From assembly GCA_019637115.1 (NCBI GenBank), contig JAHBWH010000052.1:1-46940 (forward strand): a stretch of DNA of 46,940 nucleotides. The letters run 5' to 3'. Positions 1 through 46,940 of the stretch are shown in pieces (position 1 is the stretch's first letter; each line of letters starts with the position of its first letter). The notes beneath the pieces are model-generated. The model was given only the letters and a program-made list of their open reading frames with translations. It searched no databases and was not told the DNA's origin. The position numbers were made by a program, and so were the translations under genes. Source of the stretch: Myxococcales bacterium. Its GTDB lineage: Bacteria > Myxococcota_A > Polyangia > Polyangiales > Houyiibacteriaceae.

Positions 1-7
1 CGGGGCC

Positions 8-91
8 GGGGCCGTGTCCGGGGCCGTGTCCGGGGCCGTGTCCGGGGCCGTGTCCGGGGCCGTGTCCGGGGCCGTGTCCGGGGCCGTGTCC
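8..91. repeat. 12-bp minisatellite, 7 units
   Basis: Seven perfect tandem copies of GGGGCCGTGTCC. Degenerate copies follow to about position 160. The array fills the region upstream of the HMG-CoA lyase gene, and I see no gene in 1-237. The GTGTCCG core recurs in the arrays at 5233 and 38353. The array stays open as a Ser-Gly-Ala-Val repeat frame, but that only reflects a repeat length divisible by three. Confidence 0.95.
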
Positions 92-237
92 GGGGCGGGC
101 CGAGTCCGGGGGCCGAGTCAGTGCCGAGGGCTGAGGCCGTGTCCGGGGCCGGCCGTTGGGTGGCGAAGCGAACGCCCGTCGCCCGTCGTGAGCTTCCACG
201 TTGACGTGGCGGCGGGTCGGTCCGCAGATTGCCGTCG

Positions 238-1152
238 ATGTTCGAGTCGCTCCCCAAGTCGGTCTCGGTCTACGAGGTCTCTCCCCGCGACGGCTTACAG
301 AACGAAGCCGCCCAGGTCGCGACGCACGCCAAGGTGCGCCTGATCGAGGCGCTCGTGGCGGCCGGCCTCGAGCGCATCGAGGTCACGAGCTTCGTCTCGC
401 CGCGCTGGGTTCCGCAGATGGCGGACGGTACCGAGGTTTGCCGGATGCTCGAGCGGCACGAGGGCGTGACTTACTCCGCGCTCGTGCCGAACGCGCGCGG
501 CCTCGAGCGCGCTGCGGAGGCGGGCATCGACGAGGTCGCGGTCTTCTTGAGCGCCTCGGAGACGCACAACCGCAAGAACGTGAACAAGACCATCGCGCAG
601 ACGCTGAAGGCCTTCGAGCCCGTCATCTCCCCAGCCGTGGCGCGCGGGATGAAAGTGCGCGGATACGTCTCGACCCTCTGGGGGTGTCCCTACGAGGGCG
701 AGGTCGACCCCGCGCGCGGGCTCGCGATCGCCGAGCAGCTCGTGGAGGCCGGCTGCTACCAGGTATCGCTCGGGGACACCATCGGCGTGGGCACCCCGGT
801 GCAGACCGGTCGCATCCTCGAGCTCTTCCTGCGGCGGTTTCGGCCCGAGCAGATCGCGCTCCACCTGCACGACACGCGCGGCACCGCGCTGGCCAACGTC
901 CTCGTCGGCCTCCAGCTCGGCGTCACGACCTTCGACGCCTCGGTCGGCGGCCTCGGCGGCTGCCCCTACGCGCCGGGCGCGGCGGGCAACCTCGCCACGG
1001 AGGACCTCGTCTACGCGCTGCAAGGGATGGGGATCGAGACGGGCATCGATCTCGAGCGGCTCTGGCAAGCCGGGCAGGTCGCCGAGGCGGTCGTAGGCCG
1101 CGAGCTGCCAGGCAAGGTCCACCAGGCGGGCGTGCGTAGCCTCGCGGGCTGA
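238..1152 (+). CDS. mvaB: hydroxymethylglutaryl-CoA lyase
   Basis: Cleaves HMG-CoA to acetoacetate and acetyl-CoA, the last step of leucine breakdown; cytoplasmic TIM-barrel enzyme. The N-terminus carries the family motif SPRDGLQNE (Arg17, Asp18), followed by TSFVSPRWVPQMAD. HLHDTRGTALAN supplies metal-binding histidines, and the C-terminal signature GGLGGCPYAPGAAGN holds the active-site Cys242. The length of 304 residues is usual for bacterial HMG-CoA lyases. ATG at 238 is chosen; an in-frame TTG at 229 would add three residues. No other leucine-degradation gene is adjacent, and a repeat array starts about 40 bases after the stop. Confidence 0.93.
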   Translation: MFESLPKSVSVYEVSPRDGLQNEAAQVATHAKVRLIEALVAAGLERIEVTSFVSPRWVPQMADGTEVCRMLERHEGVTYSALVPNARGLERAAEAGIDEVAVFLSASETHNRKNVNKTIAQTLKAFEPVISPAVARGMKVRGYVSTLWGCPYEGEVDPARGLAIAEQLVEAGCYQVSLGDTIGVGTPVQTGRILELFLRRFRPEQIALHLHDTRGTALANVLVGLQLGVTTFDASVGGLGGCPYAPGAAGNLATEDLVYALQGMGIETGIDLERLWQAGQVAEAVVGRELPGKVHQAGVRSLAG

Positions 1153-1191
1153 GGTTCCGCGGACCGGGCTCGAGGCGTTCGCGGGCGCGCC

Positions 1192-1660
1192 GCGGTTGGG
1201 GTTGGTAGGCAGCCGCACCTTCCGGGTCCGGGGCCGCGACGGGGACCGGGACCGCGGCCGCGGTTGGGTTCGCCGTCGTACCCGCAAGCGAAGCGTTCCC
1301 GTGGCGTGTCGTGTTGGGGTCCCGGCGCGCGCGTACCCGTGGGCGAGGCGTTCGCGTGACTCGTCGTGATTGGGGATGGTTGGCAGCCACACCTTCCGGG
1401 GCCGGGGCCGCGACGGGGACCGGGACCGCGGCCGCGGTGGGGTTCCAACGCTGTCGTACCCGCGGGTGACGCGTTCGCGTGGCGTGTCGCGGTCGCGGTT
1501 CCGATGGTGTCGTGCCCGGAGGTGGCGGCGTTGGCGTGGCTCGTCGTGGTTGGGGTTGGATGGCAGCCGCACCTTCCGGGGCCGGGGCCGCGACGGGGAC
1601 CGGGACCGCGGCCGCGGTGGGGTTCCGACGCTGTCGAACCCGCGCATGCCCGCGAGCAAT
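1192..1660 (+). repeat. GC-rich repeat array, three units (forward arm)
   Basis: Three copies of a long unit start near 1192, 1370 and 1551, spaced about 175-180 bp. Each has a TTGGGG lead, the block CCTTCCGGGGCCGGGGCC, a 12-bp palindrome CCGCGGCCGCGG, then a more variable stretch with GTACCCGCGGG-like and GGCGTGTCG-like pieces. Each contains four G-runs at 1224-1250, 1398-1424 and 1578-1604, which fit a canonical G-quadruplex pattern on the plus strand. Reverse-orientation copies lie beyond the next gene. The rest of the gap 1153-1755 holds no gene that I can support. Confidence 0.9.
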
Positions 1661-1755
1661 GATGGCCGCGCTCTCGTCTCGGTGCGCGGCGAGACTGCAC
1701 GCAGCCGGTGGTCCAACGCTCGCGGCGTGCGCAACGTGCGCCGCACCGCCCGCGC

Positions 1756-2106
1756 TCAGCGGCGGCCCGCGAGCCGGTAGGCCATCGCGCAGACGCGGTC
1801 GACGAGCGCGAGCGCCGCGTCCGCGCGCGCCGCGTCGACGAAGCGCAGGTCCCGCACGATGCGCAGCGCCGCTTGCGTCTCGTACGCCGAGCCGAGCGCG
1901 ACCGCGAAGTGCGACCGACGCCGACCGTCGTCGCGCGCGTACCCGCGCGCCTCGCTGAGGTTCAGCACGACGCTCATCGCCGCGCGCCGCAGCTGGTCCG
2001 CCAGCGCGCGGTCCCTCGACGCGAGCCGCGGCAGCAGCGGTCCGAGAAGTGCGACCAGCTCATGGGAGACTTCGAGGGCGTGGAGGGGGTGACGGGGCGT
2101 GGTCAT
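1756..2106 (-). CDS. four-helix bundle protein (S23/IVP family)
   Basis: A 116-residue, helical, soluble protein. Its core (residues 40-90) reads RRAAMSVVLNLSEARG, then RRRSHFAVALGSAYETQAAL. This matches the family pattern of an A-x-S-x-x-x-N-I/L-x-E-G-like helix followed by a GSAYE helix. The family includes proteins encoded in 23S rRNA intervening sequences and the Avd accessory protein of diversity-generating retroelements; chromosomal members mostly have no assigned role, and they form pentameric barrels. The ATG at 2106 places the start just before the first helix. The reading frame stays open far upstream, but only through repeat DNA. The gene sits alone between two repeat arrays in opposite orientation. 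Confidence 0.8.
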   Translation of the reverse strand: MTTPRHPLHALEVSHELVALLGPLLPRLASRDRALADQLRRAAMSVVLNLSEARGYARDDGRRRSHFAVALGSAYETQAALRIVRDLRFVDAARADAALALVDRVCAMAYRLAGRR

Positions 2107-2379
2107 GCCCCACCACGCGAAAGAGGCGTGACAGCCGGAGAGCAGACGAAGCGAGCAAATCAGCCGGCTGGCGCGACTCTTTCGCCCCCCGGGCTGACCA
2201 CGCCCCGGCACCCCCGGAGCGCCCGGCGTCTCAACCCCAGCGACCCCTCTTCGCCGAGCCAGCCCCACCTCTCGACCCCGACCACCCACCTCAACGACCA
2301 CGGAGAAAGCGCGTAAGTCCATCCCGCCGCACGAGCACCCACCGCGCACCCCGCCACCACGACAGCCCACCATCGCCAG

Positions 2380-2860
2380 GTACGACTGCGACGGAACCCC
2401 AAACGACCACACGCCACGCGAACGCCGCGCCCGCGGGTACGACAGCGTTGGAACCCCACCGCGGCCGCGGTCCCGGCCCCCGTCGCGGCCCCGGCCCCGG
2501 AAGGTGCGACCGCCATCCAACCCCCAACCACGACGAGCAACGCGAACGTCGCCACCACCGGGTACGACAGCGATAGAGCCCCCACCACACCCCACGCGAA
2601 CGCCGGACCCACGGGTATGACCGCGTCGGAACCCAACCGCGGCCGCGGTCCCGGTCCCCGTCGCGGCCCCGGCCCCGGAAGGTGCGACCGCCATCCAACC
2701 CCAACCACGACGAGCAACGCGAACGTCGCAACCACCGGGTACGACAGCGTCGGAACCCAACCGCAGCCGCGGTCCCGGTCCCCGTCGCGGCCCCGGAAGG
2801 TGCGACCGCCCCCCAACCTCAACCACCACACGCCACGCGAGCGACGCCACCACCCGGAAC
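2380..2860 (-). repeat. GC-rich repeat array, three units (reverse arm)
   Basis: Three reverse-complement copies of the unit seen at 1192-1660. Their C-runs are at 2472-2498, 2650-2676 and 2774-2794, spaced 178 and 124 bp. The last copy has lost one GGCCGG piece and so has only three G-runs on the minus strand. The first two fit a G-quadruplex on the minus strand. The gap 2107-3029 otherwise shows only repeat-derived or unassigned GC-rich sequence, including 2107-2380 and 2860-3029. Confidence 0.88.
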
Positions 2861-3029
2861 CCCAACCACGACACGACGCGCGAACGCCCCACCCACGGGG
2901 ACGACAGACGGATTCCATCCCCCGACCGCACAAGGCGCACCCGCACGTTCGACAGCGCGAAGCTGCCTCCAGCCCGGTAGGGGCGCCCGCCAACTTGCGA
3001 TCGCCCCGCCAAACCCGTACGCCCCGGCC

Positions 3030-5219
3030 GTGCATCCCGCACGCCCGCGCGCCCCACTCCAGCCCTGTCCCGCCTGCGGTCGTCCGACTGACTCGCTGCG
3101 GGCCGCGCGCGTGCTCATGCTCGACGACGGGCCGCGTTACCTCTGCAGCGCCGCGTGTGGTGACGCCTTCCGCCGCGGGCACCGCCCGCACGAGTCGAAG
3201 CCGCCGCCGCCGGCGCGCGTCCGCAGCGTGCCCGAGCGCGTGCGCGACGCCACGCGCCCGAGCATCGACCTCTCGGCGATCTCCGCCGAGAGCTCGGCCA
3301 TCGGCCGCCTCGTCGCGGCAACCCCCCCGACCCCCTTCCCGGCTCTCGGCCTCGGCGCGGCGGCCCTCGCGTTCGTGCTCGCGACGCTGGGTGCGGCCCT
3401 CCCCGCCGCCGTCGCGAGCGTCGGCATGACCGCCGTGGCGGCGGGCCTCGCGCTGGCGCAGGGTCGCTCGATTCGCCGCGAGGTGGGCGTCATCCCGTGG
3501 CTCGTCGGTCCCCTCGGCGCAGTCCTCGCGGCCATCGCCGGGCTCGCCGCCCGCCTCGACGACCCTGCGCGGTGGTTGCCGCTCGCGGGCGGCGCCGTCG
3601 CCGCCGCCGCGATGCTCGTCCGCTCGTGGCTCGACGCGCGCGCGAACGAGCCCGTCGCCGCGCTCGTCGCCCGGTTGCTGGCTCCCCTCCCGAGGCGGCT
3701 GCGCGTGCCGGCCGAGGTGGCCGAGGGCGACGTCCGCTACGAGGAGGTCCCCGCGTCGCGCGTCCGCACCGGCGAGGAGATCCTGGTCGTCGAGGGCGAG
3801 GTGGTCGGCGTCGACGCGCTGGTCGACGGCGGGGAGGCGTGGATCCTCCCGCACGCGGGCGCACAGGCCCCCATCCGTCGGCGCCCTGGCGACCCCGTGC
3901 TCGCGGGCGCGCGCATCACGGAGGGCGCCCTCCGCCTCCTCGTCACGCGCGTCGGCGCTGAGCGCGCGCTCGCGCGGGTCGGCCGCTTTGGAGCCGCGAG
4001 CCCCGCGCGCATCGTCCGAATCGCCGCCCGCATCGTCCGATGGGGCGGCGTCCTCGCGCTCGTGGCCTCCGCGAGCGGGCTCGCCCTCGCGGGCGATCCA
4101 GGCGTCGCAGGGAGCCTCTCCGCAGCCGCCGCGGTCCTCATCGCCGCGCCGCTGCTCAGCGCGCGCCGAGCCGCCGAGGCGCCGCTCGTCGCCGCGGCGG
4201 CGGCAGGCGCGTCGCGCGGGATCGTCTACCGCGACGGCCGCGCGCTGGAAGACGCCGGTCGCGTCGGCACGGTCGCCATCGCGACCTCCGGGACGGTCAC
4301 GGAAGGACGCCCCGAGCTCATCGAGGTCCACGTCCTCGGCGGCGGGGACGAGGACGCGCTCGTCGCCGACGCGGCCGCCGCGGAGGCGGCCGTCGAGGCC
4401 CACCCCATCGGCGGCGCGATCCGGCGCTACGCCAAGCAGCATCGCCTCGCGGTCGGCGCGGTGCGCCGCGCGCAGCTCGAGCCCGGGCGCGGCGTGACGG
4501 CGACGACGAGCCGAGGTGACGCGCTCGTGCTCGGCAACCGCCAGCTCCTGCTCGACCACGGCGTGAGCATCGCGGTCGCCGACGCCGAGGCGACGCGCGC
4601 CGAGGACCGCGGCATGACCGCGCTCTTCCTCGGGCTCGCCGGCCGCGTCCGCGCCGTGCTCGTGTTGCGCGACGAGGTGCGCGTCGGCTCGCGCGCGGCG
4701 GTGCAGCGCTTCTTCGATCAGCGCCTCGTCGTCGTGCTGATGAGCGGGGACCATCGCGGCACCGCCGAGGCCATCGGCCGGCAGCTCGACGTCGCGCTCG
4801 TGAAGGCGGAGCTCCCCCCCGACGAGCGGGGCGAGGAGGTGAAGCGGCTCGCGGTCGCGAGCGGCGTGGTGGCCGCCATCGGCCGCTTGGGCGATGACGA
4901 CGCGATCCTGCGCGCCGCAGATCTGCCGGTGGTGCTGGACGCGGCCGGCAGCCCGCAGGTGGACCGAGGGGTCACGCTCGCCACCGACGACCTGCGCGAC
5001 GCCGCCGCCGCGCTGTGGATCGCCCAAGCGGCGCGCGCGGAGTCGCTGCGCGGCGTCTTCCTGGCGGTCGGGCTCGGCGCGCCCGCGCTCTTCGGGGCCG
5101 CGTTCGGCTGGATCCCGCCCGCCGCCGCCGCCCTCGTCGCCGTCACCCTCGACGCGATCGTGCTCCCGGCGGGGATGCGGCTCCTCCGCCGCATCGAGCT
5201 GCGCGTCCCAACGCGCTGA
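3030..5219 (+). CDS. catalytically degenerate P1B-type ATPase-like membrane protein
   Basis: 729 residues laid out like a heavy-metal P-type ATPase but with the catalytic motifs replaced. Residues 10-50 form a Cys-rich CPACG...CSAAC unit resembling a TRASH/YHS metal site. Four membrane segments, an actuator-like domain, two segments, a P/N-like cytoplasmic domain and two final segments follow. The phosphorylation motif DKTGT reads ATSGT at 418-422, so the Asp is gone. The membrane CPC reads APL, the actuator TGES region reads PHAG, and GDGxNDxP reads GRLGDDDA at 618-625. MSGDHRGTAEAIGRQL at 571 and an HP motif survive. Pumping by the usual cycle therefore looks impossible, and a binding or regulatory role is inferred. 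GTG 3030 is the only sensible start after the repeats. Confidence 0.8.
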   Translation: MHPARPRAPLQPCPACGRPTDSLRAARVLMLDDGPRYLCSAACGDAFRRGHRPHESKPPPPARVRSVPERVRDATRPSIDLSAISAESSAIGRLVAATPPTPFPALGLGAAALAFVLATLGAALPAAVASVGMTAVAAGLALAQGRSIRREVGVIPWLVGPLGAVLAAIAGLAARLDDPARWLPLAGGAVAAAAMLVRSWLDARANEPVAALVARLLAPLPRRLRVPAEVAEGDVRYEEVPASRVRTGEEILVVEGEVVGVDALVDGGEAWILPHAGAQAPIRRRPGDPVLAGARITEGALRLLVTRVGAERALARVGRFGAASPARIVRIAARIVRWGGVLALVASASGLALAGDPGVAGSLSAAAAVLIAAPLLSARRAAEAPLVAAAAAGASRGIVYRDGRALEDAGRVGTVAIATSGTVTEGRPELIEVHVLGGGDEDALVADAAAAEAAVEAHPIGGAIRRYAKQHRLAVGAVRRAQLEPGRGVTATTSRGDALVLGNRQLLLDHGVSIAVADAEATRAEDRGMTALFLGLAGRVRAVLVLRDEVRVGSRAAVQRFFDQRLVVVLMSGDHRGTAEAIGRQLDVALVKAELPPDERGEEVKRLAVASGVVAAIGRLGDDDAILRAADLPVVLDAAGSPQVDRGVTLATDDLRDAAAALWIAQAARAESLRGVFLAVGLGAPALFGAAFGWIPPAAAALVAVTLDAIVLPAGMRLLRRIELRVPTR

Positions 5220-5232
5220 GCCTCGTCGGGCC

Positions 5233-5298
5233 TCGGACACGCTCTCGGACACGCTCTCGGACACGCTCTCTCGGACACGCTCTCGGACACGCTCTCGG
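5233..5298. repeat. 12-bp minisatellite, 5 units
   Basis: Five copies of TCGGACACGCTC, with a two-base insertion (TC) between units three and four. The reverse complement, GAGCGTGTCCGA, shares the GTGTCCG core with the arrays at 8 and 38353. The array lies between the stop of the ATPase-like gene and argH. Confidence 0.93.
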
Positions 5299-5377
5299 AA
5301 CGGCGCGGAGACGCTCTCCCGAGGCGGGACGACTGTCAGGGAGACGATGGCGAGGTTGCTGCTACCTTCCGCCCGCC

Positions 5378-6865
5378 ATGGCCCGAGACGAACGCCGAGA
5401 CGGAGACACCCCCGACCCCCGAGCCACCCCGCAAGCGACGTGGGGTGGCCGCTTCGAAGAGCCCCTCGACGCCGTCGCGCTGCGCTACAGCGCGTCGGTC
5501 GATGTGGACAAGCGCCTCGCGCCCGAGGACATCCGCGGCTCGCTCGCGCACGTGCGCATGCTCGCGTCCCGCGGCGTGGTGAGCGAGGCCGAGGCCGACA
5601 CGATCGCAAAGGGCCTCGAGACCATCGCGGTCGAGGTCGCCGAGGGCTCGTTCGTCTGGGACGCCGCCCGCGAGGACGTCCACATGAACATCGAGGCGAC
5701 GCTCACCGAGCGCGTCGGCCCTGTCGGCGGCAAGCTCCACACCGCGCGCAGCCGCAACGATCAGGTCGCGACCGACATGCGCCTGTGGACCCGCGAAGCC
5801 TGCCGCGCCACGGCGGCGCGCATCGACCGCTTCCTCGCGGTGCTCGCCGTCCGGGCCGCGAACACCGTGGACGTGCTCCTCCCCGGGTACACGCACCTCC
5901 AGCGCGCGCAGCCCGTCCGGCTCGCCCACCACCTCTTGGCGTGGGCCGAGATGCTCGACCGCGACCGCGGCCGGCTGCTCGACGCCGCGCGCCGGATGAA
6001 CGAGTCCCCGCTCGGCTGCGCCGCCCTCGCGAGCACGACCTTCCCGCTCGACCGCGAGATGAGCGCGCGCGCCCTCGGCTTCGACCGCCCCATGCGCAAC
6101 AGCCTGGACGCGGTCGGCGACCGTGACTTCCTCGTCGAGGCCGTGGCCGCCCTGGCCAACTGCGCCGTGCACCTCTCGCGCATCAGCGAGGAACTCGTGC
6201 TGTGGTCGACCCAGGAGTTCGGCTTCGTGACGATGAGCGACGCCTACACCACGGGCTCGTCGATCATGCCCCAGAAGAAGAACCCCGACATGGCAGAGCT
6301 CGCGCGCGGCAAGACGGGTCGCGTCGTCGGCGACCTCGTGAACCTCTTGGTGATGCTCAAGGGGCTGCCGCTCGCCTACAACCGCGACATGCAGGAGGAC
6401 AAGGCGCCCGTCTTCGACGCCTTCGACACCGTCGACGACACGCTCGACGTGCTCCGCGGGGCCCTCGCGACCGCGCGCTTCGACGCCGCGCGCATGCGCG
6501 CCGCGCTCCGTGACGGCTTCGCCGACGCGACCGAGGTCGCCGACTGGCTCGCCGCGCGCGGCGTGCCCTTCCGCGAGGCCCACCACGTCACCGGACGGCT
6601 CGTCGGTCGGTGCGTCGCCGAGGGCAAGGTCCTCTCGGAGCTGCCGCTCGACGCCTTCCGCGCCGAGCACGAGGCGTTCGACGAGTCGATCTACGCCGCG
6701 CTCGATCTCGAGACGGCCGTCGAGCGCCGCGACCTGCCCGGCGGCCCCGCGAAGGCCCGCGTCCGCGCCGCGATCGCCGAGCTGCGCGAGCGGCTCGACG
6801 CGCGGGGCGTGGACACCGACGCCGTCGCCGCGGCCGACGGCGCCTCCTCCGAAGGGGGCGCGTGA
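5378..6865 (+). CDS. argH: argininosuccinate lyase
   Basis: Splits argininosuccinate into arginine and fumarate, the last step of arginine synthesis; cytoplasmic homotetramer of the fumarase/aspartase superfamily. The protein has 495 residues. TWGGRFEEP near the N-terminus, ARSRNDQVATD in the middle and the signature GSSIMPQKKNPD (Gly293 onward, catalytic serine in the SS pair) are all intact. ATG 5378 starts just before the conserved N-terminus; the frame is open further upstream only through the minisatellite and the preceding gene. Its TGA overlaps the ATG of lysA by one base, so the two are probably translationally coupled. Confidence 0.96.
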   Translation: MARDERRDGDTPDPRATPQATWGGRFEEPLDAVALRYSASVDVDKRLAPEDIRGSLAHVRMLASRGVVSEAEADTIAKGLETIAVEVAEGSFVWDAAREDVHMNIEATLTERVGPVGGKLHTARSRNDQVATDMRLWTREACRATAARIDRFLAVLAVRAANTVDVLLPGYTHLQRAQPVRLAHHLLAWAEMLDRDRGRLLDAARRMNESPLGCAALASTTFPLDREMSARALGFDRPMRNSLDAVGDRDFLVEAVAALANCAVHLSRISEELVLWSTQEFGFVTMSDAYTTGSSIMPQKKNPDMAELARGKTGRVVGDLVNLLVMLKGLPLAYNRDMQEDKAPVFDAFDTVDDTLDVLRGALATARFDAARMRAALRDGFADATEVADWLAARGVPFREAHHVTGRLVGRCVAEGKVLSELPLDAFRAEHEAFDESIYAALDLETAVERRDLPGGPAKARVRAAIAELRERLDARGVDTDAVAAADGASSEGGA

Positions 6866-8187
6866 TGGGTGACGATCGCCGCGTCACCGCGCAGGGCGAG
6901 CCGCCCCCGAGCGACGTGTTCCGCGCGCGCGACGGCGTGCTCCACGCCGAGGGCGTCGACCTCCGCGCGATCGCGCGCGAGGTCGGCAGCCCGACGTGGG
7001 TCTACTCCGCCGCGCGCGTCGACGCGGCGTACCGCGCGATCGAGCGCGCGATGCGCGCGATCACCGACCGCGACGTGCTCATCGCCTACGCCGTGAAGGC
7101 GAACGGCAACCTGGCGGTGCTCCGGCGCCTCGCCGCGCTCGGCTGCGGCGCCGACATCGTCAGCGGTGGCGAGCTGCTGCGCGCGCGCGCGGCTGGCATC
7201 CCCCCCGAGCGCATCGTCTTCAGCGGCGTCGGCAAGCGCCGCGAAGAGCTCGCGCTCGCGCTCACCGAGGGCATCCGCGCGATCCACGTCGAGAGCGAGC
7301 CCGAGCTCCGCGTGCTCGGTGAGGAGGCGACGCGCCTCGGCGTCGAGGCGCCGGTCGTGCTGCGCGTGAACCCCAACGTCGACGCGGGGACGCACCCCTA
7401 CATCGCGACCGGCCTGCACGACACGAAATTCGGGCTCGAGGTCGACGCGGCGCGGGCGCTCGTGCCCGGGATCGTGCGGCACCCGCACCTCGCCCTGCAC
7501 GGGCTGAGCTGCCACATCGGCTCGCAGCTCGACTCGCCAGCGCCGCTCGAAGAAGCGGTCACCTTGCTGGGCCGCTTCGCGGGCGAGTGCCGCGCGCTCG
7601 GGGCGCCGCTCGCGAGCCTCGACGTCGGCGGCGGGTGGCCGCTCGCGTACGGCCACGAGGACGCGCCCTACCCGCCCGCCGAGGCCTTCGCCGCGGCGAT
7701 CCGCCGAGGCCTCGAGGCGAGCGGCACCACGGACCTCGATCTGGTGACCGAGCCGGGGCGCGCGCTCGTGGGCGACGCCGCCGTGCTCCTCGCGCGCGTC
7801 ATCTACGTGAAGCACCAGGGCGGCCGGCGCTTCGTCATCGTCGACGCAGGCATCAGCGAGCTCATCCGCCCCGCGCTCTACGGCGCGTTCCACGCGATCG
7901 CGCCCGTGGAGCCGCACGCCGGCGAGCGCACGCCCGCCGACGTCGTCGGCCCGATCTGCGAGAGCGGCGACTTCTTCGCGCACGAGCGGCTCTTGCCACC
8001 GCTCGCCGAAGGGGATCTGATCGCGCTCTTCGGTGCGGGGGCGTACGGCCGCGAGATGTCGAGCACCTACAACGCGCGGCCGCTCGCGGCCGAGGTGATG
8101 GTCGAAGGGGACGCATGGCGCGTCGTGCGCCGACGTCAGACGGTCGAGGAGCTCTGGGCGCTGGAGCAGGGCGGAAGAACGCCGTAG
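6865..8187 (+). CDS. lysA: diaminopimelate decarboxylase
   Basis: PLP enzyme that decarboxylates meso-diaminopimelate to lysine, the final step of lysine synthesis; cytoplasmic. It has 440 residues. The PLP lysine is Lys78 in YAVKANGN. HIGSQL and DVGGGWPLAYG follow, and the second-domain CESGDFFA motif (Cys365) contributes to the active site across the dimer. The ATG overlaps the argH stop (TGATG), which fixes the start. The first 30 or so residues form an extension before the conserved fold. It is the last gene of the arginine-lysine pair. Confidence 0.95.
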   Translation: MGDDRRVTAQGEPPPSDVFRARDGVLHAEGVDLRAIAREVGSPTWVYSAARVDAAYRAIERAMRAITDRDVLIAYAVKANGNLAVLRRLAALGCGADIVSGGELLRARAAGIPPERIVFSGVGKRREELALALTEGIRAIHVESEPELRVLGEEATRLGVEAPVVLRVNPNVDAGTHPYIATGLHDTKFGLEVDAARALVPGIVRHPHLALHGLSCHIGSQLDSPAPLEEAVTLLGRFAGECRALGAPLASLDVGGGWPLAYGHEDAPYPPAEAFAAAIRRGLEASGTTDLDLVTEPGRALVGDAAVLLARVIYVKHQGGRRFVIVDAGISELIRPALYGAFHAIAPVEPHAGERTPADVVGPICESGDFFAHERLLPPLAEGDLIALFGAGAYGREMSSTYNARPLAAEVMVEGDAWRVVRRRQTVEELWALEQGGRTP

Positions 8188-8281
8188 GTGCGCTGCCCGA
8201 TCGCGGGTGAGCAGAGCGTCCAGCGCGGCTCGGCGCACCCGTGACCGTCCTCGCGAGGAAGCGAGGAAGGCGGGAGCTGTA

Positions 8282-8410
8282 CTCAGCTTCCCATGAGGGG
8301 CTGTCGCCAGGTCGCCAGCCCCTCCCCCACGGGGCGTGAAGCCCCGCGGGGCCCCCTCCCACGAGCCTTCGCTCGCTCCGGTCGCTGCGCGCTTGCCAAC
8401 AACGGCTGAG
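8282..8410. repeat. dispersed palindromic element, copy A
   Basis: About 129 bp bounded by CTCAGC at 8282 and GCTGAG at 8405, an inverted pair. The interior has GAGGGGCTGTCGCCAG, CCCCCACGGGGCGTG and GCCCCGCGGGGCCCCC, rich in self-complementary blocks. The reverse complement matches the elements at 19333 and 43951. It sits between the convergent ends of lysA and the large lipoprotein gene. I see no gene in 8188-8475. Confidence 0.75.
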
Positions 8411-8475
8411 CTCCTTTTCGGGTGGCTGGGGAGTTCGACCGCTCGTAGCCCGCGCGCAAAGGACGAGCCGCCGGC

Positions 8476-11400
8476 TCAGAACGACAGGCGCATCGAGTTC
8501 CCGTTGCGGAGGTCCACCCGGACGAGCGACTTGCCTTCGTGCACCAAGATCGGATCGTTCGTCGCGGGGTCGAGCCAGAAGCCGCCGAGGTTCTGGTAGC
8601 CCCCCTCGAGCACGCCCCCGAGGCAGGTGTCGCGCCACGGCACCTCCGCGTTGCTCGAGCGGCAGTACGCCTCCGTGCGGTTGCCCGTCGCGAGGTCGAT
8701 CGCGGTCATCCCTCGGTAGCTCTGGATGCCCGTCGCCCACATGATCTGGCGCGCCTCGTCCCACGCGAGCCAGCGCTGACCGATGCCGCCGAAGTTCGTC
8801 GGCCCGTCGCCGAGCAGCCCGTATGAGGTCGACGCGCTGCTCATCCGGAACCGGTTCCCGGTCGCGAGATCGATCCGGAAGAGCGCCTTGTACACGTCGT
8901 TCAAGACGTAGAGCTGCCCCTCGCGCAGCACGAAGCCGGCGTAGAAGCCACGATCGAGATCGTAGCCCCCACCGATCGACTGCCCGGCGTGGGCGTTGAG
9001 CGCGCCAGCGCCCGAGCGCGTGACGAAGTCGCAGCGGGATCCGTCGGCCGCGACGCGCACGATCCCCACGCCCTCCGAGTAGGGGCCGGCGCCACGGAAA
9101 CCGAGGAAGAACTCCCCGCTCGGGCCGACGCCAAAGACGCGCTCGTGGTAGCTCACCGAGACGCGCGCCGGATCGCCGCTCGCGCACTGCCCGAAGCTCG
9201 AGTCCCGGCCCCGCCAGACGCGCGTTCGGGCGCCAGTCGTCGGGTTTACGCGGAAGATCTCGAGGTCGGCTGCCATGACGGGCGCGCTGAGGGCGTAGAG
9301 GTTCCCGTCGGGGCCGCGCGCGACGTCGAGCACGCGCTGCATCGAGGGCCCCGTCCCGGTCTCCTGGAGGCCCGCCGAGGGATCGAGGTATCCCCCCGAG
9401 ACGATGCGTCGGTTCCCCGTGTCGAGGTGCACCGCCATCACGAGGCCACGGTTCGGATGGGACGCACTCGACCAGCTCACGCCGACGAAGAGCTCGCGAC
9501 CGACGACGACGCCGCCGTTCAGGCTCGACTGCGGCAGGCTGCGGACGTCGGGCCCGGCGCCGAGCCGCGTGGCGGGCGGCACGTAGATGAGCCCCACGCA
9601 GCGATCGACGATGCCGGAGCTCGGCGCGCGGTTGACGAAGCAGCGGCAGTCCGCGGGCAGCTCCGTCTGCAGCTCGATGTCCTGCACGAGCGGGCAAGAG
9701 TCCTGCCAATGCGGGCTCGCGCGGTCCGCGACCGAGCTCCGGCACTCGGGCGGCCCCCCGATCGTGTTGCAGGTCACGCGACCGGGGCACGCCTCGGCCA
9801 CCTCGGACGGCGCGCCGCAGCTGTCGAGCCAGTAGAGGTCCCCCTGGTAGCAGCCCTGCGAAGCGCGCTGGGTGCAGCTCGGCTCGGAGCCGGACGGCGG
9901 CGCGACGCACGCCGCGCTCGCGCCGAGCTCGAGGCATGGCGCCGTCGCGGGGCAGGTGACCCGAAGCGCGAGACGGTTGCCGCAGGAGTCGTAGTCGTAG
10001 ACGTCGCCGCCCGAGCAGCCGAGGCGCGCCCCCGGGGCGCACACGCAGCTCGCGCTGCTCCCCGACGCCACGCACACCTGCCCGGCCTCGCAGTCGGTCA
10101 CGAGCTCGCTCGACCCACCGCGAGCGTCGCAGCGACGCACCGAACCCGCCTCGCAGAAGGCGGAGCCCGCGACACAGACACGCGGCGCGCAGACACCATC
10201 GGCGCAATGTTCGTTCGCGCCGCACTCGCTGGCGCCGAGGCAGGGGGTCGCCATCGAGACGTTGAGGCACGCCGGACCGTCGGCGCCGTCGACGCAAACC
10301 TCGGGGAAGCTGCACGCCCGCACGAAGCTCCCGCGGTTGCCGCACGAGTCGAAGCGATGGATCGAGCTGCCCGAGCAACCGAGCGAGAACGAGGGCTCGC
10401 AGAGGCAAGCCGCGGCGCCGCGCGCGGTGGAGCAGATCTGCCCTCCGGTGCAGTCTTCTTGCGCGACCCACGCGAGGCCCCGCGCGTTGCAGCGCTCGAC
10501 CGAGCTGCCGGCGCAGCGAGTCGCCCCCGGCGCGCAGAGGCGCGGCGCGCACACGCCGCCTTCGCAGACGCTGCCGCTCCCACATTGGCTGTCGCTCGAG
10601 CACGAGGTGCGCATCGCGCACGTCGCCGTGTCCGCGGTGGCGGTGCACACGAGCGGCGCCGCGCAGCTCTGCACGAGCGCGCCCCGCGCCCCGCACGAGT
10701 CGAAGTGGTAGACGTTGTCGCCCGAGCAGCCGACGCTCGCGTTCGCCCGGCACTCGCAGCGCGCCGTGCCCGAGGAGACGGCGCACTCGCGGCCCCCGGT
10801 GCACTCGCTCAGGACCGCCCACCCCGAACCTCGCGTATTGCAGCGCTCCGCGCGTGGCCCGGCGCAGCGCTGCGCGCCCGGGGTACAGACGCGCGGCACG
10901 CAGGTCCCGGCGTCGTTGCAGAAATCGCCCGCCCGGCAGTGGCTGTCCTGGCTGCAGACCGGCCGGAGCCCGCACGTCGGCGCACCCCCCGACGGGTCGA
11001 GGCAGACCTCGGGCTCGTCGCAGCGGGTCGCGAGCGCGCCCCGCACCCCGCACGAGTCGAAGTGGTAGATGTCGGTCGCGAAGCAACCCCGCGTGGCGTT
11101 CGGCGTGCACGCGCACCGCGCCAAGCCAGCGCTCACGGCGCACGTTCGGCCCACTCCACAATCGTCGAGGCGCTCCCACCCCGAGCCGCGCGCGTCGCAG
11201 CGCTGCGCCTGCTGACCCTCGCAGCGCTGGGCGCCAGGCGTGCAAACACGCGGGACGCAGGTTCCCCCGTTACAGAAGCGCCCTCCGCCGCATTCGCCGT
11301 CGCGCGTACACGAGATGCGCGGCGCGCAGACCGCGCCTTCGGGACCTTCGAGGCACTCCTCGACGCCCGAGCAGGTGACGACCCGCGACGTCGGCGTCCC

Positions 11401-12414
11401 GCAGGAGTTGAAGACCCAGACGCTCCCCTCGTGACAACCACGCCGGACCGCGGGCGCGCAGCGACAATCCGCTCCCGGATCGGAGGCCAGCGGCGTGCAG
11501 AGGCGCCCCTCGCCCACTTCGCTGCAGTCCTGCACGACCCGGTACCCGCTCCCCTCCGCGTTGCAGACCATCACGACGTTACCCTCGCAGAAGCGGCGAG
11601 AGTTCGGGTTGCTCGGGAGCGGCGGCGTGCAGACGTCCGGCACGCACCGCCCGTCGAGACAGTAGTCCTGCTGCCAGCAGCCCGCGGAGGTGGTGCACGT
11701 CAGGGGCTTCGAGCAACGCACGCCCGCTTCGTCCGAGAGACAGCGCTCGGGGAGCTGACAATCCTCGACGCGCAGAAGCCGCGTCCCGCAGGAGTCGTAC
11801 TCGTAGATGTCGTTGTCGATCGTGGCGCAGCCGACCTCGCCGAGGCGGACGCATTGACACGAGGCGTAGGGCTCGATCTCTCGCTCGTTGCAGACCCGGC
11901 CATCGGTGCAGGGGCTCTCCGAGTAGTCGCCGCCCGTGAGCGAGCAGCGTCGTACCGTGTTGTTCTCGCAGAAGTTGCGGCCCTCTGGCCCCGTCGGGTC
12001 GCAGATCTTCGGCAGGCAGACCCGCGAGTCGAAGAGGTCGCAGAACTCCCACGCCTCGCAGTCCGCGCCCGAGCTGCACGGCCGCGGCGGCGAGCCCCCG
12101 TCGCCGCCCCCATCGTCGACGGGGACTTCACCGTCCGTGGGCGGAGGGGAGCCGCCGTCGCGCCCGGCGTCCCCGGCCGGCGCCTCGCACGTCGCCGCAC
12201 CCATCGCCTCGACGCAGACGAGGTCGGGCCCGCACGTCGCGACGACCCCCCAGCGGCTGTCGGACCGGCAACGCTCCACCGCCGCACCGTCCGCCGAGCA
12301 GCGGGTCTCGTCCCGCACCTCGCAGCGCCCGTCGTCGTCGACCGGCCCACAAGCAGCGAGCGCGACGAGCGCCCAAGATAGCGAGATGCGACTGAGGTCG
12401 GCGCGCAGCGTCAT
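8476..12414 (-). CDS. large Cys-rich repeat lipoprotein with propeller-like C-terminus
   Basis: A 1312-residue predicted outer-surface lipoprotein. The signal peptide ends in the lipobox LAAC, after about 20 residues. A Gly/Pro/Asp linker at roughly 80-115 leads to seven Cys-rich modules, each ending in a (D/N)SCG motif such as YHFDSCGARGAL, and many containing PRVCTPGAQRC and CNxRGSGW stretches. From about residue 905 the protein changes to a region with at least four IDLATGNR-like repeats (ending VDLRNGNSMRLSF), suggesting a beta-propeller. ATG 12414 has an AGGGTG ribosome site; the in-frame GTG at 12423 would overlap it. Function is unknown. The modular layout is typical of myxobacterial surface proteins, and binding or adhesion is only inferred. 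Confidence 0.85.
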   Translation of the reverse strand: MTLRADLSRISLSWALVALAACGPVDDDGRCEVRDETRCSADGAAVERCRSDSRWGVVATCGPDLVCVEAMGAATCEAPAGDAGRDGGSPPPTDGEVPVDDGGGDGGSPPRPCSSGADCEAWEFCDLFDSRVCLPKICDPTGPEGRNFCENNTVRRCSLTGGDYSESPCTDGRVCNEREIEPYASCQCVRLGEVGCATIDNDIYEYDSCGTRLLRVEDCQLPERCLSDEAGVRCSKPLTCTTSAGCWQQDYCLDGRCVPDVCTPPLPSNPNSRRFCEGNVVMVCNAEGSGYRVVQDCSEVGEGRLCTPLASDPGADCRCAPAVRRGCHEGSVWVFNSCGTPTSRVVTCSGVEECLEGPEGAVCAPRISCTRDGECGGGRFCNGGTCVPRVCTPGAQRCEGQQAQRCDARGSGWERLDDCGVGRTCAVSAGLARCACTPNATRGCFATDIYHFDSCGVRGALATRCDEPEVCLDPSGGAPTCGLRPVCSQDSHCRAGDFCNDAGTCVPRVCTPGAQRCAGPRAERCNTRGSGWAVLSECTGGRECAVSSGTARCECRANASVGCSGDNVYHFDSCGARGALVQSCAAPLVCTATADTATCAMRTSCSSDSQCGSGSVCEGGVCAPRLCAPGATRCAGSSVERCNARGLAWVAQEDCTGGQICSTARGAAACLCEPSFSLGCSGSSIHRFDSCGNRGSFVRACSFPEVCVDGADGPACLNVSMATPCLGASECGANEHCADGVCAPRVCVAGSAFCEAGSVRRCDARGGSSELVTDCEAGQVCVASGSSASCVCAPGARLGCSGGDVYDYDSCGNRLALRVTCPATAPCLELGASAACVAPPSGSEPSCTQRASQGCYQGDLYWLDSCGAPSEVAEACPGRVTCNTIGGPPECRSSVADRASPHWQDSCPLVQDIELQTELPADCRCFVNRAPSSGIVDRCVGLIYVPPATRLGAGPDVRSLPQSSLNGGVVVGRELFVGVSWSSASHPNRGLVMAVHLDTGNRRIVSGGYLDPSAGLQETGTGPSMQRVLDVARGPDGNLYALSAPVMAADLEIFRVNPTTGARTRVWRGRDSSFGQCASGDPARVSVSYHERVFGVGPSGEFFLGFRGAGPYSEGVGIVRVAADGSRCDFVTRSGAGALNAHAGQSIGGGYDLDRGFYAGFVLREGQLYVLNDVYKALFRIDLATGNRFRMSSASTSYGLLGDGPTNFGGIGQRWLAWDEARQIMWATGIQSYRGMTAIDLATGNRTEAYCRSSNAEVPWRDTCLGGVLEGGYQNLGGFWLDPATNDPILVHEGKSLVRVDLRNGNSMRLSF

Positions 12415-12471
12415 CGACGTCACCCTACGCCCACGGCGCGCCTCGAGGTGGCGTCGTTCCCTTACTCGTCC

Positions 12472-13395
12472 TTACAGGGCTGCGCCCCCGCCGACGCCCA
12501 CGAGAGACACGATCCGTTGCCGGAGCCAGCGGTGGCTCGAGTCCTCGCGACGAGAGGCAGAGAACAGGAGCCCAAAGCGGATCTCGGGCAGGTCGATCGG
12601 CGCGGCCAGCGTGGCGAGCCCTGCCGGGGGATAGGACTCGACGAGGCTGCGTGGAACGGTTGTCACGAGGTCGCTCACCGATACGACCGCGAGCGCCGTC
12701 TGGAACGATGGCGTGCGCAGCACCACGTGCCGCTCGTGCCCGAGCGCGGCGAGGCGATCGTCGACGATCCCGCCCGGCAGCCCGCGCGGGGAGACGAGGA
12801 CGTGGCGGGCCGCCAAATAGCGTCGCAACGTCATCCGGCGCCCGTCGTGAAGACCGTCGCGCCGCACGACACAGACCAGCGGGTCACGCCGGAGGGCCCG
12901 GTACACGAGGCCCGCTCGCTCGCGAAATCGGCCCCCGATCGCGAGATCGGCGTCGCCTCGTTGTAAGGCATCCTCGAGCTCGTCTCCGAGCATGACGACC
13001 GACAGCTCGACCCCCGGGGCCTCGGCGCCGAGCGCCCTCATCAAGCCCGGAAGCACGACGAGCTCGGCGTAGTCGGCGGCGACCAACCGGAACGTCGTGC
13101 GCAACGTGGCCGGGTCGAAGGCCTCTTGCGGCCTGAAGACACGCTCGAGCGCAGCGCGCGCTTCCTCGAGCGGCACGCGCAACGCCAGCGCGCGCTCGGT
13201 CGGCACGAGTCGACGCCCGACGCGGACGAAGAGCGGGTCCTCGAAGACGTCCCGAAGACGCCGCAACGCGTGGCTGATCGCGCTCTGCGTGAGACCAAGC
13301 TCGCGGGCTGCGCGGACCGTGCTGGACGTCCGAAGCAGCGCGTCGAGCACCCGAAGCTGATTGAGATCCACGCCAGACCAATGATCAGCTCTCAT
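12472..13395 (-). CDS. LysR-family transcriptional regulator
   Basis: 307 residues. The N-terminal winged helix-turn-helix (about 10-68) reads DLNQLRVLDALL, then LGLTQSAISHALRRLR and FVRVGRRLVPT, the standard LysR DNA-binding domain. The rest is a periplasmic-binding-protein-like effector domain of normal length. It is divergent from the small lipoprotein gene at 13484, and an MDR oxidoreductase follows at 14189. LysR proteins usually act on the divergent neighbour and on themselves, so these two genes are the likely targets. The effector is unknown. ATG 13395 is used; an in-frame GTG at VDLNQL, eight codons in, is possible. Confidence 0.92.
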   Translation of the reverse strand: MRADHWSGVDLNQLRVLDALLRTSSTVRAARELGLTQSAISHALRRLRDVFEDPLFVRVGRRLVPTERALALRVPLEEARAALERVFRPQEAFDPATLRTTFRLVAADYAELVVLPGLMRALGAEAPGVELSVVMLGDELEDALQRGDADLAIGGRFRERAGLVYRALRRDPLVCVVRRDGLHDGRRMTLRRYLAARHVLVSPRGLPGGIVDDRLAALGHERHVVLRTPSFQTALAVVSVSDLVTTVPRSLVESYPPAGLATLAAPIDLPEIRFGLLFSASRREDSSHRWLRQRIVSLVGVGGGAAL

Positions 13396-13483
13396 GATTT
13401 ACCTGAATCGAATGAGCTAGATGATGACACGAACGCGCCTCAGGGTGGAGTCGTGGTCGCAAGACGCGACCGAGGAGGTGCTC
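13396..13483. promoter_or_regulatory. divergent promoter region of LysR regulator
   Basis: An 88-bp intergenic region between the divergent LysR and lipoprotein genes. It is noticeably AT-richer near the LysR start (ATGATTTACCTGAATCGAAT). The lipoprotein gene has a strong GAGGAGGT ribosome site at 13472-13479. The operator position is inferred from the divergent layout; I cannot name a definite palindrome. Confidence 0.4.
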
Positions 13484-14149
13484 ATGACGAAGAACGCAAT
13501 GTGTGTAATCGCGCTCTCCCTGCTCGCAATTGGTTCGACCGGCTGCGGGGACTCGACCCCCGCGACGCCCGACGCGACCACCGGCGGGGACGCGGGCGGC
13601 ATGCCGTCGCTCGACGGTGGCGCACCGCCGAGCCTGGACGGGCGATGGAGCAGCGACTGCTTGCCGTCGCCGCAAGCTGACGGCTCCACCCAGTACTTCC
13701 GGCTCGACTTCGATCTCGCGTCGGCGCGCTGGGACCTCGACTATGTCGTGCACGGCGACCCGGCGTGCGAGGTCCCGCTCGTGACTGTCAGCATCGCGGG
13801 GCCGTATACCCTCGAGCGGCCGTCCCCGACCGTCGCCGGGGCCTGGGAGGCGCGTTTCGGGTTCGAGCGAAAGACGATCCGCCCGGAGGTCGACGGGCTG
13901 CGTGACTTCCTGAACTCGCTCGACGGCTGTGGTGAGGCCGAGTTCGAGACTGGCGTCGCGCAGGACGTCTTCGCGAGCGGATGCCCGGCGTTCGGGCAGT
14001 ACCCCGAGAGCGTGTGTCCGGCGGACTACGATCTCGTGAAGCGCGAGGGCCAGGTCTTGCGTTTCGGGGAGCGCCCGGCAGACAACGACATGTGCACGCC
14101 GGAGAAGCGACCGACGACGCTCAGCCCGGTCGAGAATCGGCGACGTTGA
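13484..14149 (+). CDS. putative lipoprotein, unknown function
   Basis: 221 residues. A short signal peptide ends in a lipobox-like GSTGC, followed by a Thr/Ala/Asp/Gly linker to about residue 50. The rest is a globular domain with several cysteines (for example DGCGEAEF, SGCPAFG, SVCPADYDLV), probably disulphide-bonded and beta-rich. I do not recognise the family. ATG 13484 is set by a strong GAGGAGGT site and the signal peptide; an upstream in-frame ATG at 13421 would place 21 residues before the signal. It is divergent from the LysR gene and 39 bases before the MDR gene, so co-regulation is plausible. Confidence 0.75.
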   Translation: MTKNAMCVIALSLLAIGSTGCGDSTPATPDATTGGDAGGMPSLDGGAPPSLDGRWSSDCLPSPQADGSTQYFRLDFDLASARWDLDYVVHGDPACEVPLVTVSIAGPYTLERPSPTVAGAWEARFGFERKTIRPEVDGLRDFLNSLDGCGEAEFETGVAQDVFASGCPAFGQYPESVCPADYDLVKREGQVLRFGERPADNDMCTPEKRPTTLSPVENRRR

Positions 14150-14188
14150 GCTCGAACGGGGTGGACTCTCGCAGAAATGGAGTCAGCG

Positions 14189-15154
14189 ATGCGACGTGTG
14201 TTGATGACCAAGAGCGGCGTTCCTCCCGTCGCGGTGGTGGAGGTCGTGGAGCAGGACGACGCAGAGCCGGGCGAGGGCGAGGTCCTGGTTGCGATCGCCG
14301 CGAGGCCCATCAACCCCGCAGACCTCCTCCTGCTCGAGGGCCGACACGTCTTCACCCCGACGCTCCCTGCACCGGTTGGCATCGAAGGTGCGGGGGTCGT
14401 CGTCGCCACGGGGCCGGGCACACGGCTCGCGGTCGGCACCCGGGTCGCCGTCCCCTTTGGTGGCACCTGGGTCGAGCAGATGGTCGTGTCCGAGGGGGAG
14501 CTCCTCCTCGTCCCGGACGAGGTCTCTCTCGAACAGGCCGCCATGCTCTCCGTCAACCCGTTCACGGCGGCAGGTCTCCTTGAAGGCCTCACGCGCGGCG
14601 ATTGGGTCGTTCAGAACGCGGGCACGTCGGCTGTCGCGCGCTGGGTGACCGCGCTTGCGTCGCGTCGTGGTCTTCGAACGATCTCGGTCGTTCGTCGCGC
14701 GAGCGTCGAGCGTGAGCTCTCCGACCTGGGCGCCGACGCAGTTCTCGTCGACGGCCCCGACCTCGCCGATCGAGTGCGCGGGCTGACGGCAGGCGGGGCC
14801 AAGCGCGCCCTCGACGCCGTAGCGGGCGAGGCGACCGGGCGGCTCCACGCTTGCCTCGCGGAAGGCGGCGAGCTCGTGGTCTACGGCCTGCTCGCGAGCG
14901 ACCAGGTCGTCGTCCCCGCCGCGCCCCTCATCTTCCGCGACGTGAACGTCCGGGGCTTCTCTCGGCTCCGAAGCCTGCGCGAGATTCCCGCAGAGCGGCG
15001 CGCCGAGATCGGCCTCGAGCTCTCGACGCTCGTCGCGACGGATGAGCGCTTCGTGACCGCGATCGAGGCGCGCTATCCTCTCCAGGACGTGCGCCTCGCG
15101 TTGGCCCACCACCTGCGGCCCGATCGGCGCGGCAAGGTGCTGCTGGTGAGCTGA
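14189..15154 (+). CDS. MDR-family NADPH-dependent quinone/enoyl reductase
   Basis: 321 residues, zinc-independent medium-chain dehydrogenase/reductase. RPINPADLLLLEGRH and PVGIEGAGVV mark the N-terminal catalytic domain. NPFTAAGLL and QNAGTSAVAR mark the start of the nucleotide-binding Rossmann fold; the QNxGxSAVxR form resembles the trans-2-enoyl-CoA reductase (MECR/ETR1) branch more than classic quinone oxidoreductases. It probably reduces an alpha,beta-unsaturated carbonyl or quinone with NADPH, but the substrate is not clear. GGAG six bases before ATG 14189 supports that start over ATG 14177. It lies downstream of the LysR-divergent lipoprotein, a likely regulon member. Confidence 0.85.
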   Translation: MRRVLMTKSGVPPVAVVEVVEQDDAEPGEGEVLVAIAARPINPADLLLLEGRHVFTPTLPAPVGIEGAGVVVATGPGTRLAVGTRVAVPFGGTWVEQMVVSEGELLLVPDEVSLEQAAMLSVNPFTAAGLLEGLTRGDWVVQNAGTSAVARWVTALASRRGLRTISVVRRASVERELSDLGADAVLVDGPDLADRVRGLTAGGAKRALDAVAGEATGRLHACLAEGGELVVYGLLASDQVVVPAAPLIFRDVNVRGFSRLRSLREIPAERRAEIGLELSTLVATDERFVTAIEARYPLQDVRLALAHHLRPDRRGKVLLVS

Positions 15155-15185
15155 GCGCGGACGGTCGAGCCCGTGGCGCGCAGGC

Positions 15186-16838
15186 TCAGCGGGGGCCGAC
15201 TCGTCGCGTGAAGTGCGGCTCGGCGGCCAAGGCCGCGATCACGTCCAGCAAGGGCTCGCCCGCGAGGAGCCGCGCTCGCGAGGTCTCCCCGAGGCAGACC
15301 TGCCCGCCGCCGCCGCCGAAGACGTAGCTCGTGAGCACGCCACTCACGCAGACACCGACATGCTCGCTACCAGCGAGCACCTCGGCGAGCTCTTCGGCGC
15401 CGTCGAAGCGATCACCCGTGAGCGGCACCGAGCCGTGCGCCTCGATGGCGAAGCCCGCCTCGTCCGCGCGCCACCGCCCCGCCTCGTCGAAATGCTCGAA
15501 GCCGAAGCCGATGGGATCGAAGTGATCGTGGCAGCTCGCGCAGACCTCGTGCGCCGTGTGCACGCGCTCGATCCGCTCGCGCGTCGTGTTCCCCTCCGCG
15601 CCCGAGATGTCGGTGCTCACGCCGGGCGGCGGCGGGGTCGGGTGCTGACAGAGCAGCGCCTCGTAGACGAGCAGGCCGCGCTTGGTCGGCGAGCTCGCGG
15701 TCACGTTCGCGAAGCCGGCGAGCAGCGAGCCCTGCGCGAGGAGGCCCACGCCCCGCCCCGCCGGACGCTCGACGACGCCCCACTCGCCCGCGGGCGCCGG
15801 GAAGCCGTAGAACGACGCGAGGGACGCATCGACGACGGTGAAGGGCGCCGTGAGCAGCTCGTCGAGCCCCCCCCGCCTCGTGTAGAGGACCTCCTCGAGG
15901 AAGCGCCGCGTCTCTTCGACCATCCGGTCGCGCACGTCGGTGAAGGCGGGGCCGAGGTTCTCCTTCGTCTTCGTCGCCACGTCCGCGAAGCCGAGCTGCT
16001 CGCGGAAGAACGCGAGGGTCACCGCGCGCCCCCCCGGCGTGTCGAGGAGCCGGCGGGCCTCGGCGACGCGCGCCTCGGGCATGTCCAGCTCGCCCGCCTC
16101 GGCGCGCGCGAGCAGCGCCGCGTCGGGCGCGGTGCCGCCGAACCCGTAGGCGAGCGCCGTCGCGAGCTCGTGGCCCCGCAGGCGTCGCTCGCCCTCCCCC
16201 TCGCCCAGCTCGTGACGGTAGAGGAAGCGCGGCGATTGGAGGAGCGCAACGAGCGCCCACTTCGCCCCCGTCGCGAAGTCGCTGCGCGCGGCGACGCCCT
16301 CGAGGTGACCGACGTAGCGCGCGCGCTCGTCGGTCGTCAGCGCGCGACGGAAGAGCCTCGGACCGAGGTCGTCCACGACGGCCTCCGCGCACGCGCGACC
16401 GCCGCTCGAGGCGCACGGCCATCGCGCGCCGATCCGGCCCGGCGCGGTCACGAGCGTCGCGAGCTCCTCCGCCGTCTCTTGCATCTCGCGGGCCGCCTGG
16501 GCGCTCACCCGCAGGGTGCTCGCGTCGTTGCTGAAGCCTCGCTCGCGTGGATCGGCGCCGAGCCGCGGCCCCGCCCAATCCGTCGCCTCCGGAAAGACGT
16601 CGCGGAGCGTCCGCTCGATCTCGCCGCGCGTGAGGCGCCGAAGGAGCGGCGGACCCACCTCGCTCGCGTCGCAACGCGCGAGCGGATCGGCCGGAGGAGG
16701 CAAGCTCGGGTCCTCGATGCCCGGGTCGCTCGGCGGGCGCGGGCGCGGCTCGCGGCCCTCGCCGCCCGCGTCACCGATGGCGCCCGAGCAGGCACAGACG
16801 ATCGCGAGGATCCACGAGGCCGAGGCGTAGCGCGTCAT
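15186..16838 (-). CDS. DUF1592-family secreted protein with CxxCH motif
   Basis: 550 residues with a lipoprotein-like N-terminus (WILAIVCACSG) and a Pro-rich linker. Its blocks match the planctomycete cytochrome-associated families: LTRGEIERTLRDVF (DUF1587), RLFRRALTTDERARYVGHL (DUF1595), LQSPRFLYRHE (DUF1592), a DUF1588 block with CASCHDHFDPIGFGFEHFD, and a DUF1585-like end. CASCH is a potential c-type haem site. Its ATG overlaps the stop of the DUF1552 gene by four bases (ATGA), so the two are translationally coupled. Such pairs are common in planctomycetes and myxobacteria; the biochemical role is not established. The frame stays open far upstream, but only inside the partner gene. Confidence 0.88.
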   Translation of the reverse strand: MTRYASASWILAIVCACSGAIGDAGGEGREPRPRPPSDPGIEDPSLPPPADPLARCDASEVGPPLLRRLTRGEIERTLRDVFPEATDWAGPRLGADPRERGFSNDASTLRVSAQAAREMQETAEELATLVTAPGRIGARWPCASSGGRACAEAVVDDLGPRLFRRALTTDERARYVGHLEGVAARSDFATGAKWALVALLQSPRFLYRHELGEGEGERRLRGHELATALAYGFGGTAPDAALLARAEAGELDMPEARVAEARRLLDTPGGRAVTLAFFREQLGFADVATKTKENLGPAFTDVRDRMVEETRRFLEEVLYTRRGGLDELLTAPFTVVDASLASFYGFPAPAGEWGVVERPAGRGVGLLAQGSLLAGFANVTASSPTKRGLLVYEALLCQHPTPPPPGVSTDISGAEGNTTRERIERVHTAHEVCASCHDHFDPIGFGFEHFDEAGRWRADEAGFAIEAHGSVPLTGDRFDGAEELAEVLAGSEHVGVCVSGVLTSYVFGGGGGQVCLGETSRARLLAGEPLLDVIAALAAEPHFTRRVGPR

Positions 16839-18187
16839 GACTGCATCTCCGTGATGGGGGTCCGGCCGTTGAGCCCGAAGCTGGCCAAGGACGCGCCCGC
16901 GGCGCGTGCGAGCGTCAGCAAGAGATCGCCGTGGGCGCGGTTGTCGAAGTCGATGACCTGACCGCCGCGGAGCGCGCCGCTGCCGCCGCCGACGACGACG
17001 AAGGGGACCCACTGCTCGTAGCGACGCCCCTCCATCCACAGCTCGGCGCGGCGGGACTCGTGCCCGTTGCCATCCGCGATCTCGCTCGCGATGAGGATCG
17101 TCGTGTTCTCGAGGGCCGTATGCCCCGCGTCGAGGGGGTCGGGCGCGTCGAGCGCGCGACAGACGCGCGCGACCTGCTCGACGATCCAGCGCTGACATTG
17201 CGCGAAGCGCTCGCGGCCGGTCGCGTTCTGCGAGTGCGAGATCGGATCGTGGTGCCCCTCGCCGACGCCGATGTGGCCGAAGGGGACCGTCGCGGTCGTG
17301 TAGAGGTGCTGGATCGTGACGACGGGCGCGGCCCCGCAGAGGAGCGCCTGGGCCGCGAGGTCGTGCTGCGCGGTCGCGACGGGCGCGTAGGCTTCGTCCC
17401 GCAGGAAGGCGCTGTCGGGCATGCCGCGCAGGGCCTCCACGCTCGGGAGGCTCGCGTCGCAGCCGGCGACCATGGGCGGCGGCGGCCGATCGCCGGACGA
17501 TCGCAGCCGCCGCAGCGCGTCGAGGTGCTGCGTGAGCTTCGACTCCTCGACGGTCAGGCCGCGGACCTCTCCGCGCAAGGTCTCGAGATCGGCCTCGGCG
17601 AGCGCGAGGCTCTCGTCGCGAAAGGTCGACGAGAGATCGACCTCGCCGCCTGGGGTCGGCTCGCGCCCGGCGAAGACGCCGTCGTGCGCCCGAAGCGGGC
17701 TCGACTCGGGCCTGACCCAGGCGCCAGCGTCGCGGACCAGATGGGCGTCCGCGTCGAAGCCATGCGGACGGTGGGGCACGGCGCCGAGCACGAGGTGTCG
17801 CGCCCCGGTCGCGCGGGCGACCTCGACGTCGAAGGAGCTCTCGCCGCCGTCGGTCAGCAAGCCTCGGATGGCGGCGTGGTTCGACATGCCCTTGATCTCG
17901 AGGCCGCGGCAGACCGTCGTCATCGAGCGCCAGGGCGCGAGCGGCTGGAGGATCCCGCGCCCCACCTCGAAGTCGAAGCGGGCCCCGCTCATCGAGGCGT
18001 CGAGGAGATGCTCGACCGGGACACCGTGGGGGACGTACACGGTGAGCAGCCGCTTCGGCCGCGTCGGCTGGGCCACGGCCAGGTGCGCGAGCCGCGCCGC
18101 GAAGGGCGCGGCGAGCCCGAGCCCGAGGGCCTTGAAGAACACACGACGCTGGAGGCGCCGCTCGGAGGGAGGGGGGGCTTTCGACAT
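16835..18187 (-). CDS. DUF1552 protein, Tat-exported
   Basis: 450 residues. The N-terminus has a twin-arginine signal, RRVFFKALGLGLAAP, which predicts folded export to the periplasm. RLLTVYVPHGVP and LEIKGMSNHAAIRGLLTDG are typical of the DUF1552 family, which is distantly related to alkaline-phosphatase-like DUF1501 proteins. It is the first gene of a two-gene operon with the DUF1592 protein. A role with a secreted redox partner is inferred from the pairing; no substrate is known. Confidence 0.88.
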   Translation of the reverse strand: MSKAPPPSERRLQRRVFFKALGLGLAAPFAARLAHLAVAQPTRPKRLLTVYVPHGVPVEHLLDASMSGARFDFEVGRGILQPLAPWRSMTTVCRGLEIKGMSNHAAIRGLLTDGGESSFDVEVARATGARHLVLGAVPHRPHGFDADAHLVRDAGAWVRPESSPLRAHDGVFAGREPTPGGEVDLSSTFRDESLALAEADLETLRGEVRGLTVEESKLTQHLDALRRLRSSGDRPPPPMVAGCDASLPSVEALRGMPDSAFLRDEAYAPVATAQHDLAAQALLCGAAPVVTIQHLYTTATVPFGHIGVGEGHHDPISHSQNATGRERFAQCQRWIVEQVARVCRALDAPDPLDAGHTALENTTILIASEIADGNGHESRRAELWMEGRRYEQWVPFVVVGGGSGALRGGQVIDFDNRAHGDLLLTLARAAGASLASFGLNGRTPITEMQS

Positions 18188-18268
18188 GGCTTCGTGTCCA
18201 AGGAGGGCCCCGGGCCTCGGATCGGGTCACGCGAGGAAGAATCTCCTTTCGAGGCGGGCGCCCGCTCC

Positions 18269-18348
18269 GCGCACGGGGTCTCGCGCGGGCAATCGCCGGG
18301 CACATGGCGCGCACGGGGTCTCGCGCGGGCAATCGCCGGCCACATGGC
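18269..18348. repeat. 40-bp direct repeat, two copies
   Basis: Two head-to-tail copies of a 40-bp unit containing GCACGGGGTCTCGCGCGGGC and AATCGCCGG, with one mismatch (18300 against 18340). They lie in the 342-base gap between the divergent DUF1552 and pirin genes, which also holds both promoters. I see no gene in that gap. Confidence 0.9.
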
Positions 18349-18529
18349 GTCGCCCCGCGAGGCCGCGGAACGATCCGTTCGACGCGCCGCCAGGTGACTC
18401 GGCGGGGGCGACAACACACCGTAGGCAGACGACGGCGCGCACACACGCGACGCCGTCGGGGCCCAACACACGAAGCTCGGGCCGACCCCGACCCCACGCG
18501 ACCCCGCACGGGCGCAGAGGAGATTCGAC

Positions 18530-19240
18530 ATGCTCAGGGTGCGTAGATCCGAAGAGCGCGGCGACGCCCGCCACGGCTGGCTCCACTCGCGTCACACCTT
18601 CTCGTTCGCGGGCTATTGGGATCCCCGCCACATGGGGTTCCGTTCGCTGCGGGTGATCAACGAGGACCGCGTCGACCCGGGCGCCGGCTTCCCGCGGCAC
18701 CCCCACCGAGACATGGAGATCCTCTCCTACGTGGTCGACGGGGCGCTCGAGCACGCCGACACCCTCGGGACGGGCTCGGTGATCCGTCCGGGCGACGTCC
18801 AGCGGATGAGCGCGGGTCGTGGGATCGCCCACAGCGAGTACAACGCCTCGCGCGACGAACCCGTCCACTTCCTGCAGATCTGGATCATCCCGCGGGAGGA
18901 CGGCCTCGACCCGACCTACGAGCAGCGACACTTCTCGGACGAGGACAAGCGCGATCGCCTGCGGCTCGTCGCGTCGGCCGACGGCCGCGACGGATCCGTC
19001 GTGGTCCATCAGGACGTCGCCCTCTACGCGAGCCTCCTCTCGCCCGGCGCCCGCGTCACGCACGGGCTCGCCGAGGGACGCGGGGCCTGGGCGCAGATCG
19101 TCCGCGGCCGAGTCCGTGCGAGCGTCGGAGACTCGAGCGTCGAGCTTCGCGCGGGCGACGCGATCGCGATCGAGCACGAGGCCGAACTCTCGCTGGAGGG
19201 CCTCGACGAAGCCGAGCTGCTCCTTTTCGACCTCGGGTGA
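18530..19240 (+). CDS. pirin family protein (YhaK-like)
   Basis: 236 residues, two cupin barrels. The metal site in the first barrel is shown by FPRHPHRDMEILSYVV and RGIAHSEYN, with HxH and HxE pairs as in bacterial pirins such as YhaK and the quercetin dioxygenase YhhW. WDPRHMGFRSLRVINEDRV is the usual entry to the fold. Bacterial pirins have quercetinase or redox-sensing roles, and the substrate here is unknown. ATG 18530 has an AGAGGAG ribosome site. A 13-bp hairpin follows the gene. Confidence 0.92.
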   Translation: MLRVRRSEERGDARHGWLHSRHTFSFAGYWDPRHMGFRSLRVINEDRVDPGAGFPRHPHRDMEILSYVVDGALEHADTLGTGSVIRPGDVQRMSAGRGIAHSEYNASRDEPVHFLQIWIIPREDGLDPTYEQRHFSDEDKRDRLRLVASADGRDGSVVVHQDVALYASLLSPGARVTHGLAEGRGAWAQIVRGRVRASVGDSSVELRAGDAIAIEHEAELSLEGLDEAELLLFDLG

Positions 19241-19283
19241 CGGGAGACGGGAGAGGCCAGCGGCGCTGACGTCGCGACGGAAC

Positions 19284-19314
19284 GAGAGAAGCCGCCCAGG
19301 AGGCGGCTTCTCTC
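19284..19314. terminator. hairpin terminator, bidirectional
   Basis: A perfect 13-bp stem GAGAGAAGCCGCC / GGCGGCTTCTCTC with a five-base loop. It lies 43 bases after the pirin stop and faces the convergent gene ending at 19479. No long T-run follows, so factor-independent strength is uncertain. Confidence 0.8.
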
Positions 19315-19332
19315 ATTCCTCAGACAAGAAGC

Positions 19333-19475
19333 TCAGCTGGTGCTGCAAGCCACCCTACTGGACGGCGCGCAGGGAGCGGAGCGCGCGCAGGCTCCTCGGG
19401 AGAGCCTCCGCGGGGCTCGAGGCCTCGTGGGAGAGGGGCTGGCGACCTGGCGACAACCCCTCATCACGAGCCGTC
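19333..19475. repeat. dispersed palindromic element, copy C
   Basis: In the opposite orientation to the 8282 element. It shares CTCAGC at the left end, CCGCGGGGCT, GTGGGAGAGGGGCTGGCGAC and CTGGCGACAACCCCTC. The similarity covers about 140 bp with many substitutions. It lies between the convergent ends of the pirin gene and the gene at 19479. Confidence 0.65.
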
Positions 19476-19478
19476 GGC

Positions 19479-19994
19479 TCAGGGGCTGACGGAGTTGCTC
19501 GTCAGCTCGGTGATGAAGAGCGTGCCGCGGATGTTCTCGCCCGCGCGATAGCTCGTCACCCAGACGTCGTACTGGCCCGCGGTCGGGTTGCGGATGTCGA
19601 CCTGCGGGTTGAGCCCCGCCGTGTCGTCGTTGCAAAACCAGCGGCCGTTCGCGGCGTTCACCGCGAGCGCGGTGTCGCCCGAGCCCTGGAAGTAGAAACG
19701 CAGGAAGCCGGCCGGGTTCGTGTAGTTCACGATGACGTCGGGCTGCTGGGTCGCGAAGCCCGTGCAGCCGCTGCCGAGGTTCATGTTGGCGACGTTCAGG
19801 CTGCCGCCGGAGACGATGTTCCCGATCTGCTTGGGGTCGGGCACGAAGCCGCCGCGGAGGGCGTGGGTGCCGAAGTTGGCGCTGCTGCCGCCGATGCGGA
19901 GCGAGCCCTGGGCGATCGAGTCGCCGTGGAAACCGAGCACGAGCATCGCGCCCATCAACCCGAGCGCCATGGTGAATTTGCTCATCTTGGTCAC
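19479..19994 (-). CDS. secreted PPC-like domain protein
   Basis: 171 residues. A signal peptide of about 29 residues (MTKMSKFTMALGLMGAMLVL...SIAQG) precedes a small beta-sandwich resembling bacterial pre-peptidase C-terminal (PPC) domains: GSGDTALAVNAANGRWFCND, then NPQVDIRNPTAGQYDVWVTS. Such domains usually sit beside proteases; here it stands alone. GTG 19994 is chosen because GGAGG lies six bases before it; ATG 19985 would be 15 bases away. Function unknown. Confidence 0.78.
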   Translation of the reverse strand: MTKMSKFTMALGLMGAMLVLGFHGDSIAQGSLRIGGSSANFGTHALRGGFVPDPKQIGNIVSGGSLNVANMNLGSGCTGFATQQPDVIVNYTNPAGFLRFYFQGSGDTALAVNAANGRWFCNDDTAGLNPQVDIRNPTAGQYDVWVTSYRAGENIRGTLFITELTSNSVSP

Positions 19995-20346
19995 GCTAGT
20001 CCTCCAGTCCTCTCCGTGCCGCGTTCATCTGCAGCGGGGTCGCACGGGCCCGTCCGCGTCGGCAACGACGAGGACTCTAACGAGATATTCATCCGAGGGG
20101 CGCTCATTTTTTGATCAGGTGCGATTTTTCCCGACGCACCCGTGTCGCGTCAGATGTAGGACGTGCGCCCACGCTCGTAGCGGCCGGCTGGGCCGGCTGG
20201 AGCGCAGGAGGGGCGGCCGGGGCGACAGGGGCGGCTGGGGGGGGCCAGCGGCGGCCGGGCGGCTGCGACGACCGCCAACGTAGCTGGGGCGGGCGCCGCG
20301 CTGCTCTCGCTTCTGGGCGCGGCCCTGAACGTGGTACTCCGCCCGC
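19995..20346. other. 352-base gap between divergent genes
   Basis: Contains the promoters of the secreted PPC-like gene (minus) and the YhfC-like gene (plus). The part at 20080-20135 is AT-richer than its surroundings (TCATTTTTTGATCAGG, GATTTTTCCCG) and is the best promoter candidate. The rest, 20170-20330, is GC-rich with short GGCCGG and GGCGG runs. I see no gene in it. Confidence 0.5.
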
Positions 20347-21195
20347 GTGATCGTCGCAGCGCACGCGGTCCAGGTGCTCTTGCTTTGTCTCGGCCCGTGG
20401 CTGCTCGCGCGGCGGCTCGGCCGGCGCTGGTCGCGGCCGGCGGGGCTCTTCGGCGTCGGCGTGATGGCCTTCATCTTCGCCGAGGTCGCCCGCATCGCCA
20501 TCGCGCGAGGGCTCACGACCTTGTTCGCGGAGGGCGCGATCCCGCTGCCCACGTCACCCGACGCGCAGACGTGGGTGAGCGCCGCGATCGCGGGCGTCGT
20601 CGCCGCGCTCACCGACGAGGGCCTCCGCGTCGTCGCCCTGCGGCGCTGGATCGCGACGAGCGCCCCCTCGACCGATGCAGCCGCGCGTCCCGAGGCCGGG
20701 GGCACACCGTCCCACACCACCCACGCCTCCCACCCAGACGCACGCACCGCGGCGCTCGTCGGCCTCGGCCACGGCGGGGGCGAAGCGCTCCTCGCGGGGC
20801 TCCTCACCCTCGGGATGGCGATCCTCGCGCTCGTGGGGCACGGCCGCAGCTTCGAAGAGCTCGAGGCCCTCGGCTTCGAGGGACGCTCGGCGGTGCGCAT
20901 GGGAATGAAGATCCTCGCGTGGTGGGAGGCCTCGCCGGTCGATGCGCTCGTCTCGGCGCTCCAACACGTGCTCCTCGTGGGCATGCACGTCGGGTTGACG
21001 CTCGTGGTCGCGCGCGCGGTTCGGACCCGGCGCTGGCGCTGGCTCTGGCTCGCGGGCGCCGCGCACGCGATCGCCGCGACGCTCCTCTCCTGGATCGCGG
21101 ACAAGACGCCCGGCATGGGCGTCGAGCTCGCGGTGCACGGTGGCGCCGCGGCGCTCGCCCTCGGCCTCGCCTGGAGCGCGCAGCGCGCACGCTGA
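20347..21195 (+). CDS. YhfC-like intramembrane metalloprotease candidate
   Basis: 282 residues, about seven or eight membrane segments. DEGLRVVAL near residue 80 and GLGHGGGEALLAG (His142, Glu146) recall the YhfC branch of CPBP-like intramembrane proteases, as does a later ALQHVLLVGMHVGL with two histidines. Substrate unknown. The loop at 100-130 is Ser/Thr/His/Pro-rich and probably disordered. It starts with GTG at 20347. No partner gene is obvious; the convergent or divergent neighbours are unrelated. Confidence 0.7.
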   Translation: MIVAAHAVQVLLLCLGPWLLARRLGRRWSRPAGLFGVGVMAFIFAEVARIAIARGLTTLFAEGAIPLPTSPDAQTWVSAAIAGVVAALTDEGLRVVALRRWIATSAPSTDAAARPEAGGTPSHTTHASHPDARTAALVGLGHGGGEALLAGLLTLGMAILALVGHGRSFEELEALGFEGRSAVRMGMKILAWWEASPVDALVSALQHVLLVGMHVGLTLVVARAVRTRRWRWLWLAGAAHAIAATLLSWIADKTPGMGVELAVHGGAAALALGLAWSAQRAR

Positions 21196-21454
21196 CGACG
21201 CACGGCCCCGCATCCGTCGCCGTGGCGTTCATCGCGCGGTGGCGGCACCGAATGGACGCCGCGTCGTCACGACGGGGCGCCGTACGCGCCTTGCACGCTG
21301 CCCCCGCGTGCGCGAGGGTACGTCGCTCGCGGGGAGCCGGGTGCTCTGACCCCCCTCGGGCGAACGACACGGTGACGACCGGCGCGCGCACCCCGCCTCT
21401 TGGGGGCTCGACCTCGGGACTCACCCCCAGCACTCCAACGAGGAGCCCTCTCGC

Positions 21455-23824
<2,370 letters not shown>

Positions 23825-23857
23825 CCGCGGCACTGAACTCAACGAAGGAGACATTCC

Positions 23858-25021
<1,164 letters not shown>

Positions 25022-25040
25022 GCGCTGGTCCTTCGAGTGT

Positions 25041-25077
25041 GTCGCGGCCCGCCTCCTCGACGGAGGTGGGCCGTGAC
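25041..25077 (+). terminator. hairpin terminator after fadNA
   Basis: A stem of about 16 bp, GTCGCGGCCCGCCTCC with GGAGGTGGGCCGTGAC, with two G-U pairs and the loop TCGAC. It lies 20 bases after the fadA stop and probably ends the fadNA transcript. Confidence 0.75.
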
Positions 25078-25091
25078 GCGTTCGGCCGGCG

Positions 25092-25199
25092 CTCACCCAC
25101 GCTGACCCGCTCACCCACGCTGACCCGCTGACCCGCTGACCCACTGACCCACTGACCCACTGACCCACTGACCCACTGACCCACTGACCCACTGACCCG
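25092..25199. repeat. 8-bp minisatellite (CTGACCCA/G), 10 units
   Basis: Ten exact 8-bp units CTGACCC(A/G) at 25120-25199, preceded by two 18-bp units CTCACCCACGCTGACCCG at 25092-25127. It is part of the 358-base gap 25022-25379, in which I see no gene. Confidence 0.95.
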
Positions 25200-25272
25200 C
25201 GGGGCCCGCTTGGACCCGCAGCCTCGCTTCGGGCCCTCTCGCCCCCACTCGGCCCCGCTCGGACGCCGAGTC

Positions 25273-25354
25273 GAGTCCGCGCGCGTTGACTTCACATCGG
25301 CGACCGGCTCGCGCTGAGGAGCGGCGTAGTCGGGTCCGCGCACGTTGACTTCAC
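25273..25354 (+). promoter_or_regulatory. twin GTTGACTTCAC boxes
   Basis: Two near-identical 23-bp sequences at 25273-25295 and 25332-25354, differing at two positions, each with GTCCGCGC and ending GTTGACTTCAC, 59 bp apart. TTGACT resembles a -35 hexamer, and the second box ends 26 bases before the start of the gene at 25380. They could be paired promoter or operator elements, or a simple duplication. Confidence 0.45.
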
Positions 25355-25379
25355 CCCGACCGCACGCGACCTTCCGCGC

Positions 25380-25841
25380 GTGCCTGAGCCCTCGAGCCAC
25401 CTCGAGTCCCCGCCTTCGGGGCGCGCGCGTCGGCGCATCGTCCGCTTCCTCGGCGTGGCGCTCGCGCTTCAGATCCTCGTGCCCTTCACCTACTACGTCC
25501 GCAGCGATCCCTACGACGAGCGCTTCGCGTGGCGCATGTTCTCCGCGGTGCGCCTGCACCGCTGCGCCACCACCGCGACCGAGACGATCGACGGGCGTGA
25601 GCGCGAGATCCCGCTCGCGCGCACGATCCACCAGGCGTGGGCCAACCACCTCTCGCGAAACCGCCGCGACGTCGTCGTCGCCTTCCTGCGCCGACGCTGC
25701 GAAGAAGAGGGCGTGACCCACGTCGAGGTCCGCAACGCTTGCACCACGCCGAGCGGCGTCCCCCTCGCCGCGCAGGTCTACACGCGCGAGTGCGCGACCT
25801 CCGACGTGAGCCTCCCGCGCGCGCTGCAGGTGGCGCCATGA
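25380..25841 (+). CDS. small single-span membrane protein, HTTM-associated
   Basis: 153 residues. After a basic N-terminus (GRARRRIVRF) there is one membrane segment, FLGVALALQILVPFTYYV, and then a soluble domain with DPYDERFAWRMFS. FAWRM resembles the FSWRM stretch that follows the membrane region in vitamin-K-dependent-carboxylase-like proteins. The next gene overlaps its stop (ATGA) and encodes the membrane part, so the pair may be a split version of one fold; this is inference. Starts with GTG. Confidence 0.65.
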   Translation: MPEPSSHLESPPSGRARRRIVRFLGVALALQILVPFTYYVRSDPYDERFAWRMFSAVRLHRCATTATETIDGREREIPLARTIHQAWANHLSRNRRDVVVAFLRRRCEEEGVTHVEVRNACTTPSGVPLAAQVYTRECATSDVSLPRALQVAP

Positions 25842-27727
25842 TCCCGCGCTACTTCTTCGGCTACGTCGACTCCGTCCGCCCTTGGCTCGCCCAGCGCCTC
25901 GTCCTCCTCCTCCTCGCCTTCGACTGCTGGATCGAGCTCATCCCCCACGCAGGCCGCTACGGCTTCGGCGACTTCAACGTCGCGCACTTCGCGCTCCTCG
26001 ACGTCCTCCAACCGCTCCCCTCGCCCGGCACCTACATCGGCGCGGTCGTGCTCGCGGGGACCCTCGCGCTCGTGCAAGCGCTCACGCGGCCGACCCGCGC
26101 CGGCCTCGGGCTCGCCTGCGCCGCGTACACCTACGCGTGGGCGATGAGCATGCTGGACAGCTACCAGCACCACTACCTCCTCTCGCTCGTGCTCTTCGCT
26201 ATGGTCTTCTTCCCGCGGCTGACGAGCGCCGACGTCTTCCCCGTCCCGGGTGATCGAAGCGTCGTGGTCGGAGGCGCGCTGCTCACCTTCGGGCTCGCGG
26301 AGATCGTGCTCGGGCTCACGGGTGCAGAGTCGCCCCTCGGCCTCTTCGGCCCTGGCGCCGCCCTGCCGACGCCAGCTTGGATCTGGCTCGCCCGTGTCGC
26401 CTTGGCCCTCCTCGGCGGCTTGCTCGCCTTCACGCCGAAGTCGGCGACGCAGCCGAAGGCGAGCGCCGGCGCCACCGCGCCGAGCGCGCCGAGCGCGCCG
26501 AGCGCGGCGAAGAGCTCCGAGGACGAGCCGAAGCCGAGAGGCGCGAAGGGACGCGGTCGCAAGGGCAAGAAGCAGAGCAAGCTCCAGCGCGTCGATGACG
26601 CCGCGCCGAGCGAGCGCCCTGGCGTCGTCGTCAGCGCGCCGAAGACCGTCGCTTGGGGCTATGTGCTGCTCGGCACCTCGATCGCGATCGTTTATTTCTT
26701 CACCGCGATCTCGAAGCTCGGCGCCGACTGGCGGGCGGGGCACGCCCTGCGCCGGCTCGGTCACACCCCCTTGCTCGAGGGCCTCGCCTCCCGCGCGACC
26801 ACTGAAGGCCTCCTGCTCTTCGGCCCGATGAGCGAGGCGGCCTTCTGGAAGCTGCTCGCGACGGGCGCCATCCTCACGCAGCTCGCGGCGCTCGTCGGTT
26901 ACCTGCTCGCGAACCGTCAGGACGACGCGCCGCCCAAGCTGCGCCGGGCGATCCTCGCGCTCGGCGTCGCCCCCCTCTCCTTCCACCTGCTCGCGGAGTC
27001 GGGGCTCACGCTCGAGATCGGGTGGTTCAGCTACTACATGATCCTCTTCGCGCTCATCTTCTTCCTCCCCGCGCCGGTGCTCCGAGTGCTCGCCGAGGGT
27101 TGGAGCCTGCCGGCGCGCTGGCTCGCCGCGCGCCCCCTCCCGACAGCCGCCGCGTGGGGGCTCGTCGCCGCCGCGGTGATCGCGCTCGGCGTCGCGGGTC
27201 ACGCCGCGGACCTCCCCGGGGCGCTGGTCGGCGCGGGAATCGCCGCGGCGTTCTTGCTCGGCGACGCGCTCTGGTCCGCCCGCGCGAGCGCGGCCGCCGG
27301 CGCAGACGAGGGTCCGGCCCCGAAGGGCGCGGGCGAGCGCACCACGCGGCACGTCGGCGGCCTCGGCCTCGCCGGCCTGCTCGGCGCGCTCGGCTTCATC
27401 GTGGCCATCTCGCAGAGCGAGGTCCGCTTCGACTACTACCGATTCGTCGGCGGCGAGCACCGTCGGCACGGGAACGTGGCCGAGGCGCTCGAGGCCTACG
27501 AGAAGGCGAACGAGCACGTGCTGCGCCCGCACTGCCTCTACGACGGCCGCCAGCTCGTGTCGTGTCATCGAACCGAGGCGCGCGCCACGGCGCTCGCCGA
27601 GGCCCACGGGCTCACGGTCCGCGCGCGCGATCGGCGCCGCGAAGAGGCCGAGATGCGGATGCGGCTCGAGGCGCGAGATGGTGGCGAGAGCGCGGTGGCC
27701 GCGGACCAGGGCGGCGACGATGGCTGA
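25838..27727 (+). CDS. HTTM / vitamin K-dependent carboxylase-like membrane protein
   Basis: 629 residues with about a dozen membrane segments in two blocks, separated by a Lys/Pro/Ser/Ala-rich cytoplasmic loop (about 205-265). SKLGADWRAGHALRRL, EIGWFSYYMILF and DSYQHHYLLSLVLF resemble HTTM-type transmembrane domains. The C-terminal tail HGNVAEALEAYEKANEHV looks like one TPR. Function is not established; carboxylase chemistry is not proven for this branch. ATG 25838 overlaps the previous stop by four bases, and the next gene starts before its stop, so the three genes are an operon. Confidence 0.7.
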   Translation: MIPRYFFGYVDSVRPWLAQRLVLLLLAFDCWIELIPHAGRYGFGDFNVAHFALLDVLQPLPSPGTYIGAVVLAGTLALVQALTRPTRAGLGLACAAYTYAWAMSMLDSYQHHYLLSLVLFAMVFFPRLTSADVFPVPGDRSVVVGGALLTFGLAEIVLGLTGAESPLGLFGPGAALPTPAWIWLARVALALLGGLLAFTPKSATQPKASAGATAPSAPSAPSAAKSSEDEPKPRGAKGRGRKGKKQSKLQRVDDAAPSERPGVVVSAPKTVAWGYVLLGTSIAIVYFFTAISKLGADWRAGHALRRLGHTPLLEGLASRATTEGLLLFGPMSEAAFWKLLATGAILTQLAALVGYLLANRQDDAPPKLRRAILALGVAPLSFHLLAESGLTLEIGWFSYYMILFALIFFLPAPVLRVLAEGWSLPARWLAARPLPTAAAWGLVAAAVIALGVAGHAADLPGALVGAGIAAAFLLGDALWSARASAAAGADEGPAPKGAGERTTRHVGGLGLAGLLGALGFIVAISQSEVRFDYYRFVGGEHRRHGNVAEALEAYEKANEHVLRPHCLYDGRQLVSCHRTEARATALAEAHGLTVRARDRRREEAEMRMRLEARDGGESAVAADQGGDDG

Positions 27728-28949
27728 GCGCGCCGTCCACCAAGTCCGGCGCGCGGGCGACGCGCTGGTGCTGCCGGGGCACGCGAGCGCGCACTCCCAC
27801 GCGTTCCAGCGAGCCATCCGGGGGCGCTCCCACACCCGCCGCGACGGCGCGTCGTTCTGGTCGTGGCGCGCGCAGATGTACCGCGTCGCGTCCGAGCTCG
27901 ACCCCGACGACGCCTACGCGCTGGCGCGCTTCGCGTACGCCGAGCTGGCGGCGTGCGGCGTGACCGCGGTCGGCGAGTTCCACTACGTGCACCACGATCC
28001 GAGCGGCACCCCCTACGCCGACCGCACCATCCTCGCGGACGCGACGATCCGCGCCGCGCGCGACGCCGGCCTGCGCATCACGCTGCTCCGCGTGCTCTAC
28101 GCGCGCGCCGGGGCCGGGCGCCCCGCCGAGGACGCGCAGCGTCGCTTCGTGGACCCGGACGTCGAGGTCGCTCTCGGCGACGTCGACGCCCTCGTCGGAC
28201 GCTGGCGGGACGACCCGTGCGTCCGCGTCGGCCTCGCCCCGCACAGCGTCCGCGCCGTCCCGGCGCCATGGCTCGAGGCGGCGCGCGACTTCGCGGCAGC
28301 GCGCGCGCTCCCGCTGCACGCGCACGTCGCCGAGCAGCCCCGCGAGATCCACGAGTGCCTCGCCGAGCACGGCCGCCGCCCGGTCGAGCTGCTCGACGAG
28401 CTCGGCCTCCTCGGGGAGCGCTTCGTCGCGGTGCACGCCACGCATCTACGCGCGCACGAGGCGCGCGCGCTCGGCGGCTCGTTCGTCTGCGTGTGTCGCT
28501 CCACCGAGCGTGACCTCGGCGACGGCGCCCCGGACGTGAGCGCGCTGCGCGACGCGGGCGCGCGCCTCTGCGTCGGCGTCGACGGCTACGCCTCGAGCGA
28601 CCCCTTCGAGGAGCTGCGCGCGCTCGAGCTCGACGAGCGCACGCGGACCGGCGCGCGACAGGTCGTCGCCGACGGCGCCGAGCTCCTCCAGATGGGCCTG
28701 GCCGGCTACGAAGCGATTGGTCTGACCGCCGATGGGGACGAGATCACGCTCGATCCCGCCGACCTCGCGCTCGTGGGCGCGCCAGACGCCGAGGGCCCGC
28801 TCCTCGACGACGTCGTGGCCTTCGGCGCGAGCGCCCGCGCCGTGAGGCAGGTCCGGGTGGCCGGCGAGCTCGTGGTGGACGGCGGCGTCCCGCGCGGGCT
28901 CGACGCCGCGCGGACGGCGTACGAATCCGCGCTCCGACGCTGGGCCTGA
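27720..28949 (+). CDS. HutF-like formimidoylglutamate deiminase / amidohydrolase
   Basis: 409 residues of the metal-dependent amidohydrolase superfamily. AHSHAFQRAIRG (His25, His27), SFWSWRAQMYR, HVAEQPREIHE and GVDGYASSDPFEELRALE match HutF, which deaminates N-formimidoyl-glutamate in histidine degradation. It starts about 50 residues later than usual: the N-terminal beta domain of HutF is largely missing, and the metal HxH is already at residue 25. No other hut gene is near. The substrate could therefore differ. ATG 27720 overlaps the previous gene by eight bases. The 3' end, including the stop, is repeated three more times downstream. Confidence 0.75.
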   Translation: MAERAVHQVRRAGDALVLPGHASAHSHAFQRAIRGRSHTRRDGASFWSWRAQMYRVASELDPDDAYALARFAYAELAACGVTAVGEFHYVHHDPSGTPYADRTILADATIRAARDAGLRITLLRVLYARAGAGRPAEDAQRRFVDPDVEVALGDVDALVGRWRDDPCVRVGLAPHSVRAVPAPWLEAARDFAAARALPLHAHVAEQPREIHECLAEHGRRPVELLDELGLLGERFVAVHATHLRAHEARALGGSFVCVCRSTERDLGDGAPDVSALRDAGARLCVGVDGYASSDPFEELRALELDERTRTGARQVVADGAELLQMGLAGYEAIGLTADGDEITLDPADLALVGAPDAEGPLLDDVVAFGASARAVRQVRVAGELVVDGGVPRGLDAARTAYESALRRWA

Positions 28950-29031
28950 GAAGTGTGCTCTGATGCTGGGCCTGAGAAGCGCGCGCCGACGCTGGGCCTG
29001 AAGGCACGCTCCGACGCTGGGCTCGAGGGGG
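28931..29031. repeat. 26-bp tandem repeat derived from hutF 3' end
   Basis: Four units starting at 28931, 28957, 28983 and 29008. The first contains the last codons and stop of the amidohydrolase gene (CCGACGCTGGGCCTGA). The other three are diverged copies in the following gap. This points to slippage or unequal exchange at the gene end, before the histidine kinase gene. Confidence 0.9.
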
Positions 29032-29115
29032 CGCGCCGCCAGGCGTGGACCCGAAGCTTGGTAGCGCCGCCCAAAGAGGATGCCAGCGCGGTCGCGCGCC
29101 GAGTAAGGTGTAGGC

Positions 29116-30249
29116 GTGTCCGCCACCGAGCGAATCCGAGCCGGCAGGCCCATCGAGGTCGTCCGCTTCACCGTCGGCCTCGTGATCGCGTGCGGCGTGC
29201 TGGTGGTGGCGGTCGTCACCTTGCTCGGCCTCTACGCGTCGGATCTCGGAGAGGCGCGCGCGGAGTACCTCGTCGCCGTCGGGCTCGTCACCGCCGTCGC
29301 GTTGCCGCTGGCGGCCTCGACCGCCTGGGTCGCCGGCCGCGACTTCACGAACGACCTGCGGCACGTCGAGGCTGGGCTCGGCAAGCTCTTGGTCGACCCG
29401 GACGCGCCCATCTCGCGTGCCCGCCTCTCGGTGCGGACCCTCGACGAGCTCGGCGGCCTCGTCCGGGCGTTCGACGAGCTCAACGACGCCTTCGACCGAG
29501 CGCTCGAGCGCGAGCATCGCCTGCTCCGCGAGGCCGAGGCCGCCGAGGCCGTGAAGGCGGAGTTCCTCCGCGCCGTCAGCCACGAGCTCCGGACGCCCCT
29601 GAACTCGATCCTGGGCTTCGCCGACGTCCTCCTCACGGAGATCGACGGGCCTTTGACCGCAGAGCAGCACCAGGATCTCTGCATCATCCGCGACGCCGGA
29701 GAGCACCTCATCACGCTCTTCAACGACGTCCTCGACCTCAGCGCCGCTGCGACCAACCAGCTCCGCCTCACGCGCACCTCGCTCGATCCTGGGGAGATCG
29801 TCACCCAGGTGGCCGCCGAGCTCCGCGGCCTGCGCGGGACCAAGCCCGTCGAGCTCGTCGTCCACGTCGGGCCCGACGTCCCGAAGGTGCTCGCCGACGC
29901 GACACGCCTGCGGCAGGTCGTCACCAACCTCGCGAGCAACGCGCTGAAGTTCACCGACGAGGGCGAGGTCCGGCTCGAGGTCGAGCGGAGCCCTTCGGGC
30001 GTCACGATCCGCTGCGTCGACACCGGCGTCGGCATTCAGCCCGAGGCGCTCGGGCGGATCTTCCTCGAGTTCGATCAGCTCGCCGAGACCACCCCCGCGT
30101 CGCGGCGGCGGGGCGGCGCCGGGCTCGGCCTCGCGATCTCGCGTCGGCTCGTGGAGCTCCACGGCGGGACCCTGCGCGCGAGCAGCGTCCCGGGTCGGGG
30201 CTCGGTCTTCGAGGTGCTGCTCCCGAGCGGCTCGGAGGAGTCGGCATGA
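29116..30249 (+). CDS. membrane sensor histidine kinase
   Basis: 377 residues. Two membrane segments (about 14-40 and 55-78) with almost no periplasmic loop, then a HAMP-like helix, HisKA (AVSHELRTPLNSILGF, phospho-acceptor His156) and an intact HATPase: the N-box NLASNALKFTDEG, the G1 box CVDTGVGI, then FDQLAETTP and GAGLGLAISRRLVELHGG. It senses membrane or cytoplasmic signals and autophosphorylates. GTG 29116 is the start. The next kinase gene overlaps its stop (ATGA). No response regulator is adjacent. Confidence 0.92.
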   Translation: MSATERIRAGRPIEVVRFTVGLVIACGVLVVAVVTLLGLYASDLGEARAEYLVAVGLVTAVALPLAASTAWVAGRDFTNDLRHVEAGLGKLLVDPDAPISRARLSVRTLDELGGLVRAFDELNDAFDRALEREHRLLREAEAAEAVKAEFLRAVSHELRTPLNSILGFADVLLTEIDGPLTAEQHQDLCIIRDAGEHLITLFNDVLDLSAAATNQLRLTRTSLDPGEIVTQVAAELRGLRGTKPVELVVHVGPDVPKVLADATRLRQVVTNLASNALKFTDEGEVRLEVERSPSGVTIRCVDTGVGIQPEALGRIFLEFDQLAETTPASRRRGGAGLGLAISRRLVELHGGTLRASSVPGRGSVFEVLLPSGSEESA

Positions 30250-31940
30250 GCGCCCACGACAGCCTCCCGCCCGACCCCTTCTCGATCGCGCCCGTCACGG
30301 GCTCGTTCACCACCCGCCACTTCATGATGCGGGGCTCGAGCCCGCGCGCGCCGTGGCGGTCGCGCGCGTGGCTGCTCGCGATGGGCGTCCTGCTCGCGAG
30401 CGGTGGCGTGCTCGCCGTGATGTTGCTCGCTTGGCTCGCCCTCCCCTTGCCGGCGGGAGGGCTCGCGGGCGTGCTCCGCCTCGAGCTGGCCATCGTCGGC
30501 ATGAACGTCGCGGCGTCGCTCGGCGGCCTCTTGGCGCTGAGCCGCATCGAGAAGCGATGGAAGGGCGGCGCGCCGGGGCCGGTGCAGGACACCTTCGCGC
30601 TCCCCGTGCGCGTGGGTATCGGCGCTGGCGTCGGCGCCACCCTGATCGCGGGCGTGGACGTCATGAGCGGCGGCGCGATCTCGGGCCTCGAGGGGACGAC
30701 CATCCTCGCATGCACGGCCCTCGCGTTCGCGATCCATCAGAACCTCGCCGTCCACCTCGCCTCCGCGTGGCGCCTCGTGCTCTGGCGCGAGTTCCTCTTC
30801 GGGCTCGCGCCGAGCAAGGTCCCCGTGCGCGACCGCCCCCTCCTCGCGCGCCGCTACTCCTGGCGCGTCGCCTCCGCGCTCGCGCTCCTCGGCGGCAGCG
30901 TCCTCGCGGTGCCGCTGGCCTACCAGGCCGAGGGCGCCGCCGATCGCCCCGTGCTCTTCGCCATCGCCGGGCTCACGGTCGTCGCCATCGCGGCCTTCGG
31001 GATCGCGATGGGCTCGCGCATCGGCCAGCGGGTCGCCGCGGACGTCCGGGTCCTGGCGGCGCACGTCCGCAACCTCCGTGACCAAGCCGAGCGGGGTCGC
31101 TCCGTTCCGCCGCCGAGCGGCCAGCTGAACACGACGGTGGGGGAGGCGCTCGCGGCTCGGTCCGCGGCGCTCGCCGAGTACCACGAGGAGCGCGCGCGAG
31201 AGCAGGCCCGCGCGCGCCAGACGGTCGAAGAGACCCAGCGCCTCAAGACGCGCTTCCTCGCGCACATGAGCCACGACCTGCGAAGCCCGCTGCACTCGAT
31301 CACGGGCTTCGCCGAGATCCTCGCCCAAGGGGCCGAGGGGCCCTTAAACGAAGAGCAGCGGGCCAGCGTCGACGCCATCCGCGAGAGCGGCCTCATCCTC
31401 TCGCGCCTCGTGACCGACATCGTGGACACGGCCCGCCTCGAGGCGGGGCGGATGCCGCTCCATCGACAACCGACCGCGCTCGGCCCGCTCATCGACGAAG
31501 CCATCGAGACTGCGCTCGCCGCAGCGCCACGCAAGCCGCTGAAGTTCGAGCGCTTCCTCCCCGACTGGCCGGACTTCGACGTCGACCGCGAGCGGCTCCT
31601 GCAGGCCTTCGTCGGCGTGATCGGCCACGTCGTCCGCATGACCCCCGAGGGCCGCATCGGCATCGAGGGCGAGGACACGATGGACGGACGTGTGCTGATC
31701 CGCGTCGAGGCGCTCGGCCTTCCCCCCGAAGACTCCCAGCGCATCTTCGTCGCCTTCCGCGACATCAAGAAGCCCTCCGGCGTCCGCGAGGGAGGCCTCG
31801 GCCTCGGCCTCGCCCTCGCCCGGAGCCTCGTCGCCGCCCACGGCGGCGAGCTGCTCTACAGCGGCCTCGACATCGGCGGCGCGTGCTTCACGTTCATCCT
31901 CCCCGGCCCGGCGCCGCTCCCGGGCACCGTGCCGCTCTGA
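30246..31940 (+). CDS. histidine kinase-like protein with degenerate ATPase domain
   Basis: 564 residues, about six membrane segments, then a coiled linker and HisKA (HMSHDLRSPLHSITGFAEIL, His343). The ATPase domain is degraded: the N-box position reads GVIGHVVRMTPEG instead of N-x-x-x-N-A-x-K-F, and the G1 aspartate box reads EALGLPPED instead of DTGxGI. The G2 box GGLGLGLALARSLVAAHGG is kept. ATP binding is therefore doubtful, while the His acceptor is intact. It could be a phosphorylation substrate of, or heterodimer partner for, the upstream kinase; this is inference. ATG 30246 overlaps the upstream stop. Confidence 0.85.
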   Translation: MSAHDSLPPDPFSIAPVTGSFTTRHFMMRGSSPRAPWRSRAWLLAMGVLLASGGVLAVMLLAWLALPLPAGGLAGVLRLELAIVGMNVAASLGGLLALSRIEKRWKGGAPGPVQDTFALPVRVGIGAGVGATLIAGVDVMSGGAISGLEGTTILACTALAFAIHQNLAVHLASAWRLVLWREFLFGLAPSKVPVRDRPLLARRYSWRVASALALLGGSVLAVPLAYQAEGAADRPVLFAIAGLTVVAIAAFGIAMGSRIGQRVAADVRVLAAHVRNLRDQAERGRSVPPPSGQLNTTVGEALAARSAALAEYHEERAREQARARQTVEETQRLKTRFLAHMSHDLRSPLHSITGFAEILAQGAEGPLNEEQRASVDAIRESGLILSRLVTDIVDTARLEAGRMPLHRQPTALGPLIDEAIETALAAAPRKPLKFERFLPDWPDFDVDRERLLQAFVGVIGHVVRMTPEGRIGIEGEDTMDGRVLIRVEALGLPPEDSQRIFVAFRDIKKPSGVREGGLGLGLALARSLVAAHGGELLYSGLDIGGACFTFILPGPAPLPGTVPL

Positions 31941-31970
31941 CGTCGCACCGGCCCCTGCGGCGCGCGGGCC

Positions 31971-33089
31971 TCACTCCGCCGAGGTGGGGTGTGTCTCGGG
32001 CCCGTCACCGCCGTGATCGGACGTGGCTCGGGGTGGGATGAAGCCGCCGTCGCTCGTGCTCGCCGAGGCCGATCCCTCGGGCGCCGGGCCGAGGAGGACG
32101 GCCACCCACTGCAGATCCTCGGTGTGGAGGAGGTAGTTCTTCAGGAACATCGTGAGCGGCCCCGAGAGGAGCGCCCCGACCGGCCCGAGGAGGTAGCCCC
32201 ACGCGAGCATCGAGAGGAAGACCACCAAGGGCGAGAGGCCGAGCGCGTCCCCGAGCAAGCGCGGCTCGAGCAGGCTGCCGATCAGCGCGTTGACGACCAG
32301 GTAGCCGCCCATCACAGCGAGCGCCGTGCCCGGCCCGTGCAGAATGAGCGCGAGGAAGACCGGCGGGACCGCGGCGATGATGCTGCCGACGGTCGGGATG
32401 AAGTTGAGCAGGAACGCGATCACCCCCCACAGGAGCGCGAGGTCCACGCCCAGGTATTTGCACCAGAGGCCGACGGCGACGCCCGTGGTCGCGCTCGTGC
32501 CGAGCTTCACGACCAAGAAGCCCTTCACCTCGTGCATCGCGTCGTGCAGAGCCGTCAGCTCGCTGCGATCCGAGAAGACCTGCCGGAGCTTGCCGCGGAG
32601 CGTGGTCGCCTCGACCAACATGAACGCCACGACGAAGAGCACGAGGACGAGGCGCGAGAGGATCGAGAGCGCGCTCTTCAGCGTCGCGCCGAGGATGTCG
32701 ACGAGCTCGCCGGGGTTCGAGAGGCCCGGGATGAGCTCCTTCGAGGTCTCGATCCCGTACGACTGCAACCACTGCGCCGTCCCCTCGAAGAGCTCGGCGA
32801 TGCGGGTCTGGTAGAGCTCTTGGCGGGCGCCGAGCTGGGTCACGGCGCCCGCGAAGACCAGGCCGACCGCGAAGATGGCCGCCGCGTCCACCGCGAGCCC
32901 CGCGAAGACCGCGAAGAGGGTCGGCACGCGCCGACGCTTGAGCCAGAGCACGAGCGGCGCGGTCGTGACGGCGAGGAAGCCCGCGAGGAGCACGACCGAC
33001 ACGACCGGCCGGGCCGCCGAGAGCCCAAACGCCACGACGACGACGGCGGCGGCGAGGATGAAGGCGTTCCGGCCACGTCGCAGGGTCAC
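31971..33089 (-). CDS. AI-2E family permease
   Basis: 372 residues, about seven or eight membrane segments in the AI-2E (PerM/TqsA) arrangement. GVIAFLLNFIPTVGSIIAAV and NALIGSLLEPRLLGDALGLS are the family signatures. Family members export small molecules or act as ion antiporters, and the substrate here is unknown. The Ser/Gly/Pro tail after about residue 335 is low complexity. It starts with GTG 33089 and lies alone on the minus strand. Confidence 0.9.
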   Translation of the reverse strand: MTLRRGRNAFILAAAVVVVAFGLSAARPVVSVVLLAGFLAVTTAPLVLWLKRRRVPTLFAVFAGLAVDAAAIFAVGLVFAGAVTQLGARQELYQTRIAELFEGTAQWLQSYGIETSKELIPGLSNPGELVDILGATLKSALSILSRLVLVLFVVAFMLVEATTLRGKLRQVFSDRSELTALHDAMHEVKGFLVVKLGTSATTGVAVGLWCKYLGVDLALLWGVIAFLLNFIPTVGSIIAAVPPVFLALILHGPGTALAVMGGYLVVNALIGSLLEPRLLGDALGLSPLVVFLSMLAWGYLLGPVGALLSGPLTMFLKNYLLHTEDLQWVAVLLGPAPEGSASASTSDGGFIPPRATSDHGGDGPETHPTSAE

Positions 33090-33241
33090 CTCCGCAAGCT
33101 ACTCCCACCGCGGAGCGTCGGCCAAGTCATCGCCGCTCGCGGCGCGCTCCGACCGGCGGCGGGGGGCCGCGCGAGGCCCCCTCGGCGGCCAGGATTCGAC
33201 GAAAATTCGCGCCCGGACGGGGCCCAGCCTAGCGTCGGGGG

Positions 33242-35062
33242 GTGCGTCGAGCCGTTCCGACCCCGTCGCCGATGGGCGCCCCCTCGCCGAGCGACGATCC
33301 GCCGGTCCGGACGGGGCGATCCGTCCGCGGGCGCGGCGGCCTCTGGGTCTCGCTCGTGATGCTCTCCGCGTCGCTGCCCAGCGTCGCGCTCGCTTGGACC
33401 GACACGCACGTGCAGACCGCGTCCGCGAGCCTGCGCGTCCACGAGGACGCCTCGGTCGACGTCGCCCTCGTGGTCCGCGTCCAGGTGCGGGGCGGTTGGC
33501 TCGAGAGCCTGGAGATCGCCGGGCTCGATCCGGGGCTCACGGTCGCCGAGGGCTCGATCGACGTCCGCTCGGACGAGGGCGAGCGTTTCCCCGCCCGCGC
33601 GAGCGCCACCGATGACGGACGGGTGACGATCACCTTCCCGCGCCGCGCCGGCCCGCGCCGAGGACACCACACGCTCGCGCTCCGCTATCGGGCCAGCCTC
33701 GCCTCGCGGATCAGCGACGCCCAGGACGATCACGTGCGCGTCTCGTGGACCTTCCCTGGCTGGCAGTCGGGGCTCGACGGCGTGTCGATCGCGATCGACG
33801 CGCCGCGCGGGGCACGCTTCGTCGACGAGGACGACCTGCTCGTGACCCTCGCGCGGGAGCGCGAGGTCCGCGGCGAGCGCGCCATCCTGCGCTGGCGGCG
33901 CGCGCACCTGCCCCGCACCCTCGCCTGGGAGCTGAGCTTCGAGGTCCCGCGCGCCGAGATGACGCTCACCGCCAGCGAGCGGGGGACCGACGGCCGGGAT
34001 CTGGCGCGCGAGCTCGCCGGAGAGCGCTCGGGCGGCGGCGCGCCTCTGAACGATGACGTGAACGATCACGTGCACGATGAGGTCGATCGCGGCGCCGTCG
34101 CGCCGGCCACCCGCAGCGCGGGCTCGACGATCGAAGCGTTCACCGGTCCAGCGCTCGTCGGGCTGCTCTGCCTCGTCGCGCTCTTGCTCTTCGCCCGAGA
34201 GGCGCGCAGCCGGGGCGCTCGCCCGCGTGGCTGGCTCCCCGGGCCGACCACGCTGCGAGCGGGCATCATCGTCTTCGCTGCAGCGGGCGCTGCCCTCTTC
34301 GACGGCCCATCGGCGTGGGCCCTCCTCGCCCTCGCCCCGCTCGCGACGCTCCAGCGGAGCGCGCTCGCCACGACGGCGCGCCTCGGCGTCTGGCAACGGG
34401 CGCGCGCCGCCGATCTCCAGATCGCACGCCGCGCGGGAGGCACTCGCGCGCTCGATCTCGTCGACGCGACGCGACCGCTCGGGCTCCTCGTGCTCGCCGT
34501 GGTGTGGGGCGTCGCGACGCGCGCGCCGGGTGTCGAGCTCGCCCACCTCCTGCTGGGGACTCTCGCCTTCTTCGCCTCGCGGCGACGCCTCCCGGCGCCG
34601 CCCTACGAGCGGCTCGGCGCGCTGCTTCGATACGCGGGCACGCTCCAGCTCCCGGAGGGCGTCGCGGTCGCGCTCGTCGTGCACCGTGACACGCAGGGAC
34701 GCGCGCAGGACGCGCGCCTGCGGCTCGTCACGACCCACCGGCCGAGCGGGACGCTCCGGCTCGACGTCGTGATCGCCGACGAAGAGGGCGGCGGCGGGCT
34801 CGTCGCGATCCCGCGAGGGCTCGTCGTGACGCGCGAGGCGAGCGCCGCAGAGGAGCGCGTGAACGAGGCGCATCCGGGGCTCGTCGCGCGCCGCGGGCCG
34901 GGTGGGCGGCTCGCGCGCTTGGTGGAGCTGGACGCGCTCTTCGCCGTCGCGCGGACGCTCGACGCGCCCGAAGCCCTCGAGGCGCCTCCGACGTCTCGCG
35001 CGAGCCTGGCCGCGTCGCGGGCCAGCGCGCCTCCGATGATGCTCGCTGCGCCGCGGCGCTGA
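33242..35062 (+). CDS. uncharacterised envelope membrane protein
   Basis: 606 residues. A signal or anchor segment (LWVSLVMLSASLPSVALAW, about 34-52) precedes a beta-rich extracytoplasmic region to about 250. Several membrane segments (about 300-460) and a soluble tail that is Ala/Arg-rich at the end follow. The layout recalls DUF2207-like envelope proteins, but I cannot assign a family. GTG 33242 is the first start; ATG 33272 is an alternative. Its stop abuts the stop of the convergent der gene (TGATCA). Confidence 0.7.
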   Translation: MRRAVPTPSPMGAPSPSDDPPVRTGRSVRGRGGLWVSLVMLSASLPSVALAWTDTHVQTASASLRVHEDASVDVALVVRVQVRGGWLESLEIAGLDPGLTVAEGSIDVRSDEGERFPARASATDDGRVTITFPRRAGPRRGHHTLALRYRASLASRISDAQDDHVRVSWTFPGWQSGLDGVSIAIDAPRGARFVDEDDLLVTLAREREVRGERAILRWRRAHLPRTLAWELSFEVPRAEMTLTASERGTDGRDLARELAGERSGGGAPLNDDVNDHVHDEVDRGAVAPATRSAGSTIEAFTGPALVGLLCLVALLLFAREARSRGARPRGWLPGPTTLRAGIIVFAAAGAALFDGPSAWALLALAPLATLQRSALATTARLGVWQRARAADLQIARRAGGTRALDLVDATRPLGLLVLAVVWGVATRAPGVELAHLLLGTLAFFASRRRLPAPPYERLGALLRYAGTLQLPEGVAVALVVHRDTQGRAQDARLRLVTTHRPSGTLRLDVVIADEEGGGGLVAIPRGLVVTREASAAEERVNEAHPGLVARRGPGGRLARLVELDALFAVARTLDAPEALEAPPTSRASLAASRASAPPMMLAAPRR

Positions 35063-36463
35063 TCAGCCGCGGGGGTTGCGACGCTTCGCGCGATAGCGCA
35101 CGCGCACTGGGGTCCCTTCGAAGCCGAAGCGATCCCGCAGCGCGTTGACGACGTAGCGCTGATACGAGAAGTGCACGTAGTCCGGGTGGTTCGTCACCAC
35201 CACGAAGGTCGGCGGCGACGTCTCCGCCTGGGTCACGTAGTAGAGCCGGACGGCGTGGTTCTTCTGCGAGGGCGGCGGGTGGTGCTCGAGCACCTCCTCG
35301 AAGAAGCGGTTCACCTCGGCCGTGCCGATGCGCTTCTTGTGCTCGATGCTCGCCGCGACCACCGCGTCGAAGAGCTTGCGCACGCCGCGCCCGGTCTTGG
35401 CGCTCAGCGTGAGGATCGGCGCCCACGGCGCGAACGAGAGGATCTCCCGCGTGCGCTGGCGCATCGCGCGCTGCTCGTCCTTCGTCATCACGTCGGCCTT
35501 GTTCAACCCGATGACGAGCGCGTTGCCACGGTCGACCGCGAGCCCCGCGATCTTCGCGTCCTGCTCGCCCACGCCCTCGTGCGCGTCGATCATGAGCACG
35601 ACGACGTCGCTCCGCTCCATCGCCCGGATCGCGTGCAGGACGCTGAGCGCCTCGACCCCCCTGCCCTCGACCTTCGACTTGCGACGCATCCCGGCGGTGT
35701 CGATGATCACGAGGCGCTGGCCGCCGCGCTCGACGAGCGTGTCGACGCTGTCGACCGTCGTGCCCGGGCGGTCGTCGACGATCTGCCGATCTTCACCGCT
35801 GAGCTGGTTGACGAGCGACGACTTGCCAGCGTTCGGCCGGCCGACGATCGCGACGCGCGGCACCTCGAGGTCGACGGGCTCGGCCTCTCGCTCCGGCAGG
35901 AGGTCGGCGAGGGTCTCCTCGAGGTCGCCGAACCCGCGTCCGTGGAGGGCGGAGACCGGGAAGACGTGATCGATGCCGAGCTCGTAGTAGACGTTCGCGT
36001 CGAGCGCGCGCGCCGGCGAGTCAGCCTTGTTCGCGACGAAGAGCACGGGCTTGCCCGCGTCGCGCAGGAGCTGCACGGCCTCGCGGTCTGCCGGCACGGG
36101 ATCCATCGACGCGTCGAAGACGCAGAGCACGACGTCGCACTCGTCGAGGGCGAGCTTCACGTGACCGGTGATACCCGCCTTCATCGGGTCGTCGCTCTCG
36201 GGGTCGAAGCCGCCCGTGTCGATGAGCACGTAGTCGCGGTCGAAGCTCGTCGCGTCCGCGTAATGACGGTCGCGGGTCACGCCCGGGACGTCCTCGACGA
36301 TCGCGATGCGCTGCCGCGCGAGGCGGTTGAAGACCGTGCTCTTGCCGACGTTGGGACGCCCGACGATGGCGACCATCGGTCGCTGCCCACCGGCACCCGC
36401 CGGGAGCGGCTGGTTGCGTTTCCCTCGGGACGACCCGCGGCCGCTCGCGCTCGACTCCCTCAT
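35063..36463 (-). CDS. der: GTPase Der (EngA)
   Basis: Double-GTPase for 50S ribosome assembly, cytoplasmic and ribosome-associated. 466 residues: the first G domain has GRPNVGKST at 35-43, DTGG and NKAD; the second has GRPNAGKSS at 208-216, DTAGM and NKAD. A KH-like C-terminal domain (about 370-460) ends in a basic tail. The first 29 residues are an extension before the first G domain. GGGAGAAG before ATG 36463 supports this start over the internal Met30. The ATG overlaps the era stop (ATGA). Confidence 0.96.
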   Translation of the reverse strand: MRESSASGRGSSRGKRNQPLPAGAGGQRPMVAIVGRPNVGKSTVFNRLARQRIAIVEDVPGVTRDRHYADATSFDRDYVLIDTGGFDPESDDPMKAGITGHVKLALDECDVVLCVFDASMDPVPADREAVQLLRDAGKPVLFVANKADSPARALDANVYYELGIDHVFPVSALHGRGFGDLEETLADLLPEREAEPVDLEVPRVAIVGRPNAGKSSLVNQLSGEDRQIVDDRPGTTVDSVDTLVERGGQRLVIIDTAGMRRKSKVEGRGVEALSVLHAIRAMERSDVVVLMIDAHEGVGEQDAKIAGLAVDRGNALVIGLNKADVMTKDEQRAMRQRTREILSFAPWAPILTLSAKTGRGVRKLFDAVVAASIEHKKRIGTAEVNRFFEEVLEHHPPPSQKNHAVRLYYVTQAETSPPTFVVVTNHPDYVHFSYQRYVVNALRDRFGFEGTPVRVRYRAKRRNPRG

Positions 36464-37398
36464 TGGTCTTCTCCCGTGGCGAGGCGGCGCGCCTTCACCG
36501 GGTCCGCGGTCCAACCCTGCACGACCTTCACCCAGAGCTCGAGGTGCACGCGGCGCTCGAGGAAGGCCTCGATGGCGACGCGCGCCTCGGTCCCGATCGT
36601 CTTCAAGCGCTCGCCGCGCTTGCCGATGACGATGCCCTTGTGGCTGTCCTTCTCGACGACGATGGTGGCGTGAACCCGCGTCAGGGGGCCGTCCTCCATG
36701 CGGTCGATGACGACGGCGGCGCCGTAGGGCACCTCCTTCTGCACGTGTCGGAGCACCGCCTCGCGGATCATCTCGGCCACGAAGAAGCGCATCGGCCGAT
36801 CGGTGACGAAGTCCGGGTCGTCGTAGAGCAGCCCCTCGGGCAGATGCTGCCGCAGCTCGGCGACGAGCCCCTCGAGCCCGATGCCGCGCGTGGCCGAGAC
36901 GGGCACGAGCGCGGCGAAGGGGTGGAGCGCGCCGTACGCCTCCATGAACGGCAAGAGCAGGCGCTTGTCTTGGAGCTGGTCGATCTTGTTCACGCCGAGG
37001 ATCACGGGGACCTTCACCTCGGCGAGGGCGTCGAGCGCCGGGCGGTCGGCGTCGCGCACCTCGACGCGCGGGGTAGCCCCGCGTCGGTCGCTCGGGGCCT
37101 CCGTGAGCAGGAGCACCACGTCCGCCTCCGCGAGCCCGAGCTTGGCCTGCTCGACGAGCACGCCATGCAGCGCCGTCTGCGGCGTGAGCAGGCCAGGCGT
37201 GTCCACGAACGCGATCTGCGTCGGGGGGGACTCCTGAAGGTAGACGCCGAGCACGGCGGAGCGGGTGGTGCCGGGCTTGGGCGTCGCGATCGCGAGCCTC
37301 TGGCCGAGCAGCCGGTTCATCAGCGTGGACTTGCCGACGTTCGGTCGCCCGACGATCGCGCATCGGCCAGCGCGGGGCGTGTCATCTCGGTCGGTCAT
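36460..37398 (-). CDS. era: GTPase Era
   Basis: 312 residues. GRPNVGKST (17-25), DTPG and NKID form a Ras-like GTPase domain, and the C-terminal KH domain has VIGKRGERLKTIG. Binds 16S rRNA and helps mature the 30S subunit. First gene of an era-der operon; both proteins act on ribosome biogenesis, which fits their coupling by a four-base overlap. Confidence 0.96.
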   Translation of the reverse strand: MTDRDDTPRAGRCAIVGRPNVGKSTLMNRLLGQRLAIATPKPGTTRSAVLGVYLQESPPTQIAFVDTPGLLTPQTALHGVLVEQAKLGLAEADVVLLLTEAPSDRRGATPRVEVRDADRPALDALAEVKVPVILGVNKIDQLQDKRLLLPFMEAYGALHPFAALVPVSATRGIGLEGLVAELRQHLPEGLLYDDPDFVTDRPMRFFVAEMIREAVLRHVQKEVPYGAAVVIDRMEDGPLTRVHATIVVEKDSHKGIVIGKRGERLKTIGTEARVAIEAFLERRVHLELWVKVVQGWTADPVKARRLATGEDQ

Positions 37399-37477
37399 GG
37401 CGGGCGCGCATCTTGATGTCCGGACGCCACCGCCGCCACCCGTAGCGGGTCCCGCCCTCCGAAAGGGAGCCCGACCG

Positions 37478-37525
37478 TGGGTTGGCGACAGCCCCTGACG
37501 GGAGCTGGCGGCAGCCCCCTCACGG
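37478..37525. repeat. dispersed palindromic element, partial copy D
   Basis: A short piece with GTTGGCGACAGCCCCTGACG and GCTGGCGGCAGCCCCCTCAC, two sub-copies of the GGCGACAGCCCCT block in the elements at 8282, 19333 and 43951. It lies in the divergent gap between era and the gene at 37590. Confidence 0.5.
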
Positions 37526-37589
37526 AAAGGAGGGCAGTGCAGGAGCCCTGCTTGACCGCCGCCACCCCTCGGACGACCCTGCGGGGCTC

Positions 37590-38345
37590 ATGCCCGTCGC
37601 GTCCATCATCCTCGGCATCGTCGCGCTCCTCTTCATGGTCGGGGGGTTCCTCATGACCGGCGTGCCCGTGGCCGGCGCGGTGCTCAGCTTCGGCGCGCCG
37701 ATCGCGGCGCTCGTCGGCATCGTCCTCGCCGGGGTGTCGATGTCGCGGGCCAAGCGCGAGGGCTCCGAGTCCGGCGCGGCGGTCGCCGGGCTCGTCATCA
37801 ACATCGTCAGCTTCATCCTCGGCCTCGCGGTCGCCCTCACCTGTGGGCTCTGCAACGTCTGCTTCACGTCGGCGGCGGTCGGCGCGGGCAGCGCGGCTGC
37901 GAACAACCCCTTCCGCCAAGGGCAGAACCCCTTCCTCGTCCCCGGCCAAGGCGCGGGCACCTCCTTCGCGGGCGAGCTCAGCCGCATCTCGCTCTCGATG
38001 AACCTCGCGACCGTGCAGATCCAGTGCGCGACGGATCCGACGGGCGCGCGCGCCGCGCAGAGCGTCCTCCACCCCGGCGTCGTGGACGCGCTGCAAGGTC
38101 AGCTCTGCGCGATCGACGACGAGATCGCCGAGGCGTACGCGCAGAGCTGCGAGCATGGGGAGCGTCCGTGCTCGAGCGTGGCGCCGCTCGGCGCGGGGCC
38201 GGACGCCGAGCGGGCGACCGCGCTCGGGCTCGATCCGTCGCAATGCTTCGTCTACACGTCCGGCCAGGGGCGCATCATCGGGTGCAACACCGCCGGCGCC
38301 GACTTCCGCCTCATCCACCTCGAGAACGTCACCGCGGTCGAGTGA
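37590..38345 (+). CDS. DUF4190-like small membrane protein
   Basis: 251 residues. Two or three membrane segments in the first 100 residues (ASIILGIVALLFMVGGFLM and LVINIVSFILGLAVALTCGL) resemble DUF4190-type domains. The rest is a Cys-containing soluble domain with no family I recognise (CSSVAPLGAGPDAER, QCFVYTSGQGRIIGCN). ATG 37590 is chosen; the frame is open upstream only through the palindromic repeat. No operon partner. A minisatellite follows at once. Confidence 0.65.
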   Translation: MPVASIILGIVALLFMVGGFLMTGVPVAGAVLSFGAPIAALVGIVLAGVSMSRAKREGSESGAAVAGLVINIVSFILGLAVALTCGLCNVCFTSAAVGAGSAAANNPFRQGQNPFLVPGQGAGTSFAGELSRISLSMNLATVQIQCATDPTGARAAQSVLHPGVVDALQGQLCAIDDEIAEAYAQSCEHGERPCSSVAPLGAGPDAERATALGLDPSQCFVYTSGQGRIIGCNTAGADFRLIHLENVTAVE

Positions 38346-38352
38346 GCCCGCC

Positions 38353-38468
38353 AGGGCCGTGTCCGAGGGCCGTGTCCGAGGGCCGTGTCCGAGGGCCGTG
38401 TCCGAGGGCCGTGTCCAAGGGCCGTGTCCGAGGCCGTGCCGACGCCGTGTCCGAGGCCGCGTCCGAGG
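38353..38468. repeat. 13-bp minisatellite, 6 units plus degenerate tail
   Basis: Six units of AGGGCCGTGTCCG at 38353-38430 (the fifth has one change), then diverged 11-12-bp copies to 38468. The GTGTCCG core is shared with the arrays at 8 and 5233. It lies between the stop of the membrane protein and lgt. Confidence 0.95.
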
Positions 38469-38532
38469 TTCGTTTGGATTGCGCCCCCGCCGCCACGTGC
38501 GACGCGGCCCATGAACGCGTAGCCTCCGCGCC

Positions 38533-39321
38533 GTGGACCCGATCCTCACGGTGCTCCGCTTCGGAGACGTCGAGCGCCCGCTCGGCACCTTCGGGCTGTT
38601 GATCGCGTTCGGGATCCTCGTGTCAGCGACGCTCGCGGCGCGCGCCGCCGCGCGCGCAGACATCGACGTCGGGCGCGCCATCGCGGCGTTCGGGTTTACC
38701 GCGGCCGGCAGCCTGGCCGGGGCCTTCACGCTCTTCGTCGCGGTCGAATACTTCCGGACGGGCGCGCTCATCGACCTGCGAACGCAAGGCGGGCTCGTCT
38801 TCTACGGGGCGCCGCTCGGGGGTGGGCTTGCGCTCTGGCTCGCGTGCCGCGCCTTCGGACTGCCCTTCTGGCGCCTCGCGGACGTCGGCGTTCAAGCCAT
38901 CCCCGCGGGCCACGCCATCGGACGCCTCGGCTGCTTCTTCGGCGGGTGCTGCTACGGCCGCCCCTTCGAGGAGGGAGCCGCGCCCTTCTGGGCCGTGCGC
39001 TACACGCACTGGATGGCGCCCGCCGCCGACCCGCCCGTGCTGCGGCACCCCACCCCGCTCTACGAGAGCGGCCTGCTCCTCGCGGTCGCGTTCGCGTTCA
39101 CGCTCCTCCCGCCGAAGCGCGTCGGGACGGGGGCGCGGCTCGGCGCCTATTGCGTCGCGTACGCCCTCGTCCGGTCCACCGTCGAAGCGTTTCGGGGCGA
39201 CACGGTGCGCGGGATCTGGGCCCTCGGGCTCTCCACGTCGCAGTGGCTCTCCGTGCTGACCGCAGCCCTCGGCGTCGTGCTCATGGCCCTCGCGAAGCGC
39301 CAGCCCGTGGAGATCGGATGA
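38533..39321 (+). CDS. lgt: prolipoprotein diacylglyceryl transferase
   Basis: 262 residues, about seven membrane segments, inner membrane. GHAIGRLGCFFGGCCYGRP carries the essential Arg of the GRxGN-like motif; HPTPLYES and the late RGDTVRG, STSQW motifs are also typical. Transfers diacylglycerol to the lipobox Cys of lipoproteins, the first step of lipoprotein maturation. Several lipoprotein genes of this window would need it. Starts with GTG 38533. The last part is duplicated just after the stop. Confidence 0.92.
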   Translation: MDPILTVLRFGDVERPLGTFGLLIAFGILVSATLAARAAARADIDVGRAIAAFGFTAAGSLAGAFTLFVAVEYFRTGALIDLRTQGGLVFYGAPLGGGLALWLACRAFGLPFWRLADVGVQAIPAGHAIGRLGCFFGGCCYGRPFEEGAAPFWAVRYTHWMAPAADPPVLRHPTPLYESGLLLAVAFAFTLLPPKRVGTGARLGAYCVAYALVRSTVEAFRGDTVRGIWALGLSTSQWLSVLTAALGVVLMALAKRQPVEIG

Positions 39322-39375
39322 GCCCCCGGCGTCGTGCGCGTGGCCCTCGCGAAACGGCCGCCGGAGGGTGGACGA
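39271..39375. repeat. 57-bp tandem duplication at lgt 3' end
   Basis: GGCGTCGTGCTCATGGCCCT at 39271 recurs as GGCGTCGTGCGCGTGGCCCT at 39328. The similarity runs on through CTCGCGAA to the GA(T/C)GAGCC end, giving an offset of 57 bp. The second copy contributes the first codons of the next gene in another frame. Confidence 0.85.
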
Positions 39376-40274
39376 GCCGCCTAGCGTCCGCGCGACCAAA
39401 CGGCCTCACCAGCGTCGGCGCGTTGCTCGCGCTCGGGCTCGCGGTCGCGCCTGCGCGCGGGGACGCCGAAGCCGCCACCGCGCTCGTCGAGGCGCTTCCG
39501 CCCACCATTCGGATCGCGGCGGGCTGGTTTCGTCGCGGAAGCGACGAGGTGGACGTCCGGTACGCCCTCTCGCTCTGCGAGCGTGAGCTCGGCTTTCGCG
39601 GGCGGGAGATCTGCCACGAGCCGAGCGTCGCGCTGCTCTTCGAGGCCGAGATGCCCGCCCGCCGGATTCACGTGCGCGCCTTCCGCATCGACCGCACGGA
39701 GGTCACCCGAGCGGCGTGGCGGACGTGCGTGCGCGCGGGCCGGTGCCCCCCCGAGCGAACGCCCGACACCGACGAGCGCCTGGGCGCCCCACAGATGCCG
39801 GTCACTGGGGTGACGTGGGTGGAGGCTCGAGCCTATTGCGAGTTCGTAGGAGGCCGGCTCCCGACCGAGACCGAGTGGGAGCGGGCCGCGCGTGGGGTCG
39901 ACGGTCGACGCTTCCCGTGGGGCAACGCCTGGAACGATCGGCTCGCCAACCACGGCGGCCTCGAAGGGCGCGCCGCGATCGACGGCTTCCGGTTCCTCGC
40001 GCCCGTCGGCAGCTTCCCAGACGGGGCGAGCCCCTTTGGCCTCCTCGACGTCGCGGGGAACGTCTGGGAGTGGACCGAGGATCGCTTCGCGCCCGGCGCC
40101 TACGCGGGCGACCTCGCCGTCGATCCACAAGGTCCGCGCGAAGGCGGAGAGCGCGTCGCGCGCGGCGGCTCGTGGCGGAGCACGGCCGAGCAGCTCCGCG
40201 TCACCACGCGGCGCCCGGTGCCCGAGGGCGCGCACGCGCCAGACCTCGGGCTGCGCTGCGCGTACGACGATTGA
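39318..40274 (+). CDS. SUMF1/FGE-like domain protein
   Basis: 318 residues. An N-terminal signal-like hydrophobic stretch (SVGALLALGLAVAPARGD, about 31-48) is followed by a formylglycine-generating-enzyme-sulfatase fold: RIDRTEVTRAAWRTC, PVTGVTWVEARAYCEFVGG, RLPTETEWERAARG, FPWGNAW, VAGNVWEWTEDRF and ARGGSW. Secreted, so a binding or sugar-associated role is possible; true sulfatase activation is not shown. ATG 39318 overlaps the lgt stop, but codons 4-20 come from the duplicated lgt end, so the native start may be later. Confidence 0.82.
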   Translation: MSPRRRARGPRETAAGGWTSRLASARPNGLTSVGALLALGLAVAPARGDAEAATALVEALPPTIRIAAGWFRRGSDEVDVRYALSLCERELGFRGREICHEPSVALLFEAEMPARRIHVRAFRIDRTEVTRAAWRTCVRAGRCPPERTPDTDERLGAPQMPVTGVTWVEARAYCEFVGGRLPTETEWERAARGVDGRRFPWGNAWNDRLANHGGLEGRAAIDGFRFLAPVGSFPDGASPFGLLDVAGNVWEWTEDRFAPGAYAGDLAVDPQGPREGGERVARGGSWRSTAEQLRVTTRRPVPEGAHAPDLGLRCAYDD

Positions 40275-40455
40275 ACCGACCGGTCGCCTCCGTGTTTCGC
40301 CACCGCGCGCACGCGAACGGATGGTTCGGGTCGCGCAGCCCTCCTCGACGAGGACAAGCCCGTGGACCCTCGAGCGAGCCGGAGCGACAGGCGAGACTCG
40401 ATTTGCGAAGTGCCCACCCACGGGGCTATGTTCCCGCCCCCTCGTTGGAGCCCCC

Positions 40456-40860
40456 ATGCGCGCCTCGTCCCTCATCTTCGCCTTCTTCCTCTCGCTGCTC
40501 TCCTTCTCGTGCAAGGGCGGCGAAGGCGACGCCTGCAAGGACAACTCGAATTGCGGCGGGGGTCGGCTCTGCTGCAAGCCGAGCCTCCTCGCCTCCCGGG
40601 GCCGCTGCCAGCTCGTGTGCGGCATGGAGGACGCCGGCGGTGTGGACTCGGGGGCGACGGATAGCGGCGCCGCGGACACCGGCGCGACCGACGCGGGAGA
40701 TGATGACGCCGCGACGGAGGACGCCGGGGCCGACGACGCTGGCGAGGACGCCGGGACCGACGACGCTGGCGAGGACGCCGGGACCGACGACGCTGGGACC
40801 GACGACGCCGGGACCGACGACGCCGGGACCGACGACGCTGGGACCGACGCGGGGGAGTGA
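40456..40860 (+). CDS. Asp-Ala-Gly-linker lipoprotein
   Basis: 134 residues. Signal peptide with lipobox SFSC, then a small Cys-rich unit (GDACKDNSNCGGGRLCCKPS) to about residue 55, then only Asp/Ala/Gly/Thr repeats such as DAGTDDAGTDDAG. The repeat is also conserved at the DNA level (about 40720-40858), so it is likely length-variable. ATG 40456 is fixed by the signal peptide. Function unknown; an outer-membrane spacer type is common in myxobacteria. The 181-base gap before it is empty. Confidence 0.8.
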   Translation: MRASSLIFAFFLSLLSFSCKGGEGDACKDNSNCGGGRLCCKPSLLASRGRCQLVCGMEDAGGVDSGATDSGAADTGATDAGDDDAATEDAGADDAGEDAGTDDAGEDAGTDDAGTDDAGTDDAGTDDAGTDAGE

Positions 40861-40949
40861 CCCGTCCGCTCCGGGTGTAACCCCACCGCGCGGGTTTCGT
40901 TCGAGCGGCGGACTGCGATACCCTTCCCGGACCTGTCTTTCGAGCTCCG

Positions 40950-42800
<1,851 letters not shown>

Positions 42801-42814
42801 CGTCGCCGCGCAGG

Positions 42815-42835
42815 CTCGACCAGAGTGCGGTCGAG
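42815..42835 (+). terminator. possible hairpin after kinase gene
   Basis: CTCGACC / GGTCGAG, a 7-bp stem with a seven-base loop, 14 bases after the kinase stop. Short, and without a T-run. Confidence 0.3.
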
Positions 42836-42967
42836 TGCTCCCGTTTCGCGATCCTTCGTGACGGGCACGTGACGAGAGGCCCGACACGAATTGACCTCTG
42901 CGGAGGGGCCGTCTAGCTTCGGGCCCGTTCCGCCCGAGCATCACGGCGGAGCTCGGAGGCTCTCGAC

Positions 42968-43942
42968 ATGCTTCGTCCGTGGATCGTTCGACTCGCGCTC
43001 GTCACCTCGATCCTCGCGGTCGCGCCCCTCGTCACGCCGCGCGTTGCCCACGCTCAGGCGCCCAGCCGCCAAGTCCGCGAGGCGGCCCGCGAGGCCTACG
43101 CCCGCGGTCAGGAGGCGTTCCGAGACGGCCGCTTCGCCGAGGCGGAGTCAGCCTTCGAGGAGGCCTTTGGCCACATCCCCAACCCGATCGTCCTGCTCGG
43201 GCTCGCCGAGGCACGCGAGCGCCTCGGCAACGTCCCCGGCGCCATCAGCGCGCTCGACGCCTACCTCGTCAACCGCCCCGACGCGCCCGACGCGGACGCG
43301 GTCCGCGACCGCCTCGCGACGCTCCGCGCCACCCCCGGTACGCTCGTGGTCCAATCGGTGCCCGGCGGCGCGGCCGTCCTGCTCGACGGCAGCGACACGG
43401 GGCAGATCACCCCCGCCGAGCTGCAGACGCACCCCGGCCCCCACACCGTGAGCCTCCGGCTCGAGGGGTACGAGCTCGCCGACGCCACCGTCGACGTGGG
43501 CCCGGGCGGCTCGACGGAGGTCGAAGTGGCGCTCACCGCGATGCTCGCCCCCGTCGTCGAGCCCGAGCCCCCCGCCGCGGAGCCGCTCGAGGAGCCGGAG
43601 CCCGAGGTCACCACCCCGGCGTCGACGGGGCCGGGAACGGCCGTCTGGGTCACCTCTGGGATCGCGGCGGCCTCCCTCGTGGGTGGCACCATCCTCGGCT
43701 TCATGGCCCTCTCGCGCCAGGCGCAGTTCGACGACGATCCGATGACCGCGACGGCAAACGAGGGCGACCGCTTCGCGCTCTTCGCCGACGTGCTCTTCAG
43801 CGTCGCCGCGGTCTCTGCGATCACCGCCATCGTCCTCTTCTTGACCCGCAAGAGCCCCGAGGAGCAGCGGCAAGAGCGCGTCCAGATCGCGCCCCACGTC
43901 GGCCCCCGCGGCGGTGGGGTCGGCGCCCGCCTCGTGTTTTGA
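42968..43942 (+). CDS. TPR and PEGA-like envelope protein
   Basis: 324 residues. Signal peptide to about residue 30 (cleavage near AHAQA), then TPR-like helices (ARGQEAFRDGRFAEAESAFE, NPIVLLGLAEARERLGNVPG) to about 115. A PEGA-like beta domain follows (GTLVVQSVPGGAAVLLDGSD, then SLRLEGYELADATVDV), then a Pro/Glu linker and two membrane segments (about 220-240 and 270-293). The PEGA domain often binds surface or glycan partners. Predicted periplasmic with a C-terminal membrane anchor. It may be a substrate or partner of the preceding kinase, but nothing proves this. Confidence 0.82.
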   Translation: MLRPWIVRLALVTSILAVAPLVTPRVAHAQAPSRQVREAAREAYARGQEAFRDGRFAEAESAFEEAFGHIPNPIVLLGLAEARERLGNVPGAISALDAYLVNRPDAPDADAVRDRLATLRATPGTLVVQSVPGGAAVLLDGSDTGQITPAELQTHPGPHTVSLRLEGYELADATVDVGPGGSTEVEVALTAMLAPVVEPEPPAAEPLEEPEPEVTTPASTGPGTAVWVTSGIAAASLVGGTILGFMALSRQAQFDDDPMTATANEGDRFALFADVLFSVAAVSAITAIVLFLTRKSPEEQRQERVQIAPHVGPRGGGVGARLVF

Positions 43943-43950
43943 AGCCGTTC

Positions 43951-44026
43951 TCGCGAGCGAAGCGAGGGGAGGGGCCCCGCGGGGCTGCACCCCCCGTGGG
44001 GGAGAGGCTGGCGACAGCCCCTCCGA
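43951..44026. repeat. dispersed palindromic element, copy B
   Basis: GCGAGCGAAGCGAGGGGAGG, then GGCCCCGCGGGGCTGCACCC, CCCGTGGGGGAGAGGCTGGC and GACAGCCCCTCC. It matches the reverse complement of the 8282 element over about 75 bp, without the left part. It starts nine bases after the TPR-PEGA stop. Confidence 0.75.
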
Positions 44027-44108
44027 GCAAGACGGGGTGACGCGCGCGCCCACGCGGGTTAGCGTGCCTGCGAACGAAGAAGCAGTCCGGATAGAGGTGA
44101 ACGTGAAG

Positions 44109-44900
44109 ATGAGGTCGCTCGGCTTTGGGCTCGTGCCCCCAACCCGAAGTTCGTTCCGGGTTGCCGTGAATGATCGGCCGGAGGGCCCGCCGTCGCGCAG
44201 GCGTCGGACACGCCGAGTCGAGGAGGCCGGCGAGCGCTCGCCGCGGATCCCCGGAGCGAGCTTTGGGTTGGGCGCGCTGCTCCTGACGATGGCCAGCGGA
44301 TGCCAGCTCGTCGTGAGCTTCGACCCGAGCCGGGTCCCGGACGGCGGACCGGACGCGGGGACCATGGACGGCGGACAGACCGACACGGGCCTGGACGCTG
44401 GTGAGCTGGACGCTGGTGAGCTCGACGCTGGTGAGCTCGACGCCGACCAAGACGACGCGGGCGACGTCGACGCTGGTGAGACGGACGCTGGCGACACGGA
44501 CGCCGGCGACACGGACGCCGGCCCGGGTGACGCGGGCACCGACGCGGCCGCGCCCTGCGGCGACCTCGGGGAAGCGTGCTGCGCTGGGGACTCGTGCACC
44601 GGCGCGGCCCTCGTCTGCGACACCGCCGGGACGATGACCTGCGTGGCATGCGGCGCCGCCGACGCGCTCTGCTGCGCGGGCGATACCTGCGACGGAACCC
44701 TCGTCTGCACGGGCGGGACGTGCGCGGCGCCGTGCGGCGGCGCCGACCAGGCCTGCTGTGCGACGGGCGAGCCGTGCGGCGCAGCGCTCGTGTGTGACGG
44801 CGACGATACCTGTCGCGCGTGCGGGGCCGATGGCGAGCTCTGCTGTGCTGGAGACGCGTGCGATGGCGACCTCCTCTGCGTCGCGGGGACCTGCGAATAG
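44109..44900 (+). CDS. Cys-rich Asp-Ala-Gly lipoprotein
   Basis: 263 residues. Lipobox ASGC at 62-65 is preceded by a hydrophobic stretch, but the N-terminus before it is unusually long (about 50 residues). ATG 44109 has an AGAGGTGA ribosome site; GTG 44166 would give a shorter signal. After the lipobox comes an Asp-Ala-Gly/Glu linker with perfect DNA repeats, then four Cys-rich units (for example CGDLGEACCAGDSC). Function unknown; the same architecture as the gene at 40456 but larger. Confidence 0.78.
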   Translation: MRSLGFGLVPPTRSSFRVAVNDRPEGPPSRRRRTRRVEEAGERSPRIPGASFGLGALLLTMASGCQLVVSFDPSRVPDGGPDAGTMDGGQTDTGLDAGELDAGELDAGELDADQDDAGDVDAGETDAGDTDAGDTDAGPGDAGTDAAAPCGDLGEACCAGDSCTGAALVCDTAGTMTCVACGAADALCCAGDTCDGTLVCTGGTCAAPCGGADQACCATGEPCGAALVCDGDDTCRACGADGELCCAGDACDGDLLCVAGTCE

Positions 44901-45003
44901 CCCTCCGCGCCTGCGGATCTCGCCGTGGACGTCGTCGACTCCCGTCGTCGAGCAGCCGCCGAAACCCCTGGAGATGGCGGCGCCGAGCTGCTAGGCGCCC
45001 GTC

Positions 45004-45171
45004 GTGGGTACTGGAACGATCACGCTCTGGTGGTACGCGCTCTGCTGCGCGTTCATCACGATCTTCACGATCGTCACGAGCCTGCTCATCGCCCACGGCC
45101 AACGGAAGAAGCGCCGGCGACGAGCCGGCGCGCAGAAGCCCGCGCTTGACCCCCCCGCCTCGCACGACTAG
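45004..45171 (+). CDS. small single-span membrane protein
   Basis: A 55-residue reading frame, GTG 45004 to TAG 45171. After TLWWYALCCAFITIFTIV, one membrane segment (about 8-30), it has a basic tail, GQRKKRRRRAGAQK. It lies between the Cys-rich lipoprotein and the gene at 45187 with room for a promoter. It is read in a high-GC gap, so it might be chance, but the clean membrane-plus-basic pattern supports a real small gene. Confidence 0.5.
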   Translation: MGTGTITLWWYALCCAFITIFTIVTSLLIAHGQRKKRRRRAGAQKPALDPPASHD

Positions 45172-45186
45172 AAACGCCTCGTTTTC

Positions 45187-45714
45187 GTGGACCGCGCCGA
45201 CGCGCGGTGGGCGCTCACGCGCCGCGGCCCCCGAGGAGCCGCCCGACCAGGAGGTCCGTTGAGTCCGAAGCCGGAGGGAGCCCAAGAGCCTGCGGGCCGC
45301 GTTCGCGCCGGCCGCATCGGCCGCCGCGTCGCGCTCGGCTTCTACTTCGCCTTCCTCGTCTACATCACGGTCGTCGCCTTCTGGAGCGTCGTACCGCAGA
45401 TCTTCTGGCCCGCTTCCTCCGCCCCCGCCGACGCGGACTGCGCCACCGGCCTGCGCGAGCTGACCGTCGACCTCCGCGCGCGCGCGGCGGGCGGCGTCAC
45501 CGCCAACGCCTCGGCGCTCGACTTCGCCGCGTGGGACGACCGCTACCACGCCCTCGCCGCCCGCTGCGAGAGCGACGACCGTTATCACCGCGTCGGCGTG
45601 CTGCGCCATCGCCTCGACACCACCCTCCGCCGCTTCGCGCGCGAGGACGCCCGCCTCTTCGACGAGGTCGAGCGCTCGCTCACGGCGGCTACCTCTCCTC
45701 GAGAAGGATCATGA
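45187..45714 (+). CDS. single-span membrane protein, unknown
   Basis: 175 residues. One membrane segment (about 49-70, VALGFYFAFLVYITVVAFWS) precedes a soluble helical domain rich in Arg and Ala (CATGLRELTVDLRARAAGG, then FDEVERSLTAATS). GTG 45187 is used; TTG 45259 has a GAGGT just three bases before it and may be the true start. The next gene overlaps its stop (ATGA), so it is co-transcribed with the RNA helicase. Function unknown. Confidence 0.6.
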   Translation: MDRADARWALTRRGPRGAARPGGPLSPKPEGAQEPAGRVRAGRIGRRVALGFYFAFLVYITVVAFWSVVPQIFWPASSAPADADCATGLRELTVDLRARAAGGVTANASALDFAAWDDRYHALAARCESDDRYHRVGVLRHRLDTTLRRFAREDARLFDEVERSLTAATSPREGS

Positions 45715-46940
45715 CCACCGATTTCGCGACCCCCCAAGAGCCTCAGGCCGAGGCCGACACCTTCGACTCCCTCGGGCTCACCGAGCCCGTCCTCCGCGCC
45801 ATCGGCGAGATCGGCTGGAGCAGCCCGACCCCCGTCCAGCGGGAGTGCTACCCGCTCGCCATCGACGGCAAGGACCTCATCGTCCAGAGCCGCACCGGAA
45901 CGGGCAAGACCGGCGCGTTCGGCATCCCGATCGTCGATCGCCTCCTGGACGCCCAGCCTGGCGTGCAGGCGCTCATCCTCGCGCCGACCCGCGAGCTCGC
46001 GCTGCAGAGCGCCCGTGAGATCGGCAGGCTCGCCGTCCACCGGGGCCTGAGCACGACCGCGGTCTACGGCGGCGCGCCGATGGAGAAGCAGGTCCGCGAG
46101 CTCGCGCAGGGGGCGCAGATCGTGAGCGGCACCCCCGGCCGCGTCCTCGATCACCTGCGACGCGGCACGCTCGACTCCTCAGGGCTGCGCGTGCTGGTGC
46201 TCGACGAGGCCGACGAGATGCTCTCGATGGGCTTCGCCAAGGAGCTCCACGCGATCCTCGAGCTCCTCCCGAAGGAGCGCCAGACCTTCCTCTTCAGCGC
46301 CACCGTCGACGGCCCGATCCAGCGGGTCGGTGAGCGGCACATGAAGGATCCGACCGTCGTCACCCTGAGCGGCGACGCCGTCGGCGCGCTCGGGATCACG
46401 CACTACGTCTACATGGTCAGCGGCAAGGGCCGCGCCCGGGATCTCGGTCGCATCCTGGAGGTCGAGGACCCCGAGAGCGCGATCATCTTCTGCAACACCA
46501 AGGCAGAGACCGAGCAGGTCGCCGCCGAGCTCCAGCGGCTCGGCTTCGACGCGGACTGGCTGAACGGCGACCTGCCGCAGTCCGAGCGCGAGCGCATCAT
46601 GGCGCGCACGCGCGCGAGCGAGCTCCGCTACCTCGTGGCGACCGACGTGGCCGCGCGAGGCATCGACATCTCTCACCTCACGCACGTCATCAACTTCGCG
46701 CTGCCCGAGCATCTCGAGCAGTACATCCACCGCACCGGCCGGACCGGCCGCGCAGGCCGCACGGGCACGGCGATCACCCTCGTCGCCCCGCAAGAGCTCG
46801 GCACGCTCTACTACCTCCGGCTTCAGTACAAGATCTTCCCCATCGAGCGCTCGATGCCCTCGGCGGGCGAGGAACGCACGAGGCGCGAGCTCGATCGGCT
46901 CGAAATGTTGCAGCAAGCCTTCGGCGCGCCGAGCGAGATG
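45711..46940 (+). CDS. DEAD-box RNA helicase (3' end beyond window)
   Basis: 410 codons in the window with no stop, so the protein is cut at the end. SPTPVQRECYPLAIDGKD (Q motif), SRTGTGKT (Walker A), PTRELALQ, DEADEM, FSATV, IIFCNTK, ATDVAARGIDI and HRTGRTGRAG are all present and intact. Unwinds RNA using ATP, probably in ribosome or mRNA metabolism. ATG 45711 overlaps the previous stop by four bases. The C-terminal extension that would separate the subtypes lies outside the window. Confidence 0.95.
   Translation, partial: MTTDFATPQEPQAEADTFDSLGLTEPVLRAIGEIGWSSPTPVQRECYPLAIDGKDLIVQSRTGTGKTGAFGIPIVDRLLDAQPGVQALILAPTRELALQSAREIGRLAVHRGLSTTAVYGGAPMEKQVRELAQGAQIVSGTPGRVLDHLRRGTLDSSGLRVLVLDEADEMLSMGFAKELHAILELLPKERQTFLFSATVDGPIQRVGERHMKDPTVVTLSGDAVGALGITHYVYMVSGKGRARDLGRILEVEDPESAIIFCNTKAETEQVAAELQRLGFDADWLNGDLPQSERERIMARTRASELRYLVATDVAARGIDISHLTHVINFALPEHLEQYIHRTGRTGRAGRTGTAITLVAPQELGTLYYLRLQYKIFPIERSMPSAGEERTRRELDRLEMLQQAFGAPSEM

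What the first reader, a model, noticed from the sequence alone, without database searches (positions are those of the whole stretch)
1192..2860. S23-like four-helix-bundle gene inside a large inverted repeat array
The sequence shows three forward units (1192-1660) and three reverse units (2380-2860) of one 175-180-bp GC-rich sequence, flanking a single 116-residue gene of the family that also occurs in 23S rRNA intervening sequences and as Avd of diversity-generating retroelements. Known intervening sequences of this family are bordered by inverted repeats that pair as RNA stems. Here the same arrangement sits outside any rRNA, at much larger scale. It could be a non-autonomous mobile or RNA-folding element that carries the gene.
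Basis: partly seen in the sequence, partly recalled or inferred. Interest (0 to 1): 0.72.

Follow-up and report, generated by a model that had tools for sequence, protein, structure and literature searches.

The report
Mobile S23 gene inside inverted arrays
A small gene of unknown job, known until now mostly as a passenger inside ribosomal RNA genes, turns out here to be the only gene of a jumping DNA element framed by mirrored tandem repeats, and the same design occurs in several unrelated bacterial phyla.

Summary
A 116-aa S23/PF05635 gene (window 1756-2106, minus) lies between a forward (1171-1660) and a reverse (2357-2907) array of ~178-bp units. Two more copies in the genome have the same layout and unrelated flanks; 13 contig ends break in the same arrays, all pointing inward. 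It shows 16 compensated pairs; such a hairpin precedes 75 of 83 S23 genes tested in related, mostly Myxococcota loci, against 0 of 72 control stretches.

Relatives carry up to 31 copies, often as convergent pairs, set in species-specific, mostly 6-7-bp tandem arrays. Two insertions in one genome are missing in sister species. In cyanobacterial plasmids the gene sits between inverted heptamer arrays, with near-identical empty sites and a 5-bp target duplication in two insertions.

Best reading: an S23-only mobile element whose terminal inverted repeats are tandem arrays. The window copy is a large-unit, foldback-like variant. Mobility of the class is well supported. The mobilising enzyme is unknown; reverse transcriptase or Y1 transposase genes are absent from several S23-rich genomes. 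No empty site was found for the window copy itself.

The parts
1171..1660 (+). Left arm: three forward units of about 178 bp, with ~57-bp sub-repeats and a GC-rich core
1756..2106 (-). S23 / four-helix-bundle gene (PF05635), 116 aa, stop codon included
   Evidence: PDB 2gsc (XCC0516) matched by the family profile, E=9.5e-8
2085..2105 (-). 3' outer arm of the hairpin; overlaps the start codon (ATG 2106-2104) and codons 2-8
2117..2185 (-). Inner helix and loop of the hairpin (arms 2164-2185 and 2117-2138), conserved in sequence: GGCGAAA..TCGCGCCAGC / GGCTGTCACGCC..TTTCGC
2195..2215 (-). 5' outer arm of the hairpin, complementary to 2085-2105 with one mismatch
2216..2356 (-). Leader between the right array and the hairpin, conserved with the C413 copy
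   Evidence: query 1-417 at 96%
2357..2907 (-). Right arm: reverse units (two full, one shortened) of the same array

Best explanation
The feature is one copy of a small mobile element whose only gene is S23. Its ends are tandem arrays in inverted orientation: short (often 6-7-bp) units in relatives, about 178-bp units in this variant. SHOWN for the class: multi-copy dispersal at unrelated sites; insertion between genes with precise empty sites in sister species and plasmids; a 5-bp target duplication in two insertions; a conserved hairpin (Myxococcota) that covers the ribosome-binding site or start codon. SHOWN for this copy: anatomy, hairpin, and two sister copies in the same genome with unrelated flanks. 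INFERRED: in transcripts that read in from outside, the hairpin and the paired arrays keep S23 translation low, as in many insertion sequences. The S23 pentamer binds the folded hairpin or ends as RNA or single-stranded DNA and brings in an enzyme supplied in trans. Direct flanking arrays can recombine to leave a bare array. Inverted arrays such as these cannot be lost that way, and they persist as a foldback-like structure that breaks assemblies.
For: In-genome: three complete array elements (C383, C413, C168) all hold S23 with the same hairpin, and the same ~95-nt nested insert in C413 and C168 shows they were copied as one unit. Their flanks are essentially unrelated. Thirteen of 13 contig ends carry arrays pointing inward. 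Relatives: 26 of 38 genomes carry PF05635, up to 31 copies, many as convergent pairs 20-130 bp apart or at contig ends. Hairpin: 75 of 83 genes score >=16, against 0 of 72 control stretches; covariation 16 double-changed pairs, 93.9% paired against 79.8% shuffled, slid controls 33-48%. The covariance model finds further copies in G007 and G003, which were not used to build it, most with S23 beside them. Array link: tandem-repeat coverage 21% within 600 bp of S23 against 1.2% further off, and 14.8% against 0.08%; array polarity fixed, 38:0 for one gene type and 24:3 for the other. Empty sites: L099 in about ten species; L100, where G013 has 13 bp between convergent stop codons, G043 a 70-bp array only and G002 1160 bp. 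Cyanobacterial plasmids: inverted heptamer arrays around S23 (mean z 3.2-4.2 against 0.3-1.0 for other genes); empty sites, with 5-bp duplications GTAAT and TTCTA.
Against: No empty site or target duplication for the window copy or for any 178-bp-array copy: flanks are not syntenic in the only congener. Both sister copies have S23 genes broken by the nested insert. The link between 178-bp arrays and 6-7-bp arrays is by shared position and gene, not by sequence. Arrays without S23 are common in related genomes, so arrays can exist and grow on their own. Array orientation is not uniform: G000 family B and most convergent pairs have direct arrays. No mobilising enzyme was found. The C168 copy sits in noisy assembly sequence.
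Confidence: 0.73

Rival explanations
1. Array-borne passenger. Tandem arrays expand in intergenic gaps, and the S23 block spreads only by homologous recombination between dispersed arrays; S23 has no role in movement.
For: Fixed polarity of arrays relative to the element on both sides; bare arrays at many loci, including genomes without S23; an array-only state at the L100 site in G043.
Against: Ancestral sites had no array: 13 bp in G013 and abutting genes in many species. Cyanobacterial insertions duplicate 5 bp and enter array-free operon gaps. Inverted arrays cannot act as simple direct homology.
Confidence: 0.17
2. A host regulatory locus. S23 is an autoregulated RNA-binding gene, and the hairpin and arrays are control or terminator structures that do not move.
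For: The start codon is buried in a conserved hairpin; a host gene could be controlled this way.
Against: Multi-copy dispersal, empty sites, and broken copies in the same genome.
Confidence: 0.05
3. Retroelement part (an Avd-like partner of a reverse transcriptase acting in trans), as in diversity-generating retroelements.
For: S23 and Avd share fold and family (PMC10053308); G000 has two RVT_1 genes.
Against: No RVT_1 match in G005, G011, G017 and G018, which carry 15, 9, 8 and 9 S23 hits. No template/variable repeat pair was seen at the loci read.
Confidence: 0.03
4. Element moved in trans by an IS200/IS605-type Y1 transposase acting on the hairpins.
For: Hairpins near the ends; Y1 genes occur in many of these genomes.
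Against: No Y1 gene found in G000, G002 or G035, which carry several to many S23 genes. Y1 elements make no target duplication (own knowledge), whereas 5-bp duplications were seen in cyanobacteria.
Confidence: 0.02

Closest known systems
23S rRNA intervening sequences (IVS) with S23 ORF (Coxiella, Leptospira)
   Same: Single S23 gene, bracketed by inverted repeats that would put it in the loop of a stem; Coxiella also has strain-variable heptamer repeats just upstream of the S23 start (PMC4990558).
   Different: Not in rRNA; arms are long tandem arrays; many copies per genome; in Myxococcota a separate hairpin covers the start codon. Mobility of IVS was only hypothesised (PMC4990558).
Heptanucleotide repeats of Nostoc, Calothrix (STRR) and Xanthomonas
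   Same: Short intergenic tandem arrays, often in inverted pairs (70 cases in X. campestris, PMC4692102). Here such arrays flank S23 genes in cyanobacterial plasmids.
   Different: Described as repeats generally not associated with mobile elements (PMC4692102).
Foldback (FB) transposons of Drosophila (own knowledge)
   Same: Long terminal inverted repeats made of tandem sub-repeats around a short middle part.
   Different: Bacterial, carries S23, no sequence relation.
Diversity-generating retroelement Avd protein
   Same: Same four-helix-bundle family (PMC10053308).
   Different: No reverse transcriptase needed in the genome; no template or variable repeats seen.
MITEs and IS elements
   Same: Inverted ends, target duplication, and a hairpin hiding the translation start (own knowledge for IS).
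   Different: No transposase; the ends are simple-repeat arrays.

Membership tests
S23 / PF05635 protein family | Pfam score above the curated cut-off | tested here: met
   51.5 bits against 33.8
23S rRNA IVS | Located inside a 23S rRNA gene and excised from its transcript | tested here: not met
   Lies between an HMG-CoA-lyase-like and a P-type-ATPase-like gene (own reading); no rRNA match at 1000-3100
23S rRNA IVS | S23 ORF in the loop of a stem formed by inverted ends | tested here: met
   Arms of ~490 and ~550 nt pair around the gene
Transposable element with terminal inverted repeats | Multiple dispersed copies and empty sites | tested here: met
   Met for the class; dispersal but no empty site for the 178-bp-array variant
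Transposable element with terminal inverted repeats | Target-site duplication | tested here: inconclusive
   5 bp in two cyanobacterial insertions; not resolvable in the window genome
Transposable element with terminal inverted repeats | Encodes or uses an identified transposase | tested here: not met
   Only S23 encoded; RVT_1 and Y1 each absent from several S23-carrying genomes
Diversity-generating retroelement | Reverse transcriptase with template/variable repeats | tested here: not met
   none at the loci read
IS200/IS605 | Y1 transposase in cis or in the genome | tested here: not met
   G000, G002 and G035 have none
Known Rfam RNA | Match above gathering score | tested here: not met

The most novel reading that the evidence does not exclude
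S23 genes define a widespread, undescribed class of bacterial mobile element whose ends are inverted 6-7-bp (or larger) tandem arrays. The 23S rRNA intervening sequences and the heptamer repeats of cyanobacteria and xanthomonads are insertions and relics of this same class.
Probability: 0.5. Interest if true: 0.92.

Novelty: new variant of a known kind. Interest (0 to 1): 0.82.

Why it matters
What S23 proteins and 23S intervening sequences do, and whether they ever moved, has been open for over 25 years (PMC4990558). Heptamer repeats in bacterial genomes are likewise unexplained (PMC4692102). Dispersed S23 elements with precise empty sites, target duplications, and a hairpin over the translation start make both questions testable in plasmids and culturable strains. 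If right, this is a transposable element without a recognisable transposase, and one whose ends are simple tandem arrays.

Tried and rejected
(1) Rfam: no family at the locus. (2) Empty site for the window copy and for C168: flanks lie on different contigs or are rearranged in G001, G007 and others. (3) Reverse transcriptase or Y1 transposase as the trans-acting enzyme: neither tracks S23 copy number. (4) Pure RNA reading of the hairpin: G.T mismatches are not enriched over A.C in stems (9 against 40). There is thus no sign of tolerated wobble on the sense strand; a DNA-level or antisense-strand role stays open, and the samples are not phylogenetically independent. (5) Insertion into pre-existing arrays only: contradicted by array-free ancestral sites. 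(6) Rule 'single S23 = inverted arrays, convergent pair = direct arrays': suggestive in G010 but broken by G000 family B, G026 and L109. (7) Plasmid search with the window protein itself: no match; viral contigs: none. (8) First profile (A1) too diverse for the search for related loci. (9) The 65 loci overlap the genomes, so the two hairpin counts are not independent data sets. (10) Literature searches found no description of S23 elements with tandem-array ends; only open-licence papers were searched.

Full report
OBSERVATION. The left array spans 1171-1660 (three units, spacing 174 and 180) and the right array 2357-2907 in reverse (two full units, spacing 178, and one shortened). Arms match at 85-95%. 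The gene 1756-2106 (minus, 116 aa) is PF05635, 51.5 bits against a cut-off of 33.8; its family profile finds PDB 2gsc, the S23 pentamer of Xanthomonas. The minus-strand RNA of the whole element is 337 kcal/mol more stable than shuffles, and the arrays pair with each other.

WHAT WAS MISSED. Just upstream of the gene a 131-nt hairpin (2085-2215) folds at -100.9 kcal/mol for the stretch around it, z -5.7. Its 3' arm holds the start codon and the first codons. Aligned with 10 relatives from this genome, G001 and G011, the outer stem has 13 of 21 pairs changed on both sides and none changed on one side only; overall 93.9% of cells pair, against 79.8% in shuffles and 33-48% when slid. The inner helix is conserved in sequence. 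A covariance model of it finds further copies in G007 and G003, not used to build it, most with an S23 gene beside them.

IN THIS GENOME. Seven S23 hits. Family A (C383 = window, C413, C168) has the hairpin and ~178-bp arrays, forward on one side and reverse on the other. C413 and C168 share a ~95-nt palindromic insert at the same codon of S23, so they descend from one copied unit. Apart from short weak matches (about 70-110 nt) their flanks are unrelated. Thirteen further contig ends lie in the array, all oriented towards the missing centre; one (C146) reaches the hairpin. Family B (C15, C335, C24, C432) has a differently sequenced but equally complementary stem and lies in hexamer (GTCCGN) arrays.

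RELATIVES. PF05635 genes occur in 26 of 38 related genomes, up to 31 copies, often as convergent pairs and often at contig ends. In loci from GTDB genomes, nearly all Myxococcota and partly the same genomes, 75 of 83 genes have a stem scoring >=16 in the 200 nt upstream; 0 of 72 control stretches do. Solo S23 genes with typical high Pfam scores (L068-L073) lack it. Tandem-repeat coverage is 21% within 600 bp of S23 against 1.2% further away, and 14.8% against 0.08% in the second set; these backgrounds are mostly coding sequence and the loci share ancestry, so the contrast is partly inflated. Unit sequence is species-specific, mostly 6-7 bp. In genus g2 the array polarity relative to the element is fixed: 38:0 and 24:3.

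MOBILITY. In G002, locus L099 holds array-S23 pair-array between two convergent genes that nearly abut in about ten sister species. At L100, G013 (86-90% identical flanks) has 13 bp between the stop codons, G043 a ~70-bp hexamer array, and G002 1160 bp. Arrays without S23 are frequent, so arrays also live on their own.

OTHER PHYLA. In a genome of uncertain phylum (L239, record title only 'bacterium'; AT-rich) two single S23 genes lie between inverted heptamer arrays. In 16 plasmid loci (15 cyanobacteria, one Bacteroidota) the S23 gene is usually bracketed by inverted heptamers such as CAGGAGT/ACTCCTG, AGGAGAT/ATCTCCT or AGTAGGG/CCCTACT; inverted similarity of the flanks has mean z 3.2-4.2 against 0.3-1.0 for neighbouring genes. 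Individually 8-9 of 16 reach p<=0.02, against 3-4 of 35 controls, some of which share the same arrays. Genes sit in tight operon gaps, for example cas10|cmr3, cas6|cas4 (two species) and nrdB|nrdA. Near-identical plasmids lack the element. In the Trb operon (about 97% identity) the empty site AAAGTAATTAAC becomes AAAGTAAT-[element]-GTAATTAAC, a 5-bp duplication. In a Nostoc operon TTCTA is duplicated. At a second site of that operon a different S23 element has entered, and each plasmid is empty at the other's site. The array arm next to S23 often contains an AGGAG-like ribosome-binding site, so pairing of the arms would hide it, as the hairpin does in Myxococcota (inference).

MECHANISM. Shown: dispersal, empty sites, target duplication in cyanobacteria, and a conserved start-covering hairpin. 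Inferred: low S23 translation from read-through transcripts, S23 binding to the folded ends or hairpin, and an unidentified enzyme. RVT_1 and Y1_Tnp are each missing from S23-rich genomes. In the stems G.T mismatches are rarer than A.C (9 against 40), so sense-strand RNA folding is not clearly what is selected; DNA-level folding or the opposite strand remain possible.

KNOWN BACKGROUND. Function and origin of 23S intervening sequences are called unclear, with mobility only proposed; the Coxiella one carries variable heptamer repeats before S23 (PMC4990558). Heptamer repeats in Xanthomonas and Nostoc, with 70 inverted pairs in X. campestris, were reported as generally not linked to mobile elements (PMC4692102). 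S23 and Avd share a family (PMC10053308). The window element fails the defining feature of an IVS (it is not in rRNA) but works like one in anatomy, and like a foldback element in its ends.

LIMITS. No empty site for the window copy; draft assembly broken at these arrays; C168 is noisy; the step from 6-7-bp to 178-bp arrays rests on shared gene, hairpin and position.

Noticed in passing
L032:4899-4996 and 7504-7596; L033 about 5819-5901: A ~95-nt palindromic insert (GGTTCGAAGCGGAATCATGCAC...GGTCCGCCTTGGCGGACCCTAGAC) breaks S23 at the same codon in three copies; similar ~84-nt pieces recur at several places in G001. Probably a dispersed MITE or REP-like repeat.
   Followed up: partly
L032:5430-7420: What looks by eye like an IS21-type transposase region lies between two S23 fragments, suggesting an insertion plus duplication inside an S23 element.
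   Followed up: no
window 6-96 and 5232-5318: 12-bp tandem arrays (CCGGGGCCGTGT; CTCGGACACGCT) without S23, the second between the ATPase-like and the argininosuccinate-lyase-like gene.
   Followed up: no
L268, L280, L275: S23 genes inserted inside CRISPR operons: cas6|cas4 of type I-D in Pseudanabaena and Anabaena, and cas10|cmr3 of type III-B in Picosynechococcus PCC 7003 (absent in PCC 7002).
   Followed up: partly
L287:1150-1290: Nostoc C052 plasmid carries a decayed S23 element (heptamer array plus S23 fragment) at the Trb site where Trichormus has an intact one.
   Followed up: partly
L138:1340-1510 (G013:C40, the L099 site): At the site empty in most species, G013 holds short hexamers plus another intergenic repeat sharing the element's outer CAGTGTGATCTA end.
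   Followed up: no
L084:1495-2102: Two divergent S23 genes in G012 are joined by a stem of about 70 nt, a long near-palindrome.
   Followed up: no
G035 (single contig): 14 reverse transcriptase matches in one genome of the same order.
   Followed up: no

Follow-up and report, generated by a model that had tools for sequence, protein, structure and literature searches.

Histidine kinases are textbook homodimers. In Mycobacterium tuberculosis, the Rv0600c/Rv0601c-TcrA system uses a split kinase, in which the ATP-binding and phospho-acceptor parts are on adjacent genes. Spo0B and ChpT follow another plan, a DHp domain with its histidine and a degenerate ATP domain, with phosphate coming from a receiver; we know of no dedicated kinase partner gene adjoining either of them. 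EspA and EspC of Myxococcus are hybrid kinases, one of which phosphorylates its partner, and the target is the receiver of EspC and not its histidine. FasB and FasC of group A Streptococcus are kinases of the HPK10/AgrC-like type and not of the HisKA type, whereas the two proteins described here, HK1 and HK2, match Pfam HisKA.

For FasBC, two-hybrid assays point to heterodimers and gave no sign of homodimers (PMC12675982). The kinase domain of FasC was dispensable and its histidine was required, and FasC was proposed by the authors to be a pseudokinase (PMC12675982). DivL of Caulobacter, a pseudo-histidine kinase, needs no kinase activity of its own to act on another kinase (PMC4211667). RetS exerts its control of GacS by forming a heterodimer with it (PMC12189002). 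In the ChrS/HrrS system of Corynebacterium, a dead kinase variant obtained by laboratory evolution helps its partner kinase (PMC9491836). A search by title and abstract, made largely outside the subscription literature, found no published account of the myxobacterial HK1-HK2 pair.

In this study, we analysed HK1 and HK2 in the window, the whole stretch of 46,940 nucleotides under analysis (Table 1). Pfam found HisKA followed by HATPase_c in both proteins, with values of 1.2e-17 and 1.7e-27 for HK1 and of 1.2e-17 (residues 334-401) and 9.6e-12 (residues 447-553) for HK2. A sequence-only reading had claimed that HK2 keeps its HisKA His343 and G2 box and has lost the N-box Asn and the G1 Asp, and that the intact upstream kinase shares four bases with it. 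Each of these claims was confirmed. His343 of HK2 coincides with the HisKA His position ('MSH343DLRSP') and the G2 box 'GGLGLGLALA' is intact, while H stands at the expected Asn position of 'GVIGHVVRMT' and the G1 stretch 'VEALGLPPED' is without Asp and without spaced glycines. HK1 has H156 in 'SHELRTP', the N-box 'LASNALKF', 'DTGVGI' and 'GAGLGLA', and ATGA is common to both genes. A competent kinase has H, N, G1 and G2 all intact; HK1 has all four, and HK2 does not. Judged by its motifs, HK2 is probably ATP-dead. The adjacent genes would thus encode, as in a split kinase, one protein with a usable ATP domain and one with a histidine and no usable ATP domain.

Table 1. Features of the HK1-HK2 locus (positions in the window).
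Feature	Position	Strand	Details
HK1, two-TM HisKA histidine kinase	29116..30249	+	377 aa, GTG start
HK2, 5-6 TM HisKA histidine kinase homologue	30246..31940	+	564 aa, ATG 30246
ATGA overlap, HK1 stop and HK2 start	30246..30249	+	4 bases shared
HK2 His343 codon, phospho-acceptor	31272..31274	+	position = 30246 + 3 x 342
HK2 degenerate N-box GVIGHVVRM	31614..31640	+	residues 457-465
HK2 degenerate G1 box VEALGLPPED	31704..31733	+	residues 487-496
HK2 kept G2 box GGLGLGLALA	31791..31820	+	residues 516-525

Two membrane segments were predicted in HK1. In HK2, for which six membrane segments had been put forward, five are clear by hydropathy and the sixth, near residues 145-163, is weaker (mean 1.59). 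The AlphaFold2 model of HK2 places six helices, most of them predicted with low confidence, ahead of the DHp coiled coil. This anatomy would agree with the earlier proposal that the segments supply a separate input. In the same model, every ten-residue block from 301 to 480 had a mean pLDDT of at least 90, with values of 73-85 for residues 481-520 and 85-96 for residues 521-560, and the best solved matches in Foldseek were kinases such as GacS, HK853 and ZraS. The DHp and Bergerat folds of HK2 appear to be kept in this prediction. HK1 modelled alone had a mean pLDDT of 45. The NCBIfam matches shown carried generic kinase names only, all below cut-off (best 25 of 58 and of 80). A Pfam scan of the 16 window proteins found no response regulator.

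The sequence-only reading had proposed a check of co-occurrence and motif loss in relatives, and both were found. A tandem HK1-HK2 pair was readable in 120 genomes of 17 families, 16 in this class and one (f48) outside it, and the N-box Asn of HK2 was mostly lost. The pair is widespread and not peculiar to the window genome. Searches covered 37 genomes, then 183 of the order, 289 of the class and 377 of the phylum, with many genomes common to these sets. The 120 pairs were read at loci chosen for a good match to HK1 or HK2 and are no census, and one family (f12) contributes 52 of them. A pair was obtained from 121 of 135 locus entries, with G224 counted twice; the other 14 yielded none. HK1 lay near a contig end in six of the 14 (G114, G078, G294, G039, G160, G159); the other eight were G133 and G134, with no HK2 downstream, the fusion in G024, four generic kinases outside the class and one filler. 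Contigs with HK2 only (G007, G029, G098) were left out of the 120. In f1, the pair was read in nine genomes, and several small-genome members gave no clear match in the relatives and order searches. The regions fetched from outside the class in the phylum search held generic kinases, f48 excepted, and a scan of genome contigs returned mostly kinases from other phyla. The main argument for taking the f48 pair as the same pair is the shared MoxR gene. In 101 of the 120 pairs, HK2 has an in-frame ATG or GTG start codon at position -4 from the end of HK1.

We found that the phospho-acceptor His of HK2 is kept in 120 of 120 pairs, and His343 is present in all 13 aligned HK2s (the window and 12 relatives). 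The N-box Asn of HK2 is kept in 10 pairs and unreadable in four. In 92 pairs, HK1 is intact and HK2 has its His without the N-box Asn. HK1 is likewise intact in the four pairs with an unreadable HK2 N-box (G290 at a contig end, G107 a DHp-only match, G068 and G069 gapped). Both kinases are intact in seven pairs (two in f7, four in f16, one in f27), and in two more pairs of f7 HK2 keeps its Asn with G1 broken. Ten pairs (seven in f20, two in f29, one in f14) have an HK1 that has lost its His with the ATP boxes intact, next to an HK2 that has kept its His and lost its Asn; the contig of the f14 pair stops within HK2, past the N-box. The lost His is replaced by V in four, by R in two and by G, K, A and L in one each. 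When 12 HK1s were aligned, six of them His-less, no variation was seen at the Glu that follows the His position, at the Pro or at the key N, G1 and G2 residues. The His-less HK1s have the motif pattern of DivL, but they stand next to a His-bearing partner. Since the HK1 His and the HK2 ATP site are both lost in these relatives, neither protein is expected to work there without the other. In the last five pairs, HK1 is also ATP-degenerate (G031, G065, G061 and G062 of f9, and G023 of f1); a contig edge hides the HK1 His in two of them, and HK2 of G061 keeps the N-box Asn with G1 broken. The reverse split, an HK2 without His or an ATP-degenerate HK1 beside an intact HK2, was found in 0 of the 120 pairs.

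The N-box position of HK2 holds H, F, Y, R, T, S, V or A, depending on the family. The commonest replacement differs between families: it is H in f1, f3, f8, f10, f14 and part of f12; the rest of f12 has T, S or V, f5, f18, f22, f24 and f29 have F or Y, and f20 has R. The residue in f48 depends on the alignment and was not used. Directly after the His, 118 of 118 HK1s carry E and 111 of 120 HK2s carry D. Kinases that act as phosphatases have Thr or Asn four residues after the His and need it for that activity. At this position, T is found in 78 of 118 readable HK1s, whereas 119 of 120 HK2s, ATP-intact ones among them, have S, A, G or L. HK1 and HK2 may thus have specialised before the ATP site was lost.

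Domain-wise constraint was measured as mean pairwise identity between families, given here as DHp/CA. In the HK2-dead group, the values were 0.49/0.45 for HK1 and 0.47/0.28 for HK2; of the four domains, the CA of HK2 was under the weakest constraint. In the group with the HK2 Asn kept (nine genomes, two with G1 broken), they were 0.54/0.49 for HK1 and 0.54/0.45 for HK2. The His-less HK1s (f20 vs f29, 14 comparisons, f14 being absent as its HK2 is cut) gave 0.34/0.445 for HK1 and 0.48/0.29 for HK2. The doubly degenerate group entered with two cross-family comparisons. Within families, the CA/DHp identity ratio of HK1 exceeded 1 only in the His-less families f20 (1.15) and f29 (1.24), and it was 0.56-0.97 in ten other families with enough members. 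These results demonstrate that relaxation is reciprocal: it affects the ATP domain of HK2 and the histidine domain of the His-less HK1. The pattern is as expected if HK1 gives the ATP chemistry and HK2 gives the phosphorylated His and the regulator docking face; it does not by itself prove the direction of phosphate flow.

In G024, the sole representative of f2, HK1 and HK2 are fused in a single 612-aa open frame that has one membrane segment. The HK1 half of this fusion has H, N and DTGAGI intact, and the HK2 half has its His kept, N changed to H and G1 broken. No moxR, TgpA or DUF58 gene was found in the surrounding 18 kb. The double-transmitter ORFs of genus g2 (L026, L030, L031) were considered as further fusions and rejected, as both of their transmitters are intact; one of these ORFs appears from its sequence to have a receiver-like stretch between the transmitters. 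In G133 and G134, HK1 is intact and is followed directly by a gene that reads as ruvB-like in place of HK2, so HK1 seems able to exist alone. As a control, we used complete unpaired histidine kinase domains from 39 related loci, a selected set picked by likeness to HK1 or HK2, with the HK1 half of the fusion left out. All of them (40/40) keep the His, the Asn and the G1 Asp, which rules out, for this selected set, that motif loss is common among the kinases of these genomes. A sequencing or assembly accident was also ruled out, as the same state occurs in many genomes, including the one-contig genomes G034, G147, G149 and G166.

A tree of 81 rows that included other kinases showed the same deep division in the HK1s and in the HK2s, with f7 and f12 on one side and f1, f3, f8, f9 and f10 on the other. 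Matching deep splits of this kind would be expected of co-inherited genes. The HK2s lie together to one side of a branch whose support is weak (55/39). Among the rows entered as other kinases, four group with the HK1s: two (L020 and L025) are copies of HK1 that stand on contigs of their own or belong to a genome already in the list, L019 is the G024 fusion and L033_2433 is the HK1 of G023. Since f7, with the HK2 Asn kept, groups with f12, in which it is lost, two or more losses of the Asn are needed, unless it was regained. A second tree has a poorly resolved backbone, with G023 as a very long branch, and places two changes for the loss of the HK1 His. The His-less HK1 families may reflect one or two events.

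Of the 107 pairs for which 500 or more bases downstream of HK2 were available, 29 have a MoxR-like gene there on the same strand; MoxR was sought within 2.5 kb. These 29 pairs come from ten families, f48 among them. The gene was present in 7 of 7 pairs of f5, 6 of 7 of f20 and 1 of 13 of f18, and a doubly ATP-degenerate pair adjoins moxR in three of the four f9 genomes. None was found within 2.5 kb in f1 (9 pairs), f7 (4), f10 (1), f12 (45), f16 (4) or f27 (1). Pfam AAA_3 was confirmed in three MoxR-like genes, of which that of f27 is more than 2.5 kb from its pair. The same moxR clusters contain DUF58 genes (one match over and one under the cut-off) and TgpA-type genes. The window pair is without a downstream moxR, and its genome has 18 AAA_3 matches elsewhere, 11 of them over the cut-off. 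No receiver was found among the annotated recurring neighbour genes, which are part of all neighbours. Synteny in relatives suggests that the output of the pair concerns a moxR operon.

Motif intactness and loss, tandem order, overlap, reciprocal loss and constraint, and one fusion are observed directly. We propose, with a probability of roughly 0.7, that HK1-HK2 is an old heteromeric kinase in which the ATP domain of HK1 phosphorylates the histidine of HK2. A heterodimer or phospho-acceptor pair had already been suggested from the window, and the kept HK2 His, the loss of the HK1 His, the reciprocal conservation and the fusion support it at the sequence level. HK1 is the proposed ATP-using subunit and HK2 the proposed phospho-acceptor and sensor subunit. 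The two would be translationally coupled and would heterodimerise via their DHp helices; the CA domain of HK1 would phosphorylate His343 of HK2 in trans, the phosphate probably moving in this direction. HK2 would bring the larger membrane sensor and would pass the phosphoryl group to an orphan response regulator encoded elsewhere. As its own His is present and HELRT is kept, the window HK1 may also self-phosphorylate or strip phosphate from the regulator; HK2 is without Thr or Asn at the phosphatase position. The five pairs with an ATP-degenerate HK1 are not drivable by trans-phosphorylation alone, and together with G133 and G134 they count against a universal obligate pair.

HK2 could instead be an allosteric pseudokinase that dimerises with HK1 and tunes its activity while unphosphorylated, as in DivL or RetS. 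The lost ATP site of HK2, the precedents of DivL (PMC4211667) and the RetS-GacS heterodimers (PMC12189002), and a window HK1 that has its own His and could by its sequence autophosphorylate would all agree with this. We consider it unlikely, because the HK2 His has never been lost in the 120 pairs, the DHp of HK2 is about as conserved as that of HK1 in the HK2-dead group, and the ten pairs with a His-less HK1 would have no phospho-acceptor unless that of HK2 serves. It is also quite improbable that HK2 is a phosphotransferase like Spo0B or ChpT, with its His charged by a receiver protein and not directly by HK1. A relay through the His of HK1 is impossible where that His is lost, no receiver was found in the annotated part of the recurring neighbours, and both the fusion and the repeated tandem arrangement are in keeping with a direct partnership. 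These observations weigh against the facts that a membrane-bound Spo0B exists (PMC12826061), that such charging would cover the five pairs with a degenerate HK1 ATP site, and that HK2 has, at the motif level, a DHp His and no usable ATP site.

As G2 and the predicted Bergerat fold are kept, weak nucleotide binding by HK2 is possible. That HK2 still uses ATP via a non-canonical site is very improbable: the confidently predicted CA fold and G2 of the window HK2, and the N-box Asn kept in members of f7, f16 and f27, speak for it, but the variety of residues at the N-box position in the other families and the weak constraint on the HK2 CA in the HK2-dead group speak against it. We hardly credit the view that HK2 is a decaying duplicate without function. 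Its relaxed ATP domain and the two genomes without an HK2 adjoining HK1 could be read in that way, but open frames, an invariably kept His, a conserved DHp and a recurring overlap across 17 families are contrary to it.

A wider reading, which we hold tentatively and at somewhat less than even odds, is that the pair, in this class and in f48, is an ancient obligate two-subunit kinase of Myxococcota whose original output was a MoxR-DUF58-TgpA envelope operon. The motif states would then be graded stages: both kinases intact, an acceptor-only HK2, reciprocal division, fusion, and the doubly ATP-degenerate form. In the same reading, this last form would be charged by a third protein or would act without phosphate. 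The relatives amount to a comparative experiment in which two catalytic duties were lost singly on opposite subunits in many genera. The pairs of a His-less and an ATP-less kinase make obligate heterodimeric kinases and a phosphate-donor subunit directly testable, and the pair is a possible handle on the control of moxR operons in myxobacteria.

EspA and EspC resemble HK1-HK2 in that a kinase phosphorylates its partner protein, but they are of the hybrid type and the target is a receiver. The split Rv0600c/Rv0601c kinase appears as two parts of one kinase, whereas HK1 and HK2 each keep both folds. RetS and GacS are also heterodimerising kinases; they differ in being hybrid kinases and in using inhibition rather than division of labour (PMC12189002). 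In ChrS, unlike the role proposed for HK2, the His is not needed for the benefit (PMC9491836). DivL has lost its His (Tyr550) and kept its other boxes, which is the opposite of HK2 (PMC4211667); HK2 does not have a replaced His with kept ATP boxes. Judged by sequence, the closest likeness in mechanism may be to FasBC. FasB and FasC are also encoded by adjacent kinase genes, one kinase domain is enough, and the partner gives a membrane sensor and a required His (PMC12675982). The fasA regulator gene is in the same locus, whereas no response regulator was found among the 16 scanned window proteins around HK1-HK2. HK1-HK2 further differs from FasBC in that it occurs in many families of a class, in graded states that include a His-less partner.

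Motif reading of the pairs in relatives showed that the ATP-site motifs can be lost from HK1, the proposed ATP-using kinase, and HK2, its proposed phospho-acceptor, alike. This was found at four loci of one anonymous family, f9 (L046, L078, L079, and L082), and likewise at L185:5437-7421. The histidines of the histidine-bearing DHp domains were kept in these doubly degenerate pairs wherever they were readable, the HK1 histidine being masked by contig edges in two of them. A MoxR gene was still downstream of three of the four f9 pairs. A moxR-DUF58-TgpA cluster lies 3' of the pair in several families (for example, L247:2-3320 and L250:6851-8005); none of the papers listed by a literature search reported, in title or abstract, a link between such a cluster and such kinases.

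The organization of the two genes also varied. A natural HK1-HK2 fusion was found in genome G024 (L164:58-1893) as a 612-aa ORF with one membrane segment. At L142 (G134) and L221 (G133), an intact HK1 was followed by a ruvB-like gene, and no HK2 adjoining HK1 was found at either locus. This lineage may have reverted to a single kinase.

Other genes in the window are listed in the table. ORFs related to the one without a Pfam match were observed close to the pair in five same-family relatives.

Other genes in the window
Feature	Coordinates	Strand	Remark
Open frame, HTTM domain (PF05090)	25637-27727	+	Pfam
606-aa ORF	33242-35062	+	Without Pfam match
FGE-sulfatase domain protein	38844-40274	+	First of three consecutive genes
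Ser/Thr protein kinase	40950-42800	+	Second of three consecutive genes
PEGA/TPR protein	42968-43942	+	Third of three consecutive genes
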